IMG/VR virus record: IMGVR_UViG_3300028883_000064
Coordinates: 1 to 48,588 of that record
DNA: 48,588 nt
Source of the DNA: a virus
Direction: 5' to 3' (one strand)
Every line of letters begins with the position of its first letter. The stretch's first letter is position 1. Below are positions 1 to 48,588 of the stretch, piece after piece. The translations under genes were made by a program, and so were the position numbers. The notes beneath the pieces were generated by a model. The model worked only from the letters and a program-made list of their open reading frames with translations, searched no databases and was not told the origin of the DNA.

Positions 1-128
1 GGACGATCCTCTAACCGTAGCTCGCAGCCGGTATCAGTTAGGAACGTACACTCGCCTCCCCAAGCCGGATGTACTAATCTTCCCTCGGAACCCTTAATAG
101 CAGGACGGATGAAGTACGTTTGGTCCAC
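1..128 (-). CDS. Unknown small protein, C-terminus cut by window edge
   Basis: A minus-strand frame starts at GTG 128 and stays open to base 1, giving 42 visible residues beginning MDQTYFIRPA. A GGAGAG sequence sits about 4 bases before the GTG, and the start overlaps the end of the upstream gene (94-447) by 35 bases, the tight packing seen all through this operon. The visible part contains LVHPAWGGEC and two cysteines but no domain I recognise. The stop codon lies outside the window, so length and function are unknown. Confidence 0.5.
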   Translation of the reverse strand, partial: MDQTYFIRPAIKGSEGRLVHPAWGGECTFLTDTGCELRLEDR

Positions 129-447
129 CGTACTCTCCAAGTCTAGCCTCCATCCAACTGGTATCGAGACTACCAGTATCGAAGCGCAGTACCTTCCCCT
201 GCTTCTCGATAGCCAGCAGCTTCATCCTGACTTTTGTTGGCAAGTGAACAATTGTCATGCCGATTCTGAGAATTATGGACCCCGTGTAGTTATTGTGAAG
301 CTTGATTGATGTATCCAGCCTCTTCACAGCATTGTGTATGTCCAGAATAATCTGTGAAGCTGCAAGATGTTTCTCCAAGTCGTAGCCTTCGATGTTCTCA
401 ACGACTGTTTCGATGCATCCATCATTGTCCTCTATTAACAGTTTCAT
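94..447 (-). CDS. Hypothetical protein, 117 aa
   Basis: The ATG at 447 is preceded by GGAGGAAGTGAG, a strong ribosome binding site. The product starts MKLLIEDNDG, is mixed alpha/beta in character and has no membrane segment or recognisable motif. Its C-terminal end (VLHPSC) overlaps the start of the partial gene at the left edge. It is the penultimate visible gene of the leftward early operon. Function unknown; the gene itself is well supported by its RBS and codon packing. Confidence 0.7.
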   Translation of the reverse strand: MKLLIEDNDGCIETVVENIEGYDLEKHLAASQIILDIHNAVKRLDTSIKLHNNYTGSIILRIGMTIVHLPTKVRMKLLAIEKQGKVLRFDTGSLDTSWMEARLGEYGGPNVLHPSCY

Positions 448-470
448 CTCACTTCCTCCTAGCTAAAGGA

Positions 471-634
471 TCAAAGCTTGTGCTTCATTCATCCCGCACC
501 CCCATCAAGATCAACACCATGCCTCCTTTTTATCTCCTCTTTCCGTTGACGATACCACTCGTCTATCTTGTCTTGCTCAGGGTCTGGTTCTTTTGCACGG
601 CTCAAAGCTTGTGTTTCATCCATCCCGCACCCCT
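471..634. repeat. Pair of 33-bp imperfect direct repeats
   Basis: Positions 471-503 and 602-634 match at about 30 of 33 bases, 131 bp apart. The right copy is coding for the sequence GCGMDETQAL inside the 489-818 gene. The left copy lies just past that gene's stop and would still read GCGMNEAQAL in another frame. This looks like a partial internal duplication of the gene's 3' part. Confidence 0.75.
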
Positions 635-818
635 TATTTAACTCTACAATGATACGAGGCTCCCCACCAACTTGTATATGCATAACATAGACAACCTTAA
701 GCCTTTTGCCTGATGCCGATGCAACGTAGTCACCCTTACGGGGTACAACAACAAAACTTGTTGGCCATTCCTCCCTGTGGTAATCGTCTAGATTAGTTGT
801 ACAGCGTCCCTTGATCAT
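489..818 (-). CDS. Hypothetical protein, 109 aa
   Basis: I place the start at ATG 818, seven bases after GGAGG, rather than at the GTG just upstream. It overlaps the end of the DNA ligase gene. The product has a beta-rich N-terminal half (VVYVMHIQVGGEPRIIVELN) and a charged helical C-terminal half (DEWYRQRKEEIKRRHG). No family recognised. Its 3' portion carries one copy of a 33-bp direct repeat whose second copy lies just downstream, so the C-terminus may have been reshaped by duplication. Confidence 0.65.
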   Translation of the reverse strand: MIKGRCTTNLDDYHREEWPTSFVVVPRKGDYVASASGKRLKVVYVMHIQVGGEPRIIVELNKGCGMDETQALSRAKEPDPEQDKIDEWYRQRKEEIKRRHGVDLDGGAG

Positions 819-1893
819 CACGCTTCCTCCAGTAGCTAGCCTCTTGCGGTATGCCGTCCTTTGTCAGTCCACGGTATCGGAATGTAACACGACTACCTCT
901 TCGGAAATGTACAGCTTCAATCCAGTCAGGACATTCTGTTCCAGGGTTCTCTTCTGCCCACTCACAGGCGGGTGCTTCGTCTTCATTCATGTCTTGTAAT
1001 CTTCGCTCAGCATCCGTAAACCCTGACAACTCTAACCGATTTCCGTCATCAAGCCTCAGTACCAGCGCACCCATCAGGCCAAGAAGCTTGCTACCTTTAT
1101 CAGTCTTGCGACCAGTGATATACCCTATCACTGTTCCCTCTGCATCATCCCGAGGCTTAACCTTAACCATTGCATGTGTGCGACAGCACTCGTACAAGGC
1201 TGCTGGTGCCCGGACTATTAGACCCTCGCCTCCACGCTCGATGATGCGTTCCAAAGTACGATCCATTAAATCGATAGCTGCTTCTGTCTGCATAGGCAGT
1301 CTAACCTGTCCAACAGCCTGTGCAACCTCATTATCCTTTAGTTCTTTCATTATCCTCGACAACCGACTCTGGAATACTGTCGTAGGCTTAGGCACCCATG
1401 TAATATTAGTTGCGTGTAGATTGTACCACTGTATAGCCAAATCAGTGATACGCTTCTTGAAGTTCGGGTTATTGATATACCCCGGCTCAAGCACCGTGTC
1501 TATTGGTGCGGCATCGAAGACATGGTATTTAACATCAGTCCATCCCTGTCCCGGTACAAGATCCTTGACAATTGATATAAGATTCTGACGGTGGTCCGGT
1601 ATATAGAGTTCACCATCCAACGGGATACATGGTAACTTATCAAGCCACCAGTCCGGTGCATGTATGACATTACCATACCGACTCCAGAGTCCTGTAGCGA
1701 TTTGCGCGGTCTTGTAGCGTTCGTCCTTGAGTGTATTGGCCCAAGGCACCGAGGCTTTCTGTATCCCGGATGTTACACCACCATCCCAGAAGCAGCGGAC
1801 ACCGTCAAGCTTCTCGCTCATGAACCATCCACCAACGCCGTGCTTATCGACGCTGTAAGGATGTGCCAACTGTAGGAACTCACGCTTGGCCAT
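793..1893 (-). CDS. ATP-dependent DNA ligase
   Basis: Seals nicks using ATP through a covalent lysyl-AMP intermediate. With the start at ATG 1893 (AGGAG eight bases upstream) the protein has 366 residues. Motif I is SEKLDGVR with the adenylated Lys at residue 28; motif III is LDGELY (Glu 95); motif IV is EGLIVR (Glu 223); motif V is VKVK (Lys 244 and 246). A C-terminal OB-fold-like part follows. Length fits small phage ligases. The start overlaps the sulfotransferase gene's end by 14 bp, so translation is probably coupled. Expected role: joining Okazaki fragments with the phage Pol A and primase-helicase encoded in this window. Confidence 0.92.
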   Translation of the reverse strand: MAKREFLQLAHPYSVDKHGVGGWFMSEKLDGVRCFWDGGVTSGIQKASVPWANTLKDERYKTAQIATGLWSRYGNVIHAPDWWLDKLPCIPLDGELYIPDHRQNLISIVKDLVPGQGWTDVKYHVFDAAPIDTVLEPGYINNPNFKKRITDLAIQWYNLHATNITWVPKPTTVFQSRLSRIMKELKDNEVAQAVGQVRLPMQTEAAIDLMDRTLERIIERGGEGLIVRAPAALYECCRTHAMVKVKPRDDAEGTVIGYITGRKTDKGSKLLGLMGALVLRLDDGNRLELSGFTDAERRLQDMNEDEAPACEWAEENPGTECPDWIEAVHFRRGSRVTFRYRGLTKDGIPQEASYWRKRDDQGTLYN

Positions 1894-2470
1894 ACCCGAA
1901 CTCCTCAAGTAGTGCTATCTCTTCAACGAACTTAATCATCTCTCGCTTCCACATTCCATCCCGGCGTCTTGCCCGGAAGGGTTGTCCGGTAGGCTTGCCG
2001 TTCGAGTTCATGCTGGACTTGGTCCAGACAAGATTACCTTTCCTCTTTAGGCCCCAAAGTACCTGAAGCTTTTCAAGTGTTTCCGGTGTTAGCTCTTCCA
2101 GCTTAATGTGCACAGCACATTGCCAGCTTCTGTAATGATTTAAATATCCGTTCCACACATCTACCGGCGAACGAAACCACATGCCTCTGGAACCAGTAAG
2201 CATAACGATTGGCTTGAACACGAACTTTGGCCAGTCGTACTCGGATATATAAACATTGGTCCTACTGTGCCCATAGGCATATAGAGACTGTATCCAGTCG
2301 ATAGGATGCTTGGTGATGTAGCATAGCCGCACATCTGGTTGATCTGGTATCGGGATTATACCATGCTTTGAGTTCTTTCGAAGCTCAATATCAAAGTTCT
2401 CCCTGAGTAAATACTCAAGGAAGTTGGTGCCTGATCTTGGTAATCCACGCAGGTAAACTGTGTCGCTCAT
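1880..2470 (-). CDS. Sulfotransferase-like P-loop protein
   Basis: The N-terminus reads LRGLPRSGTNFLEYLL (residues 7-22), the PAPS 5'-phosphosulfate loop (PxSGT) of sulfotransferases. KHPIDWIQSLY at 54-64 matches the 3'-phosphate loop, normally RNPxDxxxS, with Lys-His in place of Arg-Asn. At 196 residues it is shorter than typical enzymes (about 250-300). The family transfers sulfate from PAPS to sugars or proteins; the substrate here is unknown. It is coupled by ATGA to a small membrane protein upstream and overlaps the ligase downstream. A related nucleotide kinase fold cannot be excluded, but the paired motifs favour sulfotransferase. Confidence 0.7.
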   Translation of the reverse strand: MSDTVYLRGLPRSGTNFLEYLLRENFDIELRKNSKHGIIPIPDQPDVRLCYITKHPIDWIQSLYAYGHSRTNVYISEYDWPKFVFKPIVMLTGSRGMWFRSPVDVWNGYLNHYRSWQCAVHIKLEELTPETLEKLQVLWGLKRKGNLVWTKSSMNSNGKPTGQPFRARRRDGMWKREMIKFVEEIALLEEFGYGQA

Positions 2471-2607
2471 CTTACCAACATGCTCCCGACTAAGTTCACA
2501 AGAACATAGTCCATTAGAGACTTGAAAAAGTAGAACACGATAGCTGCCATAAGTAGCTTACCTATTGGCAGCCGTACTGTGTGTTCGTGTATGAAGTTTC
2601 GAATCAT
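2467..2607 (-). CDS. Small single-pass membrane protein, 46 aa
   Basis: A 46-codon frame starts at ATG 2607, preceded by a near-perfect AGGGGAGGG about eight bases upstream, and ends in an ATGA overlap with the sulfotransferase start. The translation begins MIRNFIHEHTVRLPIGK and then has a hydrophobic segment of about 20 residues (LLMAAIVFYFFKSLM) flanked by positive charges, with a second hydrophobic stretch at the C-terminus. It likely sits in the inner membrane. The coupling suggests co-production with the sulfotransferase-like protein. Function unknown. Confidence 0.65.
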   Translation of the reverse strand: MIRNFIHEHTVRLPIGKLLMAAIVFYFFKSLMDYVLVNLVGSMLVR

Positions 2608-2620
2608 TTAGGCCCTCCCC

Positions 2621-2884
2621 TCACTCTCCTGACATCCAGAGACTTACGTCTTCACCATGTACCGAGTGCTCGAAATGTATCCGATGTGCACCACACTTGT
2701 TACAGGTTTCGATGTGCTGGCGCTCTGATCCACTTTCATCAATATCATAACCAGCGTCCTTTCGGATTGTCCGTTCTTCCTCAGGATGCAAACATGATAC
2801 CTGTTCCCGCAGCTTTGCAATAGTTGCCAGCATCTTGGCTCTTTCATTCTTAAGTGCTTCTATTGCTACGTTGAATGTGTCCAT
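2621..2884 (-). CDS. Hypothetical protein with coiled coil and zinc knuckle
   Basis: ATG 2884 follows GGGAGGGACTG and overlaps the upstream stop as TGATG. Residues 1-30 form a probable amphipathic coiled coil (AIEALKNERAKMLATIAKL). The C-terminal half has ETCNKCGAHRIHFEH, where two Cys and nearby His residues could bind one zinc ion. No family recognised. One of several small Cys-rich proteins in this operon. Confidence 0.65.
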   Translation of the reverse strand: MDTFNVAIEALKNERAKMLATIAKLREQVSCLHPEEERTIRKDAGYDIDESGSERQHIETCNKCGAHRIHFEHSVHGEDVSLWMSGE

Positions 2885-3177
2885 CAGTCCCTCCCTGCAA
2901 GTACTCTTATGGCCTGATCGTTTATGTCTTCACGATTCTTTATTGCTTCTTGGATACCATCAATCCGGTACTGAACATTCTCAACACTGAATCCTGTAGC
3001 ATCCATCCAAACCCTTGTAAGATTGCCTATCCCAATTTCCTGCACAATCCTCTTAAGAGCCATGTAGCACATGTAGTCAGTGGTATTCCGCTTATCAATT
3101 AGATCCTGGTATTTCTTGGCCTTCTCCGGGGACGCCAGTGCTGGAGCCAGCAGGGTCAGCTTCTTCTTTGCCATCAT
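2884..3177 (-). CDS. Hypothetical protein, 97 aa
   Basis: Two adjacent ATG codons (3177 and 3174) follow AAGGAGG; the second has the better spacing (7 versus 4). Both overlap the upstream stop. The N-terminus is basic (MMAKKKLTLLAP) and the rest is predicted helical, with DYMCYMALKRIVQEIGIG and a C-terminal DINDQAIRVL. No known domain seen. Operon position suggests an early accessory role, but nothing specific can be inferred. Confidence 0.65.
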   Translation of the reverse strand: MMAKKKLTLLAPALASPEKAKKYQDLIDKRNTTDYMCYMALKRIVQEIGIGNLTRVWMDATGFSVENVQYRIDGIQEAIKNREDINDQAIRVLAGRD

Positions 3178-3539
3178 TCTACCTCCTTGAACACAACACC
3201 ATTATCAAGGTGTAAGTCATCGCCTACCCATGTAGCTGTTACGTTGCCGTACTCTTTGATTATTGCATCAAAGAAGATTATATTACCTCCATGCTGAAGC
3301 TTCACACCTTTGGCCCGAAGCTTACCAGCTTCAGCATAAAGTATAGCACCCTCGGCATCACATACGCCGCTTTCCGCATAAAGCTTGTAGGCTTCGGCAT
3401 CAAGCCTACCTCCAGCATGGAAATTGGCTTTTCCAAAACAATTGGCAGCCTCATCAACAAGCTTGTCTGCTTCAGCACAAAGCTTGCTACCTTCAGCCCA
3501 AAACTTGCATCTCTGTTTCCACGCTTCTTGACTGTTCAT
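3174..3539 (-). CDS. Alanine-rich heptad-repeat protein (AEAxKLx)
   Basis: Residues about 15-83 are about ten degenerate heptads of the form AEAxKLx (for example AEADKLV, AEAYKLY, AEGAILY, AEAGKLR), predicted to form one long amphipathic helix or coiled coil. A globular C-terminal part follows (IKEYGNVTATWVGDDLHL). This combination, AEADKL repeats plus a YGNVT-W-GDD-L-NG tail, recurs in small proteins of unrelated phages; no function is established to my knowledge. Start ATG 3539 has GGAGG just upstream and is ATGA-coupled to the previous gene. Confidence 0.75.
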   Translation of the reverse strand: MNSQEAWKQRCKFWAEGSKLCAEADKLVDEAANCFGKANFHAGGRLDAEAYKLYAESGVCDAEGAILYAEAGKLRAKGVKLQHGGNIIFFDAIIKEYGNVTATWVGDDLHLDNGVVFKEVE

Positions 3540-3808
3540 TCTTCCTCCAGCGGCTCGTCAACATCTTCTTGAGTGTAGCCTGTCAGTATCTCGGGCCGGT
3601 ACTTGCTTAATTTATCCTTCCTACATGCCTTGCACACCTTGCACAGATAGATTCCCTGTGCATCGTACTCGGCCCAAGTGTCTACCTCTCCACTACCACA
3701 CATGCATTTCATCTGGTAGTCTTCGTACCCGCAGTCTACACAACGATAGACAACAGCATCTTCCTCGTCTATCGTCTTATAGTTTCCACCACAAGCTGGA
3801 CACTTCAT
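3536..3808 (-). CDS. Zinc-ribbon protein, 90 aa
   Basis: I start this at ATG 3808 (MKCPACGG), where it forms an ATGA overlap with the preceding gene. Residues 3-6 CPAC and about 23-26 CVDC make one zinc ribbon; MKCMCGSG and YLCKVCKAC make a second Cys cluster. The C-terminal segment KLSKYRPEILTGYTQEDVDE resembles a conserved tail found in small phage proteins. No catalytic residues are seen; nucleic-acid or protein binding is plausible but unproven. Confidence 0.75.
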   Translation of the reverse strand: MKCPACGGNYKTIDEEDAVVYRCVDCGYEDYQMKCMCGSGEVDTWAEYDAQGIYLCKVCKACRKDKLSKYRPEILTGYTQEDVDEPLEEE

Positions 3809-4005
3809 TCTTCCGGCTCCGCGAAAATCGTTTCCTGACATTTGGGACACAGGCCCGTCTTGAGTTGCTCCCGCCACTCGGGAGATTTATCTGGCCACAC
3901 CTTTTGAATCAGTTCACCCGCTTGCCAGCGAAAGTATTTAACCTTGTCTACATGCATTGTTTCACGTGCAGAACACATTGGGCAAATCTTTTGTATGTCC
4001 ATCAT
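3805..4005 (-). CDS. Small zinc-finger-like protein, 66 aa
   Basis: Starts at ATG 4005 in an ATGA overlap with the upstream gene. Two CxxC pairs, ICPMCSARETMH near residue 8 and LCPKCQETI near residue 51, bracket a basic aromatic stretch (KYFRWQAGELIQKVWP). This spacing fits a single treble-clef or ribbon zinc site. The N-terminus MMDIQ is nearly identical to that of the neighbouring gene, and the initiation region is duplicated at DNA level. Function unknown. Confidence 0.7.
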   Translation of the reverse strand: MMDIQKICPMCSARETMHVDKVKYFRWQAGELIQKVWPDKSPEWREQLKTGLCPKCQETIFAEPEE

Positions 4006-4187
4006 GCTATCCTCACTTTCAGTTCCTCAGGAACGTATATGATGTACTTGGAACCGTACTCAACCCGAGGGTGCCCTTCAAACCGTGACCGACGGAATCT
4101 CTGCACAGTCACAGCCGTGTGTTCACCCTTGACCTCATCCCATCTGTCTTGACACATGCTATGTATTAGTGTGTGTATGTCCATCAT
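4002..4187 (-). CDS. Hypothetical basic protein, 61 aa
   Basis: The longest frame begins further upstream, but ATG 4187 follows GGAAGGGAAGG and forms an ATGA overlap with the upstream gene, so I start there. The product has a helical N-terminal third (MMDIHTLIHSMCQDRWDEV) and a basic middle (QRFRRSRFEGHPRVEYGSK) followed by a beta-like end. No domain recognised. The 18 bases around its start are repeated at the start of the next gene. Confidence 0.6.
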   Translation of the reverse strand: MMDIHTLIHSMCQDRWDEVKGEHTAVTVQRFRRSRFEGHPRVEYGSKYIIYVPEELKVRIA

Positions 4188-4597
4188 GCTACCTTCCCTT
4201 CCGGCCAAACGTAACCGAGCCAAGCCTTCACACCCACAAAGTGCTGCTCATAGTATTTAAAATCTTTACGCAGCAAATTGCTTTGGTGTGACCGATGGAA
4301 CTTTTTCCAACCTAACCAGTGTGGCATCTCTACAGGAGTTACCACAGGTAGCAATTTCATATTGTTATTGTAGCCTTTACCTATCCAAGTTAATATCACA
4401 ATGTTATGGTACAACGCCAGAGCATTCTCATAGCCCCGCCACATGTTTACAGCGGGATGATTCTGCCACCCATAGGTGGGATTGCGCAGCGCGTGGTGTA
4501 TCTGCATAGCTTCTACACGCTGCTTCCCGTGCCGCCGATAGTCTAGGACCATAGCGGAACGGTAGAAGGATGGGTATGCTAGGAACGTCTGCATCAC
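4184..4597 (-). CDS. Pyrimidine-dimer DNA glycosylase-like protein (MSMEG_6728-like)
   Basis: The N-terminal half (MQTFLAYPSFYRSAMVLD, RRHGKQRVEAMQIHHAL, YGWQNHPAVNMWRGYE) closely follows a bacterial and phage family related to T4 endonuclease V, usually annotated as pyrimidine-dimer DNA glycosylase. In endonuclease V the enzyme cuts the glycosidic bond of UV dimers and nicks the abasic site. At 137 residues the length fits. The GKQRVE and HPAVxMWRGYE signatures are intact. ATGA overlaps on both sides tie it to the operon. The glycosylase activity itself is inferred from family assignment. Confidence 0.65.
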   Translation of the reverse strand: MMQTFLAYPSFYRSAMVLDYRRHGKQRVEAMQIHHALRNPTYGWQNHPAVNMWRGYENALALYHNIVILTWIGKGYNNNMKLLPVVTPVEMPHWLGWKKFHRSHQSNLLRKDFKYYEQHFVGVKAWLGYVWPEGKVA

Positions 4598-4875
4598 AGC
4601 ACAAGCCTCGGGATCTCAGTCTTGATTCTTTTATCATGGCCACAGCAGCCGCAATGACCTCCCCAACAACTGTCACACGCACAGGTGCGGCAATTTTCAC
4701 AGATCAATTGTTCAGCAATAAGCTTAAGCTCTCCACAAACATTGCCATTTGAATCATGTATAACGTGTGAGCTTATTGTTCTATCCGCCAACTCCTTGAA
4801 GATGCGCCGCACTTCAGTTGACTGACTCGGGCGGAAGGCATCATTGCCCATGTTGATGGTTAGTTCGAGTCTCAT
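4594..4875 (-). CDS. Cysteine-rich C-terminal protein, 93 aa
   Basis: ATG 4875 follows AAGGAGCAGG. The first 60 residues look like a small alpha/beta domain (LELTINMGND, VRRIFKELADR, SHVIHDSNGNVCG). The C-terminus packs eight cysteines and two His into CENCRTCACDSCWGGHCGC plus the next residues, enough for two zinc sites or a disulfide knot. No family recognised. ATGA overlaps with both neighbours. The dense Cys tail is unusual next to a DNA repair gene. Confidence 0.7.
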   Translation of the reverse strand: MRLELTINMGNDAFRPSQSTEVRRIFKELADRTISSHVIHDSNGNVCGELKLIAEQLICENCRTCACDSCWGGHCGCCGHDKRIKTEIPRLVL

Positions 4876-5120
4876 GCCTGCTCCTTCTCGGTTATCTCAA
4901 GACCCTCGTATGTCTCACCGTTTGCCTTGGTCTTAGTAACCTGTCCGAACCTCAGGTGCTTGAAGTTCCTGTTCAACCAGTTGTTCAGCGCAGCATTGTT
5001 GCGGCAACGCTGACGGCACTGTTTGATTACTTTAACAAGCCACCACATCTGACGCACGCTGATGGTCTGACCGAACGCTTCTTCGAATTCTTTTGCCACT
5101 TCTTCGCCGTCGAATCTCAT
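4872..5120 (-). CDS. Hypothetical protein, 82 aa
   Basis: Starts at ATG 5120 after AAAGGGACATAGC and is ATGA-coupled on both sides. Predicted all-helical first 55 residues with an aromatic and basic patch (QMWWLVKVIKQCRQRCR, NNWLNRNFKHLRFG) and a charged acidic tail (GLEITEKEQA). The basic helices could bind nucleic acid, but there is no recognisable helix-turn-helix. Function unknown. Confidence 0.6.
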   Translation of the reverse strand: MRFDGEEVAKEFEEAFGQTISVRQMWWLVKVIKQCRQRCRNNAALNNWLNRNFKHLRFGQVTKTKANGETYEGLEITEKEQA

Positions 5121-5191
5121 GCTATGTCCCTTTCAGCCAACAACTCTGCAAAATCATTTTGCAGACATTCGATTGAACTGTATCTACCCAT
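5117..5191 (-). CDS. Possible 24-aa ORF or frameshifted 3' end of the upstream gene
   Basis: ATG 5191 opens a 24-codon frame that exactly bridges the gap between the preceding small gene (stop at 5184) and the next (ATG 5120), overlapping both. No convincing Shine-Dalgarno is present. Its sequence (YSSIECLQNDFAELL) would read naturally as the continuation of the upstream protein if one base were shifted near the stop. It contains a 10-bp perfect inverted repeat at 5145-5165. It may be a coupled micro-gene or a frameshift tail. Confidence 0.3.
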   Translation of the reverse strand: MGRYSSIECLQNDFAELLAERDIA

Positions 5192-5363
5192 TGTCCACCA
5201 GATTCTTGATCTGATCCAGCACAACAAAGAACAGTTCGCTGGTATTGAGGACGCCCTGCTCGTAGCCTCTTGCAGCAAGGCAGATCTGATGTGCCGCCTT
5301 GATTTTTGCATCCGAAACAGGTTTCGTCTCGTAGGCACCAGTCTCAGGATTGTTTTTTTTCAT
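5184..5363 (-). CDS. Hypothetical protein, 59 aa
   Basis: Start chosen at ATG 5363, inside the end of the upstream gene; the preceding TTG is less likely. The start lies directly before a run of eight A residues that both genes read through. The protein (SDAKIKAAHQICLAARG, NTSELFFVVLDQIKNLVDNG) is predicted helical and has no recognised domain. The Shine-Dalgarno is weak, which suggests translation by coupling. Confidence 0.5.
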   Translation of the reverse strand: MKKNNPETGAYETKPVSDAKIKAAHQICLAARGYEQGVLNTSELFFVVLDQIKNLVDNG

Positions 5364-5658
5364 CAATAGGCTTCACCATTTGGCGACCATCCCAATCGGC
5401 ACCATCCCACCAGTGCCTCCAATGGTACTCACATATAGGAATGTAGTTGATGGTCTTACCTTGGTCGGCTGACTGTGGTGCCATAACAACAGCCACAGTA
5501 TCCCTACCTATGTCGGAACATGGTTGACACTTCTTCTCCTGTTCCACAGGCTCCCACTTATCACAACAGTGTGTACGAGCATTGTTGACTTCAAGATCCT
5601 TTTTTAGATCACAGAAACCGTGTACATTGTGTTGCTTGCAGTTCACACAAGTCTTCAT
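5344..5658 (-). CDS. Cysteine-rich hypothetical protein, 104 aa
   Basis: ATG 5658 sits after GGAGGATAGACG and overlaps the upstream stop as ATGA. An N-terminal cluster MKTCVNCKQHNVHGFCDL and THCCDK, then KCQPCSD and a C-terminal CEYHWRHWWDG, give at least two plausible zinc sites. The tail is tryptophan-rich. No known family recognised; a zinc-stabilised binding protein is the most that can be said. Confidence 0.65.
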   Translation of the reverse strand: MKTCVNCKQHNVHGFCDLKKDLEVNNARTHCCDKWEPVEQEKKCQPCSDIGRDTVAVVMAPQSADQGKTINYIPICEYHWRHWWDGADWDGRQMVKPIDEKKQS

Positions 5659-6146
5659 CGTCTATCCTCCGGCCTCACGAACCTTTCTCTCAGCCTCTCG
5701 TAAATTTCTTCCTCCGTCTTACCTGCTATCCTTTCCTGCCCGTGCCACAGGCCATAACGATTAAGCTTCAGGCCCATCTGTGCAGCCGTCAGCCTCAGGC
5801 CTGAGTTATATCCACCGGAGCCTGTCGCATACAGCCACATAGCGCCCTCGTACTCGGGCAAACATATGTGTACCTCCAACTGTACGCCTTCAAATAAGAT
5901 TGTTTTGCGCGCATGGTCCCACGGGGCACCGTAGTCTTTCTGTATTGCGATGTTCAACATCATACGGTTCTTTTTATCCGCTGTGATCACGAGATCGATA
6001 TCTCCGGCATCTTCTTTCTTGCGCCGGATAGATCCACATAACATATGCCGCATAACCAAGTGGTTATACGGGCTTAGAAATTCTTGAACAATTTGATGGG
6101 CTTCTTCTTCCATTACTCTGCGCCCACCTAACAGTTTACCGCCCAT
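5655..6146 (-). CDS. DNA polymerase X-like nucleotidyltransferase, 163 aa
   Basis: Contains the polymerase-beta palm signature GSIRRKKEDAGDIDLVI: Gly-Ser at 38-39 and the metal-binding pair Asp 49 and Asp 51. The C-terminal part WLYATGSGGYN...LRLTAAQMGLKLN resembles the thumb of family X polymerases. The third carboxylate position, usually Asp, appears as Glu 91 (VQLEVHI). Lyase and fingers domains are missing, as in other short phage versions. Likely role is short gap filling or repair; activity is inferred. Start at ATG 6146 after AGGAGGCAGC, overlapping the sigma-factor gene by 11 bp. Confidence 0.78.
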   Translation of the reverse strand: MGGKLLGGRRVMEEEAHQIVQEFLSPYNHLVMRHMLCGSIRRKKEDAGDIDLVITADKKNRMMLNIAIQKDYGAPWDHARKTILFEGVQLEVHICLPEYEGAMWLYATGSGGYNSGLRLTAAQMGLKLNRYGLWHGQERIAGKTEEEIYERLRERFVRPEDRR

Positions 6147-6750
6147 GCTGCCTCCTTTCTCTTATCATCTTGTCCTTGATCTTAAGAAGCGTTTTCTCTA
6201 TCCACGTTTTGCTTTTCCCTGTGTGCTCGCTTATCTCTACGAGCGTATGCCCCTCTGAGCGGAGGTCTAACACGATCCTTTCGAAGTTTGTTAGCTTCTC
6301 GTAGAACTCGTTGATGAAGTCTCGATCTCCAGGATCAGGTGCCGCTATCTCAAAGGTCAGTTCAACGTCTTCGTCGTCGTTACTATCCCTCCGGTCTATC
6401 GTGAACGCCATTGGTATCCTGAAGTTTCTATCTTTTAATCTTTCAGCCAAGTACCAGTTTGGCAAGTGGACAAGATGATCCTGCTGTAGAAAGTGTTTGA
6501 TGTGCCCGCGTATCGTATTGTTGATATACGCTTTAAAGTTATCCGTTGTCATCCTGCCATTTTTGATATTGTTAATCGCTTTGCATAAGCCTAACAGCGC
6601 CACGCTATGTATATCATCCGCCTTAGTCGGGTAGCCGTGCCCGTAGTATCTAGCGATTTTTTCGGCCAAAGTGAGATAGGCTTCGATCACCGTATCGATC
6701 ACGGAATCATCGCCCTCTTTCAGTTTCCGCAGAGTTGATTCATTAATCAT
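6136..6750 (-). CDS. Phage-encoded sigma-70-family RNA polymerase sigma factor
   Basis: Start set at ATG 6750; a TTG three codons earlier is too close to the GGAG. Region 2 is seen as ADDIHSVALLGLCKAI and FKAYINNTIRGHIKHFL; region 4 as FERIVLDLRSEGHTLVEISEH plus GKSKTWIEKTLLKIKDKM, a helix-turn-helix for the -35 element. It would redirect host RNA polymerase to phage promoters. Region 3 is reduced to an acidic linker (DSNDDEDVELTFE). It is the first gene after a 164-bp spacer that holds a 24-bp palindrome and GATTTGATTC motifs shared with the divergent region at 18.5 kb. Confidence 0.85.
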   Translation of the reverse strand: MINESTLRKLKEGDDSVIDTVIEAYLTLAEKIARYYGHGYPTKADDIHSVALLGLCKAINNIKNGRMTTDNFKAYINNTIRGHIKHFLQQDHLVHLPNWYLAERLKDRNFRIPMAFTIDRRDSNDDEDVELTFEIAAPDPGDRDFINEFYEKLTNFERIVLDLRSEGHTLVEISEHTGKSKTWIEKTLLKIKDKMIRERRQHGR

Positions 6751-6766
6751 TTTCGCCAAGTCTCCA

Positions 6767-6921
6767 GAATCAAATCGAACACTTCGGGCCTGCTGTGCAG
6801 CCCTCTACAATAATGGGATATGGCACCTATTTTTGACGCAAACCCTTGTGGCTCAGGGACTTACAAAAACCTACAAAAATAAGCCACCTAATTAGGTGGC
6901 TTACGTTTGCAGAATCAAATC
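6767..6921 (-). promoter_or_regulatory. Leader region of the sigma-factor operon
   Basis: The 164-bp spacer upstream of the sigma gene. It holds a perfect 24-bp palindrome at 6880-6903 with core CACCTAATTAGGTG preceded by AAGC, and a possible half-site GGGACTTAC around 6857-6865. GATTTGATTC read toward the gene occurs at 6912-6921 and again at 6767-6776, directly before the Shine-Dalgarno. The same elements occur in the same order (palindrome, then GATTTGATTC, then gene start) upstream of the ParB and primase operons. No standard -35/-10 pair is convincing. Confidence 0.75.
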
Positions 6922-7379
6922 ATTTTAACTTTTACCCATGCCTCATTGATTATATAATCGTCTAGCTTAGTTAGGTATCCATTGGGGTCATAGCATGTTT
7001 CAGTTAATCCATCCCATGCCCACGCGTGCCCGATACTGTGCTTACGGTGCGCACCTATGAGTATCGCTTCCTTCTCTTCGATGTGATGGTAAAATCGATC
7101 GCTGTAGTTCTCATACGCACCGCACGGACGGACGGTATCCGTGGGTGCGCTATGAGGATTGTATTCTATTGGCATAAGGCCAAAGCTTCTAGCCACAAAG
7201 CAATCTATAATTTCTTGGATGTGAAAACTTCTATAACAAAGCGGTGGGGGACACTCAGGCCAAGTCTTCTCCATACCATCATGCCCAACCTCCTGTATGA
7301 TTGTATGTGGAGAAACATCCAAGACCATTGCCGCCGCATATAGTAAGCAATGCGGCCCGTCCATTCTAAGTAACTTCAT
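6915..7379 (-). CDS. Cysteine-peptidase (C39/papain-like) fold protein, putative
   Basis: The N-terminus MDGPHCLLYAAAMVLDVSP resembles the catalytic Cys region of C39-like peptidases, where Cys lies at the start of a helix. SIGHAWAWDGLTETCYDPNG near residue 115 supplies the His and following Asp/Asn expected for the triad. There is no signal peptide, so an intracellular role is likely, perhaps against a host protein. Length 154 is typical for single-domain members. The match is by motif only. ATGA overlap with the upstream gene; the stop codon lies within a GATTTGATTC motif. Confidence 0.45.
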   Translation of the reverse strand: MKLLRMDGPHCLLYAAAMVLDVSPHTIIQEVGHDGMEKTWPECPPPLCYRSFHIQEIIDCFVARSFGLMPIEYNPHSAPTDTVRPCGAYENYSDRFYHHIEEKEAILIGAHRKHSIGHAWAWDGLTETCYDPNGYLTKLDDYIINEAWVKVKMI

Positions 7380-7777
7380 ATCTTTTTCATCTCCAGATAA
7401 ACAGGCCCGAACTCGTCCAGTTTGTGCTCAACTCTTTCTTCCTCAGTAATCTCCAGCTTCCCCATAATTATGCCAAGGTGATAACGTGGTGCTACGGTGT
7501 TGTCCGCCTTGGGCGGGAAGCTTTCATGTATGGCAACGTACTCCATACCTTGTGCATCAAAACGCCTCTCTGCCCTTAGTACCAGCATGTCCGAGAGTAG
7601 TGTGTTAATGAACCCCGGAAACATTTTAATGATGTTGTCCGGTACGATAAAGACTCCTATCCTACCCTCAGTCAGCCATGTCTTCCAGTTCTTGTGCTTC
7701 TCCAGATCCAGTTCTAGCTTCTTTTCCATTAAAGTCACTGGCGTCTGGCTGTCCTTCGACGACTGGTTGTCTGTCAT
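7376..7777 (-). CDS. Hypothetical protein, 133 aa
   Basis: ATG 7777 follows TTGGAGGAAATTAAGG, a good site, although it lies 110 bp inside the end of the upstream nuclease gene in another frame. The N-terminal 40 residues are polar and helical (TLMEKKLELDLEKHKNWKTW), followed by a probable alpha/beta domain (GRIGVFIVPDNIIKMFPGF, YHLGIIMGKLEITEEE). No family recognised. The long out-of-frame overlap is unusual in this genome. Confidence 0.65.
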   Translation of the reverse strand: MTDNQSSKDSQTPVTLMEKKLELDLEKHKNWKTWLTEGRIGVFIVPDNIIKMFPGFINTLLSDMLVLRAERRFDAQGMEYVAIHESFPPKADNTVAPRYHLGIIMGKLEITEEERVEHKLDEFGPVYLEMKKI

Positions 7778-8261
7778 CCTTAATTTCCTCCAACATAGAT
7801 TCGGGAATCTCGATGTACCTAGTTGCCATGTCCTTTAGTTCGCGAGAAATCCCGCAAGCAAGGATAATAACATCTACACCTTGCTCTTTCGCCCACTCGA
7901 CTACAGGAGTCAAGTCTCCGTCTGCTGTACCAAGAATGATCATATCAAGACGCTCGATCATTCTTACAATGTCAACTGCAATGCCTACATCCCAATCCGC
8001 TTTACGCTTGAAGTTATCTTTGTTATGGTAATCTTTAGGAGACTTGTATTTAGGATCGAAACCCATCTGCCTTAAACAATGTATGAATGCCGAAGCTTCA
8101 TTATTGAGCTGTGCTCCATAGGCAATAGCCTGTTGAACATCGCCTAAATCTTTACAATACGTCAAGTATGCTCGATAGTCTAACTTACGTTTGTTAAACT
8201 TTTTACCGATGCAGTAATACAGATTACTGACATCACAAAAGACACCAATACGTTTTGCCAC
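7668..8261 (-). CDS. NYN-domain (LabA/DUF88-like, PIN-fold) nuclease
   Basis: Start placed at GTG 8261, seven bases after AGGGGGA and just past the preceding gene's stop; the longer frame has no such site. IGVFCDVSNLYY carries Asp 10, KADWDVGIAVDIV has Asp 89 and 91, and ILGTADGDLTPVVEWAKEQGVDV has Asp 114 and 116, the acidic metal-binding set of NYN domains. Such proteins cut RNA in characterised cases. The C-terminal 40 residues (VVEGQPDASDFNGKEA) are disordered-looking and their DNA also encodes the start of the next gene. Substrate unknown. Confidence 0.8.
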   Translation of the reverse strand: MAKRIGVFCDVSNLYYCIGKKFNKRKLDYRAYLTYCKDLGDVQQAIAYGAQLNNEASAFIHCLRQMGFDPKYKSPKDYHNKDNFKRKADWDVGIAVDIVRMIERLDMIILGTADGDLTPVVEWAKEQGVDVIILACGISRELKDMATRYIEIPESMLEEIKDDRQPVVEGQPDASDFNGKEARTGSGEAQELEDMAD

Positions 8262-8272
8262 TTCACTTCCCC

Positions 8273-8641
8273 CTAACTTCGTGAGTTCTTCCACAAATTC
8301 AAATACTGGTACCAGTTGGGTGGCTTGAAGAGTTTCTCATACTCTTCTTCAGTGTCGCCGGTTAACACCCACACACCTGATCCATTTGCACAAAACTTTG
8401 GAAAGTCCTCCATTTGTGCATTAGTGAATTTAGATCCTTTCCCACCCGGCAGTTTGACCTCAACCCATCTTTGTCCATAACGTGAATGGCAAGCAAATAA
8501 ATCTGGATAGCCACTTTGGTACATGTTGCCGTGCGTCTCTTTAACAAACCAACCCTTCATCCTAAGCATACTAATAATCTTAACTTGTATCTTGGCCTCG
8601 GGCCTCGATTTGCTGACACGCCTTGCATGGAACGGTTTCAT
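8273..8641 (-). CDS. VRR-NUC domain endonuclease
   Basis: A 122-residue PD-(D/E)xK nuclease of the VRR-NUC type: SRPEAKIQ (Glu 15), then SGYPDLFACH with Pro 46-Asp 47, and RWVEVKLPGG with Glu 61-Val-Lys 63, the catalytic core. Stand-alone phage members are thought to act on branched or structured DNA during replication and recombination. Starts at ATG 8641 in an ATGA overlap with the upstream gene; the Shine-Dalgarno is weak, pointing to coupling. Confidence 0.85.
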   Translation of the reverse strand: MKPFHARRVSKSRPEAKIQVKIISMLRMKGWFVKETHGNMYQSGYPDLFACHSRYGQRWVEVKLPGGKGSKFTNAQMEDFPKFCANGSGVWVLTGDTEEEYEKLFKPPNWYQYLNLWKNSRS

Positions 8642-8895
8642 TTACAAATTACCGCAAGTGTTAAAAGTTGCATGGCTTGGATTAGTTTATCATCATAGTT
8701 GCAATCCGTCAAAGGCAAGCCGCTTAAACGAATGGCCCTAGCCTCTTCGATCAATACTTGGGCCTGTCGCTCATAGTAACTACTGTCCTCCATATCCGCA
8801 ATTACTTTAAGTTTTCCAAACTTCCTAGGATTGAATGAGGCCCTCTTGAGAATTTTCCTCACTTGAGTCAAGGAGGGTTTGAGCGATTTCGGCAT
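8638..8895 (-). CDS. Hypothetical helical protein, 85 aa
   Basis: Begins MPKSLKPSLTQVRKILKRASFNPRK at ATG 8895 and is ATGA-coupled to the VRR-NUC gene. The basic N-terminus is followed by long predicted helices (YYERQAQVLIEEARAIRL, DDKLIQAMQLLTLAVI). Overlaps the previous gene by 71 bp in another frame. No domain recognised. Confidence 0.6.
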   Translation of the reverse strand: MPKSLKPSLTQVRKILKRASFNPRKFGKLKVIADMEDSSYYERQAQVLIEEARAIRLSGLPLTDCNYDDKLIQAMQLLTLAVICK

Positions 8896-9079
8896 CTGTC
8901 ACCACACCTTTCTTCTTTAATAGCATCAGAGTAGCTATCAGTTCCCGTGTAACCTTGTTTGACGCTTGTGTAATCCCCGTTAATTTATCAACATATTTAA
9001 TCAGTTTTTGCATGTCCGCGTGAAGTTTTCTTACTGCTCTTTCCAGCTCTTTTCTTGTGTAACCTTTTGATTGCGGCAT
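8825..9079 (-). CDS. Hypothetical coiled-coil protein, 84 aa
   Basis: ATG 9079 follows GAGAGGAAAGATCA. The sequence is helical throughout: KELERAVRKLHADMQKLIKY and then VTRELIATLMLLKKKGVVTD. A basic N-terminal half and acidic C-terminal end are visible. Overlaps both neighbours (83 bp upstream, 71 bp downstream), the longest run of consecutive out-of-frame overlaps in the operon. Function unknown. Confidence 0.6.
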   Translation of the reverse strand: MPQSKGYTRKELERAVRKLHADMQKLIKYVDKLTGITQASNKVTRELIATLMLLKKKGVVTDAEIAQTLLDSSEENSQEGLIQS

Positions 9080-9437
9080 TGATCTTTCCTCTCTTGAAGA
9101 AGTCAGGTCGAGCTTTCGCTCTTACTATCTTCCTCATACGCAGGAGTCTTTCAGCCAGCATACGGGACTCCCGATGCTCGCTAAATTCACCCCATTGCTT
9201 GTACCTTACCCACTGTTCCTTTGGCTGTAGCTTCCAAATTTCCAATGCAAACTTGAAGGAGGGTACTACATTCTCATACAGCCATTTATATCCTTTGCGA
9301 ATAAAATCAATCTTAAGCTCTTCGCAATCCACAGGGCAAGACAATGCACCCTCAATATCTGCCCACTCAAAAAGTTCTGACATTTCAGTGATAGTGATCC
9401 GCATATCCTCAACGAGTTCTTTCTTTGACTTGCTCAT
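8997..9437 (-). CDS. Hypothetical protein with basic C-terminus, 146 aa
   Basis: ATG 9437 follows AAAAAGGAGGAAGT and forms an ATGA overlap. The N-terminal 95 residues look helical and aromatic (KGYKWLYENVVPSFKFALEI, EQWVRYKQWGEFSEH). The last 45 residues are strongly basic (KINAAIKRLHKKRAGKSSKK) and would suit DNA or RNA binding. No family recognised; the tail is partly set by overlap with the next gene. Confidence 0.6.
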   Translation of the reverse strand: MSKSKKELVEDMRITITEMSELFEWADIEGALSCPVDCEELKIDFIRKGYKWLYENVVPSFKFALEIWKLQPKEQWVRYKQWGEFSEHRESRMLAERLLRMRKIVRAKARPDFFKRGKINAAIKRLHKKRAGKSSKKTSRGHAKTD

Positions 9438-9757
9438 ACTTCCTCCTTTTTAATTATGGCAGCCACTAGCTCGGAGTGGCTTAATTGTGCATAGTACTTT
9501 ACGCCAAGTTGTTTACCTATTCTTCTTAACTGTACAATTGGTTTCTCTCCAAGGTCTAATGATTTATGATTAGTCATCCATTTTCTTAACCCCTTTCTAT
9601 CGCCGTTCTCTACAATATCTATAACGGCTTGTTTCTCTTCCTCGTCAGAGTCATCCCACAACCGAGTAAATTTGGGGTGAAGTATAATATTTTCTATTGT
9701 CCTATAATTTAGTACCCGATTGTGTGCCTCCTCCTGTAGTCTCACTAGACCCTTCAT
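9434..9757 (-). CDS. Hypothetical protein with Rho-N/SAP-like C-terminal motif
   Basis: I prefer ATG 9757 over the GTG two codons earlier. The C-terminal LRRIGKQLGVKYYAQLSHSE resembles the three-helix Rho N-terminal/SAP-like motif that binds nucleic acid. The N-terminal two thirds (ENIILHPKFTRLWDDSDEEE, VIDIVENGDRKGLRKWM) is helical and unassigned. It overlaps the previous gene by 56 bp and the next by ATGA. A DNA- or RNA-binding role is a guess from the motif. Confidence 0.5.
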   Translation of the reverse strand: MKGLVRLQEEAHNRVLNYRTIENIILHPKFTRLWDDSDEEEKQAVIDIVENGDRKGLRKWMTNHKSLDLGEKPIVQLRRIGKQLGVKYYAQLSHSELVAAIIKKEEV

Positions 9758-9932
9758 TCCCACCCTTCTCCAAATTCTTATGCAGAAGCTTTACGTATGC
9801 TGTATTGAACTGACAGAGTTGTTCGTACATAAGTACCTCGAAACCGTGTAACACCTTATGAGTTGATTTAATACACAAGGCTTGCATCAACTGTATTTCT
9901 ATAGCAATTATGTCGAACTTAACATCGTTCAT
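9702..9932 (-). CDS. Hypothetical protein, 76 aa
   Basis: Starts at ATG 9932 right after the polymerase stop, with AGGGAAATAGTA upstream. Residues 1-55 are predicted helical (FDIIAIEIQLMQALCIK, EQLCQFNTAYVKLLHKN); the final 20 are Gly/Ser/Thr-rich and flexible (GGNEGSSETTGGGTQSGT). It directly follows DNA polymerase, so an accessory replication role is possible but unsupported by any motif. Confidence 0.55.
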   Translation of the reverse strand: MNDVKFDIIAIEIQLMQALCIKSTHKVLHGFEVLMYEQLCQFNTAYVKLLHKNLEKGGNEGSSETTGGGTQSGTKL

Positions 9933-9934
9933 TA

Positions 9935-12259
9935 CTATTTCCCTGCCCAAGAGTCTAGCTTATCGCTCCAGTCAATAGCTAACAAGGGTACATCTTTACG
10001 ATACTCTTCAATGAAAGCTTCTACAGTTTCTCTGATTTCCGGAATCACTAGACTGACAGCAGGACACATGATCTCGTCATGGACATTTAAAGGCTGTACT
10101 CTCCATCTGTTAATGCCTTGTGGTTGCAAGTCCCACAGTCTGCGCTGTAACATTTTACAAAGTTGCGCACCGCTTGACTGTATAACGTGATTACCAGCCG
10201 CTCGCATGTTGGCAGCTTGCACGGCAAACGCCGCTGCGAATAAGGCCGACCGTAAAGCTCCGCACGCAGATTGTTCCCGATCTCTTCGAGTAACTTTAAT
10301 ATGTAGGCTTTGCCAGCGTTTGGGTGGGTCCTCTGCGAGAGTAAACAATGCCTTACAAATCTTATTTTCGAGAGAGAAGTAACGACGGAATCCGAATAGG
10401 CTTTCAATATAGTCTGCCGGTTCATGCCACTCCACCTTAGTTCCGATTCCTCCGGGCTGGCGCATACTGCAAAACATATCGAAGATTTTCTGTCGCTCTT
10501 CACCCCAAACTTTATAGGTTGAAACCCACCGCTGGTAAGCCTCTTCCGCCGCTTCTGCCGTAATGCCGACACGATTAACGAGGGTATATGCCATGCCTCC
10601 ATACAACAATGCGAAAACACCGTTCTTACTTCTTGTGTAAATATCCTTCTCAGCTTCGAGTCCTTTTGTTGCAAGGATTTCTTCATAGCTTTTCCCCGGA
10701 AACAGATATGTTCCGAATAGCCCGTGAATCTTTTTACCTGTCTCTAGCTCATTTCTTAGCTTGGGGTCTTTGTAAACAGCATCAGCCAGATTAACCTCAA
10801 ATCCAGCAAAATCGCCCCCGCACAGAATAAGGCCGCCGTCAGCAAGTAGAAAGCACTCGCGCGTCTCGTTCGCTCGCCGTATGCCCTGGGCGTTGACACC
10901 ACCAGTTCCCGACATGCGAGAAGAACGAGTACCAATGACATTGAGGTCAGCATGAAAGCGGCCAGCCAATAGTAATTTATCATATAGTTCTACCTCTTTC
11001 TGAGCATGTCTTGCATCAAGAATTTCCTGAGCGCGTATTGCGGCCGGATGCTTTGCATCAGATTTAACTAATCCGTCTTCACACTTCTTGCATCCTTGTC
11101 CTTGACAGTCAAGACAAACAGTTTCTTCTTTCCATCTGGCAATCTGTTCAAGGACAGGTCCCTTAGTCGTGATCTTATTATCAACTCGCAGCACGAGTTG
11201 TTCTGTTTCTGATAGGACCTGTTCCATGTAGGTACGGCAGACTGCATGTGAGTTGAAGTTATATCGGCTTTTAACATTTTCAACGAATCCTATTGCTCGC
11301 TTCTTGAGTTCTCTTATTTTCTCTAAATCAAGTTTGAAGCCTCTCCATCTAACGGCACCGACCATACAGGCCAGTTCGGAATCGTCGTCGCCCGGTTGCG
11401 GTGAGCCAAAATGTGTGTAGAGTTCTCTGGTGTACTTGACATCATCACTCGCATATTCTCTGGCCAGTCTGTTGTACGCCCAATGAGTAACATGGACTTT
11501 AATTTTCCCGTAGTCAGGCCAAGCTCCGTTCCATCTACCGGGAACTCCAATAGCTTTAGCGAACGGAGCATATCCAAACTCCTTCGGGAATGATTCCTTT
11601 GGCGGTTCAACATCTGCGAACATCTTAATTGATTCTGTTTTATAGCCTAAGGCATCTTGAGCCAATGCTTTAAGCGCACTGGAAGGTGCAAACTTGAGTA
11701 CTACATCCTTGAAGTCTACTTCAATATTCCCCATCTCATCTCTAACATCATAGACATCCCACCGCCTACTTGGGTCTGCTTTTCTAGCAAAGTAAACATC
11801 ATTAAGCGGGATACGTCTATCTAGTTCAGCGCACAGTTCCCAAGCTAAAGCTGTTGGTACTCGTTTGATTCTTATATCATCACGGTTCATTGTCGATTGG
11901 TATGGCCCTTTACGTGCATGTAACATAATGTCACAAGCCGCAACAGGCTTGATGCAGTTACCGAATCTACCTTTCTCTTCATATTCGGCATACTCATCAA
12001 TATAGTCTATTGGGTCAACACTACAGTCTGGAAACTGTATTAATGTTGTATACGTCTGACAAATGTGGAACCAGTCAAAAGAAAGATTGAAACCACATAC
12101 TTCACTATCAACGATTTTCTCGATCAATTCTAATGTTTCTTCAACTGGACTGGTAAAGACTGAGTGCAGTTCAATAGGCCCATCGTCCTCCGCCCATTGG
12201 AGGAGTACTATCGGACCAGTCAATCCGCAAGTCTCAGTGTCTATATACACAATCGACAT
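9935..12259 (-). CDS. Family A DNA polymerase with 3'-5' exonuclease
   Basis: A 774-residue replicative polymerase. Exonuclease motifs: IDTET (Asp 7, Glu 9), NLSFD (Asp 62) and YASDD (Tyr 269, Asp 273), so proofreading looks intact. Polymerase motif A is GGDFAGFEV (Asp 483); the O helix is RSKNGVFALLYG with Arg 543, Lys 545 and Phe 549 at the position equivalent to E. coli 762; motif C is VHDE (His 727, Asp 728, Glu 729). An unusual CLDCQGQGCKKC zinc-knuckle-like insert lies at 382-393 between exonuclease and palm. No 5' nuclease domain. Start TAATG-overlaps the HNH gene. Confidence 0.95.
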   Translation of the reverse strand: MSIVYIDTETCGLTGPIVLLQWAEDDGPIELHSVFTSPVEETLELIEKIVDSEVCGFNLSFDWFHICQTYTTLIQFPDCSVDPIDYIDEYAEYEEKGRFGNCIKPVAACDIMLHARKGPYQSTMNRDDIRIKRVPTALAWELCAELDRRIPLNDVYFARKADPSRRWDVYDVRDEMGNIEVDFKDVVLKFAPSSALKALAQDALGYKTESIKMFADVEPPKESFPKEFGYAPFAKAIGVPGRWNGAWPDYGKIKVHVTHWAYNRLAREYASDDVKYTRELYTHFGSPQPGDDDSELACMVGAVRWRGFKLDLEKIRELKKRAIGFVENVKSRYNFNSHAVCRTYMEQVLSETEQLVLRVDNKITTKGPVLEQIARWKEETVCLDCQGQGCKKCEDGLVKSDAKHPAAIRAQEILDARHAQKEVELYDKLLLAGRFHADLNVIGTRSSRMSGTGGVNAQGIRRANETRECFLLADGGLILCGGDFAGFEVNLADAVYKDPKLRNELETGKKIHGLFGTYLFPGKSYEEILATKGLEAEKDIYTRSKNGVFALLYGGMAYTLVNRVGITAEAAEEAYQRWVSTYKVWGEERQKIFDMFCSMRQPGGIGTKVEWHEPADYIESLFGFRRYFSLENKICKALFTLAEDPPKRWQSLHIKVTRRDREQSACGALRSALFAAAFAVQAANMRAAGNHVIQSSGAQLCKMLQRRLWDLQPQGINRWRVQPLNVHDEIMCPAVSLVIPEIRETVEAFIEEYRKDVPLLAIDWSDKLDSWAGK

Positions 12260-12711
12260 TAATATTCTCCGTGGATTACCCTGAAAATAACATTTTGGCT
12301 AACTCCAAAATTTGTTGCTAATTCTCGTTGGGTAATACCAAAATATCTTTGTCTTTTGATTTCTTCTTGTTGTTCTACACTAAGAATCTTTTTCATTTGT
12401 TGCCCACTTTGATATGGTAATCTTCCTCTACCTTTATTGTCTCTGTCTTCACTATTATCTTTATGTGTACCTAGGAATAAGTGCATAGGATTAACACAAT
12501 TTGGAGTATCGCAGGTATGGCACACTAGCATACCATCAGGTATCTTACTTTTATATTGTTTATAAGATACCCTATGTGCTTTTTCTAATTTACCATTTAA
12601 TCTGAATAATCCATATCCAGAAGTATCACATGATCCACTCCACAACCAACACCCTGTTGGGTTATAGAATGTAAGATTTAGAAATCTTTCTAAATCTTTA
12701 GCTTCCATCAC
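12259..12711 (-). CDS. HNH homing endonuclease (HNH_3 type), free-standing
   Basis: A 150-residue HNH nuclease: GCWLWSGSCDTSGYG, then AHRVSYKQY, then LVCHTCDTPNCVNPMHLFLG, the classic His-Asn-His zinc-free or zinc-supported core, followed by GTHKDN. The C-terminal QRELATNFGVSQNVIFRVI is a helix-turn-helix for site recognition. Such genes cut intron- or intein-less alleles and spread. It is AT-rich compared with the polymerase it precedes (TAATG overlap) and with the ParB gene upstream, consistent with insertion. It does not interrupt any visible gene. Confidence 0.9.
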   Translation of the reverse strand: MMEAKDLERFLNLTFYNPTGCWLWSGSCDTSGYGLFRLNGKLEKAHRVSYKQYKSKIPDGMLVCHTCDTPNCVNPMHLFLGTHKDNSEDRDNKGRGRLPYQSGQQMKKILSVEQQEEIKRQRYFGITQRELATNFGVSQNVIFRVIHGEY

Positions 12712-13553
12712 TCCTTAACCTCCGGCTTCAGATATTCTAATCCATTCTTCTTTGCGAATGTATCAAGGCTACTGTAAAGATCTAACGCACTAATTTCGCC
12801 AGCAGCCCATGCCAGACAACGAGTCCAGATACCATTGCCAATACCTGAAGTCTGGATATGTTCCATCATCTCAAAAATCTCAGCACGGGTGTGGTGTATC
12901 TTGGCTGTCTTCTTTTTCCTATGAGGATTAACACTAATAGTTCCGCGGCCTTTGGCCCTAGCCTCTTTGATTTCGCGAGCAGCAGCAAAAGCTGCTTCTT
13001 CTCCGCCTCGCCTAAAGTGGCTATATACCTCACGAACCTGTGTCTGTGTAATGTTCTTAAGTGCTACCTGATGCTGGATTTCTATAGGCAGCTCAAGAAG
13101 CATATAACGAATCTGTACCCACCCACGTGACACACCAAGCTTTCTGGCACAAGAATCCTCGCCAATGCCAAGGTTTTTAAGATTCTGTAATGCCTTAGCT
13201 TCCTGTAGTACATTAAGATCTTGACGCTGAAGATTCTCAGCCAGATTAAAGAATCGTGCATCAATATCATTAACCATATCCGCACGAATGATTGCCGAAA
13301 TCGTGGGACGCTCAAGAACCTTATGGGCCATACGCCTTCTGTAACCGGCGATAAGCCTATACTTGAAGCCTGTTTCCTTTTGTTTCTCTTCCTCGTAAAG
13401 TGTTACTACAACCGGCTGGATAAGCCCACGACTCTCGATATCCTTAGCTAAGGATACAACATCAATCGGGGTTATCTTGCCTCGACAATTGAACGAATCA
13501 TCAGCATGGATCTCACTAAGTGGAATATCAACTACAGTCATTTCGCCTGACAT
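12708..13553 (-). CDS. ParB/Srx-domain DNA-binding protein
   Basis: Start at ATG 13553, seven bases after GGAG and one base past the helicase stop. The ParB N-terminal domain is clear: GLIQPVVVTL, LIAGYRRRMAHKVL (counterpart of the GERRxRA box) and NLAENLQRQDLNVLQEA (box II). A helix-turn-helix follows, CARKLGVSRGWVQIRYML. The C-terminal 100 residues are specific. ParB proteins bind palindromic sites and may spread by CTP-driven clamping; phage members act in partition, replication or transcription. No ParA ATPase is seen nearby. One of two ParB-like genes here. Confidence 0.85.
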   Translation of the reverse strand: MSGEMTVVDIPLSEIHADDSFNCRGKITPIDVVSLAKDIESRGLIQPVVVTLYEEEKQKETGFKYRLIAGYRRRMAHKVLERPTISAIIRADMVNDIDARFFNLAENLQRQDLNVLQEAKALQNLKNLGIGEDSCARKLGVSRGWVQIRYMLLELPIEIQHQVALKNITQTQVREVYSHFRRGGEEAAFAAAREIKEARAKGRGTISVNPHRKKKTAKIHHTRAEIFEMMEHIQTSGIGNGIWTRCLAWAAGEISALDLYSSLDTFAKKNGLEYLKPEVKE

Positions 13554-13554
13554 A

Positions 13555-15489
13555 CTACTCTCCTTCAAAAGCTTGTTTAAGTTCACCCATCGAGATACTC
13601 TGCAACTTCCTCTTCTTATTAAGATTGTCCAATACAATCTTATCAGTTGGTAATACAATCAAGTCCTTAATTACCAAGCCTCGATTATCATCCATGCCCA
13701 TACGATGAGCACGATCTTCAGCTTGCATTCTTGCTTCACCCTTGAAGCTATTACTGTAGAACAATGCAGTCGGGGACGCATGAAGTGTTAGCGCCATGCC
13801 ACCAGCCTCAGGATGCCCAACGAAACATACCCGAGGATACTTATCTAACATTTCCTGTCGCTTCGGGTGTGTTCTATCCATACTGATAAGAAGATCATTA
13901 GGATTAACGGGATCATCAGAGTTGGGATGATAACCATGATATCCCCTACCGTCCACTCTGAGGACATACCACCCACAAGATTTAGCCATATTAGTAAGTC
14001 TGTCAATAGTACCGGTAAAACCACCCCACACGATATAACGACCAATGTCTTCATGATTAGACAAGTCATTCTTGAAGTATTCATCTTTGGGACTCCCTAC
14101 TTCAACAACATTACGTTTGTACTTAGGCGTTTGACCTGCGCCTCCGCATAGATCACATGTAACTTCTTTGTCCTCAAAATTCTGTGCTTGAATGTCCAAA
14201 GGGGCCATATAATCGACAGCCGTTGTTGGAACCTTAATAACTCTTGTTCCACTTCCGTTACAGTTCGGACAAGTGATATCATCTGATTTGATATCTTTAT
14301 ACTGGAACCCATCAGCTAGCTCCCTACACAGAGTGATTGCCGTAATCGCTCTTGATGCATTTGCTGTAATTAGCTTAGCCGCTCGGAGCATATCAACTGT
14401 TGGCGTAAGCTGTATGAGTTCGTATTGTTTCTCAGGGAGATCAAGACAGTCCTTTTTGAACTTAACGAGAACTAATCCTTTCATTCTCCTATAAAGATAC
14501 TTAACCTCATTTTTTGATTTTACCCAATCATGGCCCTCGCCACAGGCCACAGCAAAAGTTTTATGTACATCATCATCCTTGAGCTTACCGCATAACTTGC
14601 ATTTATTCTCATCATCTAGCCATGACACTACATGAGGATACACGCCGCCAGTTATATTATTCTCACGCTTCTCAATAATACACAAGCGAGCTTTAAACTT
14701 ATGTATATTACCCTCACGTATGAAACCCGGACAAGCAACCTCTGCTTGGTGCCACCAGTCAACAGGACTCTTAGGTGCTGGCGTACCTGACATTTCTAGG
14801 ATATAAGAATCATCTCCGTACTCTTCTCGCATTGCTTCGGCTAGATGATATGCTGCTTGTGATCGTTGAGATGTTGGAGTCTTGATCTTAGAACTTTCAT
14901 CAAAGACTACCATCTTTGGTAGTACCTCGGCACCACTCCAATTTTTCATGTAGCTCGTCATACGCTCATATGTAAACATACGAGGTCTGACTTTAGAATC
15001 CCATTTGTCCAGCTCTAAACTGACAGCCTTGATACCTGACTTTGGGCCAACATACCATGCTTCATAGTCTTCGAGGCCCAAGGCTTCCATAACCTCGATA
15101 GCTACGAGCGTTTTACCTGTTCCCATTTCTCCAGCAATGATACACCGCTTATAAGTTAATACGTGCCTAGCCATTTCTAGCTGGTGCTCACGCAATGGCC
15201 TTAGAGAATTATACTCTACTAAGGGCTTATCATATGCTGTATATGGGTTACGATTAAGAAGATGGTCTAGAGCAAACTTGTTCCTGCTTGTATTGGCTAT
15301 GCTCCACATTTTGCTAGGAGGATCATCGTAGCCGTGATAATTGGCTCCTTCCATCGCCTTGATTTCGGCAATCAACTTCTTGTTATAACCGAACTTAACA
15401 TATATGCGCTTGCCTTTGTATATGAGCTTACCTGGCTTAAGATATCTACCTACTCGAAATTTAACTTCCTCGGTGCGGGCGTCTGACAT
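13555..15489 (-). CDS. SNF2-type DEAD/DEAH-like helicase
   Basis: A 644-residue SF2 ATPase. The N-terminal 80 residues resemble a HARP-like annealing-helicase domain (YDDPPSKMWSI). Walker A is GEMGTGKT (120-127), motif II is VVFDESSKI (Asp 197, Glu 198), motif III is MSGTPAPKSP, and motif VI is QAEDRAHRMG (589-598). Two DnaJ-like zinc modules, CPNCNGSG (407) and CDLCGGAG (445), lie in the insertion between lobes, with another Cys pair KCKLCGK (297). Likely remodels forks or DNA-protein complexes during replication. Start ATG 15489 follows a small ORF. Confidence 0.9.
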   Translation of the reverse strand: MSDARTEEVKFRVGRYLKPGKLIYKGKRIYVKFGYNKKLIAEIKAMEGANYHGYDDPPSKMWSIANTSRNKFALDHLLNRNPYTAYDKPLVEYNSLRPLREHQLEMARHVLTYKRCIIAGEMGTGKTLVAIEVMEALGLEDYEAWYVGPKSGIKAVSLELDKWDSKVRPRMFTYERMTSYMKNWSGAEVLPKMVVFDESSKIKTPTSQRSQAAYHLAEAMREEYGDDSYILEMSGTPAPKSPVDWWHQAEVACPGFIREGNIHKFKARLCIIEKRENNITGGVYPHVVSWLDDENKCKLCGKLKDDDVHKTFAVACGEGHDWVKSKNEVKYLYRRMKGLVLVKFKKDCLDLPEKQYELIQLTPTVDMLRAAKLITANASRAITAITLCRELADGFQYKDIKSDDITCPNCNGSGTRVIKVPTTAVDYMAPLDIQAQNFEDKEVTCDLCGGAGQTPKYKRNVVEVGSPKDEYFKNDLSNHEDIGRYIVWGGFTGTIDRLTNMAKSCGWYVLRVDGRGYHGYHPNSDDPVNPNDLLISMDRTHPKRQEMLDKYPRVCFVGHPEAGGMALTLHASPTALFYSNSFKGEARMQAEDRAHRMGMDDNRGLVIKDLIVLPTDKIVLDNLNKKRKLQSISMGELKQAFEGE

Positions 15490-15492
15490 GTG

Positions 15493-15768
15493 TTAGTCCT
15501 TCCACCAGTCGTAGCAGTCGTCTTCGGCATAAGGATCAAAAACATCTGGACCTTCTGTAGCTAATAAGAAATCCTCCGTGCCCCACTTGTGTTTAATGGT
15601 TAGGCCGCAGGGACTCGAACCCCGATTGACGGACCCAAAATCCGTAGTCCTGCCATTGGACGACAGCCTATTATTGATCTCCTTGATCAATTCTTCTTCT
15701 CTTATATACCCATTACAGGATACCTTCTTGATTACTAAGATCAACTCTTTAACTGATATCGTATCCAT
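15493..15768 (-). CDS. Small ORF spanning the tRNA-Gln gene
   Basis: ATG 15768 has AGGAGAATATT before it, a good initiation site. The N-terminal 33 residues (SVKELILVIKKVSCNGYIRE) look like a real helical protein. Codons 34-57 are the tRNA-Gln gene itself, and the frame then runs to an acidic tail (DPYAEDDCYDWWKD) ending four bases before the helicase start. Translations through tRNA genes are usually spurious, but here both ends look coding and the start is well marked. Either a gene carrying an embedded tRNA or a short leader peptide. Confidence 0.4.
   Translation of the reverse strand: MDTISVKELILVIKKVSCNGYIREEELIKEINNRLSSNGRTTDFGSVNRGSSPCGLTIKHKWGTEDFLLATEGPDVFDPYAEDDCYDWWKD
15597..15670 (-). 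tRNA. tRNA-Gln (UUG anticodon), CCA encoded
   Basis: The minus strand folds as a cloverleaf: acceptor TAGGCTG pairs with CGGCCTA, D stem GTCC/GGAC, anticodon stem ACGGA/TCCGT around loop TTTTGGG (anticodon TTG), and T arm with TTCGAGT. A73 and CCA (15597-15600) are encoded. It would decode CAA glutamine codons. Confidence 0.92.
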
Positions 15769-15784
15769 AATATTCTCCTATGTT

Positions 15785-15906
15785 GGAGGACAGGCTTGAT
15801 TGAGCTATCCGATTACAAAGCGTCTTATCTTCCCGCTAGCTGCTCTTTACCGGCTCCACAGGATCTCTACTTTGTAACCACACTCTATGAGTGCTGCCTG
15901 TCCTCC
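15785..15906 (-). ncRNA. Structured RNA element, 122 nt, upstream of small ORF
   Basis: Closed by a perfect 11-bp stem, GGAGGACAGGC (15896-15906 on the minus strand) with GCCTGTCCTCC (15785-15795). Inside are a CACTC-ATA-GAGTG hairpin and a 10-bp stem GGTTACAAAG/CTTTGTAATC. The 3' closing strand lies just before the AGGAG of the 15768 start, and its CTCC can also pair with that GGAG (loop AACATA), so two exclusive folds are possible. It is not a standard tRNA. Candidates: a cis-acting leader, a tRNA-like RNA or a processed small RNA. Confidence 0.55.
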
Positions 15907-15913
15907 TAGGTTA

Positions 15914-15999
15914 GGAGAGGAACGTGCGCCGTGCCACGCACCTAGTATGCGCACTTCGTATGGTACTCGCTTGCGCTAGTTGGCTCACTACGCCTCTCC
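15914..15999 (-). ncRNA. Possible tRNA-like structured element, 86 nt
   Basis: Seven-base ends GGAGAGG and CCTCTCC pair, the length of a tRNA acceptor stem. Internal pairings visible are TAGT/ACTA (D-arm position), ACTAGC-GCAA-GCGAGT with a GNRA loop, GCGCA/TGCGC and GTGCG/CGCAC; some are mutually exclusive. No TTCRANY T-loop or 7-base anticodon loop is seen, so it is not a functional canonical tRNA. It may be a degenerate tRNA or another structured RNA. It sits between two real tRNA genes. Confidence 0.35.
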
Positions 16000-16010
16000 A
16001 CTCCCAAACT

Positions 16011-16086
16011 TGGTAGCCCCAACGGGATTCGAACCCGTACTCTCGGACTGAAAATCCGGCGTCCTGCCTGGTTAGACCATGGGGCC
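16011..16086 (-). tRNA. tRNA-Glu (UUC anticodon), CCA encoded
   Basis: Minus-strand cloverleaf with acceptor GGCCCCA/TGGGGCT (first pair G-U), D arm TGGTCTAACC, anticodon loop TTTTCAG (anticodon TTC) and T arm GTACGGGTTCGAATCCCGT. A73 and CCA (16011-16014) are encoded. Decodes GAA/GAG glutamate codons. Confidence 0.93.
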
Positions 16087-16116
16087 AATGGCAGGGGTGC
16101 TGGCTAGGCAGTTACC

Positions 16117-16155
16117 CTGAGTATGATAAAAGAAAGGCAGAAAAACCATACTCAG
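16117..16155 (-). other. Hairpin between protein gene and tRNA-Glu
   Basis: A perfect 9-bp inverted repeat CTGAGTATG/CATACTCAG with a 21-base pyrimidine-rich loop (minus strand) lies just after the stop of the 16159 gene and upstream of tRNA-Glu. No T-run follows the stem, so it is more likely a processing or protective hairpin than a terminator. Confidence 0.4.
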
Positions 16156-16158
16156 CCC

Positions 16159-16677
16159 CTACCGTATCTTGACAACGAATGTCCCGTCTTCTAATCCGAT
16201 CTTCTCACAGTCATGCCACACTTCTCGGAAGCCACCCTCTTGGAAGTGTACCAAGCAATAGTTCATCATTTGCCGTAATGACTTAAATGATCTGTGATCA
16301 GACTGACAGCCTTTGATTATTGCATCTCTCCACTCTTGCATATCACCAGTGACAATGATTAAGTAATCGTCGTCAACTCGCTTAAAAGTGATTCGCAAGT
16401 CAGTATAATTTGAGAGGTATGCAACTTCCTTGAGTTTTGCTACAGCAATGAAGCTGGCACTGACATGTCTCCATGCCGTGCCAATGTGATGCCCAAATCG
16501 TAATTGCTGGAGTGGTTTGTTGTCCATACCAATCGCGGCCAAAAATGCACATGGTGCATCCGGCTTCATGCCTATTTCATCTAGGCCGCGAGTTGGGCTA
16601 TAACCTAGTTCATCCTGACACATTTTAATAAATGTAGGCCAGTGAACATTGGTCATTGCCAAAGGGTAAATCTTCAC
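16159..16677 (-). CDS. Hypothetical protein, 172 aa
   Basis: The long upstream extension of this frame is antisense-like basic sequence; GTG 16677, seven bases after GGAG, is the likely start (MKIYPLAMTNVHWPTF). The body is a probable alpha/beta domain: CAFLAAIGMDNKPLQQL, TAWRHVSASFIAVAKLKEV, LRITFKRVDDDYLIIVTG. No family recognised. It lies between a possible ssDNA-binding protein gene and the tRNA cluster, so a nucleic-acid function is conceivable only by context. Confidence 0.65.
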   Translation of the reverse strand: MKIYPLAMTNVHWPTFIKMCQDELGYSPTRGLDEIGMKPDAPCAFLAAIGMDNKPLQQLRFGHHIGTAWRHVSASFIAVAKLKEVAYLSNYTDLRITFKRVDDDYLIIVTGDMQEWRDAIIKGCQSDHRSFKSLRQMMNYCLVHFQEGGFREVWHDCEKIGLEDGTFVVKIR

Positions 16678-16750
16678 AACATATCTCCAGCGATAAAAAT
16701 TAATAGGTGGGACCGCGCTTGGCTCACGACCCCACCGACTGCAAGAGCGA

Positions 16751-17410
16751 TTACCTCGCCCTTTCTCCCTCCCCCTCTCCTTCTTCAACAACCTCGACGG
16801 TATTCGCCGGAGGATTGTTGAATTTTTCAACGGCCTTCTTGAGATCCTCAATGTCTGGAGTCTCAAAAGGTGTCGAGCACGCAGTACAACTCGGAGCATA
16901 CCAAGTGTATTTCTTGGTCTCGATCTTCTTAGCCTTCAAGGTTGCCGGCTTACCAAGCTTGTTCTGGATGGTAGGAGCCTCGCGCCTTGCAGACTTGGAA
17001 CCACAGAAGAACGTAGCAAAAACCTTAGCACTCGGGAGATAGACAAGGTACTCTGGCCCATACATGCAACCGGAATCCTTCTCTCCAGACTTTTCCTGAA
17101 TGCGCTTGAACTCAGGACTCTCGGGATCGAAGACACTAATAACTTCGTCGCCGATTTCCAGAGCCTTGGGCCGCCACGTTACGACAAGAAGATCAACAGC
17201 TTCACCAACATCGTCGTAGTTCTGATCACGAATCAATGCATAGTGATTAATCGGGAACTCGCCAGACTTACACTTATCAGACGCGGAAGTCATAAGCTGG
17301 AGTCGAGGCAAATAATCACCAGACTTCGTGGTTTCCTTGAACACAGAATCATCGTACTTTGCAAGTCCACCAGCAACTTCAGCCGGGATCATAGCGTTTT
17401 CTTCGGGCAT
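16751..17410 (-). CDS. Possible ssDNA-binding or abundant replication protein, 219 aa
   Basis: ATG 17410 follows AGGAGAGGATA. The product has a beta-rich middle (AVDLLVVTWRPKALEI, GPEYLVYLPSAKVFATF), a Cys pair APSCTACSTPFE, and an acidic tail (VEVVEEGEGEGE), the layout of many phage ssDNA-binding proteins. I do not recognise the family outright, so the role is inference. Its codons favour C and G at third positions, unlike most neighbours but like the coat protein gene, which suggests high expression. Lies immediately after the ParB-like gene, close to the divergent control region. Confidence 0.5.
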   Translation of the reverse strand: MPEENAMIPAEVAGGLAKYDDSVFKETTKSGDYLPRLQLMTSASDKCKSGEFPINHYALIRDQNYDDVGEAVDLLVVTWRPKALEIGDEVISVFDPESPEFKRIQEKSGEKDSGCMYGPEYLVYLPSAKVFATFFCGSKSARREAPTIQNKLGKPATLKAKKIETKKYTWYAPSCTACSTPFETPDIEDLKKAVEKFNNPPANTVEVVEEGEGEGERAR

Positions 17411-17514
17411 TATCCTCTCCTATGCTTTTTCAAAAAGTAGTTGTACGGGAAGCCCCACCCATCGCACCCGAACAGAGGCGGCAGTTATACCGCTTCTTAC
17501 CATGCTGGAGATTC

Positions 17515-18504
17515 TTACTCGGACGCTTCCTCGCCAGCAGCAGCCAACTTCTTCGCCTCATCCGCCGCCTCTTGCGCCTTCTTGGCAGCGTTCTCGGCCT
17601 TCTTCTTGGCTCTCTCAGCCTTGCGCTTCTTCGCAGCTTCCGCACGCTCGGCCTTGCGAGCTTCGTCCTTCGCCTTCTGATCCTCGATCGATTTGGGATC
17701 AAGATGAAGAACCCACTTGATACCAAGCTGGAAACCTTCGACTGGAGTATTTACGCCAGTGGCCGCCACAAGCTCGACAGCCGCATCACCCGACTCCAGT
17801 TGAGTCTTGATGTCCTTCAGCTTCTGCATGAAGGCGACAGGCACAAACTCCTGAGGCGCAGCGTCTTCGCCCTTACGCTTCGCTTCCTTGATTTCCTTGA
17901 CACGGCTCTGCACAGCAGGGACGAACTCATCGGGAGCCATAGTCATGGCACGATCCACGAAATCGGACATTTCTTCCGTGGGCAGTTTCGCCAGAGCGTA
18001 AGCATTCGCCAGACCAATCTTGCCTTCGTCGATAAGATTAACAATCGTCTCATTGGTAATCTTGGTCAGGTCCAGACGCGCCTTGATCCACTGTGAGGAC
18101 TTACCGATCTTGCTGGCAAGCTCCGCTTCAGTCATCAGCGGGTTACGGCTCAGGATACGCTTGAGCTGCTGCGTATACTGCATAGGCTTCGTTTCGATCT
18201 TGTGAATATTCGCCATGATCTGAGCTTCGAGAACCTTGTCATCGTCAAGATTCACAACATCAACATTGATCTCGCTCAGACCGGCATCCTTGGCAGCAGA
18301 GAAGCGGTGCAGACCATCAATAAGTTCAAAGAACTCATCACCCGATTCTTCATCAGTCTTTGCACGGACAGTGATAGCGCCAAGGAAACCCTTTTCCTTA
18401 ATCGAGGCCACCAGCCCCAAATAATCCTCCGACTTCCTATCGACAGTACGGAGTGCAACAGGATTCTCTCGAATAGTATCAAGAGAAATAACTTTAAGTG
18501 CCAT
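17515..18504 (-). CDS. ParB-like protein with Ala/Lys-rich coiled-coil tail
   Basis: First gene left of the divergent control region; ATG 18504 follows GAGGAG. The ParB-type domain is visible in ASIKEKGFLGAITV, LIDGLHRFSAAKDAGL (in the position of GERRxRA, with a changed motif) and MANIHKIETKPMQYTQQL. A helix-turn-helix follows: ELASKIGKSSQWIKARLDLT. The last 60 residues are a charged Ala-rich helix (AERAKKKAENAAKKAQEAA). Being adjacent to large palindromes, it could bind them as a partition or regulatory protein. Codon use resembles the major capsid gene. Second ParB-like gene of the window. Confidence 0.82.
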   Translation of the reverse strand: MALKVISLDTIRENPVALRTVDRKSEDYLGLVASIKEKGFLGAITVRAKTDEESGDEFFELIDGLHRFSAAKDAGLSEINVDVVNLDDDKVLEAQIMANIHKIETKPMQYTQQLKRILSRNPLMTEAELASKIGKSSQWIKARLDLTKITNETIVNLIDEGKIGLANAYALAKLPTEEMSDFVDRAMTMAPDEFVPAVQSRVKEIKEAKRKGEDAAPQEFVPVAFMQKLKDIKTQLESGDAAVELVAATGVNTPVEGFQLGIKWVLHLDPKSIEDQKAKDEARKAERAEAAKKRKAERAKKKAENAAKKAQEAADEAKKLAAAGEEASE

Positions 18505-18555
18505 TCTGATTTTCTCCTCACGTGATTAGTAATCATTGTTCTAGACAATACAAAA

Positions 18556-18574
18556 GAATCAAATCGATTTGATT
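18556..18574. promoter_or_regulatory. A element: 18-bp palindrome
   Basis: AATCAAATCGATTTGATT (18557-18574) is a perfect palindrome about 52 bp upstream of the ParB ATG. Its half GATTTGATTC, read toward the gene, recurs in the leaders of the primase and sigma operons. Confidence 0.75.
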
Positions 18575-18622
18575 ACTGCATGAATTGCCCTCCCTTCAAT
18601 AGATAGTGTTCCGCAACTACCA

Positions 18623-18650
18623 TAGTCCCGAATGGACGAAAATTTCCACC
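18623..18650. repeat. B element, left arm of 28-bp inverted repeat
   Basis: Begins TAGTCCCGAATGGAC and ends AAATTTCCACC. Its reverse complement occurs at 18816-18843 with 26 of 28 bases matching. Confidence 0.85.
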
Positions 18651-18656
18651 AAATTC

Positions 18657-18684
18657 CGTAAGTCACCTAATTAGGTGACTTACG
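18657..18684. promoter_or_regulatory. C element: perfect 28-bp palindrome
   Basis: Core GTCACCTAATTAGGTGAC with further matching arms to CG at both ends. A perfect 24-bp relative lies at 6880-6903 and an imperfect one at 18783-18808. It is a likely binding site of a dimeric regulator, possibly one of the ParB-like proteins. A hairpin in RNA is also possible, but no T-run follows. Confidence 0.85.
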
Positions 18685-18782
18685 ACGGGGCTGAATGAAT
18701 TGACTTCGCCCTTATATTATATATTGAATTCAACTATAATATATTTTCATACCCAAAAAATAAACAAACAGAGGAAGGAAAC

Positions 18783-18808
18783 GTAAGCAACCTAATTAGG
18801 TGACTTAC
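18783..18808. promoter_or_regulatory. C' element: imperfect 26-bp palindrome
   Basis: Core ACCTAATTAGGT with arms GTAAGCA and TGACTTAC that mismatch at two adjacent positions. Lies 125 bp centre-to-centre from the perfect C palindrome and mirrors it about 18733. Confidence 0.8.
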
Positions 18809-18815
18809 ATTTTTA

Positions 18816-18843
18816 GGTGGAAATTTCTGTCCATTCGGGACTA
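18816..18843. repeat. B' element, right arm of 28-bp inverted repeat
   Basis: GGTGGAAATTTCTGTCCATT followed by CGGGACTA, the inverted copy of 18623-18650 with two mismatches in the middle. Confidence 0.85.
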
Positions 18844-18865
18844 GATATAGGGGATAGTGCAAATA

Positions 18866-18893
18866 GATTTGATTCTCATGGAACAATCAAATC
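18866..18893 (+). promoter_or_regulatory. A' element: inverted repeat in the primase leader
   Basis: GATTTGATT (18866-18874) and AATCAAATC (18885-18893) are 9-base inverted arms separated by 10 bases, ending 26 bases before the GTG start. The mRNA could form a hairpin just ahead of the GGAGAGG ribosome binding site, or the DNA could bind the same regulator as the A element. Confidence 0.7.
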
Positions 18894-18919
18894 GTATTGC
18901 TGGAGAGGATTAAGAAATC

Positions 18920-21900
18920 GTGCCAACTCGTACTGAAGCAATTAAGCGTTTCCTATCTGCGAAGACACATGCCGATTTAGCCAATCTATATAACTATGGC
19001 ATGGAGTGCCAAGTCAATGTAGCTCAAGACGGTGGCGAGCGTGTTGATTCTGAGTTTGAAGGAAGACGGTGGCATGGCTGGACAGATGGGCTAACTACAT
19101 GGAAAAGTTTTAGAGTACCTTGGAACGCTTCAACTGTTCCTGAGTATGACGACAAGGAGATGAGCTTCGACCTTGTTGCGCACGCGGAAGCAATAGGTAT
19201 GACAGGGTGGGACTGGCAGAGTAAAGTATCAAGGTGGGTAGCTTATGACTTTGATGCTATAATCGGCCACTCGGACAAACACGCTAACAAACTTACAAAC
19301 GAAGAACTTGAAGAAGTTAAGAAAGCTGCATATGGTATCGAGTGGATAACGATTCGTAAATCTACCTCAGGAACCGGGATACATTTATATGTTTACCTTC
19401 CTAGCCACATTAAAACTAATAATCACCATGAACATGCCGCACTTGCCAGAGCTATACTTGGCAAGATGTCAGCATTGACAGGGTTCGATTTCCATAGCAA
19501 AATAGACGCTTGCGGCGGGAACATGTGGGTATGGCACCGCAAGATGGGAGGAACAGATGGGCTTACACTTATCAAGGAAGGTAAAGTACTTGATGAAGTG
19601 CCTCCGAATTGGAAGGATCATATTAAAGTTGTTTCTGGTAAGCGTCGTAAGAACTTACCTCAGAATATTGAAGCAAGTGGACGAGGGGATCTCTTTGAGG
19701 AACTCGCTGGTCAACGCCCGAAAACTCCGCTTGAAGAAGACCACAAGACTCTAATAACTTATCTCCAGGAGAATAATGCTTTATGGTGGTGGGACCAAGA
19801 TCACCATATGCTAGTAACACATTCCTACTGGTTACAGAAGGCACATGAAGATTTACAACTTAAGGGTGTCTTCAAAACGAACAGCAAAGGCAGTAACCTT
19901 AATGAGCAAAATTGTTTTTGCTATCCTCTTAGGCGGGGTGCCTGGGTTATTCGACGGTTTACACCGGGAGTCCAAGAGGATGATTCATGGGATCAAGATG
20001 GTGCAGGTTGGACACGTTGCTACTTAAATAAGGAGCCGAATCTTGCTACGGCTGCGCGTACTTTTGGCGGTCTTGAAGATCCTTCTGGTGGTTTCATCTT
20101 TCGTGAAGCTGAGGTGGCTGAGAAGGCATCTGCACTCTTGGGCGTTCATCTTAAGGTTGGAAATTCATTACGTTCTAGAGAAACTAAACTCAAACAACAT
20201 AAAGACGGTAGACTAGTTGTTACCGTCGAACGCAAAGAGATGGACCGTGCCGACGACATGCAAGGGTGGTTGGCAAAGAAGAAAGACTGGATTAAGATAT
20301 TCAATACGCAGCTAGGCACACCAGAGGAACCAGAGTCAGGCAATTATGATGATCTTGTAAGGCACCTTGTAACGGAGACAAATGAAGATTACGGTTGGAT
20401 GATTAAATCCGACACTGACTGGCGCTCAGAACCTTTGTCACACGTGCGTGTTGCGCTAGGCTCCTTGGGCCTTAAACATACTGAGATTACTACAATCCTT
20501 GGGTCGTCAGTATTTAAATGCTGGAGAGTAGTTAATAAGCCTTTCCAGCCTGAGTACCCCGGCGACCGGGAATGGAACCGTAACGCTGCGCAGTTGAGAT
20601 TCTTACCATCTGAAAACAAGGAGAAACTCAACTACCCAACTTGGATGAAGATACTAGATCACTGTGGTCAGGGTCTTAATGAAGCAATAAGGAACAGTGC
20701 ATGGTGCCAAGCTAATGGTATCCTAACAGGTGGGGATTACCTCAAGTGTTGGGTGGCTAGTCTGTTTCAAGAGCCTGAGGAACCACTACCATATCTCTTC
20801 ATGTATGGACCACAGAACAGCGGCAAATCGATCTTCCATGAGTCTCTTAACTTACTATTTACTAAGGGATACAAGAGGGCCGATGCAGCACTGATTAATG
20901 CATCTGGGTTCAATGGAGAGCTTGAAGGTGCTATTACCTGTGTCGTTGAGGAAACAGATCTTAGAAGAGATAGACAGGCGTATAACCGTATTAAAGATTG
21001 GGTCACAAGTCGTGAGTTACTTATCCACTGTAAAGGTAAAACTCCATATCACATCCCTAACACGACCCATTGGATTCACTGCTTACCAAAAAATGCGTGG
21101 ATTTTAACTTCTGAAGGTCCAAGGCAGTTAGCTGATTTAATTAATAAGCCAGTTACAGTTATTGTAAACGGGCAAAAATATAATACAAAAGGATTCTTTA
21201 AAACAGGCGTAAGAGATATATATACTGTAACTACTTCAAGTGGTCGGATTCTTGAAGCTACCGCTGACCATCTTGTGAAATGCAGTTTTGATGGATTAAA
21301 ATATTGGAAAGAAGTAGGTAAGTTATCTGATAATGATAGGTTATGTTTAAATAATCATGTTAACGCCTCTTGGCATTGTGATGATAGCACATTTGAAGAT
21401 GGGTATTTATTAGGCTGGCTACTCGGCGATGGCACTATTTTTAAAAGACAACATAAGAAGGAGCAAGTAGTCAAGATATATATCTACCCGGATGATCATA
21501 GCCAGCTACAATTACTTGAAGAGTGTTTTGGTAATAATGATTTCAGTATAACTTTACGTAAAGATGGTGCATATTGTCTAACTAGCAAATATCTATACTC
21601 ATTAGTTAGAAACTATAATATAGAAAAAAGAAAAATAACTAAAAATATTCAAGAAGCATCTGTAGAATTTCAAAGTGGCCTCATTAGCGGGCTATTCGAT
21701 ACTGACGGTACAGCTACTTTAGAAAGACACACAATCGCTCTTTACCAATCTGATTTAGGGATATTACGATCAATACAACAAATACTTCTTAATATAGGAA
21801 TCAATAGTCATATATACTTAGCCAGACCAAGTAGGACTTTAAGGGTACACAAGAATAAAAAAGATACCGTAAGCAAGCCCTCATATCAACTGGTAATACG

Positions 21901-22654
21901 TAAAAGAAGTAATTTAAAACTCTTTTACGAACGTATAGGATTCAGTAATCCTAGAAAACAAAAACTCTTAAAACAGATTCTTAATTCATGGACACGTAAA
22001 GCTATTGAAGAAGACTACACGGACAAGGTATCAACAGTAGTATACAGTCGTACAGAAGATGTTTATGATATAACTGTACCTAGTGTCCATTGCTTCGATG
22101 CTAATGGTTTTATTGTGCATAACTGTAGTAATGACCATCAAGCTTGCCCCGTATTCTCAGGGGATACACGGATTACAATGTGCTATGTGGATATGCTGGA
22201 ACCGATGGAGCTTATCCCCAAGAAACAAATCATCCCGATGCTGGAAAAAGAGGCACCGGATTTCTTGGCAGCAGTCTTACAACTTGAGATACCGCCTTCA
22301 AATGATAGACTTAACGTACCGGTCATTGCGACCGAAGACAAGCACCTAGCACAAGAACTGAATCAGACAGACCTTGAAAGATTCCTGTCTGAGAAATGTA
22401 TGTTTGCCACAGGCCACCAGATTCTATTTGCAGAACTCTATGATAAGTTCTTAGAGTGGCTTGATCCAAATGAGATACATAAGTGGAGCAAGATACGTGT
22501 AGGCAGGAGTTTCCCGCCACAGTATCCTAAAGGTAAAGCTCGAAAGGATGGACAAATCTACGTTGGAAACATCACATGGTCAGGTGTTGAAGTAAGCAGG
22601 GAACCTAGACCAAAGCTAACGATTAAAGACGGTTACTTAGTTCCGGTAGAATAA
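18920..22654 (+). CDS. Primase-polymerase/SF3-like helicase with an intein
   Basis: Starts at GTG 18920 after GGAGAGG (spacing about 12). The 1244-residue precursor has an N-terminal archaeo-eukaryotic primase domain: YDFDA (Asp 110, Asp 112) and RKSTSGTGIHLY (Ser 150, His 155). A linker leads to a helicase with Walker A GPQNSGKS (630-637), Walker B VVEETD (Glu 677, 678) and a motif C region THWIH-CSNDHQACPVFSGD that is split by the intein at 721-1068. Splicing gives about 896 residues. It would open DNA and lay primers for Pol A. First gene of the rightward operon. Confidence 0.92.
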   Translation: MPTRTEAIKRFLSAKTHADLANLYNYGMECQVNVAQDGGERVDSEFEGRRWHGWTDGLTTWKSFRVPWNASTVPEYDDKEMSFDLVAHAEAIGMTGWDWQSKVSRWVAYDFDAIIGHSDKHANKLTNEELEEVKKAAYGIEWITIRKSTSGTGIHLYVYLPSHIKTNNHHEHAALARAILGKMSALTGFDFHSKIDACGGNMWVWHRKMGGTDGLTLIKEGKVLDEVPPNWKDHIKVVSGKRRKNLPQNIEASGRGDLFEELAGQRPKTPLEEDHKTLITYLQENNALWWWDQDHHMLVTHSYWLQKAHEDLQLKGVFKTNSKGSNLNEQNCFCYPLRRGAWVIRRFTPGVQEDDSWDQDGAGWTRCYLNKEPNLATAARTFGGLEDPSGGFIFREAEVAEKASALLGVHLKVGNSLRSRETKLKQHKDGRLVVTVERKEMDRADDMQGWLAKKKDWIKIFNTQLGTPEEPESGNYDDLVRHLVTETNEDYGWMIKSDTDWRSEPLSHVRVALGSLGLKHTEITTILGSSVFKCWRVVNKPFQPEYPGDREWNRNAAQLRFLPSENKEKLNYPTWMKILDHCGQGLNEAIRNSAWCQANGILTGGDYLKCWVASLFQEPEEPLPYLFMYGPQNSGKSIFHESLNLLFTKGYKRADAALINASGFNGELEGAITCVVEETDLRRDRQAYNRIKDWVTSRELLIHCKGKTPYHIPNTTHWIHCLPKNAWILTSEGPRQLADLINKPVTVIVNGQKYNTKGFFKTGVRDIYTVTTSSGRILEATADHLVKCSFDGLKYWKEVGKLSDNDRLCLNNHVNASWHCDDSTFEDGYLLGWLLGDGTIFKRQHKKEQVVKIYIYPDDHSQLQLLEECFGNNDFSITLRKDGAYCLTSKYLYSLVRNYNIEKRKITKNIQEASVEFQSGLISGLFDTDGTATLERHTIALYQSDLGILRSIQQILLNIGINSHIYLARPSRTLRVHKNKKDTVSKPSYQLVIRKRSNLKLFYERIGFSNPRKQKLLKQILNSWTRKAIEEDYTDKVSTVVYSRTEDVYDITVPSVHCFDANGFIVHNCSNDHQACPVFSGDTRITMCYVDMLEPMELIPKKQIIPMLEKEAPDFLAAVLQLEIPPSNDRLNVPVIATEDKHLAQELNQTDLERFLSEKCMFATGHQILFAELYDKFLEWLDPNEIHKWSKIRVGRSFPPQYPKGKARKDGQIYVGNITWSGVEVSREPRPKLTIKDGYLVPVE
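21080..22123 (+). mobile_element. Intein with LAGLIDADG homing endonuclease
   Basis: In-frame insert of 348 residues within the helicase. It begins CLPKNAWILT (Cys nucleophile, precursor residue 721), has block B TADHLVKC with its conserved His, two LAGLIDADG motifs (YLLGWLLGDGTI and LISGLFDTDGTA), and ends FDANGFIVHN (His-Asn) before Cys as the +1 residue. All splicing residues look intact. Removal joins WIH to CSND and restores helicase motif C. It is markedly AT-rich compared with the flanking extein DNA, pointing to horizontal origin. Confidence 0.95.
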
Positions 22655-22860
22655 TGGCTATCAAAGACGTTCTAGACAGCTTGAATGATGAGCAGCGACG
22701 GCTGCTGATGTATGCTTTTGAGCATGGCATCGCGCAGCATGTTGTGCTACCAGACAAGAAATTCATTGGAGTAAATGTGAACCATATCAAACATTTACGT
22801 ATTGGTGAGGAGGCTGGAGTATGGGCTACTGGGGAGGTGCTAGGTGAAAACAACGGATAA
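22654..22860 (+). CDS. Hypothetical protein, 68 aa
   Basis: TAATG overlap with the primase stop at 22654. The N-terminus DVLDSLNDEQRRLLMYAFEH is helical, followed by a short beta-like part (VVLPDKKFIGVNVNHI). No domain recognised. It overlaps the next gene's GTG start by 17 bases. Confidence 0.6.
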   Translation: MAIKDVLDSLNDEQRRLLMYAFEHGIAQHVVLPDKKFIGVNVNHIKHLRIGEEAGVWATGEVLGENNG

Positions 22861-23215
22861 AGATTTTGCAAAGTTCAAAGCTTCATTTATGCATTGGGTG
22901 AATAAATTAGGACTACAAGGTTGGCAACTATTCTTTAGGCATAAAGAGCTTAAAAGATCATACGCAAGTATTACTTCAGACATAGGTAGTAGAGCAGCCA
23001 CAGTAACTCTGACTAGTGAAATAGAGGATGAGGATGTACCTGAGTTCGATCCTATTAGAAGCGGGAAGCATGAAGCTTTACACCTGCTTCTTGCACCCTT
23101 GGAGTATGTTGCACATGCTAGGTATATACACCAAGAAGATATTGACTCAGCTGAAGAAGAAATAGTTGTACGTATCCAGAACACACTACATGATGATTAC
23201 AAGGGAGAAGAGTAA
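22844..23215 (+). CDS. Zincin-like metallopeptidase-type protein, 123 aa
   Basis: GTG 22844 follows GGGGAGG. RSGKHEALHLLLAPLEYVAHARY contains HEALH (residues 76-80), an HExxH zinc motif. The preceding strands (SYASITSDIGSRAATVTLTS) fit the beta-sheet that precedes the active helix in small phage metallopeptidases. A downstream Glu as third ligand is plausible in DSAEEEIVVRI. No signal peptide. Substrate unknown; these proteins often lie in phage replication regions. Overlap with the next start is one base. Confidence 0.65.
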   Translation: MKTTDKDFAKFKASFMHWVNKLGLQGWQLFFRHKELKRSYASITSDIGSRAATVTLTSEIEDEDVPEFDPIRSGKHEALHLLLAPLEYVAHARYIHQEDIDSAEEEIVVRIQNTLHDDYKGEE

Positions 23216-23775
23216 TGCACAATGTACAGGGTGAAGACCTATTTGTTATAGGCATATGCGGCAAGGCGGGGGCAGGTAAAACTGCGTTTGCTAAATATAT
23301 CATCGAGCAATTCCTCAGCCTTACTGATAATAAAATCGGTTGCACAATTGTACCATTTGCTAGAGCTTTAAAAGATATGGCACTTGATATGGGCTGGGAC
23401 GGTAAGAAAGACGAGAAAGGCCGTAGGCTTTTACAGCTATTAGGTACGGATGTTTGTAGAGATTGTATTGATGAAAACTATTGGGTTAAGAAGTGGCGAG
23501 ATGCTCTTATCAGAGAGACAACCAAAGGCATCCAGCTTATTATTGCAGATGATGTACGCTTTGGTAATGAGGTTCTATGTATCAATGAGCTTGGTGGACA
23601 TATTTATCATGTGGTTGGAAGAGCTTACAACCTTAAGGGTGAAGCAGAAGCACACCCCTCTGAGAATAGCTTAATAACAAAGAATATGAATAGGATCGAT
23701 AATTCTTCAACCTTTGAGGCACTAGAGTGCCGGGCTATAGATGTTGTTAAAGGATTGATTAAGTGGACTTATTGA
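23215..23775 (+). CDS. Deoxynucleoside monophosphate kinase-like protein
   Basis: A P-loop kinase of 186 residues: GICGKAGAGKT at 13-23, then VPFARALKDMALDMGWDGKK, the substrate region typical of T4-type dNMP kinases, WVKKWRDAL, and ADDVRFGNEV with the conserved Asp-Arg. It would phosphorylate dNMPs to dNDPs for phage DNA synthesis. Location between replication genes and the Dam gene fits. Starts ATG 23215 sharing a base with the previous stop. Confidence 0.85.
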   Translation: MHNVQGEDLFVIGICGKAGAGKTAFAKYIIEQFLSLTDNKIGCTIVPFARALKDMALDMGWDGKKDEKGRRLLQLLGTDVCRDCIDENYWVKKWRDALIRETTKGIQLIIADDVRFGNEVLCINELGGHIYHVVGRAYNLKGEAEAHPSENSLITKNMNRIDNSSTFEALECRAIDVVKGLIKWTY

Positions 23776-24644
23776 ATGCATTAAATAACTTGGATAGGTA
23801 TGATGAAAACAAAACAAAAGATAAAATCATTAAGGCACCCTTTGCGTATCCTGGAGGAAAGTCCCGTTCAATTCCGCACATTCTGCCGGAACTGCCGTAC
23901 ACCGGTGTTTATATCGAACCATTTGGAGGTTCCGGTGCCGTGCTTCTGGCTCGCGAGCCGTCCAAACTGGAAGTATTTAACGATAGATATTCCGGTGTAG
24001 TTGCATTCTACCGGTGCATCAGAGACGAGGATAAGCTTAATCGTTTAATAGATAGGCTTGAACTAACTCTACATGCAAGAGAAGAATTTGTTTATTGTAA
24101 ATTTAATTGGGAGAAGACTGAAGACGATGTAGAACGAGCAGCTTTATGGTTCACAATGATGACATATTCCTTTGCCTCCATTGGACGGAACTTCGGACGC
24201 TCGACATCAACTAAGAGTGTTATGTGTAAAAAGATGGAGACACGCCTGAAACGCTTCCCGCATGTACATGCAAGATTCAAAAATGTTCAAGTCGAGAATC
24301 AGGATTGGTTCGACTGTATGCGGGACTATGATCAACCTTCAGCAGTCTTCTATTGTGACCCACCTTATGTTGATGCTTATAAAGGAACCTTTAAACATGA
24401 GATGCCTATAAGTGAGCATAGGCGCTTCTTGGATTTCGTATTTGAATGTAAAGGTTTCGTTGCCGTATCTGGATATTCAAATCCACTTTATGACGATCAA
24501 CCTTGGGATGATCGGCATGAGTGGGACTCGTTTATTTCAATAAGCGCAAGAGCTTTTACGGACTCGAACTTTAAGAAAGATTTAAAAGATCAAGACGAAC
24601 GTAAACACGCTAAGGAGGTATTGTGGATCAAAGAAGCGAAATGA
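23763..24644 (+). CDS. D12-class N6-adenine DNA methyltransferase (Dam-like)
   Basis: The SAM-binding motifs are FAYPGGKSRSI (Pro-Gly-Gly-Lys at 30-33) and EPFGGSGAVLL (54-58), and the catalytic motif IV is YCDPPYVDAY (DPPY at 199-202). Length 293 is normal. Methylates adenine in a short target, probably to protect phage DNA from host restriction or mark it. No partner restriction gene is adjacent. GTG 23763 is the probable start, overlapping the kinase by 13 bp. Confidence 0.93.
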   Translation: MDLLNALNNLDRYDENKTKDKIIKAPFAYPGGKSRSIPHILPELPYTGVYIEPFGGSGAVLLAREPSKLEVFNDRYSGVVAFYRCIRDEDKLNRLIDRLELTLHAREEFVYCKFNWEKTEDDVERAALWFTMMTYSFASIGRNFGRSTSTKSVMCKKMETRLKRFPHVHARFKNVQVENQDWFDCMRDYDQPSAVFYCDPPYVDAYKGTFKHEMPISEHRRFLDFVFECKGFVAVSGYSNPLYDDQPWDDRHEWDSFISISARAFTDSNFKKDLKDQDERKHAKEVLWIKEAK

Positions 24645-25027
24645 AAATATTTGATCCTAGAAATGTTGTTGATGATAAATATGAAGGTTTCCTGTATATA
24701 GCTTCACCTTATTCAAAAGCTAATGAGCAATTACGCCAAGATAGATATATGGGTATTTGTGCTACATGTGCATATTTTATTAAATATGATTGGACAGTAT
24801 ATTCACCTATAGCCCATTGGCATCCTATAGCATCTCGTTTTGGGCTACCAGAAGGTATGGACTTCTGGAGACAACATGACTTAACAATGTTATATGCTTC
24901 TTGTAAAATGATTGTAGCTATGATACAAGGTTGGAAAGATAGTGATGGCATTAAAGAAGAAATAGAATTTGCCAAACGTCGTAACATACCTGTGGAATAC
25001 TTTGATACGGAGGCATTACGTGTATAA
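24623..25027 (+). CDS. DUF1937 protein (nucleoside deoxyribosyltransferase-like)
   Basis: GTG 24623 follows AAGGAGGTATT. LYIASPYSKANEQLRQDRY, YSPIAHWHPIASRFG, LPEGMDFWRQHDL and GWKDSDGIKEEIEFA are the hallmark segments of DUF1937, a family related in fold to nucleoside 2-deoxyribosyltransferases. The GWxxSxGIxxEI motif with its Glu is intact. It could act on nucleotides in salvage or base modification; activity is unproven. Overlaps the Dam gene by 22 bp. Confidence 0.8.
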   Translation: MDQRSEMKIFDPRNVVDDKYEGFLYIASPYSKANEQLRQDRYMGICATCAYFIKYDWTVYSPIAHWHPIASRFGLPEGMDFWRQHDLTMLYASCKMIVAMIQGWKDSDGIKEEIEFAKRRNIPVEYFDTEALRV

Positions 25028-25472
25028 AGAATGCATTAAATGTAAAGCAACAATACATATATCCCTTTTTCATTTTGATAATAAAAGTCAAGATGGTTAT
25101 ACCAATTATTGTAAAAATTGTAAAAAGAAATATGATAAATTAAGAACAAAAGCATATGGTTTTAGTTCTACTCGCAAACGGTATGGATTAACTAAAGAAC
25201 AATTTAATAAATTATTAGAATTACAAAATCATAAATGTGCTATATGTGGTACTAATAGACCCTATAAAAATAACAATAATGCTTGGTTAGTTGATCATGA
25301 CCACTTAACTGGGCATGTCAGAGGATTACTTTGTTTTAATTGTAATACAGGCATTGGATCACTACAAGACTCAAAAGAAATAGTTAGAAAAGCATTAGAA
25401 TATTTACAAAATAATGGAGTAGCTATGTCTAAAGAAATGAGAATAAAACTTGCATTTGATGCAATAGATTGA
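25020..25472 (+). CDS. Recombination endonuclease VII-like HNH nuclease
   Basis: Start GTG 25020 after CGGAGG, inside the previous gene's end. N-terminal Cys pairs (KECIKCKA, NYCKNCKKKY) bind zinc. The endonuclease VII core is clear: KRYGLTKEQFNKLLELQNHK, CAICG, WLVDHDHLTGHVRGLLC (Asp-His at 92-93) and FNCNTGIGSLQDS. Endo VII resolves branched DNA before packaging; many free-standing relatives instead behave as homing nucleases. Very AT-rich compared with neighbours, suggesting recent acquisition. Confidence 0.88.
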   Translation: MYKECIKCKATIHISLFHFDNKSQDGYTNYCKNCKKKYDKLRTKAYGFSSTRKRYGLTKEQFNKLLELQNHKCAICGTNRPYKNNNNAWLVDHDHLTGHVRGLLCFNCNTGIGSLQDSKEIVRKALEYLQNNGVAMSKEMRIKLAFDAID

Positions 25473-25483
25473 AAGGGTATAAG

Positions 25484-26119
25484 ATGCCTAAAAGCATGGT
25501 TCATTGGAACGGGAACCAGTTATGCGCAATGGATTGTGAGACTACTGGACTCGATCCATTCCAGCATGAAATTTGGCAACTTGCAATCATTCCTCTTGAT
25601 TCAAATATCCAGCCTAGACAGGATGTGTTACCGTTTAATATCAAAATGCAACCACAGCGCCCCGACCTCGCCGACCCCGCAGCTTTTAAAGTTTCCGCGG
25701 AGAGGAAAGAGTATATACTTAATGAGGGGTTCGATCCTGATACGGCTATGACCTTACTTGAAGATTGGATACAAAAATTGGGCCTCCCCGTAACACCTTC
25801 GGGAAGACCCAAGAGAATTATCCCATTAGGTCAGAACTATGGCGGTTTCGATAAGCAGTTCATAACTCAATGGTTAGGTGTGCCACAGTACAATGAATGG
25901 TTCGATTACCACATGCCTGACACTATGAGTATCGCCTGTTACCTCAATGACCGTGCGGCAATGAGAGCGGAGAAGGTTCCATTCTCTAAAATAAATCTAA
26001 CGTACCTGGCTTCAACTTTAAAGGTTGAGCATCCTCAGGCTCACGATGCTCTTCAAGACGCTCTTGTGGCTTCGAAGGTGTACCTAGAGATGTTAAAGAT
26101 GGGGCCGATGTTGGTATGA
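25484..26119 (+). CDS. DnaQ-like DEDDh 3'-5' exonuclease
   Basis: ATG 25484 follows GAAAGGGTATAAG. Exo I is AMDCETTGLDP (Asp 17, Glu 19); exo II is NYGGFDKQF (Asp 123); exo III is HPQAHDALQDA (His 187, Asp 192). Length 211. Pol A already carries a proofreading domain, so this may trim DNA ends or RNA. Last gene of the rightward operon; its final 134 bp overlap, in opposite direction, the end of the DUF115-type gene. Confidence 0.85.
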   Translation: MPKSMVHWNGNQLCAMDCETTGLDPFQHEIWQLAIIPLDSNIQPRQDVLPFNIKMQPQRPDLADPAAFKVSAERKEYILNEGFDPDTAMTLLEDWIQKLGLPVTPSGRPKRIIPLGQNYGGFDKQFITQWLGVPQYNEWFDYHMPDTMSIACYLNDRAAMRAEKVPFSKINLTYLASTLKVEHPQAHDALQDALVASKVYLEMLKMGPMLV

Positions 26120-27380
26120 CCCAATTAGTCTTGATGCCTTTGATGTGCTTATCAATGTGTTTCCTGTGAGATAAGAATCTCTTAGGATTCCCACCGACAC
26201 TGGAATCGTGGCCTATGCATTTTGCATAGGCCACTTTTCTATTGACACATGCATCGAAGCTAATTAAATCGAAGCTAACGGTTCCAAGCTTCTTGGCAAT
26301 CTCTATCGCACAAATAACAGAAAGCTGTGAATTCTGCAAGCCCAAGGCCACAGGGTCATAGACATATTTATTTAAGCTTTCCGCATACCAATGCTGCGCA
26401 TGTTGCGAGATGAAGATACCGCTAGATTGTGGCAGACAGTTATCTCTAAGGCCCATATCTTGCTGGAGAACAAAGGTAGGATTCGGGAGGCCAAGGCTCT
26501 CAACCTTATGTATAGCTTCGTTGATAGCGATTACAGGTGCCTCAGCATCGCTAAAAGCTTGATGTGTTAAATCATCTAGGCTAGGTCCCTTGCCTACAAT
26601 ATAGCAATGCCTATCTTTAAACACCGTCTCAAGTTCTTCTAACTTCTTCGACACATGAGCTATCTTGAACCATCGCTTCTCGCCGGGGACACGCCTGTAA
26701 TGTGCATCTAAATATTTCTCCGCTTCACGGTGATTACGCGGTATCGTAAAAGAACCATCGCCATGAACGGTTATGCGCTGTTTACTAACACTCGATGGTA
26801 CACCTTTAAGTATGCTCATCTTTACTTTCTCCCGGTACTCCCTGCTCTTCTGATTATGCTGAATCACAGGTATGCCCCAATCTTTATCGTAAATCTTACA
26901 ATACTCCTGAGGGAGTTCTTCAAAATTTATATCTAATCTTGGGCCATGTTGTACTAACGTTTCATGCAACGTTTTCTGATCCCACTTATTAGGATCTTTC
27001 TTCTGCATCTTGATCCACTCATGTACAAATACCTTAACCTTATCACAATTCCTAAAGTATATTGTTCCACTTAATAGCACCCCACCTTTCATAATGTGTG
27101 CAGCAAGATCTACCTTACCCTCTTTTACCATATTAAATATCACTGATGGGTAGTGTTTAAAAACTGCATCAGCATCGACATACAGCAATGGTTCAAGAGG
27201 GAACCTACTTAACATATCAAGAATGAACTCAGGCTTTATAGCACAATTATGGACCCATGCCCCTCGATTCTCGTATCCTTCAATATGGTACTTCAAACCT
27301 TGTTGTACGCATGAATATTCTAAATGCTTGACCTCTTCTTCATAAGGTGTCTTCTCTGTGTAGAACGCTACAACCATCAT
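25986..27380 (-). CDS. Glycosyltransferase fused to DUF115/MptE-like domain
   Basis: Start ATG 27380 (AAGGAG upstream, ATGA overlap with the gene before). The first 170 residues look like a nucleotide-sugar transferase with LLYVDADAVF (DxD at 69-71). From residue 258, CYIVGKGPSLDDL and PVIAINEAIHKVE match DUF115, found near glycan and flagellin-modification enzymes. The C-terminal 40 residues are low-complexity (PSKPQERLEEHREPED) and lie antisense to the exonuclease gene. A plus-strand terminator sits in its coding region at 26208-26240. Last gene of the late operon; probably decorates a virion or surface glycan. Confidence 0.7.
   Translation of the reverse strand: MMVVAFYTEKTPYEEEVKHLEYSCVQQGLKYHIEGYENRGAWVHNCAIKPEFILDMLSRFPLEPLLYVDADAVFKHYPSVIFNMVKEGKVDLAAHIMKGGVLLSGTIYFRNCDKVKVFVHEWIKMQKKDPNKWDQKTLHETLVQHGPRLDINFEELPQEYCKIYDKDWGIPVIQHNQKSREYREKVKMSILKGVPSSVSKQRITVHGDGSFTIPRNHREAEKYLDAHYRRVPGEKRWFKIAHVSKKLEELETVFKDRHCYIVGKGPSLDDLTHQAFSDAEAPVIAINEAIHKVESLGLPNPTFVLQQDMGLRDNCLPQSSGIFISQHAQHWYAESLNKYVYDPVALGLQNSQLSVICAIEIAKKLGTVSFDLISFDACVNRKVAYAKCIGHDSSVGGNPKRFLSHRKHIDKHIKGIKTNWVIPTSAPSLTSLGTPSKPQERLEEHREPEDAQPLKLKPGTLDLF
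26208..26240 (+). terminator. Rho-independent terminator of the rightward operon
   Basis: Perfect 12-bp stem GTGGCCTATGCA/TGCATAGGCCAC with loop TTT, followed by TTTTCT, 89 bp past the exonuclease stop. On the opposite strand the same bases encode VAYAKCIGH of the converging gene. The T-run is present only in the plus direction. Confidence 0.9.
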
Positions 27381-28204
27381 AGCCCTGTACTCCTTATTAA
27401 TTTGCACAAATTACTATTACAAACAGCGATACCTTCTGGTGTTAAGATGTTCTCCCATTTTGTTGCCATGGGATGCCCACCATACCAATGGAAACCAACA
27501 CTTGACTTAAGGTCTATGTGACTGTGATTCTCAAAGATCTTAGCAATATCTCTAATATACTGGATAGGAAGATTGATGCATGGTTTGAAGATATGTACAT
27601 GTTCCCTAAAAGTTTTAGGGTGCTGCTTATAAGATATAGTAGGATTCGGGAAACACTTCTTAACTAAAACATTCCCAAGGCATTGATAATTGTTTGGATC
27701 AAAATTTGCAGGTTGCATGGCAGCACGTAGAACAGCCCTAGAAATTTCAGAACCCCTGCGGCTGTATATGAACGCAATATAGTAGACGCCTGTTCCGATA
27801 TCTGCTGTGATACAATAATCATGTGCCTTGAAAATATGAGCGGGTAAAGGCTTAAAGAATATTACGTCCATATCAGACCAGAAGCCGCCTTGATGATATA
27901 ATAGATACCAACGTAAGAAGTCAGATTTGTAAGCCTCATGTACATCTTCTCTAAAACCTGCTGCTCGAAAATTGAAGGGCTGAATATTGACACCTAAAGC
28001 ATCTAATTGATGCATGTAATCTTCGCCCATATACTTGATCTTGTGCGCATGTGACACCCATTCGGCATCACCAAAATAGTGTCTTCGAGGCACATAGAAC
28101 CGTACTTCCCAATCGGGATTATACTTAATAAAGCTTTTAACTGTTAGGAATCGAAGATAAGATAAAGGATTCCCGCCCCAGTAGAAATGCGCTATCTTAA
28201 CCAT
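27377..28204 (-). CDS. GT32-like sugar transferase with DxD motif
   Basis: Start at ATG 28204 overlapping the upstream stop by 8 bases; 275 residues. KIAHFYWGGNPLSYLRFLTV at the N-terminus and YKSDFLRWYLLYHQGGFWSD, followed by MDVIFFKPL (Asp 111, Asp 113), are the Gly_transf_sug/GT32 signature. SVGFHWYGGHP closes the catalytic domain. The family transfers sugars from nucleotide donors with a metal held by DxD. It is a tandem paralog of the next gene upstream, with the DxD at the same position. Acceptor unknown. Confidence 0.8.
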   Translation of the reverse strand: MVKIAHFYWGGNPLSYLRFLTVKSFIKYNPDWEVRFYVPRRHYFGDAEWVSHAHKIKYMGEDYMHQLDALGVNIQPFNFRAAGFREDVHEAYKSDFLRWYLLYHQGGFWSDMDVIFFKPLPAHIFKAHDYCITADIGTGVYYIAFIYSRRGSEISRAVLRAAMQPANFDPNNYQCLGNVLVKKCFPNPTISYKQHPKTFREHVHIFKPCINLPIQYIRDIAKIFENHSHIDLKSSVGFHWYGGHPMATKWENILTPEGIAVCNSNLCKLIRSTGL

Positions 28205-29057
28205 ATCTGCTCGCAATCCTTGTAAACGTATTGTCATGCTCTAACACAGACTGCTCATCAAGGATGCTATTCCATTGTTGTGCTAACGGAGCACCAGCGT
28301 ACCAATGTAACCCAACTACATGGTTAGGTAGGTCATGTTTAGCTTTAAAAATCCCTTCTGTATTTGTACAGGTAAAAGGATAAACACACCCAAAGGGTAT
28401 ATTAAAAATCTTTAACTCAGGGAACATGTCTCTAAGGTCTTGCATAATGTTCTGCATTCTGATAAAGTTCCAGTCCACTTTACCGTCTTTATTGAAAGCC
28501 TCAGCATTATACAGGAGGTCATAAATGTTCTCAACACCTACACACTGATAACGTGTCGGGTCATAATTGACCTTAGCATTATTGAAGAAAGCTGTAAACA
28601 TACGATTCCCGATACTAGAACCTAGCAGCCCGATACTTAGGTATCTTGTAACACATATAGCTACATCAAAGTCACGGAACTCGTCATATAATTTATCCAT
28701 GGGTTGTGCCCACAGTATATCCATGTCGGAGTATACGCCACCATGAGCAGACAATTTGTGCCACTTAAGAAAGTTGGAGAGGTGCGAGGCTGTAATGTTC
28801 TCGTAGTCTTGCAGATGCCACTCATGGATTTCTACTCCTAACTCTTCTACCTGCGGTAAATAGTCACGCCCTTTATATGTATGGAAGTCTTGGGCAACAT
28901 CGTCATTCCAAGTTTTTGTGTCTTTAGTACATTTAGAAGTATATAGAATCATTTGCCAATCTGGATTTAGTAATCTAAAACTCTTAAGTGTAAGATACCG
29001 CATCCATGAAAGAGTCTTATTGCCCCAAAAGAAGAAGATCCTTTTAGGTATTGACAT
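28197..29057 (-). CDS. GT32-like sugar transferase, paralog
   Basis: ATG 29057 follows AAGGAGAAGTATA; 286 residues. KRIFFFWGNKTLSWMRYLTL and LSNFLKWHKLSAHGGVYSD, followed by MDILWAQP (Asp 111, Asp 113), match the GT32 type, and VVGLHWYAGAPLAQQWNSIL parallels the neighbour's C-terminus. The pair probably arose by tandem duplication and then diverged in the acceptor-binding middle. Overlaps the upstream GT2 gene by 14 bp. Confidence 0.8.
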   Translation of the reverse strand: MSIPKRIFFFWGNKTLSWMRYLTLKSFRLLNPDWQMILYTSKCTKDTKTWNDDVAQDFHTYKGRDYLPQVEELGVEIHEWHLQDYENITASHLSNFLKWHKLSAHGGVYSDMDILWAQPMDKLYDEFRDFDVAICVTRYLSIGLLGSSIGNRMFTAFFNNAKVNYDPTRYQCVGVENIYDLLYNAEAFNKDGKVDWNFIRMQNIMQDLRDMFPELKIFNIPFGCVYPFTCTNTEGIFKAKHDLPNHVVGLHWYAGAPLAQQWNSILDEQSVLEHDNTFTRIASRYG

Positions 29058-29766
29058 TATACTTCTCCTTTATTTCTGCACGTATACGAGGTATCTGATC
29101 TAGGATAGCATTAATATTCCTATGTGTAGTCGCATTGCTATGCTTACGCTTATAGTGTAAACGCTTCAATATTCCACGGAATTTAATATCATTTACTACA
29201 GCTTCAATCATCCAGTAAAAGTCCTCAGAATAATCTAAATGCTCCGGGAACTTAACACCTTTATCCTTAACAATAGCCGTAGGTATCCAGATACCTGTGA
29301 AACCTATGGGACTACTGTGCCATACAGCGTCAGCAAACTGTTCTGGTGACATAACAGGTACATCTACAGGGCACATCAGTTTACCAACTTCATTAATCAC
29401 ATACCAGTTATCATAGATTACCTCATCGGGCCATACCTTAGCAGCTTTGATCTTTTCCTCTAAGAGTGTATCCACCAGTACATCGTCACTAGGGCACCAA
29501 ACCCAATACCTACCAGCAGCATCCCTAAAACTCTGATTAATAACGACACCAACATTCTTTTGTTTGGGGAGACTTTTGACCTTGATACGATCATCAAGTT
29601 TAGCAAAACTCCGCATGATATCAAGAGTGTCATCGCTACTGCCATCATTATATAATAGGTATTCGATGTTAGAGTAAGTTTGCCAGAGCACAGACTCAAT
29701 ACACTCTTTAAGGTACTCGCCTTGATTATGGCAAGACGTAAACACTGTGACAAGTGGATTGTGCAC
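29044..29766 (-). CDS. Family 2 (GT-A) glycosyltransferase
   Basis: GTG 29766 follows AAGGGG. VTVFTSCHNQGEYLKECIES and YLLYNDGSSDDTLDI form the nucleotide-binding half of GT2 enzymes; VWCPSDDVLVD carries the metal-binding Asp pair (94-95), and DYSEDFYWMIEAVVND the acceptor-side ED motif. No membrane segment, so a soluble enzyme acting on a protein, DNA or soluble glycan is likely. Part of the late sugar cluster. Confidence 0.88.
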   Translation of the reverse strand: MHNPLVTVFTSCHNQGEYLKECIESVLWQTYSNIEYLLYNDGSSDDTLDIMRSFAKLDDRIKVKSLPKQKNVGVVINQSFRDAAGRYWVWCPSDDVLVDTLLEEKIKAAKVWPDEVIYDNWYVINEVGKLMCPVDVPVMSPEQFADAVWHSSPIGFTGIWIPTAIVKDKGVKFPEHLDYSEDFYWMIEAVVNDIKFRGILKRLHYKRKHSNATTHRNINAILDQIPRIRAEIKEKYNVNT

Positions 29767-29778
29767 AACTGTATCCCC

Positions 29779-30843
29779 TTAAATAAAGTTGAGATGATCG
29801 GGCGGATTCCTTAGATCAAGCATAACCTGATTACGCTTCTCGTATAAACAAGTACACTTGCATTTCTTACGTGGATCGAAATCCTTTCTCCACACAGCCA
29901 TTTGCTGCCACAGCTTATCTAAAGGTAGTTCAGTAATATTACCTATTAAGCCAGGCAATGTTCCCGTCAGCGTGCAACAGGTATAAACACTCCCGTCCCC
30001 GGTTATTACGCATAGCAAATCTTTTGTGCCACAGTAATCGTAGTCTTGCTGCTTAGACGAGAAGCGTAAGTTACTTAGTCTTTCCTCGAACAAGTCCACA
30101 ACTTGGAAATGCATATCATTCAATGATTGCAGTTCATCTAACTGCTGACGTACCTCACGTTTAGCATCAACATCTAAGATGTCTGCACCCTTAGGTGTGA
30201 AGGCTACACTTACACGAACATTATCGACGCCAACGTCCTTGGCTCGGAGACAACAATCTTGTAGACCTTTATAGTTCTCATCGGTAATAACGAACCCGAT
30301 GCCTATAGCCTGATTTTTCCGCCTTTCGACCAGCCTTTCAATCCCCTTCCAAGCCATTGTCCAATGACTTTCGGGACAGCATCGAATCCTACAATAGTCC
30401 TCCTTATTACCTGCATCGACCGATACCCTCGCCCACTGTAGTTTCGTACTATATAACAAATCCGCAGTTGCCTCTTTAAGGAGGGTTCCATTAGTCACCA
30501 GAGCCATTTCTATTGGATGCTCCTGTAATTCTTCTAGTAACTTATCTATATGCGGATAAGCTAAAGGCTCCCCGCCACCTGTCAATTCGATAGCTTTAAC
30601 ACCCATGTAGTCTATTTCACATATCAGATCTTTCATACGATCCCATGGTAACGAGCTACTAGCATCAAAATGTTTTGAGTTCTTCCAGTTGTCCATACGG
30701 TAGCTACAGAAATGGCAGTTCTGATTACAGAAGTTCTGTGGCATTAGATGTATGAAAACCGGGAATAGCTCATGGCTACAATGCGTCTTGAAAGCTTGGA
30801 CTAGTCTCGGATGATAGATTACTTTATCAGTTGCGTAACTCAC
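29779..30843 (-). CDS. Radical SAM enzyme with SPASM-like Cys tail
   Basis: I favour GTG 30843 (GTGA overlap with the upstream stop, GGGGAG before it) over a GTG four codons earlier; 354 residues. CNQNCHFC (Cys 39, 43, 46) binds the 4Fe-4S cluster; ELTGGGEPLAYP is the SAM-contact GGE motif. Later cysteines (DYCGTKDLLC, VYTCCTLTG, KKCKCTC) match SPASM-type auxiliary clusters. Such enzymes modify peptides or sugars. Placed among five sugar transferases, it may make or attach an unusual sugar or modify a virion protein; this is context only. Confidence 0.88.
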   Translation of the reverse strand: MSYATDKVIYHPRLVQAFKTHCSHELFPVFIHLMPQNFCNQNCHFCSYRMDNWKNSKHFDASSSLPWDRMKDLICEIDYMGVKAIELTGGGEPLAYPHIDKLLEELQEHPIEMALVTNGTLLKEATADLLYSTKLQWARVSVDAGNKEDYCRIRCCPESHWTMAWKGIERLVERRKNQAIGIGFVITDENYKGLQDCCLRAKDVGVDNVRVSVAFTPKGADILDVDAKREVRQQLDELQSLNDMHFQVVDLFEERLSNLRFSSKQQDYDYCGTKDLLCVITGDGSVYTCCTLTGTLPGLIGNITELPLDKLWQQMAVWRKDFDPRKKCKCTCLYEKRNQVMLDLRNPPDHLNFI

Positions 30844-31559
30844 AATACTCCCCACTCTCTACCAACATTACGGACTACTGTACCCTTACGTTCTTCATAC
30901 AACTTTTTATTGATTGCTAACCTACCAGCAGTACGCTTATCATGGCAATAACGTGGATGATAAAGATGAACGCATCTTGCGTCAACCTTAGTGTAATGGC
31001 AACCATTGGCTTGGAGCCTTTCTATTAAATCATCATCATCGTATGATTGACCAACAAAATCTTCATCATACCCTCTTATTTCTACAAACCTATCTATGTC
31101 CATTGCCATAAGGAAAGGCAGTTCAGTCTTAAGTGGCTGACATTCTGCATACTTAACTTCATTATCTAGGTTAGGCAGATAACGATTGTCCATATCGTCC
31201 TTACCTACTGGTATGGCTAAAGCATACGGGTCTGCTTCAACAGCTGCAATCATAGGTGTAAGACAATCATCATGGTGCCACATCTCAGCACATGTTAATA
31301 CCACAATATCATACTCAAGACTATACTTAACACCAATATTAAGAGCATATCCAGGCACTCGCCATTGAGCGTGCTTATTGTTTCCTGTAAATAGATACTC
31401 CGCTTTATAATGATCACAAATATATTGCACATTACCTTCGTCACCATCATTAAGAACTAGGATTCCCACATCAGGATTCCAGCGTCTAATAGACTCAAGC
31501 CCTAACTGTAGGAGTTGATCTCTATTGAATGTAGTTACAAGAACTCTTGTATTAGTCAT
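30840..31559 (-). CDS. GT-A glycosyltransferase with galactosyltransferase-like C-terminus
   Basis: Start ATG 31559 after AAGGAGGCAAG; 239 residues. TRVLVTTFNRDQLLQLGLES and ILVLNDGDEGNV are the GT-A donor site; IRGYDEDFVGQSYDDDDLIE is the Glyco_transf_7C-type motif (GYDExFxGxxxDDDL). The C-terminal CVHLYHPRYCHDK may add metal or acceptor contacts. Soluble; acceptor unknown. First enzyme of the sugar cluster in the direction of transcription. Confidence 0.85.
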   Translation of the reverse strand: MTNTRVLVTTFNRDQLLQLGLESIRRWNPDVGILVLNDGDEGNVQYICDHYKAEYLFTGNNKHAQWRVPGYALNIGVKYSLEYDIVVLTCAEMWHHDDCLTPMIAAVEADPYALAIPVGKDDMDNRYLPNLDNEVKYAECQPLKTELPFLMAMDIDRFVEIRGYDEDFVGQSYDDDDLIERLQANGCHYTKVDARCVHLYHPRYCHDKRTAGRLAINKKLYEERKGTVVRNVGREWGVL

Positions 31560-31812
31560 CTTGCCTCCTTGGGCATTTATTCTTACAACTCCAAGGCCGT
31601 ACCATAACATCTAACTCTAGGCACCACAACCTTGCAACCTTACCACAACAAGGTCTGTGAAAGAACCGCACCTCTCTCTTATCACAGGGTTCCAGAGTGA
31701 GATGATAAAGGTATGGGTCTGTTAAATCTTGTGTGTACCCCTCAGGGGCAGCCGGAGGCTTGCCCCTTCGGGGTGCACAAATTGTATCAGCGGTGAGTTT
31801 TCTGAAGTGCAT
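31552..31812 (-). CDS. Cys-rich hypothetical protein, 86 aa
   Basis: ATG 31812 lies within the end of the lipoprotein gene; the preceding TTG is less likely. The sequence has a Pro/Arg-rich start (CAPRRGKPPAAPEG) and several cysteines (LEPCDKREVRFFHRPCC, WSCKNKCP). No domain recognised. It bridges the lysis-like genes and the sugar cluster. Confidence 0.5.
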   Translation of the reverse strand: MHFRKLTADTICAPRRGKPPAAPEGYTQDLTDPYLYHLTLEPCDKREVRFFHRPCCGKVARLWCLELDVMVRPWSCKNKCPRRQDD

Positions 31813-32086
31813 CAAGGAAAGCCTTTAGGTCGCGCTCATGCACAATATAGTAACCACCGGCATTGAACTGTGCTAACTTACCATCAACAGTTACCGGTAT
31901 AGGCTTATTTGTTGCGACTTTAACAGCGCCTTTGATTTTTGCATCTTTAGCAAAAGAGACATAGACTACTGTTACCTTCTCCTTAATGCCAATCGTGCAA
32001 GAGTTCATCAACAGGAGTGGGGATAACATCAACATCGCCACTAACTGTCTCGATCGCAACTTCTTTAGCAGGAGTCTTAAGGACAT
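31787..32086 (-). CDS. Putative lipoprotein (possible outer spanin), 99 aa
   Basis: ATG 32086 follows GGAGG nine bases upstream. A basic start (MSLRLLLKKLRSR) leads into a hydrophobic signal LVAMLMLSPLLLMNSC, with Cys 30 as a lipobox candidate. The mature part (KVATNKPIPVTVDGKLAQFN) is a small beta domain. Its first 104 bp overlap, out of frame, the end of a 56-aa gene. The embedded lipoprotein layout recalls Rz/Rz1 spanins, but the mature part is not Pro-rich, so the lysis role is tentative. Confidence 0.55.
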   Translation of the reverse strand: MSLRLLLKKLRSRQLVAMLMLSPLLLMNSCTIGIKEKVTVVYVSFAKDAKIKGAVKVATNKPIPVTVDGKLAQFNAGGYYIVHERDLKAFLDALQKTHR

Positions 32087-32153
32087 CTTTTAGTACCTCC
32101 GCAAATACCTTAGCAAACATATTACCTAAGAAGGCTAAGACGGTTTCGAGCAT
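31983..32153 (-). CDS. Small amphipathic protein, 56 aa
   Basis: ATG 32153 forms a TAATG overlap with the Gly-rich gene upstream. The N-terminal 25 residues (MLETVLAFLGNMFAKVFAEV) form a strongly amphipathic, partly hydrophobic helix; the rest (VAIETVSGDVDVIPTPVDE) is acidic. The last 104 bp also encode the lipoprotein's signal peptide in another frame. Could be a membrane-active lysis or inner-spanin-like protein; no family assigned. Confidence 0.5.
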   Translation of the reverse strand: MLETVLAFLGNMFAKVFAEVLKDVLKTPAKEVAIETVSGDVDVIPTPVDELLHDWH

Positions 32154-32293
32154 TATCCCTTACGCCCTGTACCTTTGCCCCTGCCACCACCTTTACCGTA
32201 GCCGGGACCGCCTTTAGAACAACCTCCCTTGTTACGGCCTAAGCCGCCGCGTGTGCCCTTACCATTACCATTTCTCATTGGACGCTTAGCCAT
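32153..32293 (-). CDS. Gly/Lys/Arg-rich basic protein, 46 aa
   Basis: ATG 32293 follows AAGGAGAAATAAA. The 46-residue product starts MAKRPMRNGNGKGTRGGLG and continues with GK and GG repeats and a single Cys; nearly half is Gly and about a quarter Lys/Arg. It is unstructured and highly basic, suited to nucleic-acid or membrane contact. Too short and biased for homology. The good RBS and TAATG coupling downstream make it a real gene. Confidence 0.6.
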   Translation of the reverse strand: MAKRPMRNGNGKGTRGGLGRNKGGCSKGGPGYGKGGGRGKGTGRKG

Positions 32294-32294
32294 T

Positions 32295-32708
32295 TTATTT
32301 CTCCTTCTTCTTGCTACTCATCTTAGACAGTAGCTGCTTAATCAAGCTACCCATACGTTCCTTGCTCATCTCCTTAAGAACATCGAGAGCCGGACCCTTA
32401 GCAATAGTCATAGCATGACCAACCGCACAACTCTTAGCTTGATCAATCTCTGCTTTAGTGAGCTTACCGTCTGATGCTTTCTTCTTAGCGTCACGGACAA
32501 TGGTCTCTTGTGCTACTGCCATACCCTCAAGCAGACATTGAATAGCTTCTTTCTCCGCGTCACTAGCCTTGATACGTGTCATCAATTTGCCAGCGTAATG
32601 CTTAAGCAAACCAATAAGCAGCGCACCTAAAATTGATAGAACTGTTCCAACAAACGGCACCCACCATCCTTCTGCTATAACTTCCATAGGCACTCCTGAT
32701 TCTGGCAT
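32295..32708 (-). CDS. Holin-like protein (LLH type)
   Basis: 137 residues with one N-terminal membrane segment (WWVPFVGTVLSILGALLIGL) and a helical cytoplasmic domain (EAIQCLLEGMAVAQETIVRD, KLTKAEIDQAKSCAVGHAM), the form of LLH-family holins. Two starts have their own Shine-Dalgarno: ATG 32708 (GGAGGAG) and ATG 32687 (AGGAG), seven codons apart, as in dual-start holins that make an inhibitor and an effector. Forms membrane holes at lysis. No endolysin was recognised in the window. Confidence 0.7.
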   Translation of the reverse strand: MPESGVPMEVIAEGWWVPFVGTVLSILGALLIGLLKHYAGKLMTRIKASDAEKEAIQCLLEGMAVAQETIVRDAKKKASDGKLTKAEIDQAKSCAVGHAMTIAKGPALDVLKEMSKERMGSLIKQLLSKMSSKKKEK

Positions 32709-32709
32709 C

Positions 32710-32898
32710 TCAACTCCTCCTCTTCATTTTCCTTAACGTTTTAGCAAGCCGAGCACGCTGCCCAAGCTTACCGGGTTTCTTAGCTGCTTCATTCAATTTC
32801 TTAGCTGGTATCTTTTCACCCTTCTTTATACCAAGGGATTTTCTTAGCGCACCGGGTTTCTTAATTGCTTTTTGTATCCACTTCTTCTTCTTTGCCAT
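32710..32898 (-). CDS. Small highly basic phage protein, 62 aa
   Basis: ATG 32898 follows TAGGAGTAAACA. Lys/Arg make up about 40% of residues: AKKKKWIQKAIKKPGALRKS, LGIKKGEKIPAKKLNEA, RARLAKTLRKMKRRS. Proteins with the KKPGALRKSLGxKxGEKIPAKKL pattern are common next to lysis and tail genes in phages, with no established role; capsid DNA or nucleic-acid binding is a guess. Confidence 0.7.
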   Translation of the reverse strand: MAKKKKWIQKAIKKPGALRKSLGIKKGEKIPAKKLNEAAKKPGKLGQRARLAKTLRKMKRRS

Positions 32899-32910
32899 TG
32901 TTTACTCCTA

Positions 32911-35900
32911 TTAATCCGCACTTAACATCCTTCTAAATACCTTACCATTAGCTAAAGCTACATATAATGCATACCCATCATCAATCATCCATGTAGCTGT
33001 ATCTCCCATATCACTTACTTTTTTAGACCACGTCGAACCGTTCCAAGCCCATAATTCCTCCTTACCAGTTGACGTATTACTTGAGTATACATATAATAAC
33101 CCATTTGATGCACCCCAACAATGCCTAGCCTTGTTACCCGCTGGCATTGATGTTAGAGAAGACCAACTACTATTGTATGCAGTCTTATATTTAAGCGTTG
33201 TATTATTGTATCCTGAAAACAGTTTATCGTCATATACAGTCATTTGACAGTCAATAGTAGGCCCACCAGACACACTATTAAAAGTGAGTGTCGTTGTACC
33301 GGAGTAATAACCCAATCCAATATGTATCGCACCATCAAAATATATAGCAAAATAGGGATGGCTTCCTCCAGTATCCCAAGTCCAACTAGATGCACCATCG
33401 CGTCTAGCACCATCTTTAGAAGTTCCTGAGTATGTAGTAGCTGCCCAGAATAAAGCAGTATCATTGTACTGTAAGCACGCTACATCATTTCGTGAACTCG
33501 TAATTTCTGTGACTAATGAGGAACCACTTAATCTCCAAACTCTAGCAGCAGAAGAACTCCCGCCAGTTAGGAATAATGTACCATCATAATCCAGTAGTGA
33601 TGGTTTTCTAATTGAAATAGTTCTATCAGCAGTAACAATCAATGTCCAATTATTATACCCATCTCTACGATATAATTTTCCCTCCCTTGCAACACCATAG
33701 ACATCATTGTTATGTATCTCCATGCAACTAATATTACCTGGGGAAGGTCCAAAATCTTCATCCTCTATCCAACTGCTACTTGTTATCTCTCCATCAGCCT
33801 CACCATTACGTGCTGTTTGCGATGCATCTGTAACAGTTAAATCATATGTATCTTCACCAGAACCACCATCAATATTAGCAGTTGTTATAGTCTTAACACC
33901 ACCACTCCAACCAGTATTATTTATAGTTATTGGGGTAGCTACATCTGACCCATCACTAAGTGTCCAAGCTAATGTTAAGCTTGTTGCCGGTACATAGTCT
34001 GTATCAGCAGTATCATCACCATTATAAGCCTTAATAGTGATGCTGAAATCTTCACCACGCTCCAGTATACTCGGAGCAGTAACAATGAAATAAGGATTCT
34101 GTATAGGTGCAGTATCGTTAGCTGTATATTCTTCGCCCCATATACCTGCGTAGAAGTAGGCAGGTGATGTAGCTCCAGAAGGCTCAGTAGCTTTACAAGC
34201 TGAATATGTCCATACACCAGATGTTGCCTTACAAATCATAAACGAGCCATATAATTGTGCATCGGGTCCAGCGTCGGTAATATGGAAACCTAACCCCGCC
34301 GAATCCAATATTTCAACTGCGAACTCACCATTAAAAGAAGTATCTACATCACCATTCGCATCTTTATAATTGACAGTTAGTTCAAACGCATCTCCAGAAG
34401 CAATATAATCAGGTGCAACTATTTCTACATAACTTGAGTTAGCTAAAGCTCCATCATCCATGCTTAAAGATTGGCTAATAGCTTGGACACCTAAATCACT
34501 AATATCGAACTGCGGGCAAGTAGCATCTTCATATACTCTTGTTGCATCATGTAATGTTATGGACCCAACAGCATCTATAGTACCATTATCTATGTACCAA
34601 TCAGATGCAGTATACTGACCAGAACCGTCTAAAGTAATCTCTGTCACTTCTCCACTGGCATCATATAACTTATCGCCTGAGTCTGTTGAGTTCAGACTAA
34701 CTGCTAAAACTAGACTATCACTCCCGCCAATAATGTCTACACTAAAAGGTGTACCACGAGTTACAGAACTAGGATAAGTATACCAAACTAATGAAGACAG
34801 AGCGTCGATTATATCGAACTCAATTGTATCAGATGTATAGTCCGCAGAAGCTACAATGATGCTACCAGAGTCATCGCTGCTGCCGCCTGTAATTTGTACA
34901 GTAGATGATTCCCAAACTCCACCGACTAGCTCGATATTACTGGTATTTAATACATCACTACCATCGCTACTAATTAGCTGTAAGGTAGCACTGATATTGA
35001 CAGGCTGTAATATATCAAGGGAATCGCGTGCTTCTACTCGCAGCGTAAAGTTCTCACCACGCTGGACCTCATCTAACGAGTAGACGAATTTTAAATTGTA
35101 AGTAGGCGTGGGTCCCGGACCAGTATTACCATCTGGATCATCTGGATTATTCGTATACGGAGGGATCTCATAATCAATCTCATCACGATCATCACCGGGA
35201 TCGTCTGGATCAATAGGCGTATTTACGTTGAAGTCCGGGTCGCCTATCCAGAAATTAGTATCTTCATCTGGCTGGTCACTCCCGTCCACATCGCCAGCTT
35301 TAGATGCAAGCATTGTCTCTATTGCGATACTGTGATCAGCACTATCGTGATTAACATTAATTACCTGTCCACGTATAGTATTAGTACTAAAGATATCAAT
35401 AGCATGTGCTAAGGTATCAAAAGTCTCTAACTCTAACCCGCGCAGGAAACAAGCTAAAGTAGCAAATCTCCAAGAATTAGAATATCTGTAGCCCCACCAA
35501 TACAGAGAAAGCTTAACAAACTCTTCCACATTATAGGTGTAGAAATCAATCTCTTTCTCACGTGTTTTGAACACATCTGTATTATTCTCATATATAATGT
35601 GCTTCTCTGCTTCTGGTCTGCCCGAGTAATCAATAAGGTATTTGCCTGTAAGCTTTGTGTAGATATCTTCAGTACGCTTGAACGAAAGTTGTAACGTACT
35701 AAGCTCTACATCTTCTTCTTCAAGTGTAACATCAGCCGTCGGTATCTCGGACAAGTACTTAAGATATACAACACCGCTACGTATGACCATAGCAATACGC
35801 GATTGCCATGCTATATTTTCACAGAACTCTACAGCATCAACCTTTTCAAATATTGCAAAATTAGCCCAATATGCACCGACCTTAGAACGAACATCAGAAT

Positions 35901-37353
35901 AACTCGTACTATCCATAGAGAAGTTTGTATATGTATCAATTATATACTTGATTATATCAGCAGCATTTGGGCCTTTCGTCGATCTTAAAGAGACATAAAC
36001 AGTATCTTCCCATCCCTCTTCTTGATCTTCTAAAGGTTCTGCAAACTCAAGTGTTGTAGCATTATTACCATCTAATGAGTTTGACAGATTTACAGTATAG
36101 TAGCTACTAGGTATCGGTACGAAGACACGATCCTCACCATCCTTACGATATGCAAACACATCAAGAATTTCATAACTCGGTAATAAGTTTGCTACGTACA
36201 GGTCGTCATAGTCTACAACTAATCGCACATCAGAGCCGGCATTGATACCCCAAGAATCTTGAAGGTATACATTGCCAACTATGTATCCATCCCTCGGGTC
36301 CCAATTATTATCAACATACCAGAACTGTGCTTCAAGCACATATGTTGCTGCCCACGAACCTCTAGGTATAGCAGCAGCTTCTGTGATTGTATCATCACTA
36401 TTTAGGATTATGCCCAATGGTGTATTGTTGGGCCTCCAAGGTTTCTGGAACCAACACTGTCTACCTTTTTGTCCAGTACACCTATTGACCATCCAGCCGT
36501 ATGTTGCATGGTTAACAATACAGAAGAGTCCTTTAATATACTCATCACTATCTAACCAGATACAACGAGCATCACTATAATAAGGATCATCAATAACTCT
36601 ATCCGCTAAAGAAATATTTGTATACTTGGCGTCATTCTTAGATGTAGCAGTAAAAGTATTACCGTCAAAGGTGCCAGTATATTTAATCTTGCCTACAAAG
36701 ATAGATACAGATGTAGGTGTCTGTGGGAAGTCTATGCCTCCATCAATAACAAACGAATTCCAATTATGATTGATACCATATCGTAATGTGCCACGAGGCT
36801 GCTTCTTAATTTTTACACAAGGAACATGTATCGCGGTTCCAAAGGCCATAGGCCAAGGAACACCAATTGCATCTGTAGCTAGATTTGTTATGTCACCTTC
36901 ATCGGGTGCATACCCTACTTCTTGGCTAGCTATAACTGACTCAGCCTCAAAAGCTAATTCTCTTGTTCCTTCTGTCCAGATGACAGGGTTGATCACATTA
37001 CCCTTAAAGATTGTAGTCAGGTCAGATTGTGTGGTACCTACATAATAGTGGTAAACAGTTATTGCAGTATTCTCAATCACATCGGTATTATAGATAACTT
37101 TAAGATCACCAGATACATCAGTTAATACCACACTGATAGTAGATATTTCACCAAGGTTATCACTTCTCTCACTATTGACGACTGTATCGAACTTAAGAAT
37201 CCCACCGACACAGGATATTGCACCTATGGTAATAGTCTTATCAGCATAATAAACTGTACCACTTTCCCACTCAATCTTGAGAACAATAATTGGCTCTGTT
37301 CCAAGATCTTGGTCAACTTTATCTTGTACATTAGATGTTAGTGTACGGACCAT
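32911..37353 (-). CDS. Large tail tip/receptor-binding protein with Ig-like repeats and propeller
   Basis: 1480 residues. Residues 1-690 resemble a tail hub or tip protein (ITIGAISCVGGILKFDTVVN, DAVEFCENIAWQSRIAMVIR). An Asp/Pro linker at about 690-750 (DPDDPGDDRDEIDYE) leads to four Ig-like domains to about 1190, each opening with a variant of the RGENFTLRVE or RGEDFSITIK pattern. The last 290 residues look like a beta-propeller (YGVAREGKLYRRDG, LFLTGGSSSAARVWRLSG, YVALANGKVFRRM). Suits a host-contact protein at the tail end. It follows two small paralogous tail proteins. Modest GC; ATG after AGAGGTAATAG. Confidence 0.75.
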   Translation of the reverse strand: MVRTLTSNVQDKVDQDLGTEPIIVLKIEWESGTVYYADKTITIGAISCVGGILKFDTVVNSERSDNLGEISTISVVLTDVSGDLKVIYNTDVIENTAITVYHYYVGTTQSDLTTIFKGNVINPVIWTEGTRELAFEAESVIASQEVGYAPDEGDITNLATDAIGVPWPMAFGTAIHVPCVKIKKQPRGTLRYGINHNWNSFVIDGGIDFPQTPTSVSIFVGKIKYTGTFDGNTFTATSKNDAKYTNISLADRVIDDPYYSDARCIWLDSDEYIKGLFCIVNHATYGWMVNRCTGQKGRQCWFQKPWRPNNTPLGIILNSDDTITEAAAIPRGSWAATYVLEAQFWYVDNNWDPRDGYIVGNVYLQDSWGINAGSDVRLVVDYDDLYVANLLPSYEILDVFAYRKDGEDRVFVPIPSSYYTVNLSNSLDGNNATTLEFAEPLEDQEEGWEDTVYVSLRSTKGPNAADIIKYIIDTYTNFSMDSTSYSDVRSKVGAYWANFAIFEKVDAVEFCENIAWQSRIAMVIRSGVVYLKYLSEIPTADVTLEEEDVELSTLQLSFKRTEDIYTKLTGKYLIDYSGRPEAEKHIIYENNTDVFKTREKEIDFYTYNVEEFVKLSLYWWGYRYSNSWRFATLACFLRGLELETFDTLAHAIDIFSTNTIRGQVINVNHDSADHSIAIETMLASKAGDVDGSDQPDEDTNFWIGDPDFNVNTPIDPDDPGDDRDEIDYEIPPYTNNPDDPDGNTGPGPTPTYNLKFVYSLDEVQRGENFTLRVEARDSLDILQPVNISATLQLISSDGSDVLNTSNIELVGGVWESSTVQITGGSSDDSGSIIVASADYTSDTIEFDIIDALSSLVWYTYPSSVTRGTPFSVDIIGGSDSLVLAVSLNSTDSGDKLYDASGEVTEITLDGSGQYTASDWYIDNGTIDAVGSITLHDATRVYEDATCPQFDISDLGVQAISQSLSMDDGALANSSYVEIVAPDYIASGDAFELTVNYKDANGDVDTSFNGEFAVEILDSAGLGFHITDAGPDAQLYGSFMICKATSGVWTYSACKATEPSGATSPAYFYAGIWGEEYTANDTAPIQNPYFIVTAPSILERGEDFSITIKAYNGDDTADTDYVPATSLTLAWTLSDGSDVATPITINNTGWSGGVKTITTANIDGGSGEDTYDLTVTDASQTARNGEADGEITSSSWIEDEDFGPSPGNISCMEIHNNDVYGVAREGKLYRRDGYNNWTLIVTADRTISIRKPSLLDYDGTLFLTGGSSSAARVWRLSGSSLVTEITSSRNDVACLQYNDTALFWAATTYSGTSKDGARRDGASSWTWDTGGSHPYFAIYFDGAIHIGLGYYSGTTTLTFNSVSGGPTIDCQMTVYDDKLFSGYNNTTLKYKTAYNSSWSSLTSMPAGNKARHCWGASNGLLYVYSSNTSTGKEELWAWNGSTWSKKVSDMGDTATWMIDDGYALYVALANGKVFRRMLSAD

Positions 37354-37365
37354 TTTCTATTACCT

Positions 37366-37773
37366 CTAAGCAACAGTTCCCTCAAATTGTAAGCTGAAGC
37401 TATAAGCTTCAACACAATCTACACTACTTGCCTGATTTTCAGAATCCAGTGGCCCGTCTGCTGTAAACTCAGCAGGGTCATTAATTATTCTTCCTTCCCA
37501 TACTACACTATCATAGTCAGTATATTTTACCTCACTACCAGAACTAGCTAATAGCAGATTAATTAAATCCATATACTGGCTTCGCTTGACACCTGTAAAA
37601 GATAATGTCAGTATCCTTAAAGCGGGTGTACTGATAAAGCTATGCATAGTCCCATCCATAGCCCTACGGAATTTTGTCTTGATATCCTGTACTTCACCAT
37701 TGCCTAACTGTGGCGACGGTAAAGTAGCGGTATGCGTAGGACTAGTTGTAGGGTACTCAAACACTATACTCAT
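37366..37773 (-). CDS. Minor tail protein, 135 aa (paralog of next upstream)
   Basis: Opens SIVFEYPTTSPTHTATLPSP and QLGNGEVQ, then LTLSFTGVKRSQYMDLINLL, VVWEGRIINDPAEF and a closing YSFSLQFEGT. The same plan (FxYP, SPxLGN, FSF...L, DGxI..P, YSxxxxFE) is present in the gene upstream, so the two arose by duplication. Probably part of the distal tail. ATGA overlap upstream. Confidence 0.7.
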   Translation of the reverse strand: MSIVFEYPTTSPTHTATLPSPQLGNGEVQDIKTKFRRAMDGTMHSFISTPALRILTLSFTGVKRSQYMDLINLLLASSGSEVKYTDYDSVVWEGRIINDPAEFTADGPLDSENQASSVDCVEAYSFSLQFEGTVA

Positions 37774-38147
37774 GATGCATCATCCTCGAACTCGAAATTT
37801 ATAGAGTAACTACAAGTATCCTTAACTGTAATTATTTCATTAGTTGGGGTTGTAATATACCCATCATAAGCGTTATCAAGATGATCAATAATACGAATCT
37901 TTAGTCCTGCCGTTGTACTTAAGAACGTTCTTAAGTCGTCTATAACAGCTTCTGTGATAACGCTAAAACTGAAAACTCTCTTCCGTACTTGTGGCCAATC
38001 GGTATCGTGAACAGATACAATCTCACCAGAACGTAAGCGCCCAATATACTGACCACGACCTACTTGCTCAGTATTCCCTAAGTCTGGACTACGTAATGTT
38101 ATTTGTCCAGATTCTTCACCAATAGGGTATTGTAATCTAAAGCTCAT
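37770..38147 (-). CDS. Minor tail protein, 125 aa
   Basis: SFRLQYPIGEESGQITLRSP, DLGNTEQVGRGQYIG, VFSFSVITEAVIDDLRTFL, AYDGYITTPTNEI and YSINFEFED follow the plan of its downstream paralog. Starts by TAATG overlap with the upstream stop and has little Shine-Dalgarno, so translation depends on coupling. Lies between tape measure and the large tail tip protein, the usual place of distal tail parts. Confidence 0.7.
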   Translation of the reverse strand: MSFRLQYPIGEESGQITLRSPDLGNTEQVGRGQYIGRLRSGEIVSVHDTDWPQVRKRVFSFSVITEAVIDDLRTFLSTTAGLKIRIIDHLDNAYDGYITTPTNEIITVKDTCSYSINFEFEDDAS

Positions 38148-38626
38148 TAGTCTATCACTACCTCATATGTTACTCTGAGTGTGTCACCATTTACTACATC
38201 TACTGTACTATCAAATGCCGCAGTTGACCAGAGGACACCAGTAGAACCGCCCTTAGTATTATTACTTGCAATAAATATTCCTTTAACAGTTTTTGTATCA
38301 TCCATACTGAACTCTGACTCTGATGCGCTATCCATAATTTTACCAGAGGCAGCATTCTCATCCCAAGCTTGCCTATTCGATTCACTATAATCTTCTAACT
38401 CTGTCCAACCACCGTGGCTAGACATTGTATCATTCTCATTGAAACCAGTGAAACCAGAGTTATCAACTAGACCAACATACCAAGGACTGCTTGCGCTTGT
38501 TCCATGGAACATAACATCAAGTATATGATTCTTACCAACTATTGTAATGCCGTTTGACAAAACTATATCGCGTATCAGCTTACCCTGACGAAACTGTTTA
38601 ACAGTGAATTTACCTTGCATTTTCAT
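38147..38626 (-). CDS. Tail-associated protein, 159 aa
   Basis: ATG 38626 follows AAAGGAGCATTAAG. MQGKFTVKQFRQGKLIRD and GKNHILDVMFHGTSASSPWY plus VGLVDNSGFTG and the C-terminal VVNGDTLRVTYEVVID match small beta-rich proteins found downstream of tape measure genes in many phages. Function in tail tip or decoration is inferred from position. ATGA overlap with the tape measure stop. Confidence 0.65.
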   Translation of the reverse strand: MKMQGKFTVKQFRQGKLIRDIVLSNGITIVGKNHILDVMFHGTSASSPWYVGLVDNSGFTGFNENDTMSSHGGWTELEDYSESNRQAWDENAASGKIMDSASESEFSMDDTKTVKGIFIASNNTKGGSTGVLWSTAAFDSTVDVVNGDTLRVTYEVVID

Positions 38627-41600
38627 AACTTAATGCTCCTTTGCCTTATGGCCCGTTCTAACCCCTTACCGATTTTGATGATATCTATTTGCTCATTACC
38701 AGAGCTATTAAGTGAAATATTAACTCCACCAACATTTGTCACTGGCCCACCAGCCGCGTAACCTTGTACAGATCCGGCATTCATAGTAAGTAACTGGCTA
38801 TAGAATCGCTTAGTTGCCTTACTATTCATAACGAACTCACCCGGACTCAACATAGCAGGAACTGTATCTCTACCAACTCTACCACCAATAGCGAATCGCT
38901 CAGGTACAACAGCTTTGACTCCGCCACGTTGTAGCTTGATAATATCTTCCAGAACTTTCTTGTATCTCTGAGCTAATGTAATCTGTGCTTCCTGTTCTGC
39001 TTTTTGCTTCTTAAGAGCTTCAGCTTGTGCAGCACTTACACCGGTAATAGTTGTTCTCAAGTTTTTAAGAACATCATCATAGTCTTTAGCCACCTTTTTC
39101 AAAGAATCAAAAGCATCATCCTTCTTAAGACCTTGCTGCTTCTTTAATAACTCAGTAAGTTGCTGTTGCATAATTTCAAGTGTGCGTAAATATGTTTGAT
39201 TTGTTCCTCCTAATTCTATATATCTTTGGCGTAAAGTATTAACCGATTTCGCAAACTCTAATGTGCTACCTGTGGATTCCCCACCAAATTTTGCAATATC
39301 TTTGAAAAGTTGCTTAGCTTGTGCTTCAAAATCAATCTGTTCCCGCGACCTACCCCCGAATGTTGGAGCAAAACCGAGCCGCCCAATACGGAACTCTCTT
39401 TCCTGTGCATAAGCCTTGATACCCGCTAATTGCGCTTTTAGACTGGCTCTTAGTGCCTTGCGTTCTTCTGCGTTCTTTTTTGTGGCTGCTTTAATATCCT
39501 CTAATAACTGCTTCCTTGTGGCTGCAGCCCGTTCCAGTGCAATCTTCTGTATCTCTTTCTCACCAATCTTTTGCTCTTCAAGAAGCTTAAGCTGTAATTT
39601 ACTAGTATTGATAGTATCAACACCAAGTGCTTTTTGTAAATCAATAATAGCTTTGAGTCGTTCCTGCTGATCTGCTAATCCCTTTTGGATTTTCTCGGGG
39701 TCGCGTGCTTCCGCTGCTTCTCGTACATCGAACTCACGGAACTGCCGTACACGTTGCGTGATATCGAAGAGTGCCAGCTCTAATTCTACGCGCTTCTTTT
39801 GTGCATCTTCTGCTCTCTTCTGCTCTTCCTTTGAAACACGTTCTTGAATTGCAGCAACCTCTTCTAAGAATTTCTTATAGCGAGATTTATAGTCAGTAAA
39901 GTACTTATCAATATTCTGTATCTCAGCCTTACTTAATTGAGCAGTTAACTCTTTTTGTTTAGTTGAGTAATCAGCCAGTGCCTTAGCTCTAGCTAACTGA
40001 ACCTGTCTGAGACTTGCTTTATTAGCACTCTCACGTGCTTTAACTTCTCTAATTCTTAAAGCTTGAATCTTGTAACTTTGCTGTACTTCTAACTCTGCTA
40101 AATCCTTGACTATCTTCTTGCGCTTCTCTAAGTTCTTTTCATTTTCTTTGTCGGTATCTCTAGCTAACTTAGTTGTGTCTTGCTCAAGCTTGAAACGTTC
40201 CTTGAGCAATTTGATCACATTATCAGTATCACCAAGCAATAGAGATACTTCAATCTCTTTGCCAATATCCTTAATTCTTCCGGTAATAACCTTAAGCTTT
40301 TCGTCTAATTTATCAGCATCTAATAGACGAATCTCAAACTCTTCAGCTTGTACCGCTCGCTGGAAATCTACATATGCTTCACTAATTTTTGCTATGTTCC
40401 TAGTTGCATCCTTTTCAACTTTTTTAAGACTGCTTATCTGCTCATTAATAGACTTTGTAGTAGCCTTAAAAGTTTCCTTAATTTGCTTATTAGTCTCATC
40501 AATAATGCCGGCAGATTCTTTAATTGCAGCATTATAGTATTTTGTTAACTCTGCAACGTTTCGACTAATAAATTGCTCACGTTTCTTTAATTCCTCTAGC
40601 ATACCATCAGTGATCTTTTTCTCTTGTTTGGCTATTGCATCTGCCTTAGCTCCTTCTGTCTTCTTAATCTCTTCAAAATTCCTCTGATATGCTTTTGCAT
40701 AATCATTGAGTATGCTTACTGTAGTAGTCAGAACACCAGAGTAGTAGAAGAGTATTCTTAATGCCCCAACAATACCCCCAATACCCTTAGTAATATCTGC
40801 AAGAGTCTTAAGAATATCCCTACCAAGTTCTTCAGTAAAGAAGTTCTTGATCTTATTTATTTCTTTTTGTACTACGAATCCGGCACTTTCAACAGCTATT
40901 TCTTGTGCTTTCAAATATGACTGTTCACCCTTTGATATCTTATCCAAATTCTTTAGATAAGTTTCATAGCCTTCACCTGTTAATGCTAATGCACCAGATA
41001 GTCCTCGAATACGGCTAATATATTTTGCCAACTCTGAAGACTGCCCACGCGTACGCTCTTGCAATAATTTTAAGAACCCACCTAGCCCATACGTTTGGAT
41101 AGCAGCTTCACCAGAAGCTACACCAATATCCTCTAAGAATGCCTTCATATCCTTAGTTGGCTTCAGTAACTTAACAAATACACCGCGTAGTTGTGTTGCA
41201 GCCTTATTATACTTAATACCCTGAATCGTTAAAGTAGATATGGTTGCACCTAATTCTACCATATCTACATTTAGCTGTCTAGCTAGGATACCAACATCAC
41301 CAAATGAGCCGGACATTTCTTCCGCACGAACACGGCCCAGTTCGATTGTCTTAAAGAATATTGCCGCAACCTTATCAGCATCTTCTGCCTCTTTTCCGAA
41401 AGCATTGATACCTGCGGTTAAAAGGTTGACAGAAGTTGATGTATCTGTAGCTGCTACGCGAGCAAACTTATTTGCTTCAGCTAAGAACTTAAAAGTGTCT
41501 GCGCCTTTTGCTACCTGATTAGATAGAGTTTGATATGCCGCCTCTGCCTGATCTAGTACATCAAAACCCCATGAATCAGACAGTTCTCTCAAACTTTTTG

Positions 41601-42429
41601 ACCAAGTATTGAAAGGTAGCTGTGCTTCCTGCGAAATAGTTCTGATTTCCGAAATCGCTATTTCAAACTGTATCGCAGCTTCAGTAGCTTCACGTAATTG
41701 GAATATTATTGCAGTTAAAGCGCGGCGTATAAGTTGGGCCGCAAAAATTCTAATAACTGATTGCCATGTTAATAGAATATTTTTAGTACCAGTATGAACC
41801 TTTTTGGTATCCTTGGACATTCTCTCAAGAGTCTTACGAGAAGATGCCCCAAGATTTTGTGTGGCTTTGGTCACACCATACATGGTGCTTTGTAATTTTG
41901 CTAAATCACCAGTATATACCCGGAACTCGCCCTTACGGACATGCGCCCAAACAGCATTGATTTCTTTAGCACCAAGCTTAGTTCTAGCCACAAACTCTTT
42001 AAGGGCCGTTATCGACTGCTTATATCGGAATCGTTCATCTGTAGTGGCTGCGCCCGGTATACTAACACCGCGAGTTACAGCTACCTCTGCGGTTGTTGCT
42101 CGTTGTGCTGCTCCAGCCGCTCGCTGCTGTTCAAGAGCAGCTTCACGTCTGGCTTTAGCATTGTCCCGTATTACAGCATTTAATGCTACCCATTTACGCC
42201 TATTCTTATCTAAAGGATCTCGCATCTTTTTAAAGGATATTGTTGCTTCACGGAACTCATCGAGCATAACTTTCATAGTGGCATTGGTGCGATCACCTTC
42301 TCTATTAAAAGTAACTAGAGAATTTTTAAGATTCTTTATAGCTTCATCAGTACCAAGCATTTGTTTTGTCAACTTCTTAAGTTGATCTGTAACTGGTACA
42401 TCTGCTACTATTTTAAAGTGTTTGTCCAT
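38623..42429 (-). CDS. Tail tape measure protein
   Basis: 1268 residues starting at ATG 42429. The TP901-type core is clear: EISEIRTISQEAQLP-like segment, ELSDSWGFDVLDQAEAAYQT, NLLTAGINAFGKEAEDADKV and IELGRVRAEEMSGSFGDVGI. Hydrophobic segments lie near residue 580-600 (GALRILFYYSGVLTTTVSI). Long charged coiled coils (KKITDGMLEELKKREQ) fill 600-1150. The C-terminus has VPERFAIGGRVGRDTVPAML, typical of tape measures. Sets tail length; at about 0.15 nm per residue the tail would be roughly 190 nm. The largest late gene but one. Confidence 0.93.
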   Translation of the reverse strand: MDKHFKIVADVPVTDQLKKLTKQMLGTDEAIKNLKNSLVTFNREGDRTNATMKVMLDEFREATISFKKMRDPLDKNRRKWVALNAVIRDNAKARREAALEQQRAAGAAQRATTAEVAVTRGVSIPGAATTDERFRYKQSITALKEFVARTKLGAKEINAVWAHVRKGEFRVYTGDLAKLQSTMYGVTKATQNLGASSRKTLERMSKDTKKVHTGTKNILLTWQSVIRIFAAQLIRRALTAIIFQLREATEAAIQFEIAISEIRTISQEAQLPFNTWSKSLRELSDSWGFDVLDQAEAAYQTLSNQVAKGADTFKFLAEANKFARVAATDTSTSVNLLTAGINAFGKEAEDADKVAAIFFKTIELGRVRAEEMSGSFGDVGILARQLNVDMVELGATISTLTIQGIKYNKAATQLRGVFVKLLKPTKDMKAFLEDIGVASGEAAIQTYGLGGFLKLLQERTRGQSSELAKYISRIRGLSGALALTGEGYETYLKNLDKISKGEQSYLKAQEIAVESAGFVVQKEINKIKNFFTEELGRDILKTLADITKGIGGIVGALRILFYYSGVLTTTVSILNDYAKAYQRNFEEIKKTEGAKADAIAKQEKKITDGMLEELKKREQFISRNVAELTKYYNAAIKESAGIIDETNKQIKETFKATTKSINEQISSLKKVEKDATRNIAKISEAYVDFQRAVQAEEFEIRLLDADKLDEKLKVITGRIKDIGKEIEVSLLLGDTDNVIKLLKERFKLEQDTTKLARDTDKENEKNLEKRKKIVKDLAELEVQQSYKIQALRIREVKARESANKASLRQVQLARAKALADYSTKQKELTAQLSKAEIQNIDKYFTDYKSRYKKFLEEVAAIQERVSKEEQKRAEDAQKKRVELELALFDITQRVRQFREFDVREAAEARDPEKIQKGLADQQERLKAIIDLQKALGVDTINTSKLQLKLLEEQKIGEKEIQKIALERAAATRKQLLEDIKAATKKNAEERKALRASLKAQLAGIKAYAQEREFRIGRLGFAPTFGGRSREQIDFEAQAKQLFKDIAKFGGESTGSTLEFAKSVNTLRQRYIELGGTNQTYLRTLEIMQQQLTELLKKQQGLKKDDAFDSLKKVAKDYDDVLKNLRTTITGVSAAQAEALKKQKAEQEAQITLAQRYKKVLEDIIKLQRGGVKAVVPERFAIGGRVGRDTVPAMLSPGEFVMNSKATKRFYSQLLTMNAGSVQGYAAGGPVTNVGGVNISLNSSGNEQIDIIKIGKGLERAIRQRSIKL

Positions 42430-42440
42430 CACATGTACCT

Positions 42441-42962
42441 TTACTTAAACAAATGCTCTAAGCCAGGAATATAGTCTTCCCAATTATTATCAATAAATCT
42501 TATAAAAGCATCCGCGCCCTCATTCAAAGCATTCCAATAACCTTTATATGTTTCCCAATACCACCACTGGAAAACCTGTATATCAAAATTGAACTCCATA
42601 GTAGGTAACTTAAAACTGATTTTAGTAGCTCTCTCAGCTACTGCTTGACCCTCTTTAAGTGTTCTGAATCGATTCTCATAATATGTCCCATCTATACTCG
42701 TTAGTCCTTTCCGAGCTGCCCGTTTACGCTTAAAAACTATGACACTACTTATTTCTCCCCAAATTCTTGCTTGTGCCGCAGCATCATACAGGGACGCAGC
42801 CGACATACCTGTATCGACCTTGACCAAATCATCATACACAATTGTCCTAACGAATTCAGCAATAGCATCCTGCCACAGTTTACGCATATTAGACTTTAAA
42901 GCCCGATCATATCGTTTGATATCGGGCTTAAACGGGTCCCAAGCTAGTTCTAATTGAAACAT
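42441..42962 (-). CDS. Minor tail or neck protein (possible HK97 gp10-like), 173 aa
   Basis: Start at ATG 42962 just after a strong hairpin; AAAGGGTACAAA precedes it. KVDTGMSAASLYDAAAQA resembles the DTGxLxxS strand of HK97 gp10-type neck proteins, and FDIQVFQWWYWETYKGYWN, then ALNEGADAFIRFIDNNW, is an aromatic C-terminal region. The position between chaperone and tape measure is unusual for gp10. Assigned by one motif, so low certainty. Confidence 0.45.
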   Translation of the reverse strand: MFQLELAWDPFKPDIKRYDRALKSNMRKLWQDAIAEFVRTIVYDDLVKVDTGMSAASLYDAAAQARIWGEISSVIVFKRKRAARKGLTSIDGTYYENRFRTLKEGQAVAERATKISFKLPTMEFNFDIQVFQWWYWETYKGYWNALNEGADAFIRFIDNNWEDYIPGLEHLFK

Positions 42963-42977
42963 TTTGTACCCTTTAAA

Positions 42978-43009
42978 GAATGGCCCCGCCCCAATTGGCG
43001 GGGCCATTC
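42978..43009 (-). terminator. Strong GC-rich hairpin between chaperone and tail genes
   Basis: Perfect 13-bp stem GAATGGCCCCGCC/GGCGGGGCCATTC with 6-base loop, followed on the minus strand by CTTTAAAGGG. The short T-run suggests partial termination or mRNA end protection. It lies 3 bases after the frameshift product's stop and 16 before the next ATG. Confidence 0.6.
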
Positions 43010-43011
43010 AA

Positions 43012-43694
43012 TTATGTAGGTATCCTCATACTTGAAGCTTTCATCATTGTCTCATGCAGTTCCATTTCCTCATAGCCTCGGATTTGACTGTATGCTATTA
43101 ACATGGCCTGTGCCCAAACGTTATTAGAGTCCCAAGAAGCTTGCACATCAGGTGGTCTAACACTCAGGCGCTCGCAAGCTCTCCAGATTGCGTATTCCTC
43201 GGTTCGGAACTTGGGGAGGCTGCGTCTTTTCGCATGGCCTCCTGATCGGCTAAAAAACGTTGGGTCGCCTCTTCGATTTTAGCTTCATTCAATCCATTAG
43301 CAGTTGAGACCATGGTAACTAATCGGCCCTGATCAGCCTGTGAAAAGCCTGCACGAGTCAATTCATCCTTGAAATTTCCCCAAGTAGAAGGATCGCTCAT
43401 ATCCACTGACTCAAACTCAAGACCATCAGTAGCTTCAAGAGATTTGAGAATCATCCAGTGACTTTTATGCTCTGCCCATTCCTCAATTTGTCCGAGGTAT
43501 TTAGGATCATTAGGATCTCTGCTTTTGATACCACCGGGACGAAGAACCTCAGGTGGCTCAGGAACTGGACACGCTTTTTCAAAGTCTGTATAGTCCAACA
43601 CAGCCTTTGCCTTAAAACAAATGTCACCACTTTGCCTAGGAAATACGATAATTTCCTCAGCCGGACCCTCGATTATTTTCCCGTGAATCTTCAT
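43012..43694 (-). CDS. Tail assembly chaperone, -1 frameshift fusion (G-T type)
   Basis: Zero-frame reading from ATG 43694 to TTA 43251-43253 (148 residues), then -1 slip on T TTT TTA (43251-43257, the HIV-type heptamer) and 79 more residues ending at 43012, total 227. The -1 tail has AKRRSLPKFRTEEYAIWRAC and VWAQAMLIAYSQIRGYEEME, typical of gpGT-like chaperone C-termini, and has no start signal of its own. The fusion would coat the tape measure while the tube polymerises. It is the only explanation I find for 150 bp of otherwise unassigned coding-like sequence. Confidence 0.8.
43164..43694 (-). CDS. Tail assembly chaperone, unshifted form (G type)
   Basis: 176 residues from ATG 43694 (AAAAGGAGAACTGCT upstream). 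GKIIEGPAEEIIVFPRQSGD, FKAKAVLDYTDFEKACPVP and HWMILKSLEATDGLEFESVD, plus an unstructured Ser/Glu-rich end (DAASPSSEPRNTQSGE), fit the G-type chaperone made in excess over the frameshift form. Placed after the tube protein and before the tape measure region, as in other siphoviruses. Confidence 0.82.
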   Translation of the reverse strand: MKIHGKIIEGPAEEIIVFPRQSGDICFKAKAVLDYTDFEKACPVPEPPEVLRPGGIKSRDPNDPKYLGQIEEWAEHKSHWMILKSLEATDGLEFESVDMSDPSTWGNFKDELTRAGFSQADQGRLVTMVSTANGLNEAKIEEATQRFLADQEAMRKDAASPSSEPRNTQSGELASA

Positions 43695-43713
43695 AGCAGT
43701 TCTCCTTTTAATC

Positions 43714-43758
43714 CTTGTCTATTCCCCGACAAGTGAGGTAGCTAAGTTACTCTTAGCT
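43714..43758 (-). other. Two hairpins between tail tube and chaperone genes
   Basis: AGCTAAG/CTTAGCT (43740-43758, loop 5) includes the tube gene's TAA stop, and CTTGTC/GACAAG (43714-43733, loop 8) follows. No T-run. They could tune the relative translation or stability of the tube and chaperone messages. Confidence 0.4.
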
Positions 43759-44289
43759 TAAGGCACCAGTGGAATTGGCCTGACGAGTTACAGTAGCCTC
43801 AGTGACATTACACTGACCAGTAGCCGCAACAGTACCACCGCTAAGGTCATGGTCTAAAGTCTCATAACGGAAGTCTTGCAAGAGGATAACTTCCATATCT
43901 CCACAAGAAACAGGAGTAGGCGAATAAGTGATTTCGAGATCTACCGCGTACGGACGACAAGCATCCGCATCGACAGATACCCAATCAGACGCCTCACCCC
44001 TCTTCTTAAGGGCATCCTCGATGGTAGGAGTTCCGCCGCCAGTTGACCCCTTGAGGTATTCCCACACGAAGTCAAAATTTACACTGACAGGAACCTGATC
44101 ACCTTCACGAACCTCATCAAGCACACCACGATCAAGAGTATATTCCATGTTGCGAGATTCGGTGTAGGTTAAATTACCCTCACCGATCTTTACTTCGATC
44201 TCATTGGCCGGCGTAGAGCCGTCCTTAATCTTGACAATGGCACGCTTAAGGTCGATTTGGGCGTATACGGTTTTCCAGACCCGATGCAT
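43753..44289 (-). CDS. Major tail (tube) protein
   Basis: Start ATG 44289 after AAGGAGG; 178 residues. Beta-rich throughout: YAQIDLKRAIVKIKDG, EIEVKIGEGNLTYTESRN, VPVSVNFDFVWEYLKG, YAVDLEITYSPTP and GDMEVILLQDFRYETLDHDL, a pattern of tail tube monomers. It stands just before the frameshifted chaperone and has C/G-rich third codon positions like the coat gene, as expected for an abundant virion protein. Confidence 0.8.
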   Translation of the reverse strand: MHRVWKTVYAQIDLKRAIVKIKDGSTPANEIEVKIGEGNLTYTESRNMEYTLDRGVLDEVREGDQVPVSVNFDFVWEYLKGSTGGGTPTIEDALKKRGEASDWVSVDADACRPYAVDLEITYSPTPVSCGDMEVILLQDFRYETLDHDLSGGTVAATGQCNVTEATVTRQANSTGALS

Positions 44290-44302
44290 CAACCATACCT
44301 CC

Positions 44303-44779
44303 TTAAATTGTTAACCTCATCTCGTAATGGCCTTCAACAGTTGCTTGGTGTACTTCTGCACTTGGAGCTATTTTCCCGAAGTAGCTGACCTGAACCTTCT
44401 CTTTGTCCCGGGCGTTATTAATGAGGTTCATGCAGCCAAGTAGACTATTGTCATCATCGGGACCATCTCCGAACTTATAAACCGGTATGTTACTAAAGGC
44501 CACAGCTACAATACCTATGTCTTTCCAAACACGATGATAGTCTTCATCATCCATCGCGGATTGGACCAATACGTTTATTTCTGAATAGACCTTCCAGTAC
44601 CCCTTACTTAATTCAGTAAGGTATGGCCCGTCTACACGTAATTCAATAAAGTCTTTTTCAGTACGTGTAGCACGGTGAAACCCCTCAATATACAAATGCA
44701 GTCCCTGTTTCCGATCATTAAAATGTTCAGAAACAGAAGAGAAAATCCAACGGGGTAAGTTCTGGATTGTTTCTGCCAT
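44303..44779 (-). CDS. Probable tail completion/terminator protein, 158 aa
   Basis: Starts ATG 44779 one base after the upstream stop, with AGAGG before it. RWIFSSVSEHFNDRKQGLHL, FIELRVDGPYLTELSKGYWK, VYSEINVLVQSAMDD and VEGHYEMRLTI form an alpha/beta layout like tail terminators, which cap the tube at the neck. The call rests mainly on order: head, connector, this gene, tube. Confidence 0.45.
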   Translation of the reverse strand: MAETIQNLPRWIFSSVSEHFNDRKQGLHLYIEGFHRATRTEKDFIELRVDGPYLTELSKGYWKVYSEINVLVQSAMDDEDYHRVWKDIGIVAVAFSNIPVYKFGDGPDDDNSLLGCMNLINNARDKEKVQVSYFGKIAPSAEVHQATVEGHYEMRLTI

Positions 44780-44780
44780 G

Positions 44781-45230
44781 TTATGCCTCTGGATCTACAT
44801 CATCCGTATTAGAAACTTGCTTAGCATTTATTAGCCAAGCCTTATTGTGTTCAGCGATTGTTGCCGCTTTAATTTCGTAGCGCCTACCCTCAAACACTAC
44901 ATACATTTCCGTAGTTATTACGAAATCATCCGGCAAATCTTTAACATCAATAATAATATTCCTTGTTCCGGGTTCGAAAAGCCCTCCATATGTAAAATTC
45001 TTATTTGCAGCTATGAAAGACAGGTCATACTCAAAGTCTTTAAATGAACGTTGGGGTAACACTATTCCACGCTTTATTTTAATATATTCCAGATTACGTG
45101 TAACTTTACCAGTACGAAGATTATACACATCAGCAGAATCTCTGTACCCAATAAACATCTCAAGGCCAAACTGACGTTTTAGCTTATAGACGATTTTTCT
45201 AATCTGGCGTAGAACGTTTTGGTATGCCAT
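44781..45230 (-). CDS. Head-tail connector/neck protein candidate, 149 aa
   Basis: Start at ATG 45230 (TTGGGGTAATC upstream), not the longer frame that reads through a hairpin. LRQIRKIVYKLKRQFGLEMF is a basic helix; GIVLPQRSFKDFEYDLSFIA, TRNIIIDVKDLPDDFVITTE and MYVVFEGRRYEIKAATIAEH form a beta domain, the plan of head-closure proteins. Position directly after the coat gene supports this. No sequence signature is decisive. Confidence 0.5.
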   Translation of the reverse strand: MAYQNVLRQIRKIVYKLKRQFGLEMFIGYRDSADVYNLRTGKVTRNLEYIKIKRGIVLPQRSFKDFEYDLSFIAANKNFTYGGLFEPGTRNIIIDVKDLPDDFVITTEMYVVFEGRRYEIKAATIAEHNKAWLINAKQVSNTDDVDPEA

Positions 45231-45247
45231 GATTACCCCAAGGTGTT

Positions 45248-45271
45248 GGGTGGGGTCCGAAGACCCCACCC
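45248..45271 (-). terminator. UUCG-capped hairpin after the coat gene
   Basis: Perfect 10-bp stem GGGTGGGGTC/GACCCCACCC closing a C(TTCG)G tetraloop on the minus strand, 14 bp after the coat stop. No T-run follows, so it may stabilise the coat mRNA's 3' end or mark partial termination rather than be a full terminator. Confidence 0.65.
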
Positions 45272-45284
45272 ATTCCCCACCTCA

Positions 45285-46682
45285 TTAACCGAGTACACAG
45301 ACTCCCATGTTCTCATCGAGAACCTCAACACCACCGAGGATATCGACAGTCACAAGGTGACCCTGCTTGGAGCCGTCGTAAGTGATCACGACGCGGATCG
45401 ACAGCCCGTTGTAGGACGCCACGCTCGAAAGCGCGCCAGTTCCCTGAGCAGGAGCCGCCAGCGGACGGGTAACGAGAGACACCGCATTCTTGTGGAACGC
45501 GAAGCCGAAGTCACCTGCCGGGCCAATACCGACAACGTCGCTATTGGAGACAGCAGCCGCCAGAGCACGGTCCACTACCAGTTCAACAGTAGTCGGAGTG
45601 CTCAGAGCGCCGTACACGTTGTCCTTGGTGACAGCAGCCGCGCCGAAGCTAACGAGCTGGCCAACCTTAGGAGCAACAGTGAACCCATCAACGGTCAGTT
45701 CCTTGGTGTAGTACTGATCATAACCATTGGCCTCATCAATAGCACCGGGGGTGTAGAAGGTGATGACGGCGTTATTGGCAACCGCACTCTTCAGCCCTGG
45801 GCTAATGGTGATGCTGCTAGGAGTTGCACCACCAACAGAAGCAGTCACCTTCTGCGGGGTCATGTCACCAGCAATGGTGCACCAAGTACCGGCCTCAATT
45901 GCACCGGAGTGGCCGTCCATCGCGATAGTCGTGCTACCAGCCGCGTAACCATCCGACTCATCTACCGCCCCGGCAGTAGTCGAACTGCCAGTCGCAACGC
46001 TCGGGCTGTTCTGGTCCATGAAGAAATCGAACCCGAACTTACGGCCCAAGTGACCTTCGCGCAGAGCGGAACCATCGTCGCCGACTTCGTTGGCCTTCGT
46101 GAACTCACCAATGTTCAGAAGGTCGCCTTCCATGTTCGGGCAGACGACGAAACGACGCATGACGCTCGGAACCTTGTTGTTGTTCAGAGTTTCACGGGCA
46201 CTGATCACAACAGATTTGGAAATCGCCGTGCCAAGCTGACCAACAACGTTACCAGCAGCAATAAAACGGTACATCTGCATCAGAACGAGTTCATCAATAG
46301 CCTGTCCAATAGACAGGAGAGCCGGCTCCAAGTAAGTGTCACGGAGATTCTTGAAGCTCTTGGACTCTTCCCCGTCCTTGATCAGGAAGGAAGTGTGCCA
46401 GTGCTGATCCAGACGAACAGGAACATTGGTAGCCTGAGCGTCCTGCACCGTTACCTCATCGGCATCAGTCTTTCTCTTGCCGGTGAAGGTGGCGGGACGG
46501 CGAGTATTAACCACATCGCCGAAATTCGCGATCTCATTTTCGAAGTCACGGTGCACCAGAGCGGCCGCAACCATGTTTGCTTCAAGAATCATAAGAGATT
46601 CCTGCGCCCACACCTCAGGGATGAAGGCATCATTGTCGTTGGCGAAAACAGTCCGCCAAATCTTAGAACTAACTAAAAGCAT
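45285..46682 (-). CDS. Major capsid protein, P22 coat-like (HK97 fold)
   Basis: ATG 46682 follows TAGGAGGCGCGTAG; 465 residues. FIPEVWAQESLMILEANMVA, LVHRDFENEIANFGDVVNTR, RPATFTGKRKTDADEVTVQD, DQHWHTSFLIKD and FKNLRDTYLEPALLSIGQAI match the P22_CoatProtein family. A beta-rich insert (GSTTIAMDGHSGAIEAGTWC, VTASVGGATPSSITISPGL) follows at about 250-310. Codon use is C/G-ended and distinct from neighbours, as for a very abundant protein. Scaffold gene lies upstream, hairpin downstream. Confidence 0.92.
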   Translation of the reverse strand: MLLVSSKIWRTVFANDNDAFIPEVWAQESLMILEANMVAAALVHRDFENEIANFGDVVNTRRPATFTGKRKTDADEVTVQDAQATNVPVRLDQHWHTSFLIKDGEESKSFKNLRDTYLEPALLSIGQAIDELVLMQMYRFIAAGNVVGQLGTAISKSVVISARETLNNNKVPSVMRRFVVCPNMEGDLLNIGEFTKANEVGDDGSALREGHLGRKFGFDFFMDQNSPSVATGSSTTAGAVDESDGYAAGSTTIAMDGHSGAIEAGTWCTIAGDMTPQKVTASVGGATPSSITISPGLKSAVANNAVITFYTPGAIDEANGYDQYYTKELTVDGFTVAPKVGQLVSFGAAAVTKDNVYGALSTPTTVELVVDRALAAAVSNSDVVGIGPAGDFGFAFHKNAVSLVTRPLAAPAQGTGALSSVASYNGLSIRVVITYDGSKQGHLVTVDILGGVEVLDENMGVCVLG

Positions 46683-46693
46683 CTACGCGCCTC

Positions 46694-47515
46694 CTATTGG
46701 AAATTAACTTTGCCTGCTTTTCTGGCGGCTCGGTACTTGGCGGGGTCAGTTGCAAGTGTTTTCAAATCACTCTGCAAGTTATTGCCGCCACGATTCATCC
46801 CGCCGAGACCACCAGTTCCCTCGCCCTTGAAGAGGTTGAGGTACTCATCCATTTCCTTCATCCTCTTGACTGCCTCTTTCGGAGCAAGTTCAAGAGTAAC
46901 GGGCTTGCCGTCCTTGTCTTTATCCTCCAGCTTTACAACCGGAGACATCTTACCAGTAGGCTTGCCCTCACCATCCAATTCCTCGACTAGGCGAGTATTA
47001 GGCCGCACAATAGCGACAATTTGCCCGGGAACGTATGCATCGTTAGATACAGCGGCGTCTGTGATAGCGCGTGAAATCGTTTCTTCCGTGTAGCGTCCCT
47101 GCCAAGTGTCAAGTTGGCCGGTTAAATCTTCAATCTGTTTCTTGTAAGCCTTCTCAAGCTTTGCCTTTTCCTTCTCAGTTAACTGATCCTTGGTCAGAAG
47201 CTGATTCTTCATGTTCTCGATGCGCTCATCATATTGTTGACGTTCTTCATCAGTAAGATTAGCCTTAGCTCTTAAAGCTTCAAGTTCATCAATCGCCTTT
47301 TGCTGCTGATCTTTCCACTTACGCTTCTCACTTGCTAAGAAGCGATTTACATCATCTTGCGAGAACTGCTTACTTGTGCCGCCACCCGCAGGGGGATCGC
47401 CCGCAGGAGGATCACCCGCAGGAGGATCGCCCGCAGGAGGATCGCCCGCAGGAGGATCTCCCTCACCATCATACACATTAAGCCACAGTTTGAACAGATC
47501 GGATTCCAACATCAT
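46694..47515 (-). CDS. Capsid scaffold protein
   Basis: 273 residues, start ATG 47515 after TAGGAGAAA. N-terminal segment (MLESDLFKLWLNVYDGEG), then five GDPPA repeats, then long charged helices (KRKWKDQQQKAIDELEALRA, NLTDEERQQYDERIENMKNQ, LTEKEKAKLEKAYKKQIEDL), a compact middle (AYVPGQIVAIVRPNTRLVEE) and a basic C-terminus (ATDPAKYRAARKAGKVNF) likely to bind coat. The order scaffold then coat and the helix content are typical of phage scaffolds. Confidence 0.85.
   Translation of the reverse strand: MMLESDLFKLWLNVYDGEGDPPAGDPPAGDPPAGDPPAGDPPAGGGTSKQFSQDDVNRFLASEKRKWKDQQQKAIDELEALRAKANLTDEERQQYDERIENMKNQLLTKDQLTEKEKAKLEKAYKKQIEDLTGQLDTWQGRYTEETISRAITDAAVSNDAYVPGQIVAIVRPNTRLVEELDGEGKPTGKMSPVVKLEDKDKDGKPVTLELAPKEAVKRMKEMDEYLNLFKGEGTGGLGGMNRGGNNLQSDLKTLATDPAKYRAARKAGKVNFQ
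47385..47459. repeat. Five 15-bp tandem repeats in the scaffold gene
   Basis: Units of CCCGCAGGAGGATCG (plus strand) with single-base variants encode five GDPPA pentapeptides on the minus strand. The number can change by slippage; the run forms a flexible proline linker near the scaffold's N-terminus. Confidence 0.95.
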
Positions 47516-47521
47516 TTTCTC

Positions 47522-48256
47522 CTAGCTGACCCTACTTAAGTCTACCGCTTGCGCATCACGCAAATAGGGCTTGAGGTATCGCCACGCAGCGACACTTGGT
47601 ATCCCTGCGTTGATGTGCTCTGCCGGTATTAAACTGTCGTAGGTAGACCGCACGTTTGCGTAACCCTGAGATACCATCCTGAGATTTTCAAACTCAAGCT
47701 CAGGGTCTACTCCATCTAACAACGCGAGTGCTAACTCGCTACAAGCATACTTAATATCATCAGGTACAGTAGTATCCTCATCCCTAGGGAACTGTAGATC
47801 CTGTGAATCACTTGTTTTCGTCCCTTTAAAATTGAGCCGATCAATTAATCTAGTAGCATTGATTAATGACTTTTCCTTATTAGTTGAAGTGGCATCATCC
47901 CAAGCATCTGTATTCAATCTTCCATCAAAATATGACTGCGCCTCATCAACTGTGCAATAAGCAGAATCTGCACTAGGAGAAACAATAGGTATCTCCCCTT
48001 CAACATATTCGATATCCCCGCTTGTACGGGAAATTTTGAAAACATACTCATACTCTAACTCTTCATCCAAAGCACTTATACCATATTCATATACACCTGT
48101 AGCAGAATTAGTCGTAACGGTGCCAGCAGCCACAACAACAGTACCCGATACTTTCTCACGGATACCGTAAGTTCCTGTAATGTCTGACAGTACAACTTCA
48201 GTTGCATCAGTCAGTACACCGCTTTCATAATTCTCTACAAAGATTTCGCGAGTCAT
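47522..48256 (-). CDS. Head-tail connector/DnaT-like domain protein, 244 aa
   Basis: ATG 48256 overlaps the upstream stop as TAATG. Residues 1-90 are a beta-sandwich (TEVVLSDITGTYGIREKVSG, LEYEYVFKISRTSGDIEYVE). From 95, YCTVDEAQSYFDGRLNTDAW, LINATRLIDRLNF, LQFPRD and IKYACSELALALLDG match the phage 'putative DnaT-like' head-completion domain. Lying before scaffold and coat, it most likely belongs to the head or neck. The order is unusual because such adaptors normally follow the coat gene. Confidence 0.65.
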   Translation of the reverse strand: MTREIFVENYESGVLTDATEVVLSDITGTYGIREKVSGTVVVAAGTVTTNSATGVYEYGISALDEELEYEYVFKISRTSGDIEYVEGEIPIVSPSADSAYCTVDEAQSYFDGRLNTDAWDDATSTNKEKSLINATRLIDRLNFKGTKTSDSQDLQFPRDEDTTVPDDIKYACSELALALLDGVDPELEFENLRMVSQGYANVRSTYDSLIPAEHINAGIPSVAAWRYLKPYLRDAQAVDLSRVS

Positions 48257-48588
48257 TATCTCACTCCGCTACGTGTGCGCTGTGTGCCTGTTATCGTTTG
48301 TCCGATAACATTTACACCACCACCGCCACTGAACAGGTAAGGACCAACAGCCCTGAGGTAGATGCTTGTGGCACAAGCTATGCTATCAGCAGTAAGATTA
48401 TCAACACCACCCTCAGTAAGAATAGGATTCTCAATCTCAGACGACGAAGCTATTTCATCAACAGTTAGAACATGAACCTGACCAATAGTAGGTGTCTCAA
48501 TCTCAGATAGACAAGCAATAGCCTCAGCTGCTAAAGCATGTACCTGACCAATAGTAGGTGTCTCTACCTCAGAAGCCGAGGCAATACT
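48256..48588 (-). CDS. Repeat-containing structural protein, 3' end only
   Basis: A minus-strand frame is open from the right edge to TAA 48256-48258. The visible 110 residues contain at least two 22-residue repeats of the form IA-x-SEIETPTIGQVH-xL, a third degenerate copy (IASSSEIENPILTEGG) and a C-terminal domain (IYLRAVGPYLFSGGGGVNVI). Similar TIGQVHxLTAxxIA repeats occur in virion proteins of other phages. Role in head or neck is inferred from position. The start lies outside the window. Confidence 0.7.
   Translation of the reverse strand, partial: SIASASEVETPTIGQVHALAAEAIACLSEIETPTIGQVHVLTVDEIASSSEIENPILTEGGVDNLTADSIACATSIYLRAVGPYLFSGGGGVNVIGQTITGTQRTRSGVR
48456..48588. repeat. 66-bp tandem repeat
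   Basis: ACCTGACCAATAGTAGGTGT occurs at 48476 and 48542, a 66-bp period, coding for the 22-residue protein repeats of the edge gene. Copies may continue beyond the window. Confidence 0.8.

Follow-up and report, generated by a model that had tools for sequence, protein, structure and literature searches.

Control of two divergent operons from a shared intergenic region by repeated operators is known from phages (lambda OR type), and cascades of the SPO1 and T4 type combine a phage sigma factor with an early host-type promoter and later phage-specific promoters. Regulator roles are known for ParB-like proteins as well: in the RK2 KorB/KorA regulon, the ParB-family protein KorB acts on repeated operators at several promoters, including those of replication and of its own operon (PMC11790492), and ParB-like regulators are covered in a survey (PMC12704722). 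In replicons with AEP/SF3 primase-helicases of the pRN1 type, a large symmetrical DNA element linked to the primase-helicase gene belongs to the origin (PMC4234260). The region described here resembles each of these systems in part. It lies within the window, i.e., the whole stretch of viral DNA that was analysed (48,588 nucleotides), between two divergently transcribed operons. The region is real, conserved and unusually symmetrical, and it is most likely a twin promoter-operator: judged from its sequence, we assign a probability of about 0.7 to the reading that it consists of two phage promoters arranged back to back and served by a common set of operators. The features of the window are:

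6136-6759, minus strand: gene of the phage sigma factor, sigma-70/ECF superfamily (60 bits, cut-off 42.9)
6766-6921, minus strand: control region of the sigma gene, with A (6911-6921), C (6879-6904), a C-like repeat (about 6838-6864) and A (6766-6776)
12708-13658, minus strand: ParB-like protein 2, the second candidate binder of the dyad sites
17515-18504, minus strand: ParB-like protein 1, with ParB_N and HTH_ParB domains and a ParB/Noc/KorB fold; its gene opens the left operon
18557-18574, no strand: left A element, AATCAAATCGATTTGATT, a perfect 18-nt palindrome in the putative 5' leader of the ParB operon
18623-18650, minus strand: left B element, promoter-like arm core directed to the ParB operon
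18657-18684, no strand: left C palindrome, CGTAAGTCACCTAATTAGGTGACTTACG, perfect over 28 nt
18685-18781, no strand: AT-rich spacer between the arms, containing TTGAATTCAA, candidate DNA-opening site if the region is an origin
18783-18808, no strand: right C palindrome, GTAAGCAACCTAATTAGGTGACTTAC, two changes from a palindrome
18816-18843, plus strand: right B element, promoter-like arm core directed to the primase-helicase operon
18860-18894, no strand: right A element, split into half-sites 18860-18874 and 18885-18894, with GATTTGATT (18866-18874) and AATCAAATC (18885-18893)
18920-22654, plus strand: primase-helicase gene, DUF5906, with a P4-family-like helicase part, interrupted by an intein

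The two arms (18623-18684 and 18782-18843) comprise 62 nt each, are 85% complementary and are spaced by 97 nt around an axis at about 18733. Each arm is composed of a B element on the outside and a C palindrome on the inside, and both arms are flanked by the outer A elements, TGATTTGATT. The left and right B elements match in 26 of 28 positions. Aligned with gaps, the two halves reach a score of 97, compared to at most 39 at about 300 random places of the window and up to 35 for Markov shuffles of the dyad region. The initial annotation had given coordinates for B and C, a match count for B, a common axis and flanking A elements, and all of these were borne out by a direct recheck of the window; it was also right that the region separates a ParB-like gene from the primase-helicase gene, and this divergence is found in relatives too. 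It had furthermore described an AT-rich middle holding TTGAATTCAA. The DNA between the arms is indeed 69% AT, with a 60-bp stretch at 18713 that is among the three most AT-rich of the window, and TTGAATTCAA (18724-18733) is located in this middle, near the axis but not on it, with an offset of about 4.5 bp.

For the model of ParB-like protein 1 the significant fold matches include structures of ParB, Noc and KorB (8qa9, 8qa8), which places it within the KorB fold. The primase-helicase resembles P4-family helicases, and a weak match to archaeo-eukaryotic primases was found in a relative. About residues 722-1083 of the window's primase-helicase product are an intein with a LAGLIDADG homing endonuclease domain, and most relatives encode the protein uninterrupted with about 900 amino acids. 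Directly after the sigma gene, a 163-amino-acid protein with matches to the palm and thumb of DNA polymerase beta is encoded (5655-6146, minus strand); it is small and polX-like, and the same phage also has PolA. Two genes at 29779-31610, minus strand, sit in an otherwise late-looking group of genes: one encodes a radical-SAM domain protein (phrog_1802 and others), the other, next to it, a protein without assigned function. The second ParB-like gene carries in-frame stops over the matched stretch in L112 (contig of L043; six) and L102 (contig of L041; two), which may reflect decay, insertion or sequence error.

A nucleotide search of 50,697 phage records with the dyad region yielded no near relative and nothing useful, and a protein search of phage records yielded distant ParB matches only and otherwise mostly matches to the intein. 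Relatives were collected from IMG/VR with the ParB-like protein and then with its alignment, resulting in about 70 loci; no relatives were found in the cellular genomes searched with the ParB alignment, and no cultured member of this phage clade was found. The exact C pattern has one chance-like match in IMG/VR, in another contig. A 15-mer of B has 16 matches there, which were taken as chance as the rest of B is absent in all of them. In almost all loci the ParB gene diverges from a primase-helicase gene that is about 900 codons long, the two being separated by a gap of usually 350-550 bp with a G+C content that is mostly below that of the own contig. The axis is kept at this same gene junction in the relatives, an outcome that by the refuting condition of the initial annotation favours the observation: the best dyad in the gap beats all six Markov shuffles in 61 of the 69 usable IMG/VR loci (near-duplicates counted), a comparison that with six shuffles is weak for an individual locus but not for the combined result. 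The dyad scores are typically 45-115, against about 25 for shuffles. The arm sequence varies between genomes, while the two arms agree within a genome. Over 51 distinct gaps, the median arm score within a genome is 69, and that of same-side arms between genomes is 25, which equals chance level; in 25 of these gaps no relative's arm matches either arm as well as the two match one another. Going by the sequences, such likeness within a genome would be expected because the same proteins must read both arms, or from recombination (gene conversion) that homogenises them.

Eight contigs were extended in further pieces and each was searched with its own gap. The arm core was found once more, at 30-41 kb, in L014, L020, L030 and L072 (E values of 3e-5 to 8e-8), there without A elements, and the downstream genes in L014, L020 and L072 include those of the terminase large subunit and the portal. 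Searching upstream of terminase revealed the arm core in 5 of 19 contigs (L014, L020, L035, L051, L072), located 0.7-1.1 kb upstream, directed to the operon and above shuffles; the other 14 contigs showed nothing above shuffles in this search, and in L030 the single arm core lies farther upstream of terminase. In six relatives, further operons of the genome also carry the arm core as a directional element. At late operons it is present as one oriented copy, which suggests that each arm is directional in its own right. The window's B is known only from the two dyad copies; a late promoter would fall beyond the right end of the window. Beside the late-end copy of the arm core in L030 (contig L144), units resembling TTTTTCTAAAAAA form a tandem array at about 11750-11850.

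The arms were rejected as host sigma-70 promoters, as their -35/-10 hexamers score no better than shuffles (mean of 7.24 vs. 6.97). The motif CGTA is present on the outward strand of both arms in 17 of 33 genomes, its reverse complement in 5, and shuffles reach at most 7. CGTA resembles the -10 elements of some ECF sigma factors. The window's B does not carry CGTA at the presumed -10, and some of the cases, such as that of the window, lie within C rather than B.

The A element is shared by the dyad and the sigma-operon regions. In the DNA upstream of ParB (39.8 kb), its nonamer GATTTGATT or the complement was counted 120 times, vs. 27 times in 1.06 Mb elsewhere in the loci, i.e., it is about 118-fold denser. 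On the ParB side, A is usually located 45-125 bp before the start codon, with a mirror copy near the primase start, and its half-sites are spaced by 0 to about 29 nt. Many of the copies outside the gap are pairs near the sigma gene. In the window, a copy of A together with C (three mismatches) at 6766-6921, upstream of the sigma gene, had been overlooked by the initial annotation; the degenerate C-like repeat at about 6838-6864 was read by eye. The sigma gene or operon is accompanied by A in the window, L013, L014, L027, L030, L031, L043, L046 and L065, and C elements are present at the sigma region in the window and L031. In L062 a different inverted repeat occupies the position of A, and the same variant is found again 12.3 kb away near the sigma gene; the element has changed at both places, which suggests a single trans-acting reader. 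A role of A solely as an RNA hairpin is disfavoured, because A is also found upstream of the sigma-operon promoter.

A pair of A elements brackets a consensus-like sigma-70 promoter in sense direction in L013 (two places), L014, L043, L072 and L020. For these six promoters from five relatives 0 of 100 shuffles were as good. The sigma-70 matrices, here and for the dyad arms, were generic ones and are valid solely relative to shuffles. In L072 and at the second place of L013, the first gene after the promoter is one other than the sigma gene. By the same comparison no outstanding sigma-70 promoter was found between the A elements of L027, L030 and L031 or in the sigma region of the window, where 82 of 100 shuffles were as good. 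The second A-bracketed promoter of L013 (L131, 15850-16250) shares 84 identical bp with that at the sigma gene of the contig and is located after an apparent tRNA gene, as judged by eye, and before another operon. L149, the contig of L072, has a DnaA box, TGTGGATAA, at about 11145-11246, flanked by an A element on either side and next to a consensus-like sigma-70 promoter.

In the proposed twin promoter-operator, each arm, C followed by B, would act as an outward promoter unit, one directed to the operon of ParB, helicase and polymerase and the other to the primase-helicase operon. B would most likely be read by host RNA polymerase carrying the ECF-like sigma factor of the phage. A, present in both leaders and around the sigma-operon promoter, would most likely be the operator of a phage DNA-binding protein that would switch early and middle transcription together, and C, immediately preceding B, might bind an activator or a repressor. 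Host sigma-70 would transcribe the sigma operon from its A-bracketed promoter, then the phage sigma factor would fire the B promoters in both dyad arms and the one at the late operon, and the A-binding protein would finally turn down the promoters marked by A, the late promoter, without A, staying on. The cascade would run from host polymerase via phage sigma to the replication operons and the late operon, with A on early and middle promoters only, and A and C look like operators of an early-to-middle switch. The earlier suggestion of a master operator for both operons is well supported by the clade-wide symmetry, the recurrence of the elements at the sigma operon and the arm core at some late operons. 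The single protein assumed to bind there is probably too few: A, B and C are distributed differently, so that at least two factors are likely.

Other readings were weighed against the twin promoter-operator. We consider the chance close to negligible that the symmetry is a functionless by-product of inverted duplication or assembly; the likeness of the arms and the lack of a cultured relative would fit, but the same junction is symmetrical in independent contigs from many metagenomes despite quite different sequences. Very improbable is also the centromere that the initial annotation had proposed, at which ParB-like protein 1 would load at C or A in the manner of parS and segregate or compact the phage DNA. 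A ParB-like gene with the ParB/Noc/KorB fold adjoins and palindromes of 26-28 nt occur in three copies in the window, but the sites are located at promoters and no ParA family match was found in the window and 24 relatives, 25 clade records that may be incomplete, while the positive control was matched in 14 of 14 control genomes. In the same 25 records no tyrosine integrase was found, and together with the absence of relatives from the cellular genomes this makes a lytic life likely, which also argues against a centromere. As a special form of the twin promoter-operator, ParB-like protein 1 could repress globally, loading at A (or C) and sliding as a clamp to the promoters, as in a KorB-like regulon, which we regard as rather doubtful. 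KorB structures are among the significant fold matches, operators near the replication, own and regulator operons recall RK2 (PMC11790492), and position 138 in the recognition helix of ParB-like protein 1 ranks with the columns that show the strongest association with A variants. However, this association is confounded by kinship, the same A element is kept by distant ParBs with quite different helices, and the wide range of half-site spacing is unusual for a rigid dimer site. The recognition helix of ParB-like protein 2 is similar over both classes of A in the co-variation comparison. Judged by its modelled fold, ParB-like protein 1 is a fair candidate binder of A or C.

That the region is primarily a replication origin, at which binding of an initiator to the repeats is followed by opening of the AT-rich centre and loading of the primase-helicase, is conceivable at somewhat less than even odds, and we rate origin function, alone or in addition to the promoter role, likewise. 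As initiator, the primase-helicase itself, the ParB-like protein or, in one subclade, host DnaA come into consideration, and the region may be both origin and twin promoter. Perfect TTATCCACA DnaA boxes are present in the gap of L023 (three of three), L024 (two of two; L025 has the same values) and L026 (three of three), i.e., the gap holds all DnaA boxes of the analysed stretch of these loci. The boxes occupy the primase side, with a weak dyad there. The low G+C content of the gap in most relatives also suits an origin, and the P4-family-like primase-helicase gene adjoins almost throughout; the subclade with DnaA boxes, the AT-rich centre and the adjoining primase-helicase make an origin plausible for the clade, and to this extent the origin named in the initial annotation stands. 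Against it, the window's own gap contains no DnaA boxes: of the hallmarks of a DnaA origin, the window shows the AT-rich stretch but neither a box cluster nor a skew switch apart from the coding strand. The GC-skew check that had been proposed found no switch beyond the coding-strand effect in the window; minus-strand genes have a third-position GC skew of 0.131 to the left and 0.120 to the right of the dyad, which gives no replication signal, and GC skew was rejected as origin evidence as it follows the coding strand. Moreover, single arm cores are also found at late operons, as expected for a directional unit rather than for a dyad serving an origin only, and the DnaA boxes may serve transcription. 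The twin promoter-operator is compatible with both the origin and the KorB-like reading, and they can hold together. Only tentatively do we suggest that one mirror-symmetric element is origin and twin promoter of the whole clade, its halves being homogenised in each lineage during sequence turnover, and that in one sublineage the phage-specific primase-side half was replaced by host DnaA boxes.

For this phage clade, the analysis provides a draft regulatory plan with likely early, middle and late promoters and the elements that mark them. The arms represent a natural case of concerted change in two promoter-like copies about 200 bp apart, the co-evolution of sigma factor with promoter and of regulator with operator can be read from dozens of genomes, and a short clonable stretch has been identified for a direct test of origin function. 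A literature search on mirror-image divergent phage promoters found nothing relevant in the library that was searched. As in the RK2 regulon (PMC11790492), a ParB-family protein is encoded and repeated putative operators recur at several promoters, including those of replication and of its own operon; the operators here differ in being mirror-symmetric around one axis and shared with a phage sigma operon, no ParA homologue was found, and the phage ParB is a candidate binder only, from sequence and fold. With the lambda OR type the region shares two divergent operons, one intergenic region and repeated operators, whereas here a whole promoter-like unit is present as an inverted duplicate whose copies change in concert, and no integrase was seen. 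With pRN1 (PMC4234260) it shares a large symmetrical DNA element linked to a primase-helicase gene, which in pRN1 is a 100-nt stem-loop downstream of the gene and here a spaced upstream dyad with promoter-like arms that faces two operons. As in cascades of the SPO1 and T4 type, a sigma factor is encoded by the phage and host-type early promoters would be followed by phage-specific ones; in contrast to these, the proposed middle promoters form a mirror pair that shares its operators with the sigma operon.
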